Notes under the pieces: model-generated
Databases searched by the model: none
Seen by the model: the letters and a program-made list of their open reading frames with translations, nothing else
Told to the model about the DNA's origin: nothing
Shown: in pieces, positions 1 to 64,000 of the stretch
Position numbering within the stretch: the stretch's first letter is position 1
Layout of the letters: each line of letters starts with the position of its first letter
Program-made: the position numbers and the translations under genes
DNA from: Zasmidium citrigriseum
Taxonomy: Eukaryota > Ascomycota > Dothideomycetes > Mycosphaerellales > Mycosphaerellaceae
Reading direction: 5' to 3'
Assembly (NCBI GenBank): GCA_002786025.1
Contig: NHNW01000018.1
Coordinates: forward strand, 310,001-374,000
Length of the DNA stretch: 64,000 nt

Positions 1-220
1 GAAAATGGGAGTGGAGGCGAGTGAGTGTGGTCTCGTGGCCGCTCATCTCGGAGACCTTAAAGGCGCTAAGGCTTGTGGGTTCTCCACCGTGTATGTTGAG
101 AGGGAGTTGGAGGAGAAGGCGCCGGAGTTGAAGAAGGACAACATCCCAGATTTGGTTGTGGGTGAGGGAGAGGGAGGGATGGTGGACTTGGCGAGGAGGT
201 TGGGTATCCATTCTGACTGA
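1..220 (+). CDS. HAD-family hydrolase, 3' end only
   Basis: The reading frame enters from the left edge (first full codon at base 2) and stops with TGA at 218-220. About 72 residues are visible. They contain a VAAHLGDLKGAKACGF block followed by TVYVERE, which matches the late motif of haloacid-dehalogenase-type hydrolases, where the conserved Asp helps hold Mg2+. The nucleophile Asp and the cap domain lie outside the window, so the substrate cannot be judged. The ATG at base 5 is very unlikely to be the true start because the fold would be missing. The family call is fairly secure and the function is open. Confidence 0.7.
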   Translation, partial: KMGVEASECGLVAAHLGDLKGAKACGFSTVYVERELEEKAPELKKDNIPDLVVGEGEGGMVDLARRLGIHSD

Positions 221-240
221 TCTCTTTCAAACCGTTACCT

Positions 241-1829
241 CTAGAGGCGGTATCTGAATTCTTTGTTCTTGAGGTCAGTCACATCGGCGAATTCGATGTC
301 TCTCTTATGTTCCACCACTCCTTGAGCCGCCAGTCCGTCCCTCCGTTTGTTGACTGTCACGTAGTAGGTTTGAAGCGCCGCAGTGAAAGCTATAGCAGCC
401 GCACAAGTCACTATGATCGTGATCTTCGCAGGAACGTATCCCGGGGCGTCTTCTCCGCGGAATGTGAGGGGGCCGATGATGTTGCCGGCACAAAAGGCCA
501 TGAGGAGAATTGCATTCATTGTCACTTTCTGTGGGTCAAAAGGGTCAGCGATATGCCTTCGGGCACCTAGAGAGCTGATCTGCGTACCTTTGTATGGCCG
601 GCGTAATTCGCACTGACCCATGAGTACAGAAGAGGAAGGGATGCACCAATGACGTTGGTCAGGTAGTTCCCTATCAACTTCCCTGCTTTGTCATCCTCTG
701 GCAGGAAAGCCATGAGGGCGCCGCCGAGGATTCCTGGGATCAGCAGGGCGATGACTTGGATTCCGCGCTGGTTGTATCGGCCAGCAAGGAACGTTGAGCA
801 AAGGATCGCGACAATGGAGACAGCGCCGGAGGGGATGGAGAGGAGGGCGGTCTGCTTCGAGTCGTAGCCGAAGTTCTTGATGATGGTTGCTTGGAAAGAA
901 GAGACGGCACCGTTGGGGACGGAGGAGGAGCAGCAGATGAGCGCGAGCAGCCAGGTTTGCGGGTCGAGAAAGCATTCGGCGACCTGGGCAGGCTTGAAGT
1001 GGATGTTTTCAATTCCGGTCTGGTTTTCTCGCAGCCGCTCGATCGCCCAGACTTTCTCCTCATGCGACAATCTCGACTTCATTGGATTATCCGGCAAGAG
1101 GAAGAAGACCAGTATGCCCACGGCGCAGGTGACCAGTCCGACGGTCAGGAACATAATCTGCCAGGAGTAGAAAGTTCGGGATGTGACATGTTGAAAGCCG
1201 AACGAGATCAGGCTTCCGAAGATTGTTCCTGTGCCGGTGCCGAGATACCAGAATCCCACTCGCGGTGGTTGCTCGTTGCGTTTGTACCACATGCTCGTTA
1301 TCAAGATGAGGGAGGGGGCGACGGCAGACTCGAAGACACCTAGCAAGACCCTCGTCGTGACGAGAGCGCCGTAGTTCTTACAAGAGCTCGTCACGGTGAC
1401 GATGACGCCCCAGAGAAACACCATCGCTCCGAGATATTTCGCTGTTGGGAGCCTCTGCATGAGGTATCCATGCGGGAATTCGAAAGCCAGGTAGGATACG
1501 TAGAAGATCAGGGCCAGGTTGCTAAATTGGTCTTTTGTCATGTTGGTGTCTTCTTCCAGACCCATCACGTTGGCATAGTTGATTAGGGTCTTGTCGAGGT
1601 ACTGAAGGCAATAGCAGCACCACATTAGAGGGACGATCATCCAGTCGATTTTGCGGCGGAGTTTGCGTTCGTCGTAGGGTGTCATTTCTCGGACGTCGCG
1701 TTCGTGGCGGAGGAAGTCGAGGGCGGCGTCGGCATTGCGGACGTCTTTGATCTCGCCGACTTCGATGTCGCTGGTTGTAGGTGATGCGGAGGTTGAGATA
1801 TTCTTGTCCTTAGGGGGCGTGGTCGCCAT
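241..1829 (-). CDS. MFS permease, allantoate/nicotinate (ACS) type
   Basis: Two exons (1829-588 and 528-241) around a 59-nt intron with a GTACGC donor and CCCACAG acceptor. Both exons are in phase 0 and encode 509 residues. The family signature is clear: a cytosolic acidic N-terminus, then YLDKTLINYANVMGL at the first membrane segment, FEFPHGYLMQRLP, RVLLGVFESAVAPS, and after the splice NAILLMAFCAGNIIGPLTF. These are typical of the anion:cation symporter family that includes Dal5 and Tna1, plasma-membrane importers of allantoate, ureidosuccinate or nicotinate. The exact substrate is not readable. The chosen ATG begins MATTPP, and an upstream gene lies on the same strand. Length is normal for the family. 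Confidence 0.88.
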
Positions 1830-2148
1830 CTTGAGGGACCAGCTCGGGGAAGCAAATGGACGGGGTTCGAAATGCTGTGAGCGGCAACGATATCAACCGT
1901 GTGCTGCAAAGAGGGACGAGAGCTATAACATCAAATCATCATCCACTGTGGCAAGCCAAGTCAACCAAGATACTGGGATTCTCCCAAATCGAAGCGTCAC
2001 TCTGCTCATTCGGATAGATAGCAAGGCCTTTGCTGGCCATCATCATTGGCCATGCTGTTGGTAACCAGATACCGTGCGACCTGTTGATGGCCATTAGCGT
2101 GTCGCCCGATCAGAGCGATGGAGGTGCCTGACTTACAGCCTGCTTCGC
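1830..2148. other. Intergenic: upstream of the permease
   Basis: About 320 bases between the permease start and the stop of the next minus-strand gene. It would hold that gene's 3' end and the permease promoter. I see no coding frame or clear motif. Confidence 0.4.
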
Positions 2149-3234
2149 CTAACGATCCTCATCAGGCAGGTCAGATAGGCCGCCGGGAGTCACGCTGATA
2201 ACGACCAGGTTCGAAGCTCGGTTTTCTCTCGCAGCTTGCGTCGTCAATCTGGGGGTCCTCTCTGCGACGGAATCATGGACTTGTGCTGTGAGCTTTCTCC
2301 TACGGTCGGTTGCGTGGGGTGCAAGCTTATTGATGGCTTCCATGCTTGTGCGAAGCGCTGCTCTCAACCACGATGATATCCTCTTCGCTGTAGACGTCTC
2401 CCTCTCATTATGCTGTGTGGATGGAGTGGCTGACCGAGGAAAGTCGTCAGCATCTGTCTGGTCAGTCGTACTCTCAACCTGCATGTCGGCATTCTCTTTG
2501 TCCTCTCCCAGCTTCTTGCATTTGGCCTCGAGGTCGCTCATAACAGCATGAAGGCAGTAATCCCGTCTCATCCCTTCCGCTTGTATCCTCAGATGCGGCC
2601 AGACCCGGCAAATGCATCCATGTCCTTCACCGTGATGGCACACCTGTCCGCCTCCTTGGCATGAACAATACCGTGATGCACCATGGTTGCACGGGCCGCC
2701 GGCACATAATTCAAACAGAGCATTCGGCCGGGAGGCGTCGTATGGCAACATTAGCCATCCGCCTGTTGGTACGCGAACAGCGGCATTCTTGATTTGCGCA
2801 CGTTCCAGGCGCCAGTGCCACCCGATACTCAGGCGTTCATGCATACCTTCGAATCGGCATGGTGCAGACTCAAGCCAGCGGTGTAGTCGCAGGGCGTGAT
2901 CTAAGTTCCAGACGGACGGCAGGAAGCGATTCTGTCCCCAGTAGTCTTTGAGCAGGGCCTGGCGAGTTTCGCGGGACACTTGCGTCACAGCTGGCGGCTT
3001 GAGAGTTTTGGTAATGGCGATGATGCCATCAGTTGATACTGTGAAAGTGTAGTCCCAGATCATATCGTACAGTTCTTGCGGGAGGTCTTGTTATCTACTT
3101 CGGAGCTCTTGAGTGCCTGACATCCCAGTGTCGGCGTGGGCTGAGAGATTCGTCTTGGGGTGGGTGTCGTCGGAGATTGAAGTCTCCTCGAAAGCTGCGA
3201 GCATTTCCGTGTCGGCAGAATCGGCGGTTTCCAT
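2149..3234 (-). pseudogene. 2EXR/F-box-like protein gene with an in-frame TAA
   Basis: An uninterrupted frame runs from the ATG at 3063 to 2149 (304 residues, starting MIWDYTF). The 9 codons before that ATG read QDLPQELYD, completing the LPxELYDxIWDYTF motif that begins fungal 2EXR/F-box-like proteins. Immediately before them is TAA (3091-3093). In the same frame a 47-codon stretch leads back to an ATG at 3234 (METADSADTE), with TATAAAT on the minus strand about 85 bases further up. No GT donor lies between the 3234 ATG and the TAA at a distance that would allow splicing. The gene is therefore truncated, read through, or started late at 3063 without half its domain. The middle has a Cys/His-rich patch (CAGGPCNHG, CSCQGGGQVCHHGEGHGCIC) and the tail is charged. 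Function unknown. Confidence 0.5.
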
Positions 3235-4165
3235 GGTGTCGTGCTATTCGGGAGAGCAGCTTGAGAGGAAAGGATTTGAAGGATGGGATGCTGAAGAAGA
3301 CAAGATGCGCGAGAGATTTATAGAAATTCTGAGCAGGCTGTGGAAAATGCAAACTTACCAGGAGAGCTACTCAGCAACCTCTGGGACAGCGGAAAGGTAA
3401 GCACTTTCGCATCTGCCTAAAACCTTCTGACCGTGAGCCAAGTAGATGCGAGGTGTGTGTCAACGTCCTTGCCAATCGAGCACCCACTGCACTCGCAGTT
3501 CACGCATGCAGCGTCGCTGTAGCCAATATGTGTGCTTCGAGACTTTTCATGCGCATTAGCAACAGCGATGAAGGAGACCCGCTACCAAAAGAAAGGCGAG
3601 TGTCCGATACGATGTAGCGCCGGTGATCCAGAGCAACTTGCTGCAGAGAAGGAGCGGCGTGCAATGTAGGTGTAGCGGAGTCCAAGACTAGCATGTTGAG
3701 AAGGTCCACGGGAGACAACAGCCGTGACACCAGTGTGCGTCAACAGGCATCGTCATGGAGGCACAGAGTCGGCTTCTACGTTCGGCGAGGCCCAGGTCCT
3801 CTTCCTGGGCGCCTGTGGTGCCTCCTGAGAGGGAGAGCCCTCATTGTCGAGACAGCGCTTGGGATGGAGACGTCGTACCAAGGGCGGACCGGGAGTAGTG
3901 GATCTGCCTGTGATTGGAGCAAGAATGCCATTCAGGGAGAACATGCGCTGCCGCCTTACGTTGGCTTGATCGAATGGTTCGAGTCGTAATGTTGCTGTGA
4001 AGGAGGAGGAGGAGGAGGAGGACGTCGGCGAGGCGGAGAGCGGAGAATTTGATCACGTGTTTCGCGTTGTTTTGGCTCATTAAACGTTATCTTATCGGCA
4101 GGGGTTCGCGTGGTACAAGACGCGCCTGCTCTCTTTCTGTGGTTCTTCTTCACCTATACACCAAA
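3235..4165. other. Intergenic, about 930 bases
   Basis: Lies between two divergently read 2EXR-like genes. Contains a GTAAGT on the minus strand near 3360 that could belong to a 5' leader intron, and a (GGA)n tract at about 4002-4021. Short open frames on both strands show no domain or consistent coding character. I support no gene here. Confidence 0.4.
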
Positions 4166-5281
4166 ATGCCGAAGAGATTAGCGACAACCCTTCCAGACGA
4201 TCCATTCGCTTGCAAGCGCTTCAAAAGCACATTCAAGATTGGAGCACAATGCTGGCATTACGATAGGCGAACGAGCTCTGCACGCCGGCGAACGACTTTT
4301 CTGGATCTCCCTTTGAACGTGCGTGAACAGATCTACGGACACGTCTTCGAAGATGTGGTTGTGACCATCAAGCACCCCTACGGGGATTTTCCCTTGTGGA
4401 GTCGATTCGGGCCTTATCTCGCTTTGCGACTGTCGAACCACCAGATCAGCAGTGAGGCAAAGAGCCTTTTCAAGCAATTCTACGAGAAGCGTCTCGTCTT
4501 CTACTTCGACAATCCTGTTGAACTGTATGATCTTTGGAACGAGGTGAATTGGCATCCCCGCCTTCGCGACGCACAGTTCTTCCTCCGAGCGGACGACTTT
4601 GACCCGGATATCGAGAAAGAGGAGAATGAATATGGCGGTATCCAGGAGGACACAGAAATGCTCATCGAGAAGCAAGCCGGGTATCGACATGAATGGGCCG
4701 AAATCGGATACTACAACCATACGCTTCGCGATATTTGGGGCAATGAATGGATCCCTGAGGCATGTGGCTTAAAACTCGAACAAGGTCGCCACGATGCATG
4801 CCTGGACAAAACCTCGTGTGTGAAGTACGACAGGATGATCTTCTCGCCGCTGGGGAAGTCGCTTCGTCTGATGACTGTGTTTTGGATGGAGCCCATCCCT
4901 AGCACCAAGTATGCCGGCAAACGATTGGAGAAGGTCGGTAGCCTGATTTTGACCGGAAAGTTGAGTGACATAAGGTGGAAGGGACACGATCTGAGGCTTG
5001 GCGAAGCTCGTCGGGCTTGGAGTCGAGGTGAAACGAGTGTGAATCCGTCGAATTGCATGGGACGCTTTGGATACTTGGACTTTGGGCGATATGACCCTAA
5101 CGCTTACTCGGATTCGAGCGAGAGTGAGTCGGACGATGACGAGGATGAAGACGACGACAACGATGATGAAGAGGAAGACGACGAAGAGGACGACATCGAA
5201 GGGCCACCTTATACTGGGAACATAAACGATTTGTTGGACAGCGATGAGGACTCGGAGACTGATGATCACGATCCCGAATGA
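4166..5281 (+). CDS. 2EXR/F-box-like protein with acidic tail
   Basis: Single exon, 371 residues from ATG 4166 (MPKRLATTLP), which follows an A-rich CCAAA context. The frame is open further upstream but without a better ATG. Residues about 48-66 read FLDLPLNVREQIYGHVF, the hallmark start of the fungal 2EXR/F-box-like family, followed by LRLSNHQISSEAKSLFKQFY, also typical. The last 60 residues are a Ser/Asp/Glu tract (SDSSESESDDDEDEDDD). Members are expanded in Pezizomycotina and are generally uncharacterised. A role as a substrate adaptor is only inferred from F-box resemblance. Three other genes in this window (near 3 kb, 40 kb and 42 kb) share the same opening motif or family. Confidence 0.75.
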   Translation: MPKRLATTLPDDPFACKRFKSTFKIGAQCWHYDRRTSSARRRTTFLDLPLNVREQIYGHVFEDVVVTIKHPYGDFPLWSRFGPYLALRLSNHQISSEAKSLFKQFYEKRLVFYFDNPVELYDLWNEVNWHPRLRDAQFFLRADDFDPDIEKEENEYGGIQEDTEMLIEKQAGYRHEWAEIGYYNHTLRDIWGNEWIPEACGLKLEQGRHDACLDKTSCVKYDRMIFSPLGKSLRLMTVFWMEPIPSTKYAGKRLEKVGSLILTGKLSDIRWKGHDLRLGEARRAWSRGETSVNPSNCMGRFGYLDFGRYDPNAYSDSSESESDDDEDEDDDNDDEEEDDEEDDIEGPPYTGNINDLLDSDEDSETDDHDPE

Positions 5282-6312
5282 TACCACAATTTCGTCTTTC
5301 AGGACAGATCGATGTCGGTCATTGTGCCTCTCATTGGGCGAATCCTAGCTGAGGTACCGGCCCTCAGATTGTCAGTGAAAATATCTTTCGAAGGTGCTGA
5401 GAAAGAGTCTCGAGGGGAGATGCGTTTCTGTATCACTACGAATGTCTCTGGTGACTGGCTTGCCCTAAGCATGCACCAACTTTATAGGGCGTGGCGCATC
5501 AGATCTACTAATTATTAGATTATACTTCAAGCTTATCTGCCTGTCCTTCGACTTCACCTCACCATTTGGAGAAAATGGCCTCGACAAATTCGACCGTTCC
5601 GGCGACATTCTCCCCTGCTTCCGACCGCTGCCGGTCTCAATGCTTTCAGCAATCGATACGCCACCGCCAACTCTTGTCGCCTGTCGACCCAAGGTGTGGC
5701 AACCATTTCACCTACGTAACATCATGTCCAGAGCTGTTTATCAAGCTCCTTGCATCCACCCAGACAAACTTCTCACCCAAGCACCTTCCTCCTCGAGCAA
5801 ACTCCTCCTCTCGGAACCAGCGAACCCGGCGTAACCGCACGCTCTCGACCACCGTGCACAAAAGCACACCTGTCAAACCGAAGATCTACGACGCACACGT
5901 GGATATCTCCCCGGCCTCCATCCGCAGCCGAATCTCGCCCAGGACGCCTCACCTTGGCAGGCAGGGGTCCTTCTGCATTCCCCGCCTGGCCTCCCCGCCT
6001 TTGTTCTCCAAACGCCCAGCGAAATAGTGCAGCACACTCGGCCTTTTTCAATCGCTTGCTGCACGACGCATGGTTGGCGATGTCCGCTGGCGTCGTGTCG
6101 CCAAGTAGCACCATCGCATCCGCACCGAGGGACGGCTGGCAAAGTGGCAAGGATGTCTCCTACAAGAAGGCCTGCTTGTCCGTTTTCCTTCCGCTTGCTT
6201 GGTGGTCTGGCTCTCCTGACCTTCCCTGGAAGTGCCGACTAATCACCGTGACGAGGAATGAGGCAAACACCAAAATCTCACCTCTTCGCTCAACGGAAAT
6301 TCTGCTTTTAAG
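5282..6312. other. Intergenic, about 1 kb upstream of the ACS permease
   Basis: An ATG at 5575 in a good context opens a 150-codon plus-strand frame (MASTNSTVPATFSP...), rich in Ser/Pro/Arg and without any recognisable domain. Equally long frames exist in other registers. I treat it as probable 3' region plus promoter and do not call a gene. Confidence 0.3.
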
Positions 6313-8374
6313 ATGGCGGGTGTGCGTGAGGAGGATAAGGAGTTGTATGGTGTTGAGCAGGTTGAGAATACCAAGATGGACCGTGATAAGTCTCCCGTTG
6401 ATTCGGAGCTCCAGTTGGAGTTCTCGCCGGCGGAGGAGAGGAAGATTCTCCATCGGATTGATCGGAGACTTATCATTACCGTGGGGATCATGTATTGCAT
6501 CTCGCTGATGGATCGGACGAACTTGTCCGCTGCAGCCATTGCCGGTAAGTGGGAGCAGAGAAGTTTGAGCGACAGTTGCTGATCGTCGATGTTTCTATGT
6601 GCAGGCATGACCACGGAGTTAAATTTGATCGGATTCAGATATGTATGTTGAGGACTTCACGAGTGCGGATCGCAGGCTAATATTGAACAGTCCATCATCA
6701 CTCTGGTCTTCTTCATATCATATGTTATTTTCCAGCCTCCAGCGACAGTGGCCTGCAAGAAGATTGGACCCCGAAGATTCCTGTCATCGATCACATTGTT
6801 TTGGGGAAGTGTCATGATCGGCATGGGATTTGTTAAGACCTGGGACACCCTCGCTGGACTGCGAGTGATCTTGGGTCTGTTTGAGGCCGGTTTCTTCCCG
6901 GCTTGCGTCTATTTGCTTTCTACGTGGTATAAGCGATGTAAGTGGGACTGCTTTCCGATGTATCTCAGAAGCCGTTCACTGATTGGATGTCGAAGATGAA
7001 ATGGGCAAGCGATATGCCTACTTCTACATTCTTGGCATGTTCGCCTCGGCCTGCGCTGGTATCCTCGCTTTTGGCCTCATGCAGATGGATGGCTTGGCGG
7101 ATTTGGGTGGTTGGAGGTGGATTGTAAGTAGAAACACCGCCACTCACGGAAGACAGTGAAGCTGACGTTGAAAACAGTTCATCATGGAAGGCATCGTGCG
7201 TCACCTTCTGCCATTCTCGGGATCTTGAGTACTGACTTTCCCAGATCACCGTCCTCGTTGCAATAGTCGGCTACTTCTTCCTCGTTCCGTTTCCAGACGA
7301 CAAACCTGACAAATGCTGGGGCTTCCTGAACGAGCGCGAAGTCGCTTTCATCATCGCCAGAGTCGAGGCTGATCGTGCGGATACCAAGACCGAGCCCTTC
7401 AACCTCGCCAAGTTCTTGAAGCCCGGCCTGGATCCTAAAGTCTGGGGTTTCGCTTTGATCTTTTGCTGTTTGACCACTGTAACGTATGCCCTAGCTTACT
7501 TTTTGCCGATCATATTGAGAGAAGGTGAGTGTGATTGTGCTGGTCGTGGTGGAGATAGCTGATGAGGGTGTAGGAATGGGATTTAGTGTTGGAGAGGCGC
7601 AGTGTCTTGTGAGTCAGCCCGCGAGCCCTTTTGCCAGCATTGCACTGACTTCAATGTCCAGGTAACTCCACCCTACGCTTTTGCGGGCATCGTCATGTAC
7701 ATCACCGGTTGGATCGGCGACAAGGTAAGTTTGCATCACATGCAATTGGCTCGTGCGCGGCGCACGGACGTGCGCCCATCGAGCCTGCTCTCTCCACTTG
7801 ATCTGTCTTGTACCCAACTAACAGCCTGCAGTACCACGTTCGAGGCCCGCTCCTCGTCTTCAACGCCGTCCTCTGCATCATCGGCCTTGCACTAATGGGA
7901 TGGTCGGACAGCCTCGGCGTCCAATATTTCGGTGTCTTCTTCACCTGCGCCGGTGCCAACGCCAACGTTCCCCAGTGCATGTCTTACCAAGGAAACAACA
8001 TCCGCGGTCAATGGAAGCGGGCATTTTGCAGTGCCACCTTGGTTGGCTTTGGAGGTATTGGTGGGATTGCTGGAAGCTTGGTGTTTAGGTATGTCAGGAG
8101 AGGAGTTTTGTTGGAGGTTCGCAGAGCTGATGAGTGTGCAGGACGCAGGATGCCCCTGAGTATCTCCCTGGTCTTTGGGCTTGTATGACGGCTTGCTTGA
8201 TTATCATTGTGACTGTTGGCTTGCTGGATACGTACTTCTACTTTGCCAATGCCAAGGCTGCGAGGGGAGAGTTGGCTATTGAGGGGTTTAATGTGAGTTT
8301 GACATCTGAGCGAGTGATCTTGAGTTCGGTGCTAACGCTCATTGTGTCAGGACGACTTCCGATATACTTACTAG
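6313..8374 (+). CDS. MFS permease, anion:cation symporter type, 11 exons
   Basis: Exons: 6313-6544, 6605-6642, 6691-6937, 6996-7123, 7178-7195, 7245-7524, 7574-7608, 7662-7724, 7832-8088, 8142-8292 and 8351-8374. Together they give 490 residues, all junctions GT-AG and in phase. The protein starts MAGVREEDKE. It shows RIDRRLIITVGIMYCISLMDRTNLS at the first segment, RVILGLFEAGFFPACVYLLSTWY with the Arg/Glu pattern of the ACS family, a central FPDDKPDKCWGFLNEREV loop, and CMSYQGNNIRGQWKRAF in the C-terminal half. It ends DDFRYTY. Expected in the plasma membrane importing an organic anion or vitamin-like solute; substrate unknown. Eleven exons, two of them 18 and 24 nt, is unusually fragmented compared with the two-exon relative at 241-1829. 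Confidence 0.88.
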
Positions 8375-9365
8375 TAAGGCAAAGTCGCGACAGCAGATGC
8401 TCTTCAGTATGTCCAAGTCAGACAGCTATTACGAATGAAATGCAAGAGCATGCACTTCTTTACTGACTCTCCGCACTACCACCTTCTCCCTTTCTTAAGT
8501 TGTTCGAGATACAGATGGAGCCGGGGCCCAAGAATCTACCAAGACCGGAACGTGGAGTGAGGCATCGTCTGATAAGTCCCAGCGGCTGACGGGAAATTCG
8601 CAGAGACAACACTGATTGGAAGCGACCAATCCTACTTCTGTCTGGCGCTTGGTTTTGCGGCACCGGTCTGGAACCACCAACGCTCCCCACTCTCCAGCCG
8701 TGCATCTCCCGTGTGGAGCACCACAGCTCGCGTGTGTGCCATGTGCTATCCCTGCACATATCGCTCGGCCCCCAAATGCATTTGCGTCGGTTTGGCTGGG
8801 CGCGCAGAGAGGCAGCTCCATCGTGTTTGCATGAACGACCTTTACTAACATGATCCCAGCTTCCGCCAACCATCGAGCATATCCCGGCCTATATCTCGAG
8901 AGCACAGTCTTGTGTGGCCAAAGTGAAAGAAAAGTGGTTCGTGGAGACCCCAGATTCCCGGCCCCGAGATCCCAAGATCCTCCGCAAAGCTGAGACGCTC
9001 TCCAAGATCCGCCAAGTGCCAACTCTTGGGCAGAACCATTCCAAAGTCGTACGGCCTCCGTATCGCTACGACTGGTGGAAATTCCCTTCACGACTCAAGC
9101 AACAATCCAAGACGGCCCAAGACGAACAATAGCCTGAGTCCACATGCTGCCATTGGTGCAAATCACATGGTTATACAAGCACATGGACTTCACCTCTTGG
9201 CGTTGGTACCGATGCAGGACAGCTGAAGACAGTGGACAAGGGGAAGAGATGAATAGATCTATCCAGCTGCTGCCCACAGGCTCTCCTCTTTCCATCGCAA
9301 CGAGGCTCGACCTCCCCAACTCCCTCCAACTCCTAGCTGCTAGGCAAGCAACCCCCTCAGCCATC
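8375..9365. other. Intergenic, about 990 bases; sugar-transporter promoter
   Basis: A long frame on the minus strand (9091-8495) is Gly/Ser/Cys-rich with no family signal and I do not accept it. A few SYGGRG-type sequences occur (CCGGGG near 8521, and GTGGGG and CTGGGG on the minus strand near 8688 and 8948). CreA-type carbon repressors bind such sites, but this motif is short and expected by chance. Confidence 0.35.
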
Positions 9366-11236
9366 ATGTTCAAACCCCCCAAAATCTACAACACCTACTT
9401 CGTCGCCTGCGTCGCCACAATCGGCGGCATGCTCTTCGGCTTCGACATCTCCTCCATGTCCGCCATCATAGGCACAGACCAATACAACGACTTCTTCGAC
9501 AAGCCCGCCGGAATCCGTCAAGGCGCCATAGGCTCCTCCCTCGCTGCCGGCTCCATCTTCGGGTCTGTCATCGCCGGTCCAGTATCCGACTGGATGGGCC
9601 GCAGGAACTCTATTGGATTCGCGTGTCTGTGGTGGTTGGCTGGCACAGCGATGCAGGCTGGTGTTACGGGGTTTGGGACGTTGATTGCGGGACGAGTGTT
9701 GAATGGCGTTTGTGTGGGGATTACGAGTAGTCAGGTGCCGGTTTATATTGCGGAGATTGCGAAGAAGGAGAAGAGAGGGGCGTTGATTATTATTCAGCAG
9801 TTGGCTATCGGTAAGTACTTCTTATCAAGTAAGAAGGAGTACATGAGTTACTAACGGTTAACAGAATGGGGCATCCTGATCATGTACTTCATCGGCTATG
9901 GCTGCAGTTTCATCGCCGGCTCGGCCTCGTTCCGCACAGCCTGGGGGATTCAATTTGTGCCCTGCTTCTTCCTGATCGTTGGACTGCCCTTCCTGCCAGA
10001 ATCGCCACGCTGGCTTGCAAAGAAGGACCGCGGAGCGGAAGCAATCGATGTTCTGGCACGAATCCAAGCTGGCGGCAACGTTGACGACCCTCTCGTCGTT
10101 GCTGAGTGGGAGGAGATCACCATGACCCTGGCTGCAGAGCGAGCAGCCCTCAAAGGCTGGCGTAAATTCGTCTACAACGGCATGTGGAAGCGAACTCTGG
10201 CAGGCTTCACAGTGCAGATGTGGCAGCAGAATTCCGGTGCAAACGTGATGACCTACGTGAGTCAACTTTCACACTCTTCCATCCCTTTTCACACTTTATC
10301 TGTCTTTTGCTAACAATCACCTCCAGTACGTCGTCTACATCTTCCAAATGGCCAACCTAACCGGCAACATCAACCTCATCGCCTCAGGCATCCAATACGC
10401 CCTCTTCATCATCTTCACCACCATAATGTTCTTCTACATCGACAAGACCGGCCGTCGACCGCTCCTCATCTGGGGTGCTGTGGCCATGGGCATCTGCCAC
10501 TTCGTCGTCGGCGGCGTCCTGTCTTCCGGCGAGAATGTTCCAGGAGGCGTGGACGGCAATCCTAATGTGCTTATTCGGGTTACAGGGTCTCCGGCGTATA
10601 CGGTGATTGCATTTTGTTATTTGCTCATTATCGTTTATGCGTTGACGTTAGCCCCCGTCTGTTGGGTCTATGCGGCGGAAATTTGGAGTTTGGAGACGAG
10701 GGCTACGGGGATGGGGATTGCTGCTAATGGAAATTGGTTGGTAAGTTGCACATCACTCTTCATTTCTAGCTGTGTGAGGATCCGGTTGACTGACTGATGA
10801 TAGTTTAACTTTGCTCTTGGCCTCTATATCCCTCCCGGGTAAGCATCCTCATCGACTGCCGAGATCTTTGCTGATTTCAACCCCAGCTTCATGAACATCA
10901 AATGGGGCATGTTCATCGTCTTCGGCGCCATGTGCTTTCTCGCCGCCGTCCACTTCTACTTCACGTATCCAGAAACCAGCAACAAAACGTAAGCGAAGCT
11001 AGTCACAATCTCCAAGAGCTAGGCTGACTCCCATAATTAGATTGGAAGAAATCGAGGAAATGTTCGCCCCTGGTGGTCCAAAGCCTTGGAAGACGAAGCC
11101 CGGCCATTCGAAATTGGATGCTTTGATTTCAGAGGCCCAAGAGAAGCATTTGACGATTGAGGATGTGAAGGACGGCAAGACGGGTGAGAGAATGTCGAGT
11201 GTACATGCGGAGGAGGTGAGGGCGGAGAAGGTGTGA
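9366..11236 (+). CDS. MFS sugar transporter, hexose type
   Basis: Six exons (9366-9810, 9865-10256, 10327-10740, 10804-10838, 10887-10988, 11041-11236) encode 527 residues. Signatures of the sugar-porter family are complete: GGMLFGFDISSMSAIIGT at the first helix, DWMGRRNSIG after helix 2, RVLNGVCVGITSSQVPVYIAEIA, LPESPRWLAKK at the end of helix 6, DKTGRRPLL, and PETSNKTLEEIEEMF after helix 12. These belong to plasma-membrane proton-coupled or facilitative hexose carriers. The FDISSMSAIIGT segment resembles fungal high-affinity glucose transporters, but whether the substrate is glucose, fructose or another hexose cannot be read. The C-terminal tail of about 60 residues is cytosolic and Lys/Glu-rich. 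All introns are 48-70 nt with clean borders. Confidence 0.92.
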
Positions 11237-11769
11237 GTTTTGGTGTCGAGCAAAGGTATATCCCCATACATGCACGGGCAGTGGAACCTGAAGTACTGCT
11301 TATACATCTCTCCTAGATACCATGGTTATTGTCTCTTGTGCAAGACATGATGGGACGGATCCTTCGATAAGGATTTCCAAGAGATTGGCATCAGGTGACT
11401 AGAGTATTTATAGTGGGCATGAAAAGGTGGCTCTTCGATCAGCCCATCAGATCCGCTCGCAGCCTTTCTGCACCCTCCCGCCTGATACACACTGCTCTGC
11501 ATGTGGTGCTTACATTGCAGCAACATTCGCTAGTGGCTGAAGCCATGTGTAACAACATTGCTCTTTCTGCGATGCGGATTAGTTAGGCCGAGAGACGCAT
11601 GGCACAGCCATGACAGCCCATCCTGATCGCCTTCGCAAGCTGACTCGACACTTATAGCGTGCCAGCCTTGCTCCTTTTCGTTGCAATCGCTGAACTTCCA
11701 CGCTCAAGTCCACCGGTCAACAGATGCCCGTTCGCGGACCGAACAACTGCTGGAAAGTTGTATCACAGA
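11237..11769. other. Intergenic, about 530 bases
   Basis: 3' region of the sugar transporter and leader of the next hypothetical gene. No domain-bearing frame or structured element seen. Confidence 0.4.
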
Positions 11770-12663
11770 ATGGAATTATCGGCGGAAAAGAACACACCTT
11801 ACTACAGACTAGGACAATACGTCATAGAAGTTGCCGTCAGCTCGCCTTGTGTCTGTGGGTTTCGATCGAGATGTCTTTCGCAAGCCAAGGAGAGAGATCC
11901 ACACGATCTGTCCGTGATAGACATGAGAGCGACGGGCTTGAAGCCGAAGTGGTCCTTCGGTCCTCTGGGGATCTCCGAGAAGCACCAAAGGAGACGAAGG
12001 GGGAAAGCAAGGACGAATAGCGCAGAAGATCCTGAAGGGACGAGATTGGATGAAGGTGTTGGCGTGGTCGACCACGTTATAGAGCTGTGGGAGGTCAAGA
12101 GAGGTAAGTTGCCCATAAAGTCAGATCTAACGAGAATAGCTGTTGACTGAGATCCAATCGCAGCCTACTATCGCTCAATGATGGCATTTGAAACCAATCT
12201 GTCCGAAGACGAGAGAGGAAAGAATCAGCAATGGCGTAACGTAAAGGGCGAGCTCACCGAGCCATGGTATCCGAGGACCTTTGAACAACAAGCACACGAA
12301 ATTGCTAGCCTCCAACGTCCAAAGCGCTAACATTCAATCCTCCAGACCAAAACCTTAGGAGAGTTGAAAGACATCATGAATTCGCCTGACAACCTCTGCC
12401 TCATCTCTAAAGGCTTCAACGCAAGCAAATACGCAATTCTCACCTCGCCCCACGACCTCGACGTCCGAAAATTTCGCGCCCAGCTCTGGTGGTACATCTA
12501 TAAAACAAGAGCCTTGTTTCAGGCCACACAAAAGGCGCTTCGACAAAAGTACTGGAACACCGGGAATTGCATGTTTATTGCGGTCGCATCCTTGCTTATC
12601 AATAGCAGGGAGAAGTTTCAGAAAGAGTGTGCGAAACGGATACCCAATGGCGATGGGGATTAA
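11770..12663 (+). CDS. Hypothetical protein, three exons (tentative)
   Basis: Proposed exons 11770-12103, 12164-12240 and 12346-12663, about 242 residues. The first intron is well supported (GTAAGT donor, CTGAC branch point, CGCAG acceptor). The second uses GTAAAG with a CTAAC branch point and CCAG acceptor and joins in phase 0. The last exon (LGELKDIMNSPDNLCLISK... to ...AKRIPNGDGD) has a coherent composition and ends cleanly. The start is uncertain: ATG 11770 (MELSAEKN) or ATG 11923 are both possible, and an alternative frame overlaps exon 1. I recognise no domain. The model is driven by splice signals rather than homology. Confidence 0.35.
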
Positions 12664-12929
12664 TCGGAGTGGGCAACGGGCCAAGACGAGCTTTATAGGT
12701 AGTTGGTGCTCAATGGAAGAGACACGAAAGGGGCCAAAAATCACAAGCTTCAAGAATGGGCGCAACTTTCGCCCAAAGAGAAAGCTCAGTGACTGGAGAC
12801 CTTGGATCTTGTACCTCTAGTTCCTTGAAGAGCTTCAAGTCGTCCTACATGGGTTAGCACCACCAGCAGGGCTCAAAAGTATAGCATGATATTGAGCATG
12901 TCGAGAAAGACTTTATCCCACCCTCCCCC

Positions 12930-13535
12930 TCAGCGAAACCTCTCCAACGCCTCCCTCAACAACCTCATCGTCCTCCTCGTCTCCCCACTCGAATCCACAA
13001 CCACCAACTTCCCCCTCCACCTCTCCAAAATCTCCCCATTCCTCTCCTCAAACTCCTGATACCTCTTCTCAAAAACCTCTCCCGAATCCGTACTCTCCCT
13101 CTTCCGACTCAGAAACCTCTCCTTACACACCTCTTTCGGACAGTCAAAGAATATCACACTCCCCACCACCACACCAGGAATCCGCTCGAAGAGCGCCCCG
13201 CTGTCCGCGTCCCGTGGGAAGCCGTCGATGATGAATTTCTTCCAGCCGTTTCTTCGTTCGAGGCACAGTTTGTACCAGAGGATTGCGACGATGTTCTCGT
13301 TTGGGATCAATTCGTGATTGGACAGGTGTTGTTTTAGCTCGTGATTGGTGAGGCCGCCGAGAGCTTGGGAGGTTGAGGCAGTGGTTTTCAGGGAGCGGAG
13401 GTAGTCGCCGACGGAGAGATGGTAGGCGCGGGTTTTGCGGGCGAGGATGGCGCAGATGGTGCCTTTGCCGCTGCCGGGGGCGCCGATGATGAAGGTTACT
13501 TTGATGGGGTTGGTGATGGAGGGTGCGGTGCTCAT
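12930..13535 (-). CDS. Nucleoside-monophosphate kinase (adenylate/UMP-CMP kinase family)
   Basis: Single exon, 201 residues from ATG 13535. The Walker A loop GAPGSGKGT is at residues 18-26. The NMP-binding motif LSVGDYLR is at 40-47, IIDGFPR at 102-108, and a short lid (RKRESTDSGEVFEKRYQEF) at about 144-162. The short lid and compact size fit the UMP-CMP kinase/short adenylate kinase branch, which transfers phosphate from ATP to an NMP in the cytosol. Base specificity is not certain. It is transcribed away from the viperin gene, whose ATG is only 415 bases from this one. A TATATA-like sequence on the minus strand at about 13595-13603 sits about 60 bases upstream of the start. That partner suggests supply of NTP substrate or processing of viperin products, by analogy with CMPK2-RSAD2. 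This role is inference. Confidence 0.88.
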   Translation of the reverse strand: MSTAPSITNPIKVTFIIGAPGSGKGTICAILARKTRAYHLSVGDYLRSLKTTASTSQALGGLTNHELKQHLSNHELIPNENIVAILWYKLCLERRNGWKKFIIDGFPRDADSGALFERIPGVVVGSVIFFDCPKEVCKERFLSRKRESTDSGEVFEKRYQEFEERNGEILERWRGKLVVVDSSGETRRTMRLLREALERFR

Positions 13536-13950
13536 GATGGGTTTCGGGTAAGTCTGACTTTAAGGAAATCTCATCGAGGAGAGAGAGGATAGGGGTTTGA
13601 TATATACACTCTTTTGGAGGGTGGATTCCTCGCGGAATGGTGGAGAAGGGTCTTGAAGCCGTGCCTTTGAGTGTATGAGACTTGCATGTTAGTGGGAAGT
13701 ACATCTCCTAGGATTCCCCTTGGGCTCTGCATTTCGCATGGCCTTTGTTGGATCTTATTTGCTTCAAAGCCTGTAGTTCCGTTGAGATTGCTGTCGATCA
13801 GCAGGCAGTAAGACTGGCCTGATCGAGAGGCCTGGAGGCACAAACGTTTGTCAAACATAGCCGTCCCCTCCTCAAACGTCGTATCCCAGTCCGGGTGCGA
13901 AGGTATAGATATCGGACCGTACGACGTTCCACTGGTATTGTAGGTCAAAG
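13536..13950. promoter_or_regulatory. Shared divergent promoter, NMP kinase / viperin
   Basis: 415 bases between two divergent ATGs. On the minus strand GTATATATC near 13595-13603 is a plausible TATA element for the kinase. No coding frame spans it convincingly. Co-regulation of the two genes is an inference from the head-to-head arrangement. Confidence 0.45.
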
Positions 13951-15042
13951 ATGGCGCTTCTCAAGATGATCTTTGGCCCTTTTGCCGGCAGTGTGATCGC
14001 AGCAGTCGTGATCTGTGTCACACTCTTCCTTGTCTTCCATTTGAATATCCTCGATGAAACCGCAACACAGCAAGTCGAACAGCAAACTGATACCGCAGGC
14101 ATCAGTCAACAAGACGAGAACGCCCACGAAGACAACGAAAATGATCCCCCAATCCCCCTCTCCGTCAACTTCCACTTCACCCGCAAATGTAACAAGACCT
14201 GCGTCTTCTGCTTCCACACCGAGAAGACGAGCTATGTCGAAAACATCGAAAACATGCAGCGAGGCCTCCGCCTGCTCAAAGAAGCCGGGATGAAGAAGAT
14301 CAACTTCGCTGGTGGCGAACCCTTCCTCTATCCCAAACTCTTGGCTCAACTCTGTCGATACTGCAAAGAAGACCTGAAGCTCGAGTCTGTTTCGATCATT
14401 TCGAATGGATCTCTGATCAAGAAGCGGTGGTTGGAAGAGAATGGGAAGTACATCGATGTGCTTGGCATCAGCTGTGACAGTTTCGATGAGGAGACGAATA
14501 TCAAGATCGGCCGTGGTGATGGGAACAACGTGGGCAAGTTGTTCGAGATTCGGTCTTGGTGTGCCGAGTCTGGTATCAAGTTCAAACTCAACACGGTCGT
14601 GCTGCTCTGGAACTGGGAAGAGGACATGTCGAAGACGATTGAGGAACTCGATCCCTTCCGCTGGAAGGTTTTCCAAGTCTTGCCCGTCGAGGGCGAGAAC
14701 GACGCTTCGCAGCAAGAGACCGAGCTCGACAAGCGCAAGCGGAATGCCAATAAGGTCTTGATCTCTGACGAGCAATTTGCGGCTTTCTGTAAGAGACATG
14801 AGCATCTGTCGTGTTTCGTGCCGGAGTCGAATCAGTTGATGGCTTCGAGCTATCTGATCGTGGATGAGTTCATGCGGTCTTTGGATAAGGGCAGCGGGAA
14901 GGAGACGGCGTCGAAGAGTATCCTGGAGGTAGGCGTTCGGGAGGCGATGAAGCAGGTACGCTGGGATCAGCAGGCGTATCTGGATCGCGGTGGTGTGTAT
15001 GAATGGAGTAAGGCTGGGATGGCCAAGGAGCTTGAGTGGTGA
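13951..15042 (+). CDS. Viperin-like radical SAM enzyme (RSAD2 homologue)
   Basis: Single exon, 363 residues. Residues 1-33 form a hydrophobic membrane anchor (a VIAAVVICVTLFLVF core), replacing the amphipathic ER/lipid-droplet helix of animal viperin. A linker rich in Gln/Asp/Glu follows. The radical-SAM core starts at SVNFHFTRKC: CX3CX2C is C80-C84-C87 (CNKTCVFC), GGEPF is 121-125, SNGSL 151-155 and ISCDSFDEE 173-181. PFRWKVFQVLPVEGEN and CFVPESNQ follow, all diagnostic of viperins rather than other radical SAM enzymes. The protein ends in Trp, as in viperins, where the C-terminal Trp is needed for CIA-mediated Fe-S loading. Known viperins turn CTP (or other NTPs) into 3'-deoxy-3',4'-didehydro-NTPs that terminate viral RNA synthesis. 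NTP choice here is not determined. Neighbours are a nucleotide kinase (divergent) and a CYTH-type triphosphate enzyme (downstream, same strand). Confidence 0.95.
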   Translation: MALLKMIFGPFAGSVIAAVVICVTLFLVFHLNILDETATQQVEQQTDTAGISQQDENAHEDNENDPPIPLSVNFHFTRKCNKTCVFCFHTEKTSYVENIENMQRGLRLLKEAGMKKINFAGGEPFLYPKLLAQLCRYCKEDLKLESVSIISNGSLIKKRWLEENGKYIDVLGISCDSFDEETNIKIGRGDGNNVGKLFEIRSWCAESGIKFKLNTVVLLWNWEEDMSKTIEELDPFRWKVFQVLPVEGENDASQQETELDKRKRNANKVLISDEQFAAFCKRHEHLSCFVPESNQLMASSYLIVDEFMRSLDKGSGKETASKSILEVGVREAMKQVRWDQQAYLDRGGVYEWSKAGMAKELEW

Positions 15043-15462
15043 AGCGATTGGGGGATTAGAGGTCGTAGATTCAGGAGCGCGATGCTGTATGTGGAAGCCT
15101 TTGTGTCCCAAAGATTCAGTCTCCAATCTCCGGTGACGATCCCGATGGCCATGCACATGTAAAGCGCCTTAGCCCGTGACTCTGCGAAGGAGACGGCAGC
15201 TTCCCTTGCCCCCTCTCCTAGGCGCCGAAGGTGAATAAGTGTATGGCCCATTGTTCGAGAAGCAGCCGTACCGTAAGTGAGATTCGCCGCTGTTCCAGGC
15301 AGAGGCAAGTGAATATCCAGCGGCTTCCGGCGACCAGTCACAAAGGTGAATAGGTTTGCTGCCCTTCTTTCTCCGCTCTTCTCGCAGCAATCTCTGCCAC
15401 CTTAAAAGCAGACGATCTCTTCAGCATATCCTGTAAACCTCGAGACAGCTCTCAGCAGCAAC
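15043..15462. other. Intergenic between viperin and CYTH gene
   Basis: About 420 bases holding the viperin 3' end and the CYTH-gene promoter. A pyrimidine-rich stretch and ACCTCGAGACAGC leader sequence precede the ATG at 15463. Nothing else noted. Confidence 0.35.
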
Positions 15463-16278
15463 ATGTTCTCTCTCGGCCCAACTCTGCGCAGCATGCGCAC
15501 AAGCCTCGCTCACAAGTCCCTCTCATCGACCGCCTACAAGCGCCTCTCAACCTCGCCTCCCAAAATCACCCAGCTCGAAGTCGAGCGCAAGTTCAACGTC
15601 ACCAAACCCCTCGACATCGAGCTCAAGAAACAAGAGCAAAAGAACAAGATCTCCAAGCAGGGTCCAGTACTCGATCCTCACGCCGCAGTGCTCACATTCT
15701 CCGACAAGCGCTACAACCACATCAAGGATGAGTACTTCGACTTCGAAGGCGCGCTGGCTGCCAAGGGAATTTGGATCCGTAAGCGCACGATTGACACCCT
15801 GCCGGTCGAGTGGGAGGCTAAGGTGCGAGTGAGCGGGGACTTCCAGAACTCCGGCTTTGAGGAAGTTTATGGCGAAGAGCAGGTGATGGAAATGGTGGAG
15901 AAAGTCATCCCGGTGTCCAAGCTGGTATCCAAAGTAGAGCTTCTCACGGAGCGGGAGAGCTGGGTTGTGAAGGACCATTTCCTCGAGGCTATGATGATGC
16001 TGGATTACTGTAGCGCGCCCAGTGCTCCTCCAGTTAAGCGCGAAGGCAAGGACTTGAAGTGGATCCATGCGGTTGGAGAGGTGGAGATGATTCGCAATAT
16101 CGAGTTGACTGGAAATGCCGGAGTGGACCAGGTGAAGAAGGCTGATATGAGTGCATGGATGGATTACGAGTTGAAGGAGTTCATGCTGCGCCATGAGAAG
16201 CTGTTCCCAACAACCCCGGCTCCGGTTGGGAAGCTCACGGCTTTCTTCAAGTGGAGGGATATGGTTGCTGGACGTTGA
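15463..16278 (+). CDS. CYTH-domain protein, thiamine-triphosphatase-like
   Basis: Single exon, 271 residues. The N-terminus (MFSLGPTLRSMRTSLAHKSL...) is Arg/Ser-rich and free of acidic residues for about 30 positions, as in a mitochondrial presequence. LEVERKF at 38-44 is the opening ExExK-type metal/triphosphate motif of CYTH enzymes. Later charged strands (KGIWIRKRTIDTLPVEWEAKVRV, HAVGEVEMIRNIE) fit the triphosphate tunnel. CYTH enzymes hydrolyse thiamine triphosphate, inorganic triphosphate or related substrates, or make cAMP. The sequence most resembles fungal proteins annotated as thiamine-triphosphatase-like, without proof of substrate. It lies 420 bases downstream of viperin on the same strand. 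Confidence 0.72.
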   Translation: MFSLGPTLRSMRTSLAHKSLSSTAYKRLSTSPPKITQLEVERKFNVTKPLDIELKKQEQKNKISKQGPVLDPHAAVLTFSDKRYNHIKDEYFDFEGALAAKGIWIRKRTIDTLPVEWEAKVRVSGDFQNSGFEEVYGEEQVMEMVEKVIPVSKLVSKVELLTERESWVVKDHFLEAMMMLDYCSAPSAPPVKREGKDLKWIHAVGEVEMIRNIELTGNAGVDQVKKADMSAWMDYELKEFMLRHEKLFPTTPAPVGKLTAFFKWRDMVAGR

Positions 16279-16627
16279 GAGGCGGCCTCTATCTCCGCGA
16301 AGAGCGAGTTGTCTCGATCTCTGAACGGCTGCTGCATTGCATAGACAGCTCCATTGGGCTTGAGACACCACTGGAGAGGAGATGAGTCTGGAAGCTCGGA
16401 TCAGACATGAAAGGCGTCTTCTGTCAGACTGGATCTCGTCGCTTAGACGAGGTGAGTCCTTCCCAGCTCTGAAACAATGCTCATTGACCAAATCTTCGTG
16501 CTCTCTCGTATCGATCATTCAATGTTCTTCATCTTGCTCGTACCCCGATGCCCCGGCCGTTGATCGTCTCCAGCGAGATCTGCCATTCCTTCCCGGTATT
16601 CCCTATCCCTCTGAGAATACCAGCTTC
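16279..16627. other. Convergent 3' intergenic region
   Basis: About 350 bases between the converging stops of the CYTH gene (+) and the hydroxyisourate hydrolase gene (-). No gene or repeat seen. Confidence 0.4.
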
Positions 16628-17101
16628 CTATGATCCCCTGTATGTCGTATAACTCCAAGGTCCTAGCAGCAGCGGCACGTGATAATGCTCTTCCTCTTTC
16701 TTCGCAGCAAACCTCAACTCCACCTCCGGCCAGAACGTTTTGCCCTTCCCGAAGTATGCTTCTGTATCAAACGTCAAGCTCCACACCATCTGCTCTCCAT
16801 CTTTCATGTCCGCTTTGACGCTCTTGACAATATCGTTCATGTCCACGGATGATGTCCATGTAGGTACGCGGCCATCGCTATTCGTTGTGGCGGTCCAGTG
16901 CGCAGTGGTGGCTTGGGAGGGATATATGAGCTTTAGCTTGACGGAGATGTTGGCGCCAGGCTTCCCGGAGATGGTATCGAGGACGTGGCAGGTTATGAAC
17001 GGTCGTTGGGACATTGTGGTCTTTGGGAGCTGGTTGGAGAGGGCGGAGAGGCGGTCGGCTGTTTTTGTGATCCCAATTCGATTGTTTGAATCTTTGGGCA
17101 T
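16628..17101 (-). CDS. 5-hydroxyisourate hydrolase (transthyretin-like)
   Basis: Single exon, 157 residues. The core starts ITCHVLDTISGKPGANISVKL (about residue 36) and ends HYHVPLLLGPWSYTTYRGS, carrying the YRGS C-terminal signature that separates this enzyme from transthyretin. The catalytic His, Arg and Ser/Tyr-Arg set of the family appears intact. It hydrolyses 5-hydroxyisourate, the product of urate oxidase, on the way to allantoin. An ATG at residue 30 would give the bare domain, but the longer start adds RLSALSNQL (residues 17-25). That matches the PTS2 consensus [RK][LVI]x5[HQ][LA], so I prefer it and expect peroxisomal import. The allantoate-type permease at 241-1829 is in the same pathway area, but linkage may be chance. 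Confidence 0.9.
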   Translation of the reverse strand: MPKDSNNRIGITKTADRLSALSNQLPKTTMSQRPFITCHVLDTISGKPGANISVKLKLIYPSQATTAHWTATTNSDGRVPTWTSSVDMNDIVKSVKADMKDGEQMVWSLTFDTEAYFGKGKTFWPEVELRFAAKKEEEHYHVPLLLGPWSYTTYRGS

Positions 17102-17891
17102 GAGGCTCGATATACAGTCAGGGACAGGACTATTCTGGGAGGAGGAGCTGATTTATCAAAGAAAGCTCCTGTTGTGATGTTGAAGAGATGTCGTCGGCCA
17201 TCTCCGCCTTTCGGCCCCGAGCGCCGTCTTGACTTCACCTCCTCCTCCTTGCTGGCAGCTCCTCGTCTTCTCCATCAACATCGATTCTCCTCTTCATTAG
17301 GAACAGCCTTCTGAATCTCCTCCGTCAGGAACAGTATCAAACGCGTCTTATCGGCTGAGTCATGACGCGTTCGTCGGGCCATTCGATACAGGACCAGGCA
17401 CGCGAAAGCCGGCCAAGATTCAGATCTTTGTTCACTGACGAAGGAACAATCTCAAGAAGCGTAGGTACTAAACAAACAGTGTCATTGAGTAATATATATA
17501 CGAAGCAGGCTCGTCTCAACAACTCCCAAATCTCACACCCTAGACAAGTATTCGATTCGCTCATGCCAGGTTTTATACGCCCACGATGAGCTATAACCCT
17601 AGCACTTCACTCTTGCGACACCCAAGGGCCTTAAGCGCAAGACGACCGCTTCGTAATAAAGAGTATATGCGCTTCACCTTGATCATCGCATTTACATACC
17701 ATGTCACCGCCCAAACCCAGAACGGTAGCCCAGCCAGCAACGACGGCTTCGTCCAGTCGAACACCGCGCGCTCCAAGCCTCGCTCAACGAATGTGCTCTA
17801 GATCTGCGCCTTCTTCTAGATCCTGAGGACGGCTGAAGCCGATATTCTCGATTCTTGCAACAACTCGGCAGGTCGAAGTTGTTCTCTCTCC
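17102..17891. other. Intergenic, about 790 bases
   Basis: Promoter side of the hydroxyisourate hydrolase and 3' side of the kinase gene. On the minus strand a 50-60 codon open stretch at about 17452-17297 contains ACLVLYRMARR and LILFLTEEIQKAVPNEEE and looks faintly coding, but I find no start or supporting splice sites. Not called. Confidence 0.3.
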
Positions 17892-19337
17892 TCAAATCTT
17901 TTGGTGCATCTTCAGCTCCTGCGCAGCCACACGCGCAATCTCCCTCGCCGACGGCCTTCTATCGAAGCGGTCATTCGTCAGGTCCTTCACCATGCCATGC
18001 AACTCTGGAGTGAATCTCATACCACATGGCTTCGAAGAAGCCAGAGCGGGGCGATGAGGGGCCGAAGTGAGCAAGCAGATCACCTGGATCGTGGCACCAA
18101 GCATCCAGATGTCCGTTCGAGTGCCGTATCCACCTCCGACAAGTCCCTCTGGCGGATACCATCCTGGCGTTCCGCATGGCTGGGCGTGTTCCTTCTCCCT
18201 CCGGTTCTTGATGTCGTTGAAAGTCACCGCGCATCCAAAATCAGCGAGGATGATGCGGCGCTGTCCGTTCTCTTTGCGCTCGTTGGAGAGGAAGATGTTC
18301 TGCGGCTTGAGGTCCAGGTGAGCAATGGTATTCCAATCCGGATTTGGCCGATCGCGCTCAACGTCCTTGATACCGGTGTGAAGGAAAGCGAGCGCTTTTG
18401 CAACGCTCAGAAGAACATGCCAGACTGCCGCCTCGGAGAAGCCTGGACCCTTCGAGGCCATGTCCGCGATTCTCTGGTCGAGTGAGCCTCCGTCGCAGTA
18501 CTCAAGGATGATGCTGCAGACTCCGTTACCTTTAGCGTCGTACTCGATCATGTGATTGAGGTTGGGATGGCCTCGAACTGCCTTCAGCGCCTCAAGCTCT
18601 GCGTTGACTCTCCTGCCACGGGGTCCATCCGTGCGGACCTTCTTCTCAACAAACAGCTTGCCGTTCGCCCTGCTGCGCACGATGGTGATGGATTCTGACA
18701 TTCCGCCTGGTGTAAGGGATTTGACTCGTTCGTACTTGGCCCGGGGTTTCCCTCGCTGTCGAACATGTTCCCGTGGCTGGTGGTCTGGCTGATTGCGCTC
18801 AAGTCGAGAAGGGTCGAATACATTGCCTGCAAATGGTGCACCTGCTTGCAGAAGTCGCTGCTGACGAGGAGCAGGAAACGGATCTTGCAGACCTTGCATC
18901 CGTCGAGGATCTCTCATGCCTGGAGCATCCATTGGATGCATTGGAAGCTGACCCATTCCTGGCATCCCCATACCCATTGGCGGCGGACTCCTTCTCTTAT
19001 GCCTGTCTCGCGGCTCACGCCCTCTCATCCCTGGCGGACCCATTGGAGGTCGGTCCGCCATCTCAGGTGGCCAGCCTCCTGGTTGTGGCATTCGCAGCTG
19101 CGGCGGTGCCATGCCTCGAGGAGCGGCCATTGGATGGCCGAATTGCGGAGCCATTATTGGCATGGGAAAAGGTCCATCGAAAGGCATTCCGCCCAAACCC
19201 ATGCCTTGAGCTGGAAATGGAACGCCGCCCACTGGCGCAAGACCGCGAGGATCCATCGGCATGCCTTCCATACCGTCGATTGCGCCCAAAGCAAAAGCCT
19301 CGAGCTCTGGTGGAACGCCGAACGGAGGGCCGAACAT
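17892..19337 (-). CDS. Protein kinase with Met/Pro/Gly-rich N-terminus
   Basis: Single exon, 481 residues. Residues about 1-165 are a low-complexity Met/Pro/Gly/Phe region (repeats of the GMPMDP, GPFPMP, PMGMGMPGMG kind), followed by a basic segment. A kinase domain occupies about 205-475: a KLFVEKKV strand carrying the ATP-binding Lys, IILEYCDGGSLDQRI hinge, AHLDLKPQNIFL catalytic loop, ILADFGCAV metal-binding loop, and GTPGWYPPE in place of the usual APE. HRD is replaced by HLD, so it is a non-RD kinase. The Lys, catalytic Asp and DFG Asp are all present, so activity is possible. The hinge and loop resemble NEK-like fungal kinases, but I do not assign an orthologue. Confidence 0.82.
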   Translation of the reverse strand: MFGPPFGVPPELEAFALGAIDGMEGMPMDPRGLAPVGGVPFPAQGMGLGGMPFDGPFPMPIMAPQFGHPMAAPRGMAPPQLRMPQPGGWPPEMADRPPMGPPGMRGREPRDRHKRRSPPPMGMGMPGMGQLPMHPMDAPGMRDPRRMQGLQDPFPAPRQQRLLQAGAPFAGNVFDPSRLERNQPDHQPREHVRQRGKPRAKYERVKSLTPGGMSESITIVRSRANGKLFVEKKVRTDGPRGRRVNAELEALKAVRGHPNLNHMIEYDAKGNGVCSIILEYCDGGSLDQRIADMASKGPGFSEAAVWHVLLSVAKALAFLHTGIKDVERDRPNPDWNTIAHLDLKPQNIFLSNERKENGQRRIILADFGCAVTFNDIKNRREKEHAQPCGTPGWYPPEGLVGGGYGTRTDIWMLGATIQVICLLTSAPHRPALASSKPCGMRFTPELHGMVKDLTNDRFDRRPSAREIARVAAQELKMHQKI

Positions 19338-19556
19338 GTTGTCGAGGCGCCGATTTGATGCGATGATTTTTGAGCCTCGAGTCTGTCTCTAGCCTGTTTC
19401 ATAGAGTGGAAGACGATCGTGGTAAAACAAGAGTCTGGCTGTGGGCGGTCTGTTGTCGCTCTGCCGACGATCGTCGTAACTCTGGTATGTGCCGCTCTGG
19501 GAGTGCTTCTGCTCGCAGATGATTGAAGGACAAGGAATGAATGGCGGTTGAGGTAT

Positions 19557-19768
19557 TTATAGGAAGTTCTGAATAGCGGAAGTTCGCTCATTCACTTGTT
19601 CAGCCACTTCAGCTGTCACGCACCGGGCATGGCAAGTGAATTGTCCTTCGCAAGAGTCAGCAGTTGGATAACATTCGGGAGCTACATAGATCACCGCGGG
19701 ACAGTAGGAACAAATGGCAACTCCATTGTTGCAGAAGTTCCATCCGTTCAATATTGTGCCAACGGCAG
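19557..19768 (-). other. Cys-rich open frame, possible exon or relic
   Basis: A minus-strand frame ending at 19557 has eight Cys within about 40 residues (FCNNGVAICSYCPAVIY, then spaced C residues to CHARC). Just before it a CTTAAT...TACAG sequence looks like an intron end near 19769, but no start codon, signal peptide or donor exon was found upstream. It may be a relic of a secreted Cys-rich gene or chance. Confidence 0.2.
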
Positions 19769-20163
19769 ATCTGTATTGTCTCGATTAAGATCACTGTACG
19801 CATAGACTCGTCTTCAAGACACGATGCGCTTTACAAGCTGCCCAGACAAGACTTGATCCATCTAGCAACCGACTCAATTTTCGAGGAGATCATTCGCTCT
19901 TTCTTGCTCAGATCCATAGAAAACGGGACGAGCTGAATCGTCCAACGGCCGGGGAGTTACTCGGTCGCTTTGGTTCTATCAAAGTATGGGTTTCGTATGA
20001 CGAATCAGATGCATGCACTACAAAAGACACTGAGACTGATCTGATTATCATAGATTGCCTGATCCATGTTTATCTGTACCTCATACACACGGGTATAAAG
20101 TGCCTTCTGTCTGTGAGAGGCCCTCCATAATAGCCATAGGGCACTATCGTAGTTGTAGCCACA

Positions 20164-20641
20164 TTAGGTCTCTTCGCTCTGTTGAATAGCCGCACCCAAC
20201 CTCGCAGGAGAAATGAACAGAGCACAAGTCTTGATTCCGTAAGAACCTGTTTGAAAGACATCCCGCAGAGCCTCGGAGCAATATTGCAAATGATCAAGGC
20301 TGAGACTCGAATGGTACGGCCGGCCAGCCAGCAATGGATGGTGTAAAAGTCTCCAGGAAAAGATGCAGTGCAGAGTGGCATTGGCACTGGTCAGATATCC
20401 CCATCGTCGTCTTCGGAGAATACTTTGTCGGTCTTCTCGATAGTCCCAGCTGCATCGATGCGGATTGTCAAAATGATTTGATTGACGATTTCATTTGCAA
20501 TATCGTGATGGAGACATCGCTGTGGCAGCCAGGCGGAACTGAACAGACCCCAGTGGCATCCCATCTCCTTTGCCTTTCTGACTGTGGAGCCGCATTCGTG
20601 CGTCTGGTAGTCGAAGTTGTCGTAGGCGTATGAGACGCAAG
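20164..20641 (-). pseudogene. Relic of a fungal CGxxxxEAxxxGC-type protein gene
   Basis: Translating the minus strand from 20641 gives ACVSYAYDNFDYQTHECGST followed by VRKAKEMGCHWGLFSSAWLP and QRCLHHDIANEIVNQI. I recognise this CG-x4-EA-x3-GC-x8-W-P-x2-C pattern from a common uncharacterised Pezizomycotina family. The frame hits TGA at 20391-20393, then continues in register to DFYTIHCWLAGR. After a one-base shift near 20318 it reads YHSSLSLDHLQYCSEALRD and on to a TAA at 20164-20166, again with family-like HC...YC spacing. A GTATGT donor and CAAG acceptor upstream (about 20722 to 20642) suggest a former intron, but no intact 5' exon is found. One nonsense codon plus one frameshift make this a decayed gene unless the sequence has errors. 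Confidence 0.45.
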
Positions 20642-21544
20642 CTTGAGTGTGAGTGCCGGAGGTGTATGCCAGGACACAAGAGAATGGTCATGCGATCATG
20701 ACGGTCGTGGTCAGGAACATACCAGAACTCGACTTTGATCTGACCTGTGGCAATCTCGCGTTGTTCGGATCGAGAGATGAGTAGGAGATGGGATCTGGCT
20801 CGGATCTACTTTGTCTTCATCGTCTGCGTATTGTGGAAGACAATTCCCGTGTCTTCTGCAAGGCTCCATCAACTGCGCCGGGATAGTAAGACGCAGCAGG
20901 TGTTTGCATTCGGCTCTCAAAGCAGTCGTCGTATACTCAGACAGCTGAGTGTTGAGAGAATGACATGTGATGCGAAGCCGGGTATCTGAGATAAGCCCAT
21001 GCAGTAGGAAGTAGCCTTGCCAAGGACTCGTCTTGATGTGGGACGTAGAGTCGTCTTCTCTGTCGGAAGCTCCGTCACAGTGCTAACGGAATCGCTCCAA
21101 TTCGAATTTCGAGCTCCCACAGCAGGTGAGGATCTTTCTCGTGGGATCGACTGAGCAAAGAGCGGGAAGGTCGAGGCAAAGAGTGAGGAGGTTCCCGAAC
21201 GTAGCTCATTTTGAAGCCGCATCGAAAGGTCTTCCCATCTATGCTGTCATGCTTAAGCCTTCAGCACACCTCCCGTGAGTCTTCTTGAGAGTCTTGTGGA
21301 AACGACCATCTCGCTAATGATTATGAGCATAGCGCCGAGAAAGAAAGAACTCCTGCTCTTTCACTAACTCCATCAGCGGTCGATTGATGATTGTACCACG
21401 CTGTGGGCTTATTGATTAGCTTTGAGTCGTTGATTCGAGGATGAGGGTGCTGTTACGACTCGCATGTCTCTCATTCGCTACCCCGTCTCACTCAGCAGGA
21501 AGCATCGTTGAGACCAAATCTCTAAACGTGAGTTAGCGAAATGC

Positions 21545-22195
21545 ATGACCAGCCTGTTCTTCGGTGTGCTAACTCATAAATTGTCCCATTTCGCGGACGG
21601 AGTAGCAGAAAGTCTGATACCCGACAAAACCTCGTGCCTATACCCGTCCATTGCAGTAGATATGCCTCGTCGATACGTGAGCGGTAGCCTCAAGGGACTG
21701 TCTGTCGAGACGAGCCAAGCCAATGAGCACATAGTCAGGTAGTTAAAGTCATACCTGCACTCGCTGCCTGGTGTTTCGAAGACCGGGATATCTCGTCCGT
21801 ACGAGGTAGCCTCCTTTCTAACCTCGACTTCGGATGCTCTGGATGACACAGTATTCCCCGAGCTGGCTGACGTCAATGTCTTGCATGAGTACACCATCAA
21901 TGGGCACGATACAAGCACCGCAGTCTTTAATGGGAGTATCGACTGTCTCCATCGGGCCTTCGGCGGCGGTATTGGCGGGGACTTCACCGTTCGGTATGGT
22001 CGTGACCCTGTTGACGGCGACTTCAAACCAGGATTCAATCTCGATCCTGACTATGACCTCCTTTTTGAATGCAGCTTTTACGGAACTTGTGGCGAGACTC
22101 GTAGTCGGAAAGCAAAGTTAAGTAGACTTCGTCGATGTTGCTCCTGCCGCTCAGTTTGGGGCGTTTCGCATCACCGAGGAATCAAGAATCTCTGA
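21545..22195 (+). CDS. Hypothetical protein, tentative two-exon gene
   Basis: Proposed exons 21545-21676 and 21743-22195. The candidate intron is 66 nt (GTGAGC donor, GGTAG end) and joins phase 0 to phase 0. Because it is a multiple of three, the only thing separating the two frames otherwise is one TAG at 21740-21742. The second exon has coherent acidic coding character (DALDDTVFPELADVN, NGSIDCLHRAFGGGIGG, DPDYDLLFECSFYGTCG) and a Cys-containing tail. No family recognised. The alternative reading is a relic with a nonsense codon, in keeping with the other relics nearby. Confidence 0.3.
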
Positions 22196-22612
22196 GTCCC
22201 CTTTACAGCCCGTCTCTATCTTCGTGGTCTGGCGCGGTCGATGCTGGGTCTGTGGATGCGAAGCGAGTGCCCCGTAGCAAGTCTCGGGCTCGCCATCGTA
22301 GAGATAGTAAGAGCCGGTAGTGTGCAAACTTCGAAGCAGAGGTGCGGAGGACTTTGGAGGTCCGATTCGATTTGTGCTGCGTTTGTCGTGACTTCCAATT
22401 TGAGCGAACGTCGCGTCTAAATTCCTTGAGCTGCTCAATTCCAAGCTTCACAGCACACAACGGATTACATCGTGCAGACTCTGCAAAATCATACTTGTCA
22501 AGCCCATCAAAGCACTCTGATTACTTCCTAACAGATCCACATACACAGTACGTTAGCACAGCTTCGATATCGGTTTCACACAGCTGACTTATGCAAGAGA
22601 CCGCAAGACATC
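22196..22612. other. Intergenic, about 420 bases
   Basis: Leader/promoter of the coiled-coil gene. No supportable gene. Confidence 0.35.
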
Positions 22613-22975
22613 ATGGCCGACAAGGAGTACGAGCTCAAGAAGATGAAGCGCGAGCTTGAAGACATGAAGCGTAAGCTCAAAGATACGGAGGACAAGCTTA
22701 AGGATACGAAGGACGACCTCCGCAAGGAGGAAGAGGAGACTCGCCACTTCCAGCGGGTCGTCATGTTGAAAGTCGACCGGATCCGAGACCTAGAGCGGTC
22801 CAACGACAGACTTCAGCGACGGGTCTACAACGCCGAGGACGACCGGGACGAGGCCGCGGACGATCTGGCTAGGGAGCGTCGCCGTCGCATCGCCGTCGAA
22901 CGCAAGCTCCGTCTCCTGGAGCATGCCAGCGACATGAAGATCGAGACCAGCGACGAGTCCTCCGACGAGGAGTGA
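22613..22975 (+). CDS. Small coiled-coil protein
   Basis: Single exon, 120 residues from ATG 22613 (MADKEYELKK). The sequence is a nearly continuous charged coiled coil: KRELEDMKRKLKDTEDKL and similar heptads through residue about 105, with regularly spaced Leu/Met/Val. It ends in an acidic ETSDESSDEE tail. No catalytic motif. Such proteins are usually structural or scaffold parts. I do not recognise an orthologue. The lack of Pro or Gly in the helix and the clean stop support a real gene. Confidence 0.6.
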   Translation: MADKEYELKKMKRELEDMKRKLKDTEDKLKDTKDDLRKEEEETRHFQRVVMLKVDRIRDLERSNDRLQRRVYNAEDDRDEAADDLARERRRRIAVERKLRLLEHASDMKIETSDESSDEE

Positions 22976-23139
22976 AAGAGACGGCCGCACGCGATGACAG
23001 AGATCCACCAAGGATAGGATGATCTTGTGTTTGTGTGCAAGCATGGCTTGAAGACAGGAAAACGGCAGCACCATCGAGAGTACAGTAGCCTCCAGACGTG
23101 CAAGTTGCCGTGCAAGCCCCTCCATCTTTCCATTCACAC

Positions 23140-23994
23140 ATGTCATTCCAAATCACCAACATCAGAACAGAGGCTGCCTCTTACATGATCCATCACGCAC
23201 CAGCTGCGACAGTGTCAACTTTTGCGGCCTTGGGCTGGACTTCGGTCCTTTGCTGGTCTCGGGAGGGTGGTACTGAGGCAATCGCAACTCCAGAGTTTCT
23301 CGTTGGGCTATCGCCTCCACACACCACTGCAAACATAGCCATTAGACCACATCGACTTGTGTTCCAGCCGGGAAAGACAGCCACTGTCCATGTGACGGCG
23401 GAAATTGACAGCTTGGCAAGACACCAGCCCAGATGTCCTTTGTATAGTGGCTTCATCACCGTCACACGAGACGACGGAGAGCAAACAAGTGTTACCTATG
23501 GAGGTGTTGCGTGCCGGACGAAGGACATCGCTGTGCTGCCTCAGTCTTGGAATCGAACATTCCTAAGTGCGTCAACTTTCCAAAACGTGGAATACAGCAC
23601 AGTCGACTTCGAAGCAGCAGCGCCACACCAGCTGTTCAAGATTCCGGATCCCGACTCCCCGCCTCCTGATCTGAATTCTCCCGTGCGATATCCCACGGTT
23701 GTTCTTGAATTGGCGATGTTCAGTCCGGGAGTCACTGCGACCTTGCAGTCGGCCGAGGACAAGCAGTGCAATCGCGGCCAATATCAGATTACCTCATACC
23801 CGGCGTACGAGAACACAGGCCGCCCCGGTGGATATAGCCGAGCTACGACCAGTCACTTACTCTGGAGAGGACAGATGCGAAATGGTTCGTGGGCCTTCCA
23901 AGGCTCGTATAGACTCGAGATATGTGCTGCGAGAGCGTGGAATGAGGGCCGCGATTGTGTGACTACAACAGAGTTCAGTATTGAGTATTTTTAG
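23140..23994 (+). pseudogene. Orphan C-terminal Fn3-like domain of a subtilase
   Basis: The frame from ATG 23140 (MSFQITNIRTEAAS) encodes 284 residues without a protease domain. SFQITNIRTEAASYMIHHAP matches the start of the Fn3-like domain that follows the catalytic unit of secreted fungal subtilisin-like (S8) proteases. CPLYSGFITVTRDDGEQTSVTYGGVA and the last 90 residues (YPTVVLELAMFSPGV..., HLLWRGQMRNGSW..., GSYRLEICAARAW) also match. In such proteases this domain comes after the catalytic Asp-His-Ser unit, none of which is present upstream. The upstream bases hold the coiled-coil gene and non-coding sequence. The open frame continues about 14 codons before the ATG and shows homologous character, implying a broken 5' end. 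It could still be expressed as a short protein, but protease activity is impossible. Confidence 0.6.
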
Positions 23995-24779
23995 TAGAGA
24001 GAACCAACCGATATTGGATCTCCTCCAAAAGCCACAGCCTGATGGCATCTGGTCGCAATCCAATGTACTATCGTCGGACTTCTTCGTGCGAGTATCGCGT
24101 TCCAAGCTGGGGCATAGTTGGGGCACGAAGATGCGAATAATGGCAACGCCTCAGTTCAGCATCGTGTCCAGAGAGGGTAGCATCCTGTATTCGCTTGTAC
24201 AGATGGATGTCTGTTTCAAGAGACATCGTATCGTGACGTGAAGATAGGAGGGAGCGACTGGGATGTTGTTATTCGCTTTCGCACGATATCGCCTTACCCG
24301 ATCAGGGGCAGGGGCTGTCGATCTTCAAACGCGTGCTCCTGTATAGTCCTCCGTAAAGCTGACATTCAGCGCATCTCTGACCTCAACGCCACAAGAGAGA
24401 TAGTATGTCGATCGTGCTATCCAGATGTGTAAGAGTGAATTGATCTTATTACCGCTTTCAAGCCTTTCTGAGCCATGTTTGAAAGGGTTGTACGATGGTA
24501 CGAAACGTTCGATACGGAAGACGATAGACGTGTCAAAACCCGGCAGGAATTCGCCGTGAAAGTTGCTGCAGCGGCCGAGATTGATGACGCCACCCGAGGC
24601 CAGACTGGACGACACGTCCCAGACTTTGTACGACAGCTGAACACAATCTCCCAACAACAAGGCAGCAACGGCCTACAATTGAGTCATCGAGCCTCTGCGT
24701 CCTCCCCATGCGACAGTATATCGGATCCTGGTGGCGGAGGAATTGGAACTGGAAGTGGAACTAACAATCCACCTCCACC
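23995..24779. other. Intergenic, about 785 bases
   Basis: Upstream region of the Zn2Cys6 regulator. Short frames on both strands lack domain signal. A pyrimidine/CA-rich leader (AATCCACCTCCACC) precedes the regulator ATG. Nothing else found. Confidence 0.35.
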
Positions 24780-26906
24780 ATGTCGCCAAGCATATCGAGC
24801 GCCTCGGGGCGCCAACCGCAACAGGGCCTGCATCTCGCTTGTCGAGAGTGCCAAAGGAAGAAGATCAAATGCGACCGCGCCTATCCGTGTGGCCAGTGTA
24901 GCCGGTCAGGACTGACGTGCGTCTCCTCCACCCGGAAGCCTCGCGCCAAGGCTGGGACCAAAGGCGATGCCGAACTGCGGCAGAGGATCGCGAAGCTGGA
25001 GAAGTTGGTCGAGAGTTTCCAAGGGGATGAAGGCAAAGACAGTTCCGCCTCGCCAATGGCTATGGCTCCTTCGCCAGGAACAGGTCCGGAATACAACACC
25101 ATCTCCACAAATCCAATCGAGACGCAAGATTCGCGAAGTCCCAGCAGTCCAAGCGAAGCATCTTCACCATACGCCAACAAATACGTCGCTGGAACCTTTT
25201 GGTCTTCCCTCACTTCGGAAGTCAAAGCGCTGGCGGATGCCTTCGAGGAGGATAACGTCCAGAGTGATGACGAAAGCGGTACTCCAGAGACGACCCCAGG
25301 ATCTGGAGCTCCATACGCACTCGATGGCTCGAACCCTGTTCCCGGTAGCTACGAGCTCATCTTCTGTCCTCCTGGTGTACTATACGTGATGCCCGGCGCT
25401 TTGAACGAACCGGAACCTCAGATGTCATCGCTGCTGTTTGAGTCTTACCTCTCTCATGTGGAACCCATTCAGAAACTACTCCATGTACCTACTTTGCGAC
25501 CTTTCCTGGAGCGAGGAGCACATTATTTGAACAAGCCAGCTGATGCGCTCTGCAACAAGGCTCTCAGAGCTTCTATCTACTTCTCTGGAGCGAACGCCTG
25601 CACGAACGAAGAGTGCCTGACGATGTGTGGAAAGTCTCGAGATCAAGTGGTTCAAGAGTACCGGCGAATGGTCGATGTCGCTTTGTATCAAGCAGACCCT
25701 CTCAATACGACCGAGATGGCTACTCTGCAAGCCTTGACCATATACGTTGCATCAATCCGCGTACTGGATTCCAGCCGGCGAGCATGGTCCATGGTCGGAC
25801 TGTTAGTCCGAATAGCTCGCGCCACGAGCATACACCGAGAACTCACTGGAGAAACCGCCTTCATTGCAGAACTTAGACGGCGACTGTGGTATAACATTGT
25901 GTTCCTGGATTGCTACTCTTCGGTCGACCGCGGAACAGAAGCTGCTATCCATCCCGACACCTTCACTCGGCAACTACCTCACAACGTCAACGACGAAGAC
26001 TTCGACGAAAACACACCCATAATCACGAGCCGCGATGGCGAAGTCACCGACTGTACAATGTCCCTCGTCGCCCAAGAAGGGTCGATAACTGCACTCCATC
26101 TCGCACTGGCCGAAGAATCGCCAGGCGGTGTCAGCTGGCAAAAGCGCTTGGAAATGGCATACGGCTACCAACGCCGCGCCAACGAAAAATACATCAAATA
26201 CTGCGACAGCAACAACCCTGTCCACCGACCGATCATCGGAACCGCAACCGCAGCCATCAACTCCATGATCCTCCGCGCCGTCCGTCCAATTCAGCACTCC
26301 CCCGCAAGCCCCCCGCCTCGAGTCAACAGTCCGTGGGTGATGCAGCTGGCTTTGAACATCCTCCGCCACCAGCACGAGCTCTGGGAATACGTCATCCAAT
26401 GTCGCTGGAGGCGAATGCCCTGGGTCCCCTGGCACGCCATGGCTGTCGCTCTGGCGGGAATTTGCTCCATGGAGAACAACCAACTCGCCGACGAAGCCTG
26501 GGTCCTCTGCGAGAAAGCCATGCAGCGCTATCGCGGCGATGTAGCAGATACCTCGAACGGAATGCTCTGGAAACCGATCGAGAAATTGTACAAAAAAGCA
26601 AAAACCTATCGGGAAAGCCAACTAAACGGCTCTCTCCCCACCACACAACCTATACTGAATAATGACATGACCTGGGACGCGACCATCATCAACCAACCCC
26701 TGGCCAGCGACCCTTCAATCGCGACGGGCATGACGGTCGAAGGTTTTGCACTGCCTGTGCCGGAGTCTGTGTTTGATTTCCCGCCCGAGATGCAAGCATC
26801 GCTGCCGAATGATAATAGTTGGTTGGATTGGGAGGCGATTTTGAAGGATATGGATGAGATTAAGGCGGATGATATGCAGTGGATGCAGCAGGGTGCGATC
26901 ATATAG
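24780..26906 (+). CDS. Zn2Cys6 transcription factor with fungal-specific TF domain
   Basis: Single exon, 708 residues. The binuclear zinc cluster is at C21-C24-C31-C37-C40-C47 (ACRECQRKKIKCDRAYPCGQ onward), with the usual basic RKKIK run. A coiled-coil dimerisation element follows (RQRIAKLEKLVESF, about 66-80). A Ser/Pro/Thr linker leads to the middle homology region (about 215-480: LFESYLSHVEPIQKLLHVPTL, TLQALTIYVASIR, RRRLWYNIVFLDC). The C-terminus has an acidic, Trp-containing segment (SWLDWEAILKDMDEIKADDM) typical of an activation domain. It binds CGG-type half-sites in the nucleus. Target genes are not deducible, and no biosynthetic cluster surrounds it. Confidence 0.93.
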   Translation: MSPSISSASGRQPQQGLHLACRECQRKKIKCDRAYPCGQCSRSGLTCVSSTRKPRAKAGTKGDAELRQRIAKLEKLVESFQGDEGKDSSASPMAMAPSPGTGPEYNTISTNPIETQDSRSPSSPSEASSPYANKYVAGTFWSSLTSEVKALADAFEEDNVQSDDESGTPETTPGSGAPYALDGSNPVPGSYELIFCPPGVLYVMPGALNEPEPQMSSLLFESYLSHVEPIQKLLHVPTLRPFLERGAHYLNKPADALCNKALRASIYFSGANACTNEECLTMCGKSRDQVVQEYRRMVDVALYQADPLNTTEMATLQALTIYVASIRVLDSSRRAWSMVGLLVRIARATSIHRELTGETAFIAELRRRLWYNIVFLDCYSSVDRGTEAAIHPDTFTRQLPHNVNDEDFDENTPIITSRDGEVTDCTMSLVAQEGSITALHLALAEESPGGVSWQKRLEMAYGYQRRANEKYIKYCDSNNPVHRPIIGTATAAINSMILRAVRPIQHSPASPPPRVNSPWVMQLALNILRHQHELWEYVIQCRWRRMPWVPWHAMAVALAGICSMENNQLADEAWVLCEKAMQRYRGDVADTSNGMLWKPIEKLYKKAKTYRESQLNGSLPTTQPILNNDMTWDATIINQPLASDPSIATGMTVEGFALPVPESVFDFPPEMQASLPNDNSWLDWEAILKDMDEIKADDMQWMQQGAII

Positions 26907-27297
26907 TAACCCTGTCTCTTGGATGAAGGATTTTGAGAGAGATAGCGAATTAAGAGACATACTCTGCTCCTTCTTTGAAAACTTCCGCCTCTTCTTGAAG
27001 CATACAAGCCCACTTTTGCCGCCAGACTCGACCAAAGAGAACGAACTCTGAACTTCAACAAAAAACTTTCATTCCTCATCTCCTGTCTCTCCTCATCATC
27101 AGAAGCAGGGTATGTATAGACATTGATAAATATATACTGCCGCACGCAAAAAGCCCTCCCAAACCCACTCATCAAGTAAAAAACAAAACTTTCACTCCTT
27201 GAACACCATCCACGCTGTCTCCGGTAATGCATCCCATCGTACTCCTGGCGTAATGCATCAACGTCGCTCATTCAATTCCTCTTCTCCCTCTGTCCTC
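26907..27297. other. Convergent 3' intergenic region
   Basis: About 390 AT-richer bases between the regulator stop (+) and the IQGAP stop (-). Contains the 3' UTRs. No gene seen. Confidence 0.4.
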
Positions 27298-30200
27298 CTA
27301 CTCATCGCGGTAAAACTTCTTGAAAAGCAAATGTAACAACAGGTTGACTGCCAACTTCGCTCCGCCACCGTGCATCTCTTCAAACACCGGAATGGCGTTC
27401 TTGTTGTCGTATTGTGCTTGTAACAGATCGTCCAACAAGACATTCGCGCTGGCGCCGGGGAGCATCATGCTTCCAGAGCTGGCCTCCAGATGGAAGACGC
27501 CAACTTCGTCCGAGCTGATGACCACGTTGAGATTGCCCCAATGCTCTTGCGAGTATCCCTGCCAGCTGAGTAGCACACCTTTGTCGGCGAGCTGTCGAGC
27601 AGAGTACTTGTACGAGCCGAACTTGGGTTGCCGGCCTGCTCTCTCAAGTTCTCGCTCGTGCGACCATTGCTTGGTGAAGGGCATGATGAATTTGTGCTTG
27701 GTACCCTTCTTGTTTGCCAAAGTGTGTAGACACTGCTCGATGTAGTCGTTGTAGCTCTTGAGTTGATCTTCGAGGAAGGAAGCCTTGGCATCGAGCTGAG
27801 CAATGGTGGTTCGTGTCGATTCAGTCTCTCGTTGTCTCTCCAGTCGACGACGGTGCTTCTGACGGATGTCAGCAGCAAGGGCGTTGAGAACCTCCTGGTA
27901 GTTGTTGTGTCGGCTGACTCGATACTGGGGTGGGATATGTGGCTGTTCGAGTTGCAGGATGTTCTCGAGAGCAGTCGACTTTAGCTCAGCGTAGGTCATG
28001 CTTTGCAGATCTAGAAGGTCTCTTCGATCTTCCGAGAACGTCGACGGTGCTTCGGAGTAGACAGACTGGGCGCGTCCAGATCGTATTGAGGCTCTCGGGT
28101 CAAATGCCGAAGGCGTTCGTCTGTGGCCAGGTCGTCGGTCTTTGTCTTTCTCTGCAAGCTCCTCCTGTACAAGAGATATCCAACGGTCAGCATCTTCATG
28201 CGTGATAGGCCGTAGCAGAATCTCCATCAAGTTCGATCCAGACTGCACCCGGATGATGTACAGCACTAGTCGCTTGGTTGCAGTGAATAGCTGCCTCCAC
28301 TCCGCGTTCGGGTCTTCCTGAACAGTGAACCTCGATTTGAGTGTCAGAGTAATTTCACCACCATTGGAAGCACCACCCAAGTCGCTCTCGTTGCTCTTCG
28401 CCGTGCCAAGGTCGGTCAAAATCTCCTTGATAGGGTCATCTCGGTTCGGCGCTACTGCTGATAGGTTGTCAGCGATCAAGCTGTGAATGGTGAAGATGTC
28501 GGCCAGCTTTATGTAGAGCGTCGGCTTGGTCCTCGAATAGAGATCGCTGAACTGATCCGAGTCGTACTGCTCTTCGGGCGAGGGGAGGTCAAACATATGC
28601 TGCAAGCACTCTTGCCATCTGTCCAAAGACTCCGTGATCCAGTTGTTGAGAGGCTGCAGGTACAGGTTCTCAGGTCCAAACAAACGTCCGGCCGCAGCTA
28701 CCTGGCCGAGAATGGTGATGACCTGGCCCAGATTGCGCTTGTGAAGCGGACTGAGCCCTCTGTCGACGACTCCCCACATCTCTGGCTCTCGTAGTGCGGG
28801 CAGCAGGTATGTCTTCCAGAGCCATGCGCCGACGATCATGGCTAGGTGGCCTGGGTCATCACGAGGGAATTGTGCACAAAGGGCACGGTGCTGTTCAGCC
28901 GCCAAGTATCGAATGGCGTATGGCATGCGATGGAAAGTCTCCTCCAGACTCAAGAAGAATCCGTCTCCCAGATCGCGGAGATCTTCCAGGTGCTCGACAT
29001 ATCTCGGTCGTACATCTTCTTGTCGGATTACGACCTCCCGGGGCAAATCCCGAGGTCGCTGGGATGGCTGGCCAGTGGAAAGCTCTTCGTTGTTGAGAAT
29101 GGCTCGGTAGATCTGAAGAGGATCACTCTCCAAGTCGAGATGGTCCTGTCCGCAGATACCGTTTCTGACCATGCTGCCCAAAAGGGTCTTCAAGTAGGCC
29201 CTCTCCTTGGGCGATCTGACGTAGTTAAGGATCAGTCGCTGATGGAAAGTGCCGTTCTGACTGCGCATGTAGTCATCGATGCTCTGGCAGCGGGATATTG
29301 TCTGTTGACAGCTGGCAGCCAGGACCTTGAGCAGGAAGTACTCCTCTCTGCTCTTCTGGGCGTAACCAAACAAGGTCATTACTAGCCGCTCGAAGTTCTT
29401 GCTCTCCTTCTCTGCAAGACCGCGGTTAGTGAGTACACCCATCACCTTGGCCAAGTACTGCGGTTGCGTCTGGACCAGGAAGAAGAGCTCCTCATATCCA
29501 GTCAGCTTTTTGCGGGAGTTCTTGTTCAGCGCTTTCAGGTCCAGCCCGGAAGCGTTGCCCAGAGAGTTACCTGGCCGTAGCAGTTGAGATGCCGATCCAC
29601 CAAAGTGCTTTTGGTGCTTGACGACCTCGTCCAGTGTGATCTTGTTCTTGACCAGCAATGCAATCTTGACATCCAGACCTTCGACATAGCTCTCGACAAG
29701 TTCGTTTCGGCGTACGCTCTCAACGACTTGTCTTCGCAGCCGCTCAGCTTCTATCTCGCCTTCAAACTCCAAGTTGGAGTCCGTCAGCAAATGGAGATGG
29801 CGTCGCACCACAGGCAGTGGAGGGTTCTTCCCATTGACCAGACTCTTGTAGCTCTCGCCTTGTTGCTTGGCGCGCACAAATGACTGCAGCTTGATGACTT
29901 TCTGCATGTTCTCCCGGTAGTGCTTTCGCTTTTCGGAGAACTTCTGTCGGACGACAAAGCCTCTCAAAGCAGCTTGCACCTCGACGATGGCTTCTTCGTG
30001 CTCTTCGAGACCTGCCAGGAGAGTGCCAACTTGGCTTCGGAGAAGCATGGCTCGGGCAAGGGATTGAAGCCGAACGATACCGTCTTCTTCCTTCTCCATC
30101 TCGACCAGCTGATCGAATATTCGTTGTCTCTCGATGTACGCTCTGGCCATGGATTGCAAGCTCGTCAAATTCTCTTCTTGCTCTTCAAGAGTGGCCAGTT

Positions 30201-32847
30201 TCTCGCCAATCCTCTTCCGCTGCAGCATAGCTCGTGCCAAAGACTGAAGTGTGCAGACACCGCTGTCGTGTTTCTGTAGTTCCGCACGTGTGTTGGCAAC
30301 TTGTAGTCGAACAGTCAAGCCCCGGGCGAGGGCTTGTAAAAGGGAGAACTTGTCCTGCTGGGATGCCAGCTCCTCCTTGGTGTCCAAATATAACGAGCGG
30401 GCAGCCTGGGCTCGAAGTTTGGATTGGAACTTGACGATAGCAGATTCCCGACCCTGCAGAGCGCCGATGGTGCGTGCCTGGCGCAGGCGTGTCAGCAGCC
30501 CTCGCGTCAGGGCTTGGGTTTGAACGATGACGGGTTCGTGCGTCTTCCACTCGCCATGTTGTAGCTTCTGCTCCTTTCGGTGGATCAGGCCACGAACGGC
30601 TGCTTGGAGCTTTACGACGTCGATCGATGCCTGGCGTGCTGCCACTTGTTGTCTCGCAGTCGTCTTTCGCAATTGAGCTCCTCTGAGCAGGGCTTGGAGT
30701 CCGACAATCGTTTCCTCGACGTCCCACAGCTGATTCATGATCGCACCTATCCGTAGTCGTTCGATCGCTCCTCGGGCGTTGGCTTGCAGTTCTGCCACAG
30801 TCGCTTCGGTCTTCTCGTCCCTAGTCTCGTGCCACACGTCTCCCGCTCGCCATCTCCCCAGGGCGCCTCGAATGACAGATTGCAAATCTTTGAGACCATG
30901 CCTATGTGATCTCAGCTGAGTCTGAATCTTCTTAGTTTCAGCTCGCTGCTGCTTTCCTCTCCAAAGACTCTGCACCTTGACAACAGCAGCTTTGTTCTCT
31001 CGCCACACGGTCTTCTTCTGATGTAACTGCCGCCGTACGAGGAAAGCCTTGGCCGCTCCCTGGAAGTTTCGAGTCGAGGAGTCCATAGCGTACCTGAAGT
31101 CGAAGATCTCACGAGCAAATCCTCCTCGGGCAACAGCTTGGAAGTGGGCAATCTGCTCTTCCACATCCCAAAGATCTTGCATTACCGATCCAAGTCGCAT
31201 TCTAACCAGTGCACCTCGCACTTGGGTCTGAAGATCCACAATCATCTCCTCCTGCTGAGCGAGAAGTTCGTCTGGGGTTGGCTCAGGCGGCGGTGGCTCC
31301 TCTTCTACTTGCATGGCTTCCCTCATGCCACCGAAGTTTGGCATTTGAACACCGCTTCGGTCGATTCCTTTCTGGGTCTCTTCCAGCTCGTGTTCTTCGA
31401 ACTGCAGCTGACCGACCAAGTTGCCAATGCGAAACTCGACAAGTCCCTTTCGATACAGCAGCCATGATAGCGCATGAATGCAGTAGATGACCTTGGGGAT
31501 GTTCTTCTTCTCGTACAGATCGATAAGTTCGAATCTAAACAGGTCGGGGAGTTCGATCTCGGCCAGAAAGCGGAAGAAGAGTGCGATGTTGTCGGAGTGT
31601 CGAAATGACAGAGAGGCTGCCCTCCAAATGCGCTGGGATCCAAGGGCTCGTTGCTGGTCCATGGGTAGTCGTGGTGCCAGGCGTACGACGACTTCTGCGA
31701 GAGTAACCCCGTCTCTGAGAGCCTCCTCCAGTTGCACAATCGGAGGCAATTTAGTGGGGTCTAATACATCCTCTATCCATGCGCGTGCTTCTCCAATGTG
31801 ACAGAGGTACTCGTACGCTTGCAGATGTTTTCGCTGCAGGTCCATCCATTTCGTGCTCGCGAATTGGGAGGCAAACTGGGATTGTGCTTTCGCGGCCGGC
31901 TTGGTGGATTGCGATCGTTGTAGTCTTCTTCTGCCGAACAGACCAGTCACTTGCTCCTCAGCCGAGTGGATGTTCAGGTCTTCCGTTGATCCGTTCTCAG
32001 CAGCGAGCTTGCTAAGGTGACGAAGCTGAGGCGTTGAAGACTTTTGCAGTTGGTCGAAGTCACCTCCGTCCAGTTGAGGAGCAGGACTATCTGTTGACCC
32101 GAACCGCATATGACCTTTTGATCTCGGCTTTGTGCTTGCGCGCATGCTATCCGAGCGTGACAAAGTACCGATGCTGTTCCCTCGCCCATGTCCGGGCGAT
32201 TTCGGTGACGGAACCGGCTCGGGCGACGTTGGCGAAACGATTGTGTCCTCGCTGAATGACACGGATTTCGTATGCGATGGAGGCTTTGGTGACGGATTGA
32301 GCGCCGCATCGCGACTGGGCGGTCTATGACTTATGTTCTCTTTCGATTCGCTTCGTTTGTGTAATGTTGGTGTTGATATGGGCTTTTCGAGCGAAGCGTT
32401 CTGTGCAACCGGCTTCAGCGCCGCCCTACTCTCGCTGCGACCAATGCCAGATCTCCAATCGTCGTCGTGCACCTTCTTAGGCGACAGGTCCATCCTCGGC
32501 GGCGGTTTGACTGCCTGCTGCTGCTCTGCCTGTTCCCGCTGCTCCCACTTCGCGAACGCCGCGCTTTTCTTGACTGGCGATTCGGATCGCTCCCTCTTCG
32601 TTCCCGTCCTGCTCAGGAATGGATCGTTTTTGGGCTCATAGTCGCTGACACTCGGCAGAGTGTATCCAGAGCTGGCATTGCTACTGAGCGTACCCTGTCG
32701 GCTCGGTAATGAGGACTGGTCGGTCTCGCTGTTGTTTGATCGCGTCGAGATGGTATGGCGCAGGGGCGATGACTTGGTCGGGCTGTGATCTCGGAAGCGG
32801 TTATGCGGCGGCGAGGTGGGCGATTGGAACGCCGAGTAGCCAGGCAT
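27298..32847 (-). CDS. IQG1: IQGAP (Ras-GAP-like cytokinesis scaffold)
   Basis: One uninterrupted 1849-residue frame from ATG 32847. Order of domains: a Ser/Pro-rich disordered N-terminus (about 1-330); a calponin-homology domain (about 340-460, LCHIGEARAWIEDVL, LRDGVTLAEVVVRLAP, FRFLAEIELPDLFRFELIDLYEKKN); a long array of degenerate IQ motifs (about 550-1000, repeats of the LQxxxRGxxxR type); a GAP-related domain (about 1080-1400, LLKVLAASCQQTI, NYVRSPKERAYLKTLLGS); and a RasGAP C-terminal domain ending LFKKFYRDE. Fungal IQGAPs (Iqg1/Rng2/SepG) bind actin, calmodulin and myosin light chain and assemble the contractile ring at septa. They bind but do not stimulate small GTPases. Length is normal for filamentous fungi. 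The gene is divergent from IMPDH. Confidence 0.93.
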   Translation of the reverse strand: MPGYSAFQSPTSPPHNRFRDHSPTKSSPLRHTISTRSNNSETDQSSLPSRQGTLSSNASSGYTLPSVSDYEPKNDPFLSRTGTKRERSESPVKKSAAFAKWEQREQAEQQQAVKPPPRMDLSPKKVHDDDWRSGIGRSESRAALKPVAQNASLEKPISTPTLHKRSESKENISHRPPSRDAALNPSPKPPSHTKSVSFSEDTIVSPTSPEPVPSPKSPGHGRGNSIGTLSRSDSMRASTKPRSKGHMRFGSTDSPAPQLDGGDFDQLQKSSTPQLRHLSKLAAENGSTEDLNIHSAEEQVTGLFGRRRLQRSQSTKPAAKAQSQFASQFASTKWMDLQRKHLQAYEYLCHIGEARAWIEDVLDPTKLPPIVQLEEALRDGVTLAEVVVRLAPRLPMDQQRALGSQRIWRAASLSFRHSDNIALFFRFLAEIELPDLFRFELIDLYEKKNIPKVIYCIHALSWLLYRKGLVEFRIGNLVGQLQFEEHELEETQKGIDRSGVQMPNFGGMREAMQVEEEPPPPEPTPDELLAQQEEMIVDLQTQVRGALVRMRLGSVMQDLWDVEEQIAHFQAVARGGFAREIFDFRYAMDSSTRNFQGAAKAFLVRRQLHQKKTVWRENKAAVVKVQSLWRGKQQRAETKKIQTQLRSHRHGLKDLQSVIRGALGRWRAGDVWHETRDEKTEATVAELQANARGAIERLRIGAIMNQLWDVEETIVGLQALLRGAQLRKTTARQQVAARQASIDVVKLQAAVRGLIHRKEQKLQHGEWKTHEPVIVQTQALTRGLLTRLRQARTIGALQGRESAIVKFQSKLRAQAARSLYLDTKEELASQQDKFSLLQALARGLTVRLQVANTRAELQKHDSGVCTLQSLARAMLQRKRIGEKLATLEEQEENLTSLQSMARAYIERQRIFDQLVEMEKEEDGIVRLQSLARAMLLRSQVGTLLAGLEEHEEAIVEVQAALRGFVVRQKFSEKRKHYRENMQKVIKLQSFVRAKQQGESYKSLVNGKNPPLPVVRRHLHLLTDSNLEFEGEIEAERLRRQVVESVRRNELVESYVEGLDVKIALLVKNKITLDEVVKHQKHFGGSASQLLRPGNSLGNASGLDLKALNKNSRKKLTGYEELFFLVQTQPQYLAKVMGVLTNRGLAEKESKNFERLVMTLFGYAQKSREEYFLLKVLAASCQQTISRCQSIDDYMRSQNGTFHQRLILNYVRSPKERAYLKTLLGSMVRNGICGQDHLDLESDPLQIYRAILNNEELSTGQPSQRPRDLPREVVIRQEDVRPRYVEHLEDLRDLGDGFFLSLEETFHRMPYAIRYLAAEQHRALCAQFPRDDPGHLAMIVGAWLWKTYLLPALREPEMWGVVDRGLSPLHKRNLGQVITILGQVAAAGRLFGPENLYLQPLNNWITESLDRWQECLQHMFDLPSPEEQYDSDQFSDLYSRTKPTLYIKLADIFTIHSLIADNLSAVAPNRDDPIKEILTDLGTAKSNESDLGGASNGGEITLTLKSRFTVQEDPNAEWRQLFTATKRLVLYIIRVQSGSNLMEILLRPITHEDADRWISLVQEELAEKDKDRRPGHRRTPSAFDPRASIRSGRAQSVYSEAPSTFSEDRRDLLDLQSMTYAELKSTALENILQLEQPHIPPQYRVSRHNNYQEVLNALAADIRQKHRRRLERQRETESTRTTIAQLDAKASFLEDQLKSYNDYIEQCLHTLANKKGTKHKFIMPFTKQWSHERELERAGRQPKFGSYKYSARQLADKGVLLSWQGYSQEHWGNLNVVISSDEVGVFHLEASSGSMMLPGASANVLLDDLLQAQYDNKNAIPVFEEMHGGGAKLAVNLLLHLLFKKFYRDE

Positions 32848-33363
32848 GGTGGCCGTTCCTGCTCCGAAGAGACTCGCGGTGGTGGTTGTGGAAGGTGTAG
32901 ATGCTTGAGTCGGGCAAGCGCACCTCGCGTTGGGCGGTTGCTATGCGGATTCCTGGCTCAGAGCGTCGCCCGTCCGCTGCGTCATTGCTGCATTTGCGCA
33001 GTCACATGCATCCGAGACAGACAAAACTAACGAGCGGCGAGTGAATGATGGATTGCGAGTGTGAGGAATGCGGAGGCTGGTTGAGAGACGGTGGCCTCGT
33101 CGCACATGGCAGGAGCGATGTTTGGTCCCACCAGGTCGCAGCTTCCCAGATGTAAACAATGATCCGTGCGCCGGCTGGCCCCGCTCTCGATCAGCGGCTC
33201 GGTCCGTCTAGCGCGACTCGCGGCAACCCTGCAGCAAAGATGGTTCAAAATTCGCGAGGCCCTCACTCTCTCTTTCTTCTCTTGGGTAAGTTGCAACCTT
33301 CGATCGCGTGACCGTCCTTTTGCTAATAACGCCTCATCAGACACGCACAGCGACAGCGACATC
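32848..33363. promoter_or_regulatory. Divergent IQGAP/IMPDH promoter with likely 5' UTR intron
   Basis: 516 bases between divergent ATGs. On the plus strand 33286-33340 has a GTAAGT donor, a TGCTAAT branch point and TCATCAG acceptor, in front of the IMPDH ATG at 33364, so a 5' UTR intron is likely. Core promoter elements were not resolved. Confidence 0.45.
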
Positions 33364-35347
33364 ATGAACGGCGTCAACGGCGACATCGACGGCGTGCACC
33401 TGAAGAAGCCTCAGTCCGAGGTCGCCAGCATGGCGAATGGCCAGAATCAGAACGAGAAGGTGGGTGTGATCGCATACCGTCTGCCATGTGCCATATCATG
33501 GGCGTGAGACGATATGTCTGAGTTATCAAAAGAGCTATACTGAGACTTCCAAGGTCGAGGACGCCACCAAGGCACTCGAGCTGCTCAAGGCGTACGGTCC
33601 CAAGGATGGCATCGACGTCAAGGACCTCATGAACGAGGAGAAGATGGGAGGCTTGACATACAACGACTTCCTGCTCCTGCCAGGCTACATTGGCTTCCCG
33701 GCCAGCGTCGTGGACCTGACCTCCAAGTTGACCCGCAACATCACCCTCAAGACGCCTTTCACCTCTTCGCCTATGGACACTGTCACCGAGCACAACATGG
33801 CTATCCACATGGCACTGCTGGGCGGTGTCGGTGTGGTCCACCACAACTGCTCCGTCGAGGAACAGGCTGGAATGATCAGGAAGGTCAAGAGATTCGAGAA
33901 CGGCTTCATCACCGACCCAGTCGTCATCTCGCCCAAGACCACCGTTGCCGAGGCCATTGCTCTGAAGGAGAGATGGGGCTTCGGTGGTTTCCCTGTCACT
34001 GGTGAGCATTTCAATTTTCGTTCACACAATCCGCCCCTCACATGATGCTAAACTTCAAATTAACTTTCGTTCAACCGCATGCTTCCTGCCAACGTGCTAG
34101 AAGTGCTGTGGAGACATCAACCCTCTGATCTTTCAAAACCCTTACCAAATCTTTTGAGTCTTGTCTTCGAGCATCATCTTACTGACAGATATGTCACAGA
34201 GGACGGCAACCTTCGCAGCAAGCTCCTCGGTATCGTCACTCCCCGCGACACGCAATTCCACTCCAACGCCAGCTCGCCAGTCACCGAGATCATGTCGACC
34301 GACCTTGTCACCGCCAACGAGGGCATCAGCCTCCAGGAGGCAAACAGCATTCTCAGCAAGAGTAAGAAGGGCAAGCTCCCAATCGTGGACAAGCAGGGCA
34401 ACTTGGTCAGCTTGCTCAGCAGGAGCGATTTGATGAAGAACTTGAACTACCCACTCGCGACCAAGGTTCCTGGCACCAAGCAGCTTCTGTCCGCAGCTGC
34501 CATTGGCACGCGTGAGAACGACAAGGAGCGTCTGGCAGCGCTCGTCGAGGCTGGCCTTGACGTTGTGATCTTGGACTCCAGCCAGGGTAACTCCATGTAC
34601 CAGATTGAGATGATCCGCTGGATCAAGAAGAACTTCCCTGGCGTTCAGGTCATCGGTGGCAACGTTGTCACTCGCGATCAAGCCGCGAACCTGATCCTCG
34701 CTGGTGTTGACGGTCTCCGTATTGGTATGGGTGCTGGTTCCGCGTGTATCACTCAGGAGGTCATGGCTGTCGGCCGTCCCCAGGCCACTGCCGTCTACAA
34801 GGTCACAGAATTCGCCGCCAAGTTTGGCATTCCTTGCATTGCAGATGGAGGCATTCAAAACGTCGGCCACATTGTCAAGGCTCTCGCTCTTGGTGCCAGT
34901 ACGGTCATGATGGGCGGTCTCCTTGCAGCCACCACCGAATCCCCAGGCGCCTACGTTGTCGGACCAGACGGCCAGTTGCGCAAGACCTACCGTGGTATGG
35001 GCTCGATCGATGCCATGGAGGACAAGAAGGCAGGTGGCATTGGTGACAAGACCAACAACACTGCCAAGAACGCTGGTACCGCACGATATTTCTCCGAAGG
35101 TGACAAGCTCCTCGTTGCCCAGGGTGTTTCTGGCTCAGTGCTTGACCGTGGTAGCGTCACCAAGTTCCTGCCATACCTCATGGCCGGTGTGCAGCACTCG
35201 CTGCAGGACGTCGGCGTCGACAGCTTGGAGAAGTTGCAGGCCGGCGTGAGGAATGGAGACGTGCGATTCGAGTTCAGAACGGCGAGCGCACAGGCCGAGG
35301 GCAACGTGCATGGTATGAGCAACGTCGAGAAGAAGCTGTACAGCTAG
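33364..35347 (+). CDS. IMPDH: Inosine-5'-monophosphate dehydrogenase
   Basis: Three exons (33364-33459, 33554-34001, 34200-35347), 563 residues, all junctions in phase. The barrel opens with [17 protein letters not shown] and [12 protein letters not shown]. Two CBS modules are inserted after HHNC ([13 protein letters not shown]..., [17 protein letters not shown]). The catalytic loop is [15 protein letters not shown] with the nucleophile Cys intact, and the flap holds [18 protein letters not shown] with the Arg-Tyr dyad. The enzyme oxidises IMP to XMP with NAD+, the committed step to guanine nucleotides, in the cytosol. In the loop, GAGSAC replaces the GSGSIC of animal enzymes. The second intron is 198 nt, three to four times longer than others in the window. 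Confidence 0.95.
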
Positions 35348-35714
35348 ATGGGTACCTCACGGTAATGATGTCTTGGAAGCATTAAGGCGGATGGCGTGGG
35401 ATTCTTTCAAAAGGCGTCGGCGTAGCGAGTAACGGCGGAATTCATGACCTCACTGAACTTGTATGATGAAAAGCGATTACTTGATGTTTGAAGCCGTCAT
35501 GGCACTTTTCTTATTCTACTCCTCGCTAATGCAAAACCACTCCGGTCGCCAAATTCGACCACGTCGATTGCCTATTGGGAGCCAAACGTGACGAGCGTTA
35601 AACTCTAATGTTCCTGCATATGCACGGCGCACCGTCCTCAGCTCGTGAATCAACTACACTTCAGCTCCAAGACGATGTTCTTCGACGCTTCACATCCTTG
35701 GCACACCAAGCACC
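35348..35714. other. Intergenic, about 370 bases
   Basis: 3' UTR of IMPDH and promoter of the HET gene. No gene or repeat seen. Confidence 0.4.
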
Positions 35715-37730
35715 ATGTGGCTGCTCGACGCCGAAACGCATCGACTACAGCGATTCAGTGACGACGATGTGCCCCCATACGTCATCCTCTCTCACACATG
35801 GGGCAACGATGAAGTCTCGTTCCAGGACATCCATAATCCGGAAGTGGCGCGCCGAATGGAAGGATACCAGAAGATTGAGCTGACATGCCAGCAAGCTTTG
35901 CGAGATGGCTACGAGTATGCTTGGGTTGATACCTGTTGTATTGATAAGAAGAGTAGTGCGGAGCTGAGCGAGGCGATTAATTCTATGTGGGGGTATTATC
36001 GGGAGGGGGAGGTTTGTTATGTGTTTCTTAGTGATCTAGAGACTGGACGTACGGGGATCAGGAACGAGGGCGAATGGAACGAGAAGATCAAGAGGGACGA
36101 GACTATCGAAGTGGACGAAAAGGTCGATGTAGATGAAGAGGTCAAAGTGAACGTCGAAGTCGAGAAGGATGACGAGGTCGAAAGGGATGGCACGATCGAA
36201 GTCGACGTCGAAGGGCTTGCTCAGTGCAGATGGTTTGAACGGGGTTGGACACTACAGGAGCTCATCGCTCCAGAGACCGTTCGATTCTACGATGCAAAGT
36301 GGCAACTCATAGGCACCAAATCCAGCCTCGCCGCTTCTCTCGCCGGGATCACAGGTATCAACATCGCTGTATTGCAGGAACCCAGCGCCTTCAAGAAATA
36401 CAGCATCGCACAGAAGATGTCCTGGGCTGCTGGGCGAGGAACCACCAGATCCGAGGACATCGCTTACTCCCTCCTCGGCCTCTTCGAAGTCAACATGCCA
36501 TTACTGTACGGCGAAGGGACTAGTGCATTCGCACGCCTCCAGCAGGAAATCATCAGAAACTCCAGCGACCAATCCATATTCCTCTGGCAAGCCTACTGGA
36601 GCGACGGAACATTCGGCATATTAGCGCCCTCGCCCGACGAGTTCTTCGACGCAGGAAAGATGGTCTCGATGAGATCCTGGATCCGATCCCCCGAGCTCGA
36701 GAACACATTAGAAAAAGATCCCGCAGGTTTCGAGCCTTCAGCCGCCTACCGCCCCTACGAACTCGTCAACGCAGGTCTCCGAATCTCCCTCCCCATCATC
36801 GAAACGTCCTGGACGACCTACCTCGTCTTCCGCTGCAGGTACGCCGACGACTTCAGTGGGCCTCTGGCAATGGAAGTCAGTCCCCGAACGCCAGCGCAAG
36901 GAACAGAAGAGCCGTGCTTCGTCGTCAACTACAACCACAAAATCACTAGGCTCGCTGACATTTATGGAGAAGTGATAGGAGGCCGGCTGGGCTCTTGCAT
37001 CCTCCTCGATTCCCGTATGCGTGGAGGCGTGGCCTCGTCCACGAATCGATACACGACGCTTTGGTTCCGCCCCAACCCGGCTTTCGCGGAAGCGTTCGTG
37101 GTCAGTCGGGCGTACCCCGAGGAATATTGGAATCCAGATACAGGCGTGATGCAGTGGTGCAAAGGTGAGGACTCGGATAGTACATCTTGGGCACGTGCGA
37201 ATTCCAGCATGACGCGGAGTCCGGTGTTGGAGAGCAAGCCGTGGGGGTTTATTTCCTGGAAGCGCGGGAGTTTCTTCGCTACAGCGATTTTCAAGGCGTT
37301 CAAGGAGCCTTCGAGTAAGATGAGTTGGGCGATGGCCACGGTTTACACGGATCGGGAGATTGGAGAGGCGGAATGTCGTGAGTTGGCGGAGGGATTGGTG
37401 GCTCCCAAGGCTGGTGTGAGGCTTGAACATTTTTCTACGGAATCGAGTCTGTGTTTTGAGAAGGGGCTTGTGGAGTATCCGGGTCCTGGACGACTGAGCT
37501 TCAAGGCTGGAGAGGAGAGGATTTTTGATGAGCATGTTTGGTTTGTTGATATTGGACTGCAAGATGTTTCAGAGGGGTGGTGGAGGGAAGTGCTTCGAAG
37601 ACTGCAGGCTGTGATTCAACATTTCTGGGCACGATGGAGATCTTTGATGCAGTGGCTATTGACGAGGGTAAGAAGACAGACGAGGGCATCGAATACGACG
37701 GGCCTGGGTATGATGAAGAAGATGCTGTGA
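35715..37730 (+). CDS. HET-domain protein
   Basis: Single exon, 671 residues. The HET domain is at about residues 20-200: YVILSHTWGNDEVSFQDI, YEYAWVDTCCIDKKSSAELSE, AINSMWGYYREGEVCYVFLSD, then RWFERGWTLQELIAPETVRFYD. SIAQKMSWAAGRGTTRSEDIAYSLLGLFEVNMPLLYGEG follows. HET proteins trigger cell death on non-self recognition in heterokaryon incompatibility. This one lacks an obvious NACHT or repeat partner domain. Between the SDL and RWFERGW blocks, where family members usually have a short loop, about 60 residues of Glu/Val/Asp/Lys repeats (VDEKVDVDEEVKVNVEVEKD) are inserted. The C-terminus is Arg/Trp-rich. Confidence 0.88.
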   Translation: MWLLDAETHRLQRFSDDDVPPYVILSHTWGNDEVSFQDIHNPEVARRMEGYQKIELTCQQALRDGYEYAWVDTCCIDKKSSAELSEAINSMWGYYREGEVCYVFLSDLETGRTGIRNEGEWNEKIKRDETIEVDEKVDVDEEVKVNVEVEKDDEVERDGTIEVDVEGLAQCRWFERGWTLQELIAPETVRFYDAKWQLIGTKSSLAASLAGITGINIAVLQEPSAFKKYSIAQKMSWAAGRGTTRSEDIAYSLLGLFEVNMPLLYGEGTSAFARLQQEIIRNSSDQSIFLWQAYWSDGTFGILAPSPDEFFDAGKMVSMRSWIRSPELENTLEKDPAGFEPSAAYRPYELVNAGLRISLPIIETSWTTYLVFRCRYADDFSGPLAMEVSPRTPAQGTEEPCFVVNYNHKITRLADIYGEVIGGRLGSCILLDSRMRGGVASSTNRYTTLWFRPNPAFAEAFVVSRAYPEEYWNPDTGVMQWCKGEDSDSTSWARANSSMTRSPVLESKPWGFISWKRGSFFATAIFKAFKEPSSKMSWAMATVYTDREIGEAECRELAEGLVAPKAGVRLEHFSTESSLCFEKGLVEYPGPGRLSFKAGEERIFDEHVWFVDIGLQDVSEGWWREVLRRLQAVIQHFWARWRSLMQWLLTRVRRQTRASNTTGLGMMKKML

Positions 37731-38029
37731 GGAACAAGAGCTTTTGCGTGGTGGTTCCTATGCTGCATCTCATGCACTGACAAGAATGACCTTGACCCTG
37801 GACCAGCTTCCGCTCAAGTGTGAAAGTCGGACGCGAAAGACGAGGCTTTCACATGATTGCCAAGAGCCAAGCAAGCACAGACATGCTCTGCATCAAAGAC
37901 CCATTCATTGTTCCGAAAGACATACATCACATTCTGGAAAAACACTCGCTTGCTAATCGACATATACACCCATAAAACTACTCACCACTCTGCGCTGGAC
38001 CAGTATTCGCTCTGCCCCTACTCACCAAC

Positions 38030-39295
38030 ATGTCGACATCCGAACCACTCCCACACTGGCTCCACCAGACCGTCCCCGAGTTCATCAACAACCTTACCGC
38101 AGACCGCCGCCGCACCGACCCAGAGATCGCCTGGAAAAGCGTCCAAATCACGTTTGGAGTCCATATATGGCAGAAAGGAATCCAAGACCATGCCGTAACA
38201 CTTTTCACCAACGCCCATGGCGAACTAGACATCCCTGGCGAACACTTTAACGACATCTCCGAAGGCCAAGAGAGCGACCTCACGATCCAAGAAATCAGCC
38301 TCCACTTCCTTGAAGAACCTCTACAGTCACGGCAAATCTGCGATGTGCAGTTCCTTGATGCCTTTGGTCAGGGGTACTTCATAAGCAACGAGTACTTCTG
38401 GTCTGAGACACAAAGGCATCATGTCCATATCCCCATTATGCTCTCCGCGGATGTCAATCTGGATGGCGGGAGCATGACGATCAGGTATCTGAACCATGCG
38501 CCTTCTACGCTTCGTGATCCAAAGACATTCACGGAGAGCGAGATGGATGAGCTACGGGAGAGGACGCAACCGTATGTGTACCGCGAAGAGATGACGAGGT
38601 TGTACCAGCGGCGAAAACAACTCACTCGGACAGTGCTGAAGGAGCGTTGTGATGCCGACAACGAAGTCAAGATCAACATCCTCACGCAAGCTCTCGACTC
38701 CCTTTTCGAAGTCAAGCGCAAAGAGCCACTCGCAAACGCACCGTTTCCGGAATCAGGACGCGCTCTGGCGGTCATCAACCGTCAGGAGGATGATGGGGAA
38801 GGTCTCGTCTTTTTTGTAGGAGGCGAGAACAGCCCGGACCAGTGGAATAGGTCGCGCACTCTCGAATGTAACAATGTGGATTACGATGTGCTGATGTCTT
38901 GGGAATGGGATGATCTAGAAACAAGCAATTTTGTGCGTAGGCAACGTATGAGTCGTGCTATGCTGGAGGGTCTTTTTGAGAGGGATGGGAGACTCAGGGT
39001 TGCAGGGTGGAAGTCGGTGTCTGAGTGGAGTGAGTCTGAAGAGGAGGAGTCTGATGGAGATGAGGAGGTGGGAGAGACGGCGGAGCTGAGCGAGGGCGAG
39101 TTGGGAAGCAGTCTGTTCGAGACATTTGAGGCTGTGGGGAGCGATGACGAGGCTGGAGGTTCCAGCTCCGGGGGACAAATTGGTGCGCAAGAGGTCAATC
39201 AGGAAGATGCCGAGATGAAGGGCGTCGAAGGGAATGATTTCGCTGAAGAGATCGCGCCTGAGGTCCTCGCAAAGTCGTCATTTGGACGCAGATGA
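38030..39295 (+). CDS. Hypothetical protein with acidic C-terminus
   Basis: Single exon, 421 residues from ATG 38030 (MSTSEPLPHWLHQTVPEF). Globular-looking N-terminal 300 residues with balanced composition (ITFGVHIWQKGIQDHAVTLF, QFLDAFGQGYFISNEYFWS) are followed by a Glu/Ser-rich tail from about residue 330 (SEWSESEEEESDGDEEVGE). No signal peptide, membrane segment or known motif. Coding status is supported by length and an even distribution of hydrophobic residues. I do not recognise a family. Confidence 0.72.
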   Translation: MSTSEPLPHWLHQTVPEFINNLTADRRRTDPEIAWKSVQITFGVHIWQKGIQDHAVTLFTNAHGELDIPGEHFNDISEGQESDLTIQEISLHFLEEPLQSRQICDVQFLDAFGQGYFISNEYFWSETQRHHVHIPIMLSADVNLDGGSMTIRYLNHAPSTLRDPKTFTESEMDELRERTQPYVYREEMTRLYQRRKQLTRTVLKERCDADNEVKINILTQALDSLFEVKRKEPLANAPFPESGRALAVINRQEDDGEGLVFFVGGENSPDQWNRSRTLECNNVDYDVLMSWEWDDLETSNFVRRQRMSRAMLEGLFERDGRLRVAGWKSVSEWSESEEEESDGDEEVGETAELSEGELGSSLFETFEAVGSDDEAGGSSSGGQIGAQEVNQEDAEMKGVEGNDFAEEIAPEVLAKSSFGRR

Positions 39296-39513
39296 GGCTC
39301 GCGGCGTTATGCTTTAATGTTCTAGAACTATTCAGGGACGAAAGACAGTCTGAGTTCCCCACGATTCGCCAACAAGTAGATCACTGAAAATCCATTTCGC
39401 TCTCCCGATCTCCCTACTCCTTCAAATCATGGCCGACGATGCCACTGACGAGTAGCCGGCGATCCCCTAAACATCGCCAGATATTGGGGAATCGATACGT
39501 CCTTTCCTATCCA

Positions 39514-40293
39514 TTACAAGGTGCACTCAATGACCGCTTGTACAACGACTCCCTCTCCCATATCAACGTCCCTACTTGCCCACTCCCAGGTGGAAGCCCT
39601 TTTATTCGCCGCCACATACGGCATTTGTGAGTCGTAGAATGCCCTGATCTCGTCACGTTGCATGTAAGGTTGAATTTCGTACGAAGACTTTGGGGGAGGC
39701 GTGTTGAACTCAAAGCACTGCTCCGCCAACATTTCACCATCTGCCATATCGCGCATCAATTCTTCATAGCACTTGTCGCTGCGATGCTTGAAGTCTCGAG
39801 CCACTCAGCCTGCAAATTTCGAGGCAAAGACACGGCTCAAGCGTTTGATGCGGCCATGGAGCAGGAGCATGTAAAGGTCAGTAAGAGTCTCTCGATCAAA
39901 TCCATACTGCTCTTCGTCCGAGAGGATAGTTAGATGGTAGACGTGCTTCAGGGCAGGCATGCTTGTGGCAATGAATGAGCCGAAAGAGCTCGTCAACCCT
40001 AGTCCGTCAGGAGAATAGTATGTTCCACATCTTCCTAGGAAGCAGCCAAGATTGCATTGCCATTTTTCACATGCTGCAGCGCAGTGCGCGAGACTGATGG
40101 TGGTGACTTTTGAGAGACCTGCGGTGGACCAGGTGTCCAGGAAACGCATCGTATGTATGAGTGGGGCGCTGAATGTAAAGGTAAACGTGCTGTAAAACAC
40201 CGACCAGGACTCCTGGTAGACCAGACGGTTGACGTAAAACATGGCAATGTGTCGGACAGTCTCTCGGCCTTCTCCTCCTTCACTTTCACCCAC
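39514..40293 (-). pseudogene. Decayed tandem copy of the 2EXR-like gene at 41013-42194
   Basis: The minus-strand frame is collinear with the C-terminal two thirds of the neighbouring intact gene. FYVNRLVYQESWSVFYSTF matches FYVNRQIYRESWPVFYKEK, LLLHGRIKRLSRVF matches LLTYGRIKRLCHVF, and WEWASRDVDMGEG with QAVIECTL matches WEWAERDVDFGSD with QAVIACTK. The frame is broken by TGA at 39805-39807 and resumes directly in the same register. The N-terminal LPxEVRxxIY box and a start codon are missing; the frame simply opens after a TGA near 40318. Loss of the 5' part plus a nonsense codon makes it a pseudogene. Confidence 0.7.
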
Positions 40294-40311
40294 GAGAGAA
40301 CATCGTGTCTC

Positions 40312-40584
40312 TCAGTTCTCGTCCATCTCGTCATCGTCGTCGTCGTCCTCTCCGCTCACCACGAGCTTCTTGCCCACGGCAGCCAACGCACGCTCCAGAT
40401 CCCTCACTCTCTTCTTCAGCGCCTTCGCTTCATCTTCAGCTGCCTTGCGCTTGGCAGCCTCCTGCTCCGCCATCCACTTCCAATGCTCGCGGGCGGCGTC
40501 GGTGTGGGCCTCCCGGAAGTCTTGCAAGATAAGGCCCTCGTCGGTGATCATAACGCCCTTCTTGTTGAAGCCGGAGGACGACAT
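40312..40584 (-). CDS. Small protein with helical core and acidic tail
   Basis: Single exon, 90 residues from ATG 40584 (MSSSGFNKKGVMITDEGLIL). Residues about 30-72 are a charged helix (HWKWMAEQEAAKRKAAEDEA, KALKKRVRDLERALAAVG) and the end is GEDDDDDDEMDEN. It stops just 18 bases before the decayed 2EXR copy begins. Family unknown. Regular heptad spacing and the ATG context support coding. Confidence 0.5.
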   Translation of the reverse strand: MSSSGFNKKGVMITDEGLILQDFREAHTDAAREHWKWMAEQEAAKRKAAEDEAKALKKRVRDLERALAAVGKKLVVSGEDDDDDDEMDEN

Positions 40585-41012
40585 GGTGGTTGGGCGGGCG
40601 GAGGTGGTGCTTGTGATGTGTTTCTAACGTCGCGTCAGTTCACTTCTGATTTGAATTCTAAATCACATGGTAAACGTACGTATTGTTTAGCTTGTGAGAG
40701 CTGCTGCTGTGCGCTTGTGATTGCTTATGATGTTGTGCGTGTTGGTGCGTGGCGAAGGAAAGTCAGGGGAGCGAGCGGTGTTTTGATTTCAGAAGCGAGG
40801 ACGACAAACGCTGCATGTGAGGTCATTAGTGAAGGCAAGGTACGCTATACTTCCTTCACTGGGAACCCAGAACGAATTGAGAAGATCATGTTCTCTGAAT
40901 ACGCAAGACCATAGACGCTTCTTGGCTTCTCGAATGATGGAGTGAAGACATGCCATCTTGAGATCAGATCCCAACACGGCCAGAAGCAGTCGGCATCTCT
41001 GTGACTATCTTC

Positions 41013-42194
41013 TCACTTCGTGCAAGCAATGACCGCCTGCACGTTGCCATCGCTCCCAAAGTCGACATCTCTCTCCGCCCACTCCCACGGAAACATCCTC
41101 TGATTCTGCTCAACCCATAGCTCCGCCCGGTCCAACCATTTCTCCAGAGCGTTCCGATCGAACAAAGGCGGACGCTTCTCCTTCAGCTCGTACCGATACG
41201 TAGCCAGTCTCTCGCCGCTCGCCAGTACACCCATGAACTTCTCGTGACATTTCTTGCCATCAAGCTTCTCAAGTGAGTCTTTGATCTTCTCGCCAAAGAA
41301 GACATGGCAGAGGCGCTTGATACGGCCGTAGGTAAGGAGCATGCCGAGATCGGTCGGAGCCCAGCTGGCGTAGAAGTCTTCATCGCCACCGAACGGGACG
41401 TAATAGTAGACCTCCTGTAGGCCAGTCATCTTGGTGGCCAGGAAAGCTGCGAAGGGTGTGTTGAGCTGCATTCCGTCTTTGAGATACTTCGGCGCCTCCT
41501 TGTCCCCAGACCAGGCGATGCGACTGCCGCTGTCATCTCCCATGAAGGCGCCGCTGGCTAAGCCAATAGAGGCTATCGTGGACTGGATGTGTGGAGGCAA
41601 GGTGTTGAGAAAGCGAATGGCGTCCAGGCCAGCAGTGTCGAAGACAAAGCACTTCTCCTTGTAGAAGACGGGCCACGACTCGCGATAGATCTGTCGGTTG
41701 ACATAGAAGAGGCTGACATTGACGGGAGTGAAGCAGCTCAACTTGTAGCGCCGCTTGTGCTTGGGCTTCTCGTCTTCGTCATAATCATCGTCGTCGCTGT
41801 CGCCGTCTCCGTCTTCTCCGTCCGAATCTTCCCACTCTTCCTCGTCAGAGTCTTCTTCGTCATCATCCCATGGGTCGAGGTTGTCGCTGATAAATTCTTC
41901 AACGTCAAACTTGATCATTTTGCTAGTTGACTTCTTGTCCTTCCTGTTCTTCTTGGAGCTGATCGGAACCACACCAGGAGTGGCATTGGACTTCGAAGCT
42001 TTCACCTCGTCTTTCGCAGCTGCCGGTGGATACTTCGAGGATGGCTGCTCTGGAAAGCGGGGACCTTCATCTGGGTATGTCGTCCAGCTGCGTTCGACAG
42101 AATCATCACCGAATCTCACGAAGCTTTTGTCACACCAAACGTAGCCGTAGATGATTTCCCGCACCTCGACTGGAAGAGAGAGGAAGTTGGCCAT
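41013..42194 (-). CDS. 2EXR/F-box-like protein with acidic insert
   Basis: Single exon, 393 residues from ATG 42194 (MANFLSLPVEVREIIYGYVW). The LSLPVEVREIIYGYV box marks the family. A Lys/Ser linker is followed by an acidic run (DDEEDSDEEEWEDSDGEDGD). VSLFYVNRQIYRESWPVFY and a conserved C-terminal half then run to QAVIACTK. The frame stays open upstream of this ATG without another credible start. Its partial, broken copy lies 700 bases away on the same strand, showing a local tandem duplication. Biochemical role unknown. Confidence 0.78.
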   Translation of the reverse strand: MANFLSLPVEVREIIYGYVWCDKSFVRFGDDSVERSWTTYPDEGPRFPEQPSSKYPPAAAKDEVKASKSNATPGVVPISSKKNRKDKKSTSKMIKFDVEEFISDNLDPWDDDEEDSDEEEWEDSDGEDGDGDSDDDDYDEDEKPKHKRRYKLSCFTPVNVSLFYVNRQIYRESWPVFYKEKCFVFDTAGLDAIRFLNTLPPHIQSTIASIGLASGAFMGDDSGSRIAWSGDKEAPKYLKDGMQLNTPFAAFLATKMTGLQEVYYYVPFGGDEDFYASWAPTDLGMLLTYGRIKRLCHVFFGEKIKDSLEKLDGKKCHEKFMGVLASGERLATYRYELKEKRPPLFDRNALEKWLDRAELWVEQNQRMFPWEWAERDVDFGSDGNVQAVIACTK

Positions 42195-42938
42195 CTTGTT
42201 TGACTGACGTGCCGAAGCAGTGATCAGGTGGGTGAGGCTGTGAGGTTGTGATGTTGGGAGATTGTGTGGTGTTCGTGGTGTGTTCGTAAGAAGGAGGAGG
42301 TGCGGGAAGCAAGCGCGTTCTGAAGTCAAACGCGACGCGAGCAGGGACCAGGGTCTGCGGGTGGCGGCGCTGGTTCATTCACTTACATGGAGCTACCCGT
42401 GATTTACTGCGTCATACTAATGACCATCCCGCTTTCGTTCAATTTAGCAAACCAGCTCTCCCCGAGTCTGAAACCGCTCCGAGCTCTTGAACGCATTTTC
42501 GATGGCTTGGTCCCTTGCAAGAAATCTGGAGATTGTGGCGGAGGCTTGCCAGTCAGTAATCAACGATGACTAGAACTCAGAGCCATTGTATGTGAAAGGC
42601 CGGTCACAGCCGATACGGCTTCTCTCTTTCCCGCTCATACTAGCTGATCAGCTTTCTCCGTAGAATCAAATTGACTACAGGCTCTTGAATGCCTCGTCGG
42701 AGGCATGGTCTCTCGTAAGGGTTTGGGGGATCGCTGCAGTTAGCAAAACGATAAGCATTCTCCATCTCCAGAAGTTATCGATCATCGATCTTTTCTGGTG
42801 TCGTGTTCGGTGGCACGAAAGCAAGTCAGCATCTTGAGCGAAGTTCTTGACATACCATCATATACATCATACATCCGCTAGGTCTGTCTTGCGTCCAACT
42901 GTAGCGAGTTCTTCCTGTTAAGCACTCCCAGCAAGCTT
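42195..42938. other. Intergenic, about 740 bases
   Basis: Promoter of the 2EXR-like gene and 3' region of the War1-like regulator. Two near-parallel stretches (around 42440-42540 and 42650-42720, both with CTGATCAGCT/CCAGCTCTCC...GCTCTTGAA...TGGTC..CTTGC/TCTCGTAAG-like sequence) hint at a degenerate direct duplication. No gene supported. Confidence 0.3.
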
Positions 42939-45760
42939 CTACCACTGCTGTCCAGCGGCTGCAGCATCGCCGTTGAAGCCGAAAGGCGCCATGCCACCAC
43001 CCAGGAACAGTCCGTCCATTCCACCTCCTGCCAGACCATCCATGCTTCCCAAGTTCATCTCCATTGCCTGCTCGAAGCCAGAGCCCCAGAGATAATCCGG
43101 AAGGTTGCCATCGAAGCCGTACTGATCCATCGCAGCACCGCCGTAGGCAGCAGCGGCATTGCCGTCCGCAGGCGCTGGATAGGTCGATGCAGGCTGCTGT
43201 TGCTGCTCCTGGGTTGGATCGAACGGGTAGACATTCTTCCAATGTTGACCGAAGCGGACTAGGTGCGGACTGTCGTAAGACCATCCGGTGCCTGGCTGAC
43301 TTGACGCCTGTGACTGCGAGGTCTGATTGCCAGTGGCAACCTGAGACAGTAGCTGCAGACCAGACTGGCCGGACGCGTTGCTCTCACTCTGTTGTCTCTC
43401 CTGCATACTCGTAGTCGGTGGGTGTGGGAGCTGCTCGCCACGAGCCTGGGCGGCCACGTTGTCCTTGTGCTTCTTGAACCAGTCTCTGAGCACGGAGAGA
43501 ATGCGCAGAATCTTAGGATGTGGTCGGAACTCCTGCTCACTGGCCACGCCGCCGAACAAAGTCATGAGGCGATCCATGTAATAGTCGACACGTACATCAT
43601 CCGGACTCATGATCTTCGAGATCTCGCTGCCGGGAGTCGTTATGGCAACGTGCATCTTGATCAGGATTACCAAAGCGTAAGTGCAGCGCACGAAGAAGAT
43701 CAGCATGGGCAGTGTCTTGACCGTCGCAAAGTCGAACGACAGAAGGACGTCGAGAATGCCGTGAGCCGATCTGCGGCACGCTTCGAGAGCAGCCATCTGG
43801 TGTTGGGTCAGGGTTTCCGAGCTGTTATTGACGGCCTTGAGTGACTCCTCCGTGAATGGCAGCTTGAAGTCTTCGACGTTGTGGTTGAAATGAAGAGCGA
43901 TCTCGTGTAAGTAGAGGCTGGCCACGTTCTCGAAGAACCTCAGTCCTGGATGGTTTTTCAGCTGTGGTGGTATGTCGTCCACCCACGCCTTCAGCTCATT
44001 CTCCAGCACATTGAGCTGGTAAGAGACTTTTGGATCCGTAATGCTGATGTTGGCCGTGTTGTCGTCCATGAGGAATTGCAATCCGATGTCTTCGCAAATG
44101 TGCTGGATCTTGATATGCTGGCAGAATAGCTTGTCGGACTCGAATGCCTCGGGGCTCGTCTCTAGAATTTCGACGCACTCCTTCATGTAGTTTGACCACC
44201 GAATGAGGTTTGGCCTACGAAGCACCATCGAGGCACTGGAAAAGTCAGCATCTGTCTTGCGAGCAATGTCAAGAGTACTCACCTTGCACAAAGGTAATAG
44301 CAGCCAAGCCACGCCCTCCTCGCCTCAATCGTATCGGAGTTCTGAGGCAGCATCATGTGTGGCCCAGGAACCATGTCAGCATTGGGACCGCCAAATCCTC
44401 TTCGCGCCTTGGTCGCATTGAACCGCTTGCCCAAGCCAATGTCGATTGCCATGACAGCAGCCATGTGGATAATCTGGTAGAAGTTGGTCTGGTCTGCTCT
44501 CTCCGGAGGCTTGTACCACAACGCCATGACCTGCATCGCCTGAATGAGCTCGAGTGACTTGGCTCCGTTGCACACAACGCAATCGGCGATGGCACGAATG
44601 GACTCGCGCGATAGCTGATTAGAGACATCCGCTGGCAGATTGCCTGCCGACGTGGCGGAGAGGATACATGCGTAGAGTATGGGCTTCTCCTTGCGCACCT
44701 CCTCGGCGGTCATTTCTGGCGGAAAGACGACCGCAGGCATGTGAGGCGCTAGCTTGGTCACGTATGTGTTGAAGATACTGACGCCCAAGTCTGGATTGAC
44801 CAGCGAGTTGACGCGGTTCATGAACTCTTCTGGTGAGCGATGAAGGAGATGGCGCAGTGAGTCGGCATTTGGACCCCAAGCATCGTTCATCTGGCGGTAT
44901 GCTTCTTGTCCTTGACCCTTTGGGCCGTAGCGAGACGCGGGCCCTGGGTTGGCGACGCCTGCAGCATCCAGAGACTCTGTCTCGCGTGGTCCCTCTTCCG
45001 TACGTCGTCGCTTCTGGGGAGGCTGCATGCCTGCAGAGCCAGTTTGAGCAGGACTGGCACCCGGAGAGTTCAGTTGCGCGTATTGATGCAACTGTTGCTG
45101 CAGCGATCCGGCACTTGGTCTGCCTTGCATCATATCCGCAGTTGGAGCAGCCGGCGCTCCAGGATGTGGCGATCCATATTGCGAGTGTACTGCCTGTTGC
45201 TGCTGCAGGACTGCTGTCAGAGCATCAAGCTTCTTCTCCAGCTCTGCAACTCGATTGTCCGCCTTCTTCTGTCTCTTGCGGCTCGGTGCTGTGATGATAC
45301 ACTGTCTGCCCGCCTTCGAGCATCGTCTGCATGGCAACTCTGGATGAGCAGGATCTTGGTCACAACGGACCTTCAGTCCACGGCAGGCTTCACAAGCTCG
45401 AGGCCGCTTTGGGTCCTCTCCTGTGCCGCCCTCATCTTCATTCGGGCTGTGCTCTCCGCCGTCGGTCTGTTGGCCTTGGTAGACCGCTGGACTCGCCTGG
45501 TTGCTCTGGCTGCCAACACTGGCGGCGCCCGTGCTCGGTTGCTGAGGAGTATGCGAGTGAGGAGTCGGATACTGGTAGTACGGCTGCTGCGACGGGGATG
45601 CGGCTTGTTGGTATGGATGGACGTTTACGTTCGGACTCGGGCCTGGCTGCGCAGGCATGGGGTATGGAGCCCGTTCATGTTGGACCTGCGGCGGCGCTGG
45701 GGACACGACTGGCTTGGTGTCGACGCTACCGCCTCCCAGGCGTGGATCGAGGTTCGACAT
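42939..45760 (-). CDS. Zn2Cys6 transcription factor, War1-like
   Basis: Two exons (45760-44283, 44235-42939), with a 47-nt intron (GTGAGT, CTGAC branch, CCAG) joining in phase; 924 residues. A long Gln/Pro/Ser N-terminus precedes the zinc cluster C123-C126-C133-C144-C147-C154 (ACEACRGLKVRCDQDPAHPE onward). Then come SRKRQKKADNRVAELEKKLD (basic plus coiled coil), a Gln-rich linker, and a middle homology region that spans the intron (EARRAWLGCYYLCA / MVLRRPNLIRWSNYMKEC). The C-terminus is Gly/Ala/Met/Asp-rich. The CEACRGLKVRC cluster resembles proteins annotated as War1-like (weak-acid stress regulators). Orthology is plausible, not proven. Expected nuclear. Confidence 0.9.
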
Positions 45761-46713
45761 GGCTGTTGCTGGTTCGATTGGGTAAAGAGAGGTCGGTCGT
45801 CGGTGTCAGTGAACGGCGATGATGTCGGCGTGAGACGCCGTGCTTGCCGTCGTCCTCCGCCGAGAGCGAGGTTCAACGCTGTTGTGTGTTCGTCTCGATC
45901 GCAACGACACGACTGCAACGCGAATGTTGCAAAGGCGCGACAGGCGACGACGAGATTGACAGTGATGACTGCTGTGCCTCCTTCGACACGCAATGTCAAC
46001 AGCGCTGTCGTCGTTTCTCTGTCGGACTTAGCGGAACCCGCTTTTCTTGCCGAATGCGGAACGCGTCACGTGAACAGCATTGGCATTTACCACGACTGAA
46101 TCCAGAGGTCGGGAGTAGTAAAGTGAAAACGATATGAGGTTCTGAGCATCTATATGTTCACACTACACACTTCTGAAATACCGGCGAGCAGGAGAAGCCT
46201 ACAAACTTGCTGTTCGGCGAACGGCTCGAATTCCGCCATGCTACCCAACCAACAATGCATTTCACTCCCCGGTGTCTCCTTCTGCTGGCCTCCACCACAT
46301 CAGAGTATTCTCAATGAGCCTACGACCTCGAGGACTGCGATGCCTCACGCTACCAAACTGCGAACGAAGCCATCGAGTGATCCAAGATCTGTTTAGCATC
46401 GGCAAGCGTAACGACAAAACAGGGCCGAGGTTTGTCATCCATGTTGGACAAGCGATTGTGCTACAGCGACTGCCGACTATGAGGGCGTGAAATTCGGCCG
46501 ACTCTGTACTGTACTCCGTCGGTGAAGCCAAAGCTGAGGCCACGACGCCGAAAAGTCGGTTGATGCACAGTCTGAGTTGGCATAGGCAAGTTGCACAGAC
46601 ACCAGAAGGCTGGAGCAAACCTGCACAACGTCAGTAGGTAGGTGATATCTCAGAGAATTCCCACCTACAATCCCACTTGCGCCTTGATCATCGCATCCAC
46701 CACTCCGCTCATC
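45761..46713. other. Intergenic, about 950 bases
   Basis: Promoter and leader of the War1-like regulator (left) and promoter of the secreted Cys-rich protein (right). Long plus-strand frames here continue from antisense of the regulator and show no domain. No gene supported. Confidence 0.4.
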
Positions 46714-47070
46714 ATGCCCTCGCCCTCTCTCCTCGCGATCTTGTGCCTGATCTGCTCAACGCAAGCATGGCAGCTCTGGGTCTACACCTTCGGCGACTGC
46801 CTCCCAGAAAACCTCATGTCCTACGCCGACGGACCCTACGACTCGACCGACTACGACGACTGTATACCTGTCGAAAACGCCGGGTCCTTTTTCATGGACG
46901 GGAAGTTCGGGTTCTGTCGTTGTGGTGCGCATCCGTACACGGGGACGGATTGCCATGGCGAGGAGCTGGATTTCGCCCAATACGAGGGCTGTGGCAGTGG
47001 GCTTTTTGGATCGCTCTACATCTATTGTGATGGGCCTTGTGATGATCATTGGACGGGTGTTGAGGGTTAG
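46714..47070 (+). CDS. Small secreted cysteine-rich protein
   Basis: Single exon, 118 residues from ATG 46714 (MPSPSLLAILCLICSTQAWQ). The first 18 residues are a typical signal peptide with a likely cut after STQA. The mature 100 residues contain eight Cys (GDC, DDC, CRC, DC, GC, YC, PC), so four disulphides are possible. They are Asp/Gly/Tyr-rich and acidic (YADGPYDSTDYDDC, GSLYIYCDGPCDDHW). No known domain. Size, Cys count and secretion signal fit the loose class of fungal small secreted proteins, some of which are effectors; no function is claimed. Confidence 0.65.
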   Translation: MPSPSLLAILCLICSTQAWQLWVYTFGDCLPENLMSYADGPYDSTDYDDCIPVENAGSFFMDGKFGFCRCGAHPYTGTDCHGEELDFAQYEGCGSGLFGSLYIYCDGPCDDHWTGVEG

Positions 47071-47754
47071 TGGGTGGCGGCTTGATACTGGTGGATGTGG
47101 GGCGGTTTTGAATGAAAAGAGATCGGATCAATCATAACGGCTCACGTCTTCATCTTGGGAACCGGTTGAAGAGCAGGTCACTCGATGCTTGATTCTTGCG
47201 AGGATGTGTACCGTACAGGCGAAGAAGCTCACGCCTGGAAGCGTTCGTTGGGTCTGGACGGACATCGATGTGGAGTGAGATATTCCGACGAACTTTTCGG
47301 TATCGCGGGCTGAGATATCCCACACTTGATCGATTGATGCGATGTTGTTCGGCTGGCGAGGGTGGCAAGAGAAGGCGTGTGATGTTGTCCTACTTTGGAT
47401 CGCAAACGCTGCTGTCGTTCTCCGTAGCACACTTACTTTCGTTCGAACGCGGTATAGTCCGTGAACAGATCGTGAAGGAGAACTCAAGAGCTTTCCTGTC
47501 GGATCTTTTCATAATGTAACGTCTATCAGACTGGGAAAGTGTTTTACATGAGAGGTCGCCATCGATATATTAAAGTCTCGTTGGGGTAGCTACGGAGGAC
47601 GAAAGGTGTTGATGAACGACAGCAGGGGAGCTTGGATCAAGCGTTCGGCCGGACCGTTGCAGCTGCCGTCGGCGCATGCGTGGCCTCTGCTCGCAAGCTA
47701 GGTAACCACACTTGCTCTCCCTTCGCTTGACAACGATCGATCACGACGGCCACC
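47071..47754. other. Intergenic, about 685 bases
   Basis: 3' end of the secreted protein gene and ERD2 promoter. Short frames only. Confidence 0.4.
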
Positions 47755-48958
47755 ATGTCGTCGTTCCACCTGAACGTTCCGCGAGTACTGGGAGATGTCT
47801 CTCACACGGCATCCAAGCTCGTCCTCATCTGGGCGATTCACAGCAACAAGTCAGCAGAGGGAGTCTCACTCCTGACACAGCTCCTCTACATTCTGGTCTT
47901 CGTAACGCGATATCTCGATCTCTTCTGGGTGCCGCCGGGCTGGAGCATATGGAACTTTGTGCTGAAGATCTTCTACATCACATCCTCTGCCTACATCGTC
48001 TTCCTGATGATGCGAGTGTATGCCAGAACGCGAGAAAGGGAATACGGCTGGAAACTGGCCATTTACTGCCTGTCTGGGTCTGCGATCTTAGCTGCACCAG
48101 TCTGCATTCTGTTCGAAGGCTGGAAGGCATCGAAACTCAGCGAGGTATGTCGTGAATGATGGGTTCCGGTCTTCCAAGCTGATCACGCGACTGCAGGTCT
48201 TCTGGACGTTCAGCATCATCCTCGAATCCGTCTGCGTCCTGCCACAGCTTCTCCTCCTCCGCCAGACCACAGTACCGACCGTACTCGACTCATACTACCT
48301 CGTCCTGCTCGGCTCATACCGCTTCTTCTATATCCTCAACTGGATTGTCAAAGGCGTAGGCGACCCAGACTGGTACGACCCAACCAGCGTCATCTTTGGC
48401 ATCCTACAGACCGCGCTCTACCTCGACTTCGCTTGGGTCTACTACACACGCCAACGTGTCAAGCTACGAGGAGGTGGAATTGTTGATAGCGACGACTTGA
48501 GCAAGAGCTTCCTGGTCAGACGCTTCGTCGGACGACCTCGCAATAACAACAATGGAGAAGGAGACGACGACATCGCAGACGAGGACGAGGCTCTCGCCGG
48601 ACAAGAGAATGGTGTCATCCGTCCATCTGGAAATCGTTGGGGTTCGCGAGGCATTAGCGTTTCCGCAGACGACACACTGCAAGAGCATTTTGACGATTCT
48701 GCTCGCGACGCTCAGCCACGCTTCCAGGATCCATCGGAATTCGAAGATCTAGACGACGACGACGTTGACGCACCACCGCCTCCCGCGAAAAGCAACCAGA
48801 ATGACACAGCCAACACCAAAGCCTCTATTGGCAACAAGGCCAACGACGCCAACGCTGGCAACAAGACCGACCAGACCTCGTCCTCCACCGACTCCTCGCA
48901 GCAAGTCTGGGCCGATGCGGAAGATGATGGCAAGAACGCGAATGGCAAAGGCACTTAG
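47755..48958 (+). CDS. ERD2: ER lumen protein-retaining receptor (ERD2/KDEL receptor)
   Basis: Two exons (47755-48144, 48197-48958) with a 52-nt GT-AG intron in phase 0; 383 residues. Seven membrane segments run from LNVPRVLGDVSHTASKLVLI to about residue 212. Family motifs include FVTRYLDLF, FWTFSIILESVCVLPQLLLL, YRFFYILNWIVKG and DFAWVYYTRQRVKL. The receptor binds HDEL/KDEL ligands in the Golgi and returns them to the ER by COPI. Canonical receptors end soon after the last helix at about 212-220 residues. Here about 165 extra residues follow: DEDEA, Ser/Asp and Asn/Thr/Lys-rich, presumably a disordered cytosolic tail. Confidence 0.92.
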
Positions 48959-49055
48959 ACGGGCCATGCAACATGAAATGTGACCCCTGAAACGGGGATC
49001 CCCGAGTTGCTTCATTCGCCTATCCACTAGACATCCTGGGTCTATCCAAACCTCT

Positions 49056-49529
49056 TCTCCACATGTTTGCTACGACGTTTGTGGCTGCCTTCGACGGCCT
49101 GTTAATTCCCTTGTTCCGATACCAGGAAAGCAGGACAACTCATGGCGCCCAACACCCATCTCGGCGGCCGCGCGCGAACACGAGGAAGAGCTGGAATGGC
49201 TCTCGGAAAGTGGGCTGAAGAAGTACACGGGCGCGGACTCACGACCACCAGCAAATTGAATACTGGACTCGGATTCGCATCCTTACCTCAATGGCCCCGA
49301 GCGCGATTGCGATGGCGAGCTGGCCGAGCTGAAGAAGGCCAAGCTGGCCACAATGCCATATCCTGGCTCCAATCCCAACCGAAGCTGCCAATGTTAAGGC
49401 TATCGTGCCGTAGCATCGATGAAGATGCGGGAATGGCCAGGCTGCTGATGATCACACGAATGATGACCCAATTGAGGCCATGAGAGAGAATGGAGATGGC
49501 GTTAGGGTGAAGAAGCCTCCGGTCAGATG
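49056..49529 (+). pseudogene. Decayed coding fragment, family unknown
   Basis: One plus-strand frame reads PIPGKQDNSWRPTPISAAAR and EHEEELEWLSESGLKKYTGA, hits TGA at 49257-49259, and continues in register with ILDSDSHPYLNGPERDCDGE and LAELKKAKLATMPYPGSNP. After a shift near 49375 another frame ends GQAADDHTNDDPIEAMRENG before a TGA at 49527-49529. Composition and collinearity look like former coding sequence. No ATG-initiated full frame or fitting splice sites exist. Family not recognised. Confidence 0.3.
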
Positions 49530-49825
49530 AGGTTCCTCCTCGATAGCAACGCAACGACAAACTTGTGAGGCCACGACCACTTCTGTTTATTCTCAATGTT
49601 TTGAGCAAGCTCTCGCCATTCGGGCTAATCTCATATAGATCAGGGCCCACCTCCCCACCAACAGCTCGGCGGCCATTGAACCAGGTTGCGGGGTTGATTC
49701 GTGACGCACCTCCAGTAAGCCTATTTCCACTGGCTGTCGTTCACTCCCACCACTGCCTCCATTGTTGACCTCAACTTCACCTCACAACTCTCTCCAACCC
49801 CCAATTCAATTCAACCCAATCCAAT

Positions 49826-51674
49826 ATGGAGACCTCTAACATCGACAAACAGCGCCAACCCGAAGAACCCCGCTACCTCAACTTCAAACACTCCCAACCC
49901 GGCTCCGGCCTAAACAAATACTCCTCAACCCTCACCCGCGAACATGACTTCCCAGCCGCCCAAGCCATGCTCTACGCCGCCGGAGTCCCAAACGAACACG
50001 TCCTAAAAACATACCCGCAAGTCGGCATCGCGAGCGTGTGGTGGGAAGGCAACCCTTGCAACATGCACTTGCTGGATATTGGCAAAGAGACGAAGAGGTG
50101 TATTGAGAAGCAGGAGATGTTGGGGTGGCAGTATAATACTGTTGGCGTTAGCGATGGGATTGCTATGGGGAGCGAGGGCATGAGGTTTAGCTTGCAGACC
50201 AGGGAGATTATTGCGGATAGTGTGGAGACTGTTACTTGTGCGCAGCATCATGATGCTTGTGTTGCTATACCGGGGTGTGACAAAAATATGCCAGGGGTAA
50301 TTATTAGGAGCCTGTTGGCCTGGAGAGGTTGCTAATGTGTTGTTGTAGGTGGTCATGGGCTTTGCGAGACACAATCGGCCGAGTCTGATGATTTATGGAG
50401 GATCGATCAATCCAGGCTACTCGGAACTCCTCCAGAAACCGATCAACATTGCGAGCGTTTACGAGGCACATGGTGGCTACCTCTATGACTCTCTCAAGAA
50501 CCCCAACGATCCCAGCCAAACTAAAGAAGACATACTACGAGACATCGAAAAGCACGCTTGCCCCACCCAAGGAGCTTGTGGCGGAATGTTCACGGCCAAC
50601 ACCATGGCGACCGCGATCGAAACGATGGGCCTAACAATTCCCGGATCTTCATCTACACCCGCGAGCAGCCCGGCGAAAATGCGAGAGTGCCAGAAAGCCG
50701 CCGAGGCGATCAAGATTTGCATGGAGAGGGATATCAAGCCGCGGGATCTGATGACGAAGAAGGCGTTTGAGAATGCTCTGGTCATGATGATGGCTCTGGG
50801 CGGATCAACGAATGGAGTTCTGCATTTACTGGCCATGGCTGGGACGGCGGAGGTGGAGCTGAACTTGGCGGATTTCCAACGGATCAGTGATAAAGTCCCG
50901 TTCATTGCGGATCTGGCTCCCAGTGGGAAGTACTTGATGGTGGATCTTTTCGAGATCGGAGGTATCCCTTCGGTGCAGAAGCTTTTGATCGCAGCTGGAC
51001 TACTGGATGGAAGCACGTTGACGGTGACGGGCAAGACGTTGGCGGAGAACGTGGAGAGTTGGCCGAGTCTCAAGCAAGGACAGGAAATGATCAAGAGTCT
51101 GGACAAGCCGATCAAACCTAGTGGACATATTGAGATTCTTTATGGGAATCTGGCGCCTAATGGTGCGGTGGCGAAGATCACGGGCAAAGAGGGGATGGTG
51201 TTCAAGGGGAAGGCGAAGGTCTTCAACAAAGAGCACGAACTGGACGATGCCCTGAACAGAGGCGAGATCCCACGAACGGAGAACTTGGTTCTCGTGGTCA
51301 GATACGAAGGACCAAAAGGAGGACCCGGCATGCCCGAGCAACTGAAAGCCAGCGCAGCGATCATGGGTGCTGGACTGAAGAACGTTTCTCTGATCACGGA
51401 TGGTCGATATTCTGGTGCTTCACATGGTTTCATCGTGGGACATATCTCTCCTGAGGCGGCGGTTGGTGGGCCTATTGGTTTGGTCAAGGATGGGGATACG
51501 ATCACGATCGATGCGGATAATAACCGGATCGATATGGATGTGAGCGAGGAGGAGTTGGCAAGGAGGTTGAAGGAGTGGAAGCCGCCGAGGACGCCTGTGA
51601 CGAGAGGTGTTTTGGCTAAGTATGCCAGGCTCGTGGGTGATGCGAGTACCGGGGCGATGACGGACTTGTTCTAG
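49826..51674 (+). CDS. Dihydroxy-acid dehydratase (IlvD/Edd family)
   Basis: Two exons (49826-50296, 50349-51674) around a 52-nt intron; 598 residues. Fe-S ligands are present: C78 (EGNPCNMH), C151 (PGCDKNMPG) and C234 (TQGACGGMFTANTM). LTIPGSSSTP, NGVLHLLAMA, LYGNLAPNGAVAKITGKEG and the catalytic-Ser region DGRYSGASHGFIVGHISPEA follow. The enzyme dehydrates dihydroxy acids to 2-keto acids in valine/isoleucine synthesis, or sugar acids in related enzymes. The N-terminus (METSNIDKQRQPEEPRYLNF) has several acidic residues and no mitochondrial presequence, unlike canonical Ilv3. It is more likely a cytosolic paralogue than the housekeeping enzyme. Confidence 0.92.
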
Positions 51675-52049
51675 ATGGAAGCAAAACTGACATGAAATCT
51701 TCAGCCTTCTGTGTTGTTCACTTGTTCATTCCGTGGTGAAGTCAATTACCACCTGCTGGCCTTGCATGACAGGCTTGCTCACCGCAAAGGTATGGCACCT
51801 TCTGCCTTGGCTTTTGCTTCCGTCCCTTTGGGCTGGATCTGCTCCTGCGTGGAATCGATGGGTGGAGGAGCCGGCGAAGGATGGATTTGATGCGCAGAGG
51901 CGCCGGATGAGCAGGAAGAGGATTCGGCACCGTTTGCGAGAGGATTCCTCCATCGTTGAAAGTCTCGCCGTGCCTCGACTGTCTCCACTTGGCCAAGCGT
52001 ACGAGTGTCTCGTCGATGAAGCCGCAATACCACTTCGGCACCGAGATCG

Positions 52050-52330
52050 TCATTCACGCGTGTCTTGTATACCACTTGGCTTTCTCGTTGTGGTTGTGAT
52101 GCGACAATGTACGAAGATGCGTCGGTGAAGTCTATCCCACATGTTCCTGTGAAAGTCCGGTTCTCGCATCGCTGTCTTGATACGGGCCAAGAGCGAATGC
52201 GGTCTTGTCGTGTTGTGCCGTTTCAACTAGGGTCAGAACAGAAAACGACCAAGAGGCTCATCTTTACCTCATCACTCCCCACGAAGTCCCGCTCATCAAT
52301 CCATTTTCTGGAGTAGACCAGGACCCTCAT
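52050..52330 (-). CDS. Small hypothetical protein, two exons (tentative)
   Basis: ATG 52330 opens MRVLVYSRKWIDERDFVGSD; exon 1 ends at 52268. A 41-nt intron (GTAAAG donor, TTCTGACCCTAG end) leads to exon 2, 52226-52050 (LKRHNTTRPHSLLARIKTAM, then WDRLHRRIFVHCRITTTTRK). The total is 79 residues. Both exons are in phase 0 and basic. Two other minus-strand frames overlap exon 2 and run on to about 51742, also with coding-like composition, so the true 3' structure is unresolved. No family recognised. Confidence 0.3.
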
Positions 52331-53680
52331 TCCAAATGGTCAAAGGATTCATGAAGAACTCGCTTTGGTGCCTGTTCGCGCCGTCCGTTCCAGCATCCTT
52401 GCGGGCGGGAGCCTTCGTCTAGACAGCCACAACGGCACTAATGGTGCGCATACGGGTAGGGGTTCCACTTGGTCATGCTGCCCCCACGGTCTCGGTCTCG
52501 TCAAGGAGAAGGCTGGGCCTCGCGTAGTGCTTTGTTGACCAAGAGGTTGAACGGACTACCGCATGGGGCCGGGACGAGCTGCTTCAGAGCTCTCAGGCGA
52601 ATCTTGATTGCACGACGAGAGACTTGCGAGCGAGCTGCACTTCGATCACCGAGATGTTGATCCCTCGCACACGATCCTCGCCTTTCACGTGGTGGGCATG
52701 CGGCCGTCGATCACGGAGATGTGCAGTCGGGCGATCCTTCGCAACGTGGTCAGAGCCAGCTGAGAGACGGCGGAGTGGAGTGGCCCATCGCGATGAGGAG
52801 TCGGTCCATATGAGCTTCAGCGAGTGAAAGGACTCGGGGAGGATGTCGATCGGAGTGCGCAATATATGCATTTGGGGGCGAGTGTACGTCAAGCCACTCA
52901 CAACCTGCAGACGAGCAGTCAGCCGGAGCGACGTCCAGCCGCCACGCTCGATGACATGACGGCCATGCAGCTCCAACGTGCCCGCCGCGTGCCTTGGGTG
53001 CTTACTCACGCGATAGAGTTCGGCACGGCGCCTCTACCGTTGCGCATCCTTCCCGCGGCGGGCGTGGCTTGCATCCTTCGAGCCTGCAGCGGGAGGCGTG
53101 GTGGGCTCAGGTGGAGGGCGCTGCGAGCGTGCCCTCAACTCTTCGGGCAAGTTTGTGAGTTTCCCACCACGCACACCGACTGCCCTCCCCAAAGTCTGCC
53201 CTGACGCGAGGGAGTTTCGATCCTTCGAGCTGGGTCAACTCGCCTATGTGGCTGCACCTCCTGCGAACGCCGAACTGCGTTAGGGCGAGTATATTCGCCG
53301 CTAAAAGGACCGATTTAATGCTATTAAGATTGAGCAGGAAAAGAGGGCTAATTTGGGTGCTTTGCGATTGTTCGCAGATCTAGATTGGGGCGCCAGGCTT
53401 CATCCCTCTTCACCTTCCCCCTGCCCATCCACTCCAGCCCAGGTAACACAGCACTGGTCACATAACACACAACACGCAACAGATCTTGGATCACACGTCC
53501 CGCAGCATCTTCCGCAACAGGGCTTCCAGGGACTCTGCGGCACCACCGGTCGGGATCGACTGATCGACTTGCGTAATCGTACCGTACGGGAACGAACGAG
53601 CCTCACGCAGACAGTGTCGGAGGTAGCCAGACACCGATCGCTGCTCATCTGACTTACCGTACGAGTGCGAGGGACCGAGA
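52331..53680. other. Intergenic, about 1.35 kb, GC-rich
   Basis: A minus-strand frame from ATG 52871 to 52593 (92 codons, MHILRTPIDILPESF...) is open but Arg/His-rich and without family signal. Other registers are equally open because the DNA is GC-rich. The right part is the promoter of the F-box gene. Not called. Confidence 0.3.
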
Positions 53681-55069
53681 ATGTCGCACGTATCGGATCT
53701 GCCGGAGGAACTCCTCACACACATCTTTGCCAACTTGCAAGTGGGCGGACCGGTCGAGGATCCTGTTGAAGACCGGCTGCGGAGGAAGACTCTGGCAGCG
53801 GTATGCCGTGCCAACAAGCAATGCTGCAGGCTGGCTCAGCCGATCTTGTACCACTCCGTCCGCCTGTGTGGCCACGATGGCACGATTCGGCACCTTTGGG
53901 AGTCTGTTGTGAAACGACCCAAACTGGCAAGCTTTGTGCAGGCAATGTACATTGATGATTGGGAGTTTCCCAAAATACAGCCCGGCTTCAGCGATGAAGA
54001 ATTCGAGTCAGAAGCTGGCCGAATCAGTACCAAAGTGAGCGAGGAGCTCAAAGAATCGACCCTGGAAGCCATGAAACCTCTCCGCACAAGTTTAGGGAGT
54101 TTTCACCAGTCACTAGAACAATCCCTGGTGGCAGGACTGGACGACGGCATGCTTGCGCTCTTGATTGTGATGTGCCAAAACATACGATACCTGGAGCTTG
54201 TGGTACCCTTCGAATTCGAGGACTATAGCATCGTCAGTTTGCTGCTCAATCTCCTGTCGCAGATGCAAAGACGAAATACTAAGCATCTCCCCCGGCTTGA
54301 GGAGATGCACTTACAGCACTGGGATACAGAAGGGGCTTTCAATGCTCAGGTTGCAACAGATCTGTGGGGCTTTCCATCTCTCAAGATCTTTAGGGGCCAC
54401 ATGATGGAGTGGACAGAAGAACCCCCATTTCTGGCCGAGGTGGCCGGGAACAATCTTCGAGAGGTATATCTGACATATTCGCTCATTGAAGCGGATGGAT
54501 TCCGTGCTCTTCTGAAGAACTGCAGCAAACTCGAGGTCCTCTCCATCGAATGGGGTTCCGCTGTGGTTGGAGACTGCGAGATTCACTACCAGGAATTTGG
54601 TCAAGCCTTGCGCGATCTACCACACGTCTCAAAGAATCTGAAGAAACTTGTCCTGGACCATGGCGATGCATTCTACGTTGAGTACTCCGATTGGGACTTC
54701 TTCGCGCCTTTGGGCAGTCTGAAGGTTCTCGAGTCGCTGGAATATCTCGCTGTGACTTCCATTGCTCTGATCGGCGAGGACGACGAAGATGAAAATGTTC
54801 CTCCCAACTTCGAGCAACTACCCTTGGCGGATGTGCTTCCTGACAACCTCCGCAGACTGGACATCCGTAACGGTCGAGAAACTATGCACGAGGCCGACAA
54901 GACGCTGTACGAGCTGATGAGCGCTCCCGGACACAGCAAACTTAACACGATTGGCATGTTCCGCAAGATCACTCAACGCGAAAGACTGCCGGACGTCGGG
55001 TGGACGATGACCGAGTTCAGCAAGCATGACGTCGTACTGGAGCGAGACATTCAGGATCCTGCATGCTGA
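53681..55069 (+). CDS. F-box protein with LRR-like C-terminus
   Basis: Single exon, 462 residues from ATG 53681. Residues 6-20 (DLPEELLTHIFANLQ) start an F-box, continued by LAAVCRANKQCCRLAQPILYH, which binds Skp1 in SCF ubiquitin ligases. The remainder has Leu-rich segments spaced about 25-50 residues (LRYLELVVPF-like, LPRLEEMHLQHW, LREVYLTYSLIEADGFRALL, LKKLVLDHGD, LRRLDIRNGRE), as in fungal LRR-type F-box proteins that recruit substrates. No orthologue recognised. Confidence 0.83.
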   Translation: MSHVSDLPEELLTHIFANLQVGGPVEDPVEDRLRRKTLAAVCRANKQCCRLAQPILYHSVRLCGHDGTIRHLWESVVKRPKLASFVQAMYIDDWEFPKIQPGFSDEEFESEAGRISTKVSEELKESTLEAMKPLRTSLGSFHQSLEQSLVAGLDDGMLALLIVMCQNIRYLELVVPFEFEDYSIVSLLLNLLSQMQRRNTKHLPRLEEMHLQHWDTEGAFNAQVATDLWGFPSLKIFRGHMMEWTEEPPFLAEVAGNNLREVYLTYSLIEADGFRALLKNCSKLEVLSIEWGSAVVGDCEIHYQEFGQALRDLPHVSKNLKKLVLDHGDAFYVEYSDWDFFAPLGSLKVLESLEYLAVTSIALIGEDDEDENVPPNFEQLPLADVLPDNLRRLDIRNGRETMHEADKTLYELMSAPGHSKLNTIGMFRKITQRERLPDVGWTMTEFSKHDVVLERDIQDPAC

Positions 55070-55685
55070 TGTTTGACGGGCTGTACGACGCAGACATTTT
55101 TCCCTTTTCGACTTCGTTCTTACCCGCGGACGCTAGAACACAAGCCCTTTCCAGCATACGATGGAGAGGGATTTGGCGAAGATGTTGATCACCAATCGCT
55201 GCAGCATTTCCGTGCCCTAGATGTTCCGGTCAAAGTGGAAGATGTGTTAACAATCCCCAACTTTGTCGTTCAGGACTGAGGGCGGAACAAGTTCTTCAAG
55301 AGCTTGTAAGTATACACTTTTGCGGAGATGCGATCTTCCACTTTGAGCGGAAGAATCAGGGTAAGCCCTAGCTGGTGGCATCCTTCGTCGGCTGCCCTCA
55401 ACTTCAGATCTTTGGTCATTCCGCAAAGCAAGACAAACGAAGATTAGCGGCCTCGCAAAAGTCATCCTCACACCGAATTCAGTACTTGAGATAATTACTT
55501 ATCTTATACGCGGGGCAAGCCGTGGCGTATCGCGCCCTATTCGCCGTCGCCGAATGAGCCCCACAGAGGCAGCAATAAAGCCCTCTGCAAGTCATACCTA
55601 CTTCCAAATCCGCTATCCATCATTGTCATCAACGCACAGCCTCTTGCGACTCGCATACACCCGACGCGTGGCGGTGCCAAGCAGC
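55070..55685. other. Intergenic, about 615 bases
   Basis: 3' region of the F-box gene and promoter of the GFA gene. The frame upstream of the GFA ATG is open but shows no homology-like character. No gene supported. Confidence 0.4.
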
Positions 55686-56565
55686 ATGTCGCATCATCCA
55701 GGCCTTCCCAAGACTCCATTTGCGATCCACGGAGGATGCAATTGCAAGGCGGTCCGATACCAAGTCTCCGTTCCCGACTTTCGCGAGCGGCCGGCCGCAC
55801 CATACCGGACTCCAGGCGGTGCGTATGCGTAATCATCATCAGGCTGTACGCACGATCATGTGGAATACACACTGACGCTGCCTCGTTCACAGCCGACGTT
55901 GGGGATGTGAGGATTCCTATGTCGGTCATTTGTCACTGCAACAATTGTCGTTCCGCTACGGGTCAGATTCCATCTATCGGGCTGATCACTGAGATCAAGA
56001 CTGTTGGAGTATCACTTGCTACCAGAGACGAAGGAGCGCCGATGGAAGGCCCACTTTCTGTGGAGAATCGAGACTACACTCCTGCAGGACAAGTTTTCGA
56101 CTCCGAAAATCTCAGCGCGTTGACGAGCACCTACTTGGCGCATTACAAGTCCTCGCCAGCTCGCAACCGCTGGTTCTGCGGGCGGTGTGGAACTCCTATT
56201 GGATACTCAATTGATAACGGCGCAATCCCAGCGGATTGGGGCTGGCCAAAGATGCTCGACATCTGGCTCGGCACCGTGGACAGGTACGTTGCGCGGTGGG
56301 ATCGGATCCCGGCGGGAAAGGAATGGGAGAGGCTGACACTCCACGGGGATCCAGATCTGATCTGGAGCAGGACTTCATGAGGCCCGAGAGGGCGCTGTGG
56401 TGCGCAAAGGCGGTGCCTTGGGTCGCTGAAATGGCCAGAAGCGGGAACGGTGGTATCCCCGAGCATCCTCTGACCAAGATCGACCGGCTGATGAGCGATG
56501 ATATTACGGCCGACTTGGCGGAACTGAACGCAATCAAGAGCAAAGTCGGAGGTGAGGAGGTCTGA
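55686..56565 (+). CDS. GFA-domain (Mss4-like fold) protein
   Basis: Three exons (55686-55818, 55893-56283, 56355-56565), 244 residues. Intron 1 uses GTGCGT/TTCACAG and intron 2 GTACGT/ATCCAG; both keep phase. Zinc ligands are CNC (C18, C20, in GGCNCKAVRY), CHCNNCRSATG, and CGRCGTPIGY. The C-terminus has the fungal-type LGTVDRSDLEQDFMRPERAL and IPEHPLTKID segments, which become continuous only after intron 2 is removed and so confirm the model. The domain was named for glutathione-dependent formaldehyde activation. Most fungal members are zinc-binding proteins of unknown reaction, possibly glutathione-linked. Confidence 0.85.
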
Positions 56566-58096
56566 TGGGAAATGATGGGCACGGCGCCGATATCTGCGGT
56601 CTGCCCGTCAGGACGACGACGACCACTCAAGCCGGTCTCGCCGTCGCCGTGCAGGACGCTTCTGTCGGCCGTGAGAGTCAGTCGCAAGCCGTCACTCGTC
56701 GAGGAGAGATATGCCCATATTTCAGTTGCGGCCAGGACCCGTCTCACTCTTAGTCAGGTGTTGCGCTCATCATCTCATGTCGCTCGCGTGTCCTGACATG
56801 TGTCGTTCCTCGTGGGAGCAAGGTTGATGCATGCAGCATGATCGACCAGCCAAACGACTGCCAGGATCAAAATTAGCAGCCATTTCCTGGCCGTCGAGCT
56901 AGCTCGACTGGGGATATTTATGGCATATCTGGTGTGCCTGCTGGGGTCCGCTTCCTTCGGCTCCCAGAATAGCAACACCACGCCTCCCGCAGCCTGGCTT
57001 GCTTGCCGCATCCTTCCACACTATGCTTCATCGTCCACCACTCGATCCTGCGGTTTCACCATGGCACTTCTGGCAAAGCCGCAGACGGGCGCGCAGAGCG
57101 TCAGTGCGGGATGAACTGACCGATGTCTGAACTCCACTCGCCATTTCTCTCATGGCAGTGCTGGTCCATATACCCACCCAGCGCCGCCGGGAATAGGACA
57201 TTGCTCGCTCGCATGGCCAGGCAGAGCATCCGTCGCGCGCTCTTGTGCCTCCACACGCTGCTCCGCCCAAGTCGCACGCCGCCAGCAGAGCCTCAATCCT
57301 GAACGAAATGGTGCTTGCTGGTCAGCCGGGGGTCAGACAGCGAGCGAGCGAGCGAGGAGCAGGGCGTCAGCGTCGCCGTCGTTCACCCAAGTCGCCATAG
57401 TGCCTGCTGTTCTCGAAGGGAAGATGGGATGCTAGCGGCGGCATCCTGCTGCCCCATCTCACGCGCAGACGATGCCCGTAGCAGAGTTCGCGCTCGAGCA
57501 GCAAAGCCAAGTAAATGCAGGCCAAAAATGACAGCTAATTTCAGAGCTGATCATGGGCTAAATGCCCTCATCAGGACAGCAGGCGGCTAGGCGCCGGGGG
57601 ACCCTGTGTTGGCCACGCTGGCCGGCCAATCCGCCAGGCTGTTGCGGGAGCGCGCACAGAGCAGCAGCTTATTCTTCCATGCGGCGCGCGCCCAGAGGCC
57701 CAGCGGCGTGCAGTGTCGCGAGATGCGGCTCCTGCTGCTCCTGCTGCTCCTGGGGGCCCGCCCGCCCGTCTCAAAATAAGCCTGCGCTCTGTACCTAAGC
57801 CCTGGCGTCCGTGCGGGCCTCTGTGCCTACCGTCCATCGCCCCAAGCCTGAGCCAGGCGAATCTGCGCATCCTACTTATCCAGCCAACATGTCCGTCTCA
57901 CCCAGCCATAGTGCTGGTGCTGGTCCTCCACCTGCTGCTAGGCTTCCCGCGAGCCGTCTATCTGCGCCCAACTGCAACTCCTCGATCGTCGAGCAACAAC
58001 AACAACAGCTCCCAAATCCCAATCCGATCCTCATCCTGCTCGGCTCTCCCGTTCCATGTCTCATTGCCACCAACATCAACGCCTTTGCTATCCATC
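56566..58096. other. Intergenic, about 1.5 kb, GC-rich upstream region
   Basis: Upstream of the Myb-like gene. Holds short repeats such as AGCGAGCGAGCG near 57340, a CTGCTGCTC/CTGCTCCTG run near 57728, and CAACAACAACAACAGC near 57996 in the probable leader. Open frames arise from GC bias and do not persist across registers. A long regulated 5' region is plausible for a transcription factor. No gene supported. Confidence 0.4.
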
Positions 58097-59382
58097 ATGA
58101 GCTCCAGTCAGGTCTTCCCCTCGCTGCCGGGCACTATCGATCCAGAGCACATGGGAACCGACGCCACAGCCGGTATCGTTGGTAGCGAGTGGTACACGCC
58201 CGGCCAGGTCAGTCTTCAACCAAAACACCTTCAACGTCGACGACGATACAACTATCGATCGATCATGTCGTCGAAGAATGAACCCCCACGTTTCATCAAA
58301 GAACAAATCCACTAACGCACTCACAGTACGCCTTCCACGACCCCTACATCACCCCCTACCCGTCCTCCACGGTCGAGAGCCAGCCTTGGACCCAATACGC
58401 TCGGGCATCAGTTCCCGACATCCATCTCGGCCACGGCTATGTACCTCAACAACACCCACCCCCTCAACAATCTCCTCCATCCCAACCTCCCTTCAAGGAC
58501 CCAGGACGGCCTCGTAGCAGCCCAAGCACCTTTGGCCCTTCAGACATGCCTTGGACGACGACCGGTCTCGGGATCGCATATACCATGTCGACAGCTGGCC
58601 AACCCACCCCAGTGACTTCGACCTTCCCACCCAACGTCTTCCAAACATACCCTCCCGACGACCACTACAGCACCTCACCCCCAGAGATCCGCCAACCTCA
58701 ACCCCGCCGGCCATACGCCAGCATCGCGCCCAACCCCTCAGGTGTAGGAACCAAACGCCCCCGCCGCGACGACGACGAAGGCCTCCAACAACAACAACCC
58801 TCAGACCTCTCCCTCGGACCCCCATCCACAGGCCCAGGCTCTTCCAAGCGACGCAAGCGCACAGCCTCCGTGGCCTCAGCCGAACTCACCGAAGACGACC
58901 GCTTCCTAGTCCAACTCAAAGAAGACGAAAACCTCCCCTGGAAAGACATCGCGAACCGGTTCCAAAGCGACAAAGGCAAGCAATTCCAAGTCGCCGCCCT
59001 GCAAATGCGCTACAAGCGTCTGCGTGAGAAGTTTCGGGTGTGGGAGGATGCGGATTTGCAGGCGCTGCGGTTGGCGCATGAGTATTGGGATAAGTATAAA
59101 TGGGAAATCATCTCTGCTAAGGCATGTCCCTCGCCCCAATTCTGACCCACACCCCTACTAACAATTCATGTTTAGATGATGGACTACAACATCCCCGAAC
59201 GCTGGCCCGCGCGCCACTGCTCGCGCAAATGGCAAGAACTCGAATCCGCCAACGCCACCGGCATCGTCGTCACCACGGGCGTCGGCCAAATGAGCACGCC
59301 GGCTTCCATCTCCCAGTTCTCGAGTCCTGTTGAGGGTCCTGTACATTTCTCTTTTATGCCGCCTGGGGGCCCGCACGCATGA
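58097..59382 (+). CDS. Myb/SANT-like DNA-binding protein
   Basis: Three exons (58097-58207, 58327-59121, 59176-59382), 370 residues. The N-terminal two thirds is Pro/Ser/Gln/Tyr-rich and disordered, with a basic GTKRPRRDDDEG and SSKRRKRT that could act as nuclear signals. Residues about 226-325 carry Myb/SANT-like helices: AELTEDDRFLVQLKEDENLP, WKDIANRFQSDKGKQF, LQMRYKRLREKFRVWEDADL, HEYWDKYKWEIISAK, then MDYNIPERWPARHCSRKWQE across the second splice. The second intron (59122-59175) begins GCATGT rather than GT, with a CTAAC branch and TTTAG end. Without removing it the conserved helix is cut and the frame stops. Expected nuclear. Targets unknown. Confidence 0.85.
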
Positions 59383-60072
59383 CTATATGGCAGTAGTATT
59401 AGTCCTGAGCAGGGACATACTTTGCTCGCTAGATGATCTCGACTACGTTTATACCTGGAGTTTGGGATCTGGTTTCGACGTGGAGCATACTGGCGTTTTA
59501 CTGGACTGGACGGTAAAAGGTGCATCAAACCGGCGACGGCGTTACTTCATTCATCTACTAGACGGGGTTTTGCTTTTCTGGATACCCAATTTTTCCGCTC
59601 GCTTCGATACATCTGCATTTACAACAATTGGGGATTTTGCATTCTGGATTCTGGATGATACCCAATACACCATTCGCTTTGCTACATACAATTCAAAAAG
59701 GAGAGAGGGGAACAACGGTGCATCTTCGACCTCTGTACCATCACGACAGGTCTGGTCTTGAACACGGCGTTATTTGATGTGGTTGGGGATTTTGATTGGC
59801 GCAATCGCATTTTCCAAGGCGACATTCTTCTCTGAGCGGGGGCGTTTCTGGCTTGGTTGGGTTTGGGACGGATGGGAAGTTTGATTGATTGCTTGCATGA
59901 CGTTCTGCATTTCTTCTTGTACATACACTAGAGCGCCCTGCTTTCTGCTGGGTCGCTTGACGTGCTTTCTTGTTGATCATGCTTTTGATTGTGGATTGCG
60001 ACACATTGTACAAAACTCAGCTTTGCATATTGTCTGTACTGTATAGCAAACAATCGCATTTGATCTGACCAA
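59383..60072. other. Convergent 3' intergenic region, about 690 bases
   Basis: 3' UTRs of the Myb-like gene (+) and RidA gene (-). AT-richer than neighbouring DNA. No gene seen. Confidence 0.4.
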
Positions 60073-61320
60073 TCAACCAGTCTTGCTGAGGGCGATGCAC
60101 TCGAGCTCCACCGGAACACCCTTGGGCAGCTCCTTGACGGCGACGCAGGAGCGGGAAGGCTTGTGCTCGCCAAAGTACTTCTCGTACACGCCGTTCCTGT
60201 TCGGCCAGCGTCAATTTCTCCTTCGCAGTGCGAGAGACCAAGGGTCTGGAGCGGGCAACAAGCGACTTACATTTCCGCAAAGTACTCCATCGAGGTGAGG
60301 AAGACGGTGACCTGTGATACGCACGTGGTTGGATTAGATTGCGGAGCTAGGCTTTGCGTCGGTCGGCGACGGTGGAAAGCATCCCACGTGCGAAGGAAGG
60401 GGGGAGGAGGAGTCGGAAACCGAACGATGCAAATCCATCCACAATCTCCTCCACTACCACCCTGTCCGCACGTGGGAGAGAGTGGGAGGAGTCAGGGTCG
60501 TTGAGAGGCTTGCATGCGTCTAGTCTTGTAGGGATGAGAATGCAATGCAACGTACCTTGACGACGCGGCTGATGTCGCTACCGGCAGCCTCGAGGATGTT
60601 CTTCAGACCCTCGCAGCAAGCCGTGGTCTTGTCGGCAATCGAGCCCTCGATCAATTTTCCAGACGCATCGGCGGGAATCTGGCCGCTGACGAAGATATGG
60701 GGGCCAGCTTGAACAGCCTGCGACTATATTGCGAACGACCTTTGTCAGCCGTGTACAACTCCCCTCAAAGGCCAATCGAGATGATCTGCTGTTCTCCTCG
60801 GAATCGCGGCACGCGGAGGCCATGCGAGCGGCAATGATTGCATGTGGCCAGCATGTGTTATACGGGACCGAACAACGTGGCAGAGAGATGATCTTCATCG
60901 AGACGAGGCGCGAAGTTCTTACATAAGGAGCAACAGCTGCGAAAAGGTACCCACGCCCGTCAGTTCAGGAACAGTACCTTAGGGCAGATCTGCGGTATCT
61001 GAGATACGTACGCTGCGCGGCCTTTGGCGTACTGCTTCCTCGTTAGTCTTTGTCTCGATATGGGCGGAATCGACAGGCGGCCTGATGGTGATGGTGAAGG
61101 CTGGAGTTGCCATTCGCTGTCTCGTCGTATATGCTCTCACGCCGGCCTGTGGCTGTACGTACCTGATCTGCTTGATTCCGGTCACCATAGTGCGAGATTG
61201 CTGGATGCGAGCTGAAGAGGCGGTGGTCTGGAGGGGCAGGAATTGGGCTGAAGTGGTATTGAGTAGGACACGACTCGGGAACGGCCGGGTCGAGATTCTC
61301 GTCGCCGTTCGAAGCAGCAT
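60073..61320 (-). CDS. MMF1: Mitochondrial RidA/Mmf1 (YjgF family) enamine/imine deaminase
   Basis: Six exons on the minus strand: 61320-61163, 61031-61012, 60936-60923, 60723-60556, 60311-60271 and 60196-60073. All are GT-AG and in phase, giving 174 residues. [20 protein letters not shown] is a strong mitochondrial presequence. Spliced motifs are [36 protein letters not shown] and [20 protein letters not shown], with the substrate Arg in [20 protein letters not shown]. RidA hydrolyses reactive enamines from PLP enzymes. Yeast Mmf1 protects mitochondrial DNA and branched-chain amino-acid synthesis. Exons 2 and 3 are only 20 and 14 nt, yet the protein motif is continuous through them. Confidence 0.92.
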
Positions 61321-61633
61321 GTGTCGTGGATTTGGTGCTGGGTTGAGGGGTCCCAGAGATTTGTAGGAAGCTGGATCCAAGCTCCGGGATCGTCTCCAGG
61401 AAGTGGCGGTCGCGTGGCGGGGAAGGAACAGCCATTAATTAGCCGGCATTCAGTAGTCATTTTGGGCAATGACTTCCCGCTGGAACCCGTTGGCTGATGG
61501 AACGAAAGGATGCGGACAACACGTCTACTGTAAATTGATGCTCAAGAAGTCATGCACCTTGGCATGGATTCCATATCGATGCTGTCTAAGACTGGGTTAT
61601 CGTCACAGGCGTGGCTCATCACGTCTTGGCTCG
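61321..61633. other. Intergenic, about 310 bases
   Basis: RidA promoter and 3' end of the Dom34 gene. No gene seen. Confidence 0.4.
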
Positions 61634-62946
61634 TCATATCTCTATATCTTCCTCGTAAGCTCCCCTTCTGCCTTCTATACCATTGGCAGGGCCTTGGCCG
61701 TTAATGTCATCTTCCAAATCATATCCTCCGTCGTCGTCACCGACCTCTTCGTCAAGATCCTCGATAGGGTACGTCAGGATGGCCGCGATACCTCCCAAGC
61801 CCTCGAGCTGCTTCCCGCTCTGATGCATGCTGCTCAGGACTCTGACCTCGCCACCCTGCTCCTTCACGTCGTCCACGACTTTGACCCAGCGTCTCCTGGT
61901 CTGGATGTCTTGGCTCCGGAAGAGTGAGTTTGAGATCATCAGAACTCCGCCGCCCTTTCCGACTGCGCCTCGTTCTACCGCAAGCTCACATTCTTTCGGT
62001 CCATACCAAGCTCGAGGATCGTCTCGTCGCATCATCTCGTAGAAGCGCTCCATGAGTTGAGTCTCCCGGGCAAACTTAGTATCGCTGAGCTTGCTGGTGA
62101 CTGCCGGACTGTTCAGTACCTCATGAATGCTGTGGAAGTGGCCCGACGCAGAATGCGCGACTGTAATTTTGGGGACGAGTTGCTGTAGTTGCTTGTTCGC
62201 TCCCGTCGATGCTTGTGTCTTGATGAACTGCTGAAAGCTGCTGGCCGTGAAACCTGGACTGGCCAAGAGCAGGGGCTTGGGGTCGGCGAGGTCGATCTGC
62301 CGTAGTAATGAGTCGAATGTGGTCTGGTAGAATCGTTGAAGCGCCTTGTCGTGATCCGATGAGCCTGCACGTTTCTTGGGCAGGTTCACTTCAACCTTCT
62401 GCCGTAGGATGGTCTGGTGCTCAGTGATGAGGCAAATATTGGCCAGTCCTTCCTGCATGACCACTGCCCATAGCTGTGCCTTCGCCTCTTGATTGATTGC
62501 CTCCTTCAGTGTATCCAATGCCACGCTGTCCCATCCGTCTGCCTTTTCGAGTGTGAAGTCCCTGTTGAGCTCGAGGTCGAGGGTGTGGAAGCTGCCGAGC
62601 TTGACATACTTATTCTCTTCCGCAACCTTTCCTGACACATGCAACTGGCCGGCCTGTGGGTCGAAGTCGAGTTTGGTGACTTTGATGGTGAGGTTCATGT
62701 GGACGCGCTCGCTGGATCGGCTGGCGACAGATTCGGTGATGATCTTGCGGACGGCGGAGGCGCGCAACAGATCGGTGGGTCGTATCAGGTTGTAGGCGTG
62801 CCACTGCGCATTCTGTCAGACATTGCGACACTTGTGCCTCGCTCCGTTGAGACGGACTCGCTCACCATGTCCTCGGGCTCTTCGGGCAGCAGCGTCGCAC
62901 TGCCAGCGCCCGTCTTGCGCTCAATGTTCTGTCTCTTGAGCTTCAT
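61634..62946 (-). CDS. DOM34: Dom34/pelota, ribosome rescue factor
   Basis: Two exons (62946-62866, 62803-61634) with a 61-nt intron in phase 0; 416 residues. The N-terminal domain (MKLKRQNIERKTGAGSATLL, PEEPEDM / WHAYNLIRPTDLLRASAVRK) recognises the empty A site. The central eRF1-like domain has VVMQEGLANICLI and VEVNLPKKRAGSSDHDKALQ with no GGQ, as expected for Dom34. The C-terminal domain has AWYGPKECELAVERGAVG and LGGIAAILTYPIED. With Hbs1 it splits stalled ribosomes in no-go and non-stop decay. The tail beyond the usual end is acidic (LDEEVGDDDGGYDLEDDING). Confidence 0.95.
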
Positions 62947-63119
62947 TATGGAGAGTTTCCAGCTCTGAAGCTGGTATGAAAATGAATATGAAGGTGGTGG
63001 AAGAATGATGAGTCTCAAGAGTCGAGATGTGGTGGGGTTCGCGACAGCGCACAGACCCACGCCATCCAACCTTAAGCGAGTGAGTGACGGCATGTGCTTC
63101 TCCTTTCTTTCTTCACTCA

Positions 63120-63737
63120 TCAACATTCACTTCCATCAACTGGACGAACGATTATGCACGCCCTGTAGCCCTCCCATACTGGCTCAGCCTCCACTTGAAA
63201 GCCCAGACTCAGTCGGACGTAGTAGTTCTTCGCGCTTCCAGACTGGAGAAAGATTGGAAGCCGCTCCTCGTCCGCGATTTTGCAGGCTTTCTCAACTAGT
63301 CGCCTTCCAATGCCTTGGCTCTTGTACTCATGGTCCACGGCCATAAGCTCCAGCAGATAATGCCGCTCTTTTCGCATCGACTTCTCCTCGGAAGCCACCA
63401 TGCAGTCGATTGATGGTTTCCAGAGGGGTTTGCTGTGACTCTCGGTCCAGGGATGTTGGGTCCAGAATCCTCCGAAAGGACCTTCTGCCTCAATGCGCCG
63501 CAGACAGACCACTCCTATCGCGGCTGATGTCTGATTATTGACAGCGATGAGAGGGTGGCATTCTGCGCTGTTGACTTCTTCTGAATAGACCTGGACCCAC
63601 CAATCTCGCATCTCGGCATTGTTGGGAAGGGCTTTCTTGACGACCGCGTTGACTGGGAAAAACGATTGAGCGAGAATCGTCTTCAAACTTTCAACGTGCG
63701 TGGCATCCGCCTTACGAATTTCAATTGTTGACTCCAT
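63120..63737 (-). CDS. GNAT-family N-acetyltransferase
   Basis: Single exon, 205 residues from ATG 63737. Motif A is clear at about 135-155 (LLELMAVDHEYKSQGIGRRL), with the QGIGRRL acetyl-CoA pyrophosphate loop (Q/RxxGxG/A), followed by VEKACKIADEERLPIFLQSG and YYVRLSLGFQVE (motif B). This is a fungal GNAT of the small-molecule-acetylating sort. The acceptor is unknown. It is convergent with nothing and divergent from the gene beginning at 63898. Confidence 0.85.
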   Translation of the reverse strand: MESTIEIRKADATHVESLKTILAQSFFPVNAVVKKALPNNAEMRDWWVQVYSEEVNSAECHPLIAVNNQTSAAIGVVCLRRIEAEGPFGGFWTQHPWTESHSKPLWKPSIDCMVASEEKSMRKERHYLLELMAVDHEYKSQGIGRRLVEKACKIADEERLPIFLQSGSAKNYYVRLSLGFQVEAEPVWEGYRACIIVRPVDGSEC

Positions 63738-63897
63738 CGTTTACTCAAGCAATCTTCTGTATCGCTTGATCGTATTCTATACGCTGAAAGCTTGGGCCCC
63801 CACATGACGCATGTTTAGTGAGCGTTGGCCGAACTTGGTTCCTATCTCCTTCAACAACTTCTACATTCATCAACCTCTCCAGTTCTTCATCAGTGGC

Positions 63898-64000
63898 ATG
63901 AGCGCCCTCCGACGAATTGCTGCATTGACTTCTCAGATAGCCCCTACACAATCCGCACGACGTTTCTCCTCATCTACGACAGCCGCCATGGCGCTGAGCA
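63898..64000 (+). CDS. Start of a mitochondrial protein gene (5' end only)
   Basis: ATG 63898 opens MSALRRIAALTSQIAPTQSA, then RRFSSSTTAAMALS, and the frame runs off the right edge. Arg/Ser/Ala composition with RRFSSS is a classic mitochondrial presequence and cleavage region. The mature protein is outside the window, so no function can be given. An exon boundary near the edge cannot be excluded. Confidence 0.55.
   Translation, partial: MSALRRIAALTSQIAPTQSARRFSSSTTAAMALS

What the first reader, a model, noticed from the sequence alone, without database searches (positions are those of the whole stretch)
12930..15042. Fungal viperin head-to-head with a nucleotide kinase
A complete viperin (CX3CX2C, GGEP, viperin-specific FHFTRKC and PESNQ blocks, terminal Trp) shares a 415-bp divergent promoter with an adenylate/UMP-CMP-kinase-family gene. 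Vertebrate RSAD2 and CMPK2 are also divergent neighbours, and prokaryotic viperins are often next to nucleotide kinases. The kinase family here differs from CMPK2, so the pairing may have arisen independently. It suggests a fungal ddhNTP-producing defence module against mycoviruses or mobile RNA. The families are seen in sequence; the joint function is inferred.
Basis: partly seen in the sequence, partly recalled or inferred. Interest (0 to 1): 0.88.

Follow-up and report, generated by a model that had tools for sequence, protein, structure and literature searches.

The report
Fungal viperin paired with nucleotide kinase
In this fungus the antiviral enzyme viperin sits head-to-head with a small nucleotide kinase, and the same two genes are kept together in many other moulds, which suggests that fungi built their own version of the viperin–kinase partnership known from animals and bacteria.

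Summary
A complete viperin (13951-15042 +) and a complete 201-aa kinase (12930-13535 -) are divergent, 415 bp apart. It is the only viperin found in this genome; the kinase is extra, as Ura6-, Adk1- and Adk2-like genes lie elsewhere.

The pairing is conserved. In 6 of 6 pairs with positional numbers (all Sordariomycete-type) the genes are consecutive. The kinases form one fungal clade (63 of 81 tree rows, SH-aLRT 100).

The kinase is adenylate/UMP-CMP type (PF00406), not the thymidylate-kinase type found beside 10 of 75 prokaryotic viperins. Where 18 of 18 ordinary relatives carry Gln or Asn, 67 of 79 subfamily rows do not (here Ser).

Most likely it feeds nucleotides to viperin, as CMPK2 is thought to. 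That role, induction and antiviral effect are inferred; orientation elsewhere could not be read. Linkage of viperins to nucleotide kinases is already known in general (Shomar 2024, recalled, not readable here). This is a fungal variant.

The parts
12930..13535 (-). Adenylate/UMP-CMP-kinase-family gene, 201 aa, single open frame
   Evidence: AlphaFold2 mean pLDDT 93.9; nearest folds AK1 (2c95) and yeast uridylate kinase 1uky
13458..13484 (-). Kinase P-loop (residues 18-26, GAPGSGKGT)
   Evidence: G23 and K24 in 79 of 79 subfamily rows
13395..13415 (-). Subfamily signature SVGDYLR (residues 41-47): Val42 (75 of 79 rows) and Tyr45 (71 of 79) where the 18 ordinary kinases have Ala/Thr/Ser and Leu/Ile/Met
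13200..13226 (-). DGFPRDADS (residues 104-112); Ser112 stands where ordinary NMP kinases have Gln/Asn (base reading, recalled)
13536..13950 (.). 415-bp divergent intergenic region, putative shared promoter; four short inverted repeats only
13951..15042 (+). Viperin (radical-SAM nucleotide dehydratase), 363 aa, single open frame
   Evidence: only copy found in the genome
13981..14037 (+). N-terminal hydrophobic segment of viperin (residues 11-29, mean hydropathy 2.74), likely membrane anchor
14188..14211 (+). CxxxCxxC [4Fe-4S] motif (residues 80-87)
14311..14322 (+). GGEP motif (residues 121-124)

Best explanation
The locus is a conserved two-gene fungal viperin module. Viperin, probably anchored in a membrane by its N-terminal segment, uses radical SAM chemistry to turn a pyrimidine NTP (CTP and/or UTP) into its 3'-deoxy-3',4'-didehydro analogue, which stops RNA polymerases of RNA viruses or other mobile RNA. 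The neighbouring kinase, a dedicated branch of the adenylate/UMP-CMP kinase family with an altered acceptor site, phosphorylates the nucleoside monophosphate that feeds this reaction, as CMPK2 is thought to do for animal viperin. A shared promoter would let both be induced together. Shown here: the genes, their families, the conserved linkage, the separate clade, the sequence change in the acceptor site. Inferred: substrate, direction of flow, co-induction, antiviral role.
For: 37 of 118 kinase relatives share an exact contig length with one of 120 listed viperins; 35 of the 37 contigs exceed 30 kb, the other two are 8,629 and 4,460 bp; both records are named in 33 of 37 and the species agree in all 33. 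All 6 pairs with positional locus numbers are consecutive (ANO14919, E0Z10, O1611, NUW58, RRF57, PG986). One kinase clade of 63 of 81 rows, SH-aLRT 100, excludes the genome's own Ura6, Adk1 and Adk2. Residues expected to be catalytic (recalled) are kept: K24, R47, R108, R144, R158. Gln/Asn of the presumed base site is missing in 67 of 79 rows and present in 18 of 18 ordinary relatives. Kinase and viperin distances correlate over 36 pairs (r 0.81, 0 of 2000 permutations as high). [quoted passage not shown] CMPK2 is adjacent to and inverted against RSAD2 and its over-expression raises ddhCTP (PMC10058120, passages).
Against: No expression or biochemical data. 83 of 120 listed viperins, including the Zasmidium, Zymoseptoria, Ramularia and Mycena rows, had no listed kinase on a contig of equal length (lists were capped and clustered at 90%, so 37 is a lower bound). 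29 of the 64 top-ranked kinases had no listed viperin on such a contig. Adjacency is shown by numbering for only 6 pairs, all of the Sordariomycete type; for the other linked pairs only a shared contig length is known. The distance correlation is at least partly shared ancestry (r 0.60 within the Sordariomycete rows). In EBV-infected B cells CMPK2 knock-down did not significantly lower ddhCTP (PMC12889620, preprint, passages), so even there the kinase may be dispensable. The lost Gln/Asn could mean a substrate other than CMP/UMP.
Confidence: 0.6

Rival explanations
1. The kinase acts after viperin: it re-phosphorylates ddhNMP (or another non-standard NMP) released by turnover, or keeps the analogue active, instead of supplying the substrate.
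For: The Gln/Asn position is Thr, Ser, Ala or Cys in 67 of 79 subfamily rows (51, 12, 2 and 2) while catalytic residues stay, which suggests an unusual acceptor. Ordinary Ura6 is already present for CMP/UMP.
Against: The ddh change is in the sugar and the altered residue is expected (recalled) to touch the base, so the change does not point specifically at ddhNMP. No assay.
Confidence: 0.2
2. Viperin and kinase make a secreted or stored nucleoside natural product, not an intracellular antiviral.
For: [quoted passage not shown] A sugar-transporter gene piece and a weak, sub-threshold CYTH-like gene lie nearby.
Against: No biosynthetic gene was recognised among the few neighbours scanned, and their conservation was not tested. 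Viperins of animals and bacteria are antiviral (PMC11249213, passages).
Confidence: 0.1
3. The kinase is an ordinary paralogue and the linkage is old gene order without joint function.
For: Neighbouring genes can stay together by descent; the kinase tree roughly follows the fungal classes; r falls to 0.60 within Sordariomycete rows.
Against: Consecutive numbers in 6 of 6 testable pairs (5 Xylariales-like records and Apiospora) plus immediate adjacency in this fungus, whose kinase and viperin are closest to Dothideomycetes. Fungal gene order between classes is usually scrambled (recalled).
Confidence: 0.1

Closest known systems
Vertebrate RSAD2-CMPK2 pair
   Same: Viperin beside a nucleotide kinase in inverted orientation; CMPK2 and viperin are often co-expressed and CMPK2 is thought to supply CTP (PMC10058120, PMC12889620, passages).
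   Different: CMPK2 has the P-loop GLDATGKT (PMC10058120, passages), like the thymidylate-kinase-type partners in L034/L054/L069 (GLDATGKS). The fungal kinase is PF00406 with GAPGSGKGT.
Prokaryotic viperins with adjacent or fused kinases (pVip)
   Same: Viperin abutting or fused to a nucleotide kinase: 15 of 75 loci here; 15% of bacterial viperin genes according to PMC11249213 (passages).
   Different: Kinases there are PF02223 (10 loci), fused PF13189 (2 loci) or AAA_17/AAA_18 type (3 loci); none of the 18 ORFs scanned matched PF00406 at E 0.01.
Eukaryotic UMP-CMP kinase / Ura6 (TIGR01359)
   Different: 98 bits against a cut-off of 207.6; Val42, Tyr45 and Ser112 in the acceptor site; a separate clade.
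Fungal viperins TtRSAD2 and Trichoderma virens viperin (6b4c)
   Same: Same enzyme family; TtRSAD2 takes pyrimidine NTPs (PMC9642334, passages).
   Different: No neighbouring kinase is mentioned in the passages read.

Membership tests
Viperin (SAND, RSAD2) | Radical SAM core with CxxxCxxC and GGEP | tested here: met
   PF04055 71.6 bits; motifs present
Viperin (SAND, RSAD2) | Score above the NCBIfam viperin model covering prokaryotes, NF038283 | tested here: met
   256.3 bits against 180
Viperin (SAND, RSAD2) | Score above NCBIfam 'antiviral radical SAM protein viperin' TIGR04278 | tested here: not met
   392 bits against 450; this 'exception' model is probably set for a narrower group (inference), so the claim is limited to the broader family
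Viperin (SAND, RSAD2) | Makes ddhNTP from NTP | not testable with these tools
   needs enzyme assay
CMPK2 | Thymidylate-kinase-type domain (PF02223; that CMPK2 is of this type is recalled) | tested here: not met
   PF00406, AAA_17, AAA_18 and AAA_33 match, PF02223 does not at E 0.001
Ordinary UMP-CMP kinase | Score above TIGR01359 cut-off | tested here: not met
   98.4 bits against 207.6
Ordinary UMP-CMP / AMP kinase | Gln or Asn four residues after FPR | tested here: not met
   Ser112; 18 of 18 ordinary rows have Q or N
Adenylate/UMP-CMP kinase superfamily (PF00406) | Profile match, fold and catalytic residues | tested here: met
Viperin-kinase gene pair | Genes adjacent and conserved as neighbours | tested here: met
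   adjacent in the window; 6 of 6 numbered pairs consecutive; 37 of 118 on contigs of identical length
Viperin-kinase gene pair | Divergent shared promoter in other fungi, and co-induction | not testable with these tools
   no fungal DNA beyond this genome was on offer and no expression data

The most novel reading that the evidence does not exclude
Fungi evolved, independently of animal CMPK2 and of prokaryotic thymidylate-kinase partners, a dedicated branch of NMP kinases with a rebuilt base pocket that serves only viperin. The pair predates the split of Dothideomycetes and Sordariomycetes and forms a fungal innate antiviral module with its own nucleotide specificity.
Probability: 0.4. Interest if true: 0.78.

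Novelty: new variant of a known kind. Interest (0 to 1): 0.62.

Why it matters
Viperin has been linked to nucleotide kinases in animals and prokaryotes; the prokaryotic partners examined here and CMPK2 are of other kinase families. A conserved fungal pair with a PF00406 kinase would be a separate recruitment of the same partnership. It would argue that making or keeping ddhNTP profits from a dedicated kinase. It also gives a tractable system to learn what fungal viperin does in the cell, for which I found no direct answer in the passages read.

Tried and rejected
Housekeeping Adk/Ura6: rejected, because the genome has Ura6-, Adk1- and Adk2-like genes on C68, C63 and C103 (names are my reading). 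CMPK2 orthologue: rejected, no PF02223 match; the genome's one clear PF02223 gene is on C72, and a second, weak hit on C68 is the Ura6-like gene. PADLOC gave no match to the kinase. Intergenic region: four short inverted repeats, nothing convincing. Chance equality of contig lengths: 9 kinase-viperin coincidences within 20 bp but unequal show that lengths can fall close by chance. Against chance: 35 of the 37 equal lengths exceed 30 kb, and the species agree in 33 of 33 pairs where both records are named. In the two short ones (4,460 and 8,629 bp) the records are unnamed; their kinases fall in the Dothideomycete group of the tree and their viperins are 74% and 67% identical to the window's. 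The idea that loss of Gln/Asn tracks pairing is not borne out: 34 of 37 rows with a same-contig viperin and 33 of the other 42 rows (the window's own row is among these 42) lack it (no test was run).

Not done: DNA around the other fungal pairs (no fungal collection was offered; the metagenome cap was 0), so orientation and spacing elsewhere are unknown. Viral contigs were not scanned. Literature: ten paper searches of the held open-licence library listed no paper that, by title and start of abstract, deals with a fungal viperin-linked kinase; three listings were cut (25 of 100, 20 of 98, 12 of 70). Shomar et al. 2024 and Bernheim et al. 2021 are not held. Shomar's abstract, recalled, says eukaryotic viperins diversified through partnerships kept by genetic linkage, notably with nucleotide kinases; it may already contain fungal cases.

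Full report
What is there. The viperin ORF (13951-15042, +) and the kinase ORF (12930-13535, -) are complete, start with ATG, end with TGA, and face away from each other across 415 bp. Viperin carries CxxxCxxC at residues 80-87, GGEP at 121-124, the HFTRKCN and PESN blocks and a terminal Trp, and a hydrophobic N-terminal segment at residues 11-29. It matches NF038283 at 256 bits (cut-off 180) and falls below the cut-off of TIGR04278 (392 against 450). In PADLOC it matches the pVip models. Its closest solved relatives are 9dfw, 9dgw, 7n7i and 6b4c. A search of the window's own genome (44.4 Mb, 148 contigs) with TIGR04278 finds no other viperin.

The kinase is an extra one. PF00406 gives six matches at four loci in the genome: C68 reads as Ura6 (UMP-CMP kinase), C63 as Adk1, C103 as Adk2, and the window gene. 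These three names are my reading of the sequences. The window kinase is 35% identical to the Ura6-like protein over 179 columns. It scores only 98 bits against TIGR01359 (cut-off 207.6). PF02223, the thymidylate-kinase model, does not match it at E 0.001; one clear PF02223 gene lies on C72, and a second, weak hit is the Ura6-like gene itself.

The pair is conserved. The protein search with viperin listed 120 of 2492 matches. Two searches for the kinase, the second with a four-sequence profile, listed 19 and 120 of 5192 (only 7998 candidates were scored). Of the 118 kinases in the last list that have a contig length, 37 have exactly the length of the contig of a listed viperin: 35 of the 64 ranked above P0201 and 2 of the 54 below (P0212 and P0248, both with the subfamily motif). 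In 33 of the 37 both records are named, and the species agree in all 33. Two of the contigs are only 8,629 and 4,460 bp long; the other 35 exceed 30 kb. Six pairs bear positional gene numbers on both sides and all six are consecutive: ANO14919_043260/043270 (tags in steps of ten), E0Z10_g4921/g4920, O1611_g450/g451, NUW58_g802/g803, RRF57_012444/012443, PG986_000200/000199. These six fall in the Sordariomycete branch of the kinase tree. The others show a shared contig only, up to several megabases long. 83 of 120 listed viperins had no such match. Clustering at 90% and capped lists make 37 a lower bound, but the absence for Zymoseptoria, Zasmidium, Ramularia and Mycena rows suggests that the pairing is not universal. 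29 of the 64 top kinases had no listed viperin partner either.

Ancestry. In a quick maximum-likelihood tree of 81 kinases (16 fragments dropped) the fungal group is one clade of 63 rows, SH-aLRT 100, on a stem of 1.19 changes per column; the genome's own Ura6, Adk1 and Adk2 fall outside. The three chosen outgroup rows did not form one side of a branch, and several long branches were flagged. Inside, the window kinase pairs with P0001 (98) in a 10-row group (84, not a starred branch) with the Dothistroma, Meristemomyces and Recurvomyces kinases; a 50-row branch (98) holds Diaporthe, Xylariales, Apiospora and Stachybotrys; Polytolypa and two unnamed rows fall outside both. That Dothistroma and its group are Dothideomycetes, the 50-row branch Sordariomycetes and Polytolypa a Eurotiomycete is recalled. 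This looks like descent with the species. Kinase and viperin distances over 36 pairs (the window and 35 of the 37) correlate (r 0.81, 0 of 2000 permutations at least as high; 0.60 in Sordariomycete rows alone). Shared ancestry accounts for at least part of that.

Active site. The AlphaFold2 model is confident (pLDDT 93.9) and closest to AK1 and yeast uridylate kinase. Residues known (recalled) to be catalytic in the family are kept. The alignment used for counting holds 97 chosen rows: 79 of the subfamily (the 63 of the tree clade and 16 fragments assigned by likeness) and 18 ordinary relatives (three from this genome, 15 picked from the hits). Three acceptor-site positions differ: Val42 in 75 of 79 rows (ordinary: Ala, Thr, Ser), Tyr45 in 71 of 79 (ordinary: Leu, Ile, Met), and residue 112, where 18 of 18 ordinary relatives have Gln or Asn and 67 of 79 subfamily rows have Thr, Ser, Ala or Cys. 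That residue 112 reads the base is recalled from AK1/UMP kinase structures, not shown here. Among kinases with a same-contig viperin 34 of 37 lack Gln/Asn, among the other 42 rows (the window's own included) 33 do, so the trait belongs to the subfamily and was not shown to track detected pairing.

Comparison with prokaryotes. A scan of prokaryote genomes gave 75 viperin loci. ORFs near viperin with a P-loop or a kinase-profile hit were picked, and 18 of them, from 16 loci, were scanned with Pfam. Abutting or fused kinases were found in 15 of 75 loci: PF02223 in 10 (L012, L014, L015, L018, L020, L024, L034, L045, L054, L069; in L045 and L069 the kinase is split over two frames), fused PF13189 in 2 (L039, L051), AAA_17/AAA_18 type in 3 (L068, L070, L072). 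L030 has a PF02223 gene 1.1 kb away on the other strand and is not counted. None of the 18 matched PF00406 at E 0.01. A fragment 5.7 kb from the viperin of L047, at the end of the stretch, resembles the adenylate kinase profile and was not scanned further. L034, L054 and L069 have the P-loop GLDATGKS, as in CMPK2 (GLDATGKT; PMC10058120, passages).

Literature seen. PMC10732462 (passages) treats viperins as ancient in eukaryotes and has no occurrence of 'kinase' in its main text. PMC11249213 (passages) says 15% of bacterial viperin genes lie next to a CMPK2-like kinase. [quoted passage not shown] PMC8124187 (passages), PMC10058120 (passages), PMC12889620 (a preprint, passages) and PMC12988326 (passages) were also seen; term searches inside PMC11291487 and PMC12114427 gave no passage. 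Shomar et al. 2024 is not held; from memory its abstract names genetic linkage of eukaryotic viperins with nucleotide kinases. So the principle is not new; the fungal PF00406 partner with an altered acceptor site may be.

How it likely works. Viperin makes a ddh-pyrimidine triphosphate; the kinase raises supply of the precursor nucleotide. Function together is likely from the linkage (about 0.75 in my judgement); substrate supply is the best single role; action on ddhNMP or a non-standard NMP remains open because of the altered site.

Noticed in passing
window 15463-16278 +: Next gene downstream of viperin, same strand: 271 aa with a weak, sub-threshold CYTH match (E 0.015, 15.5 bits against 23.2) and an EVERKF stretch; a possible triphosphate-tunnel enzyme, which would be interesting beside a triphosphate-making enzyme. 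A sub-threshold TcpS match ranks above it, and no solved structure matches well.
   Followed up: partly
window 16628-17101 -: HIU hydrolase/transthyretin family gene (PF00576, 117 bits).
   Followed up: no
window 17892-19337 -: Protein kinase domain gene with a Pro/Met/Gly-rich N-terminus.
   Followed up: no
window 9144-9854 +: Piece of a sugar-transporter gene (PF00083, 99 bits), probably continued in later exons.
   Followed up: no
P0150 and P0095 (records named Lasiodiplodia mahajangana): The kinase groups firmly with Nemania kinases (SH-aLRT 100) although Lasiodiplodia is a Dothideomycete (recalled); the record name may be wrong.
   Followed up: no
L068 6695-7402, L070 5637-6344, L072 6695-7402: Methanolobus viperins overlap the open frame of an AAA_17/AAA_18-type P-loop protein, a further kinase-like type beside viperin.
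   Followed up: partly
L012 6788-8140, L018 6904-8142: Cyanobacterial viperins are flanked by a TMK-like kinase upstream and a gene with a P-loop (RGIAGSGKS, helicase-like by eye) downstream.
   Followed up: no
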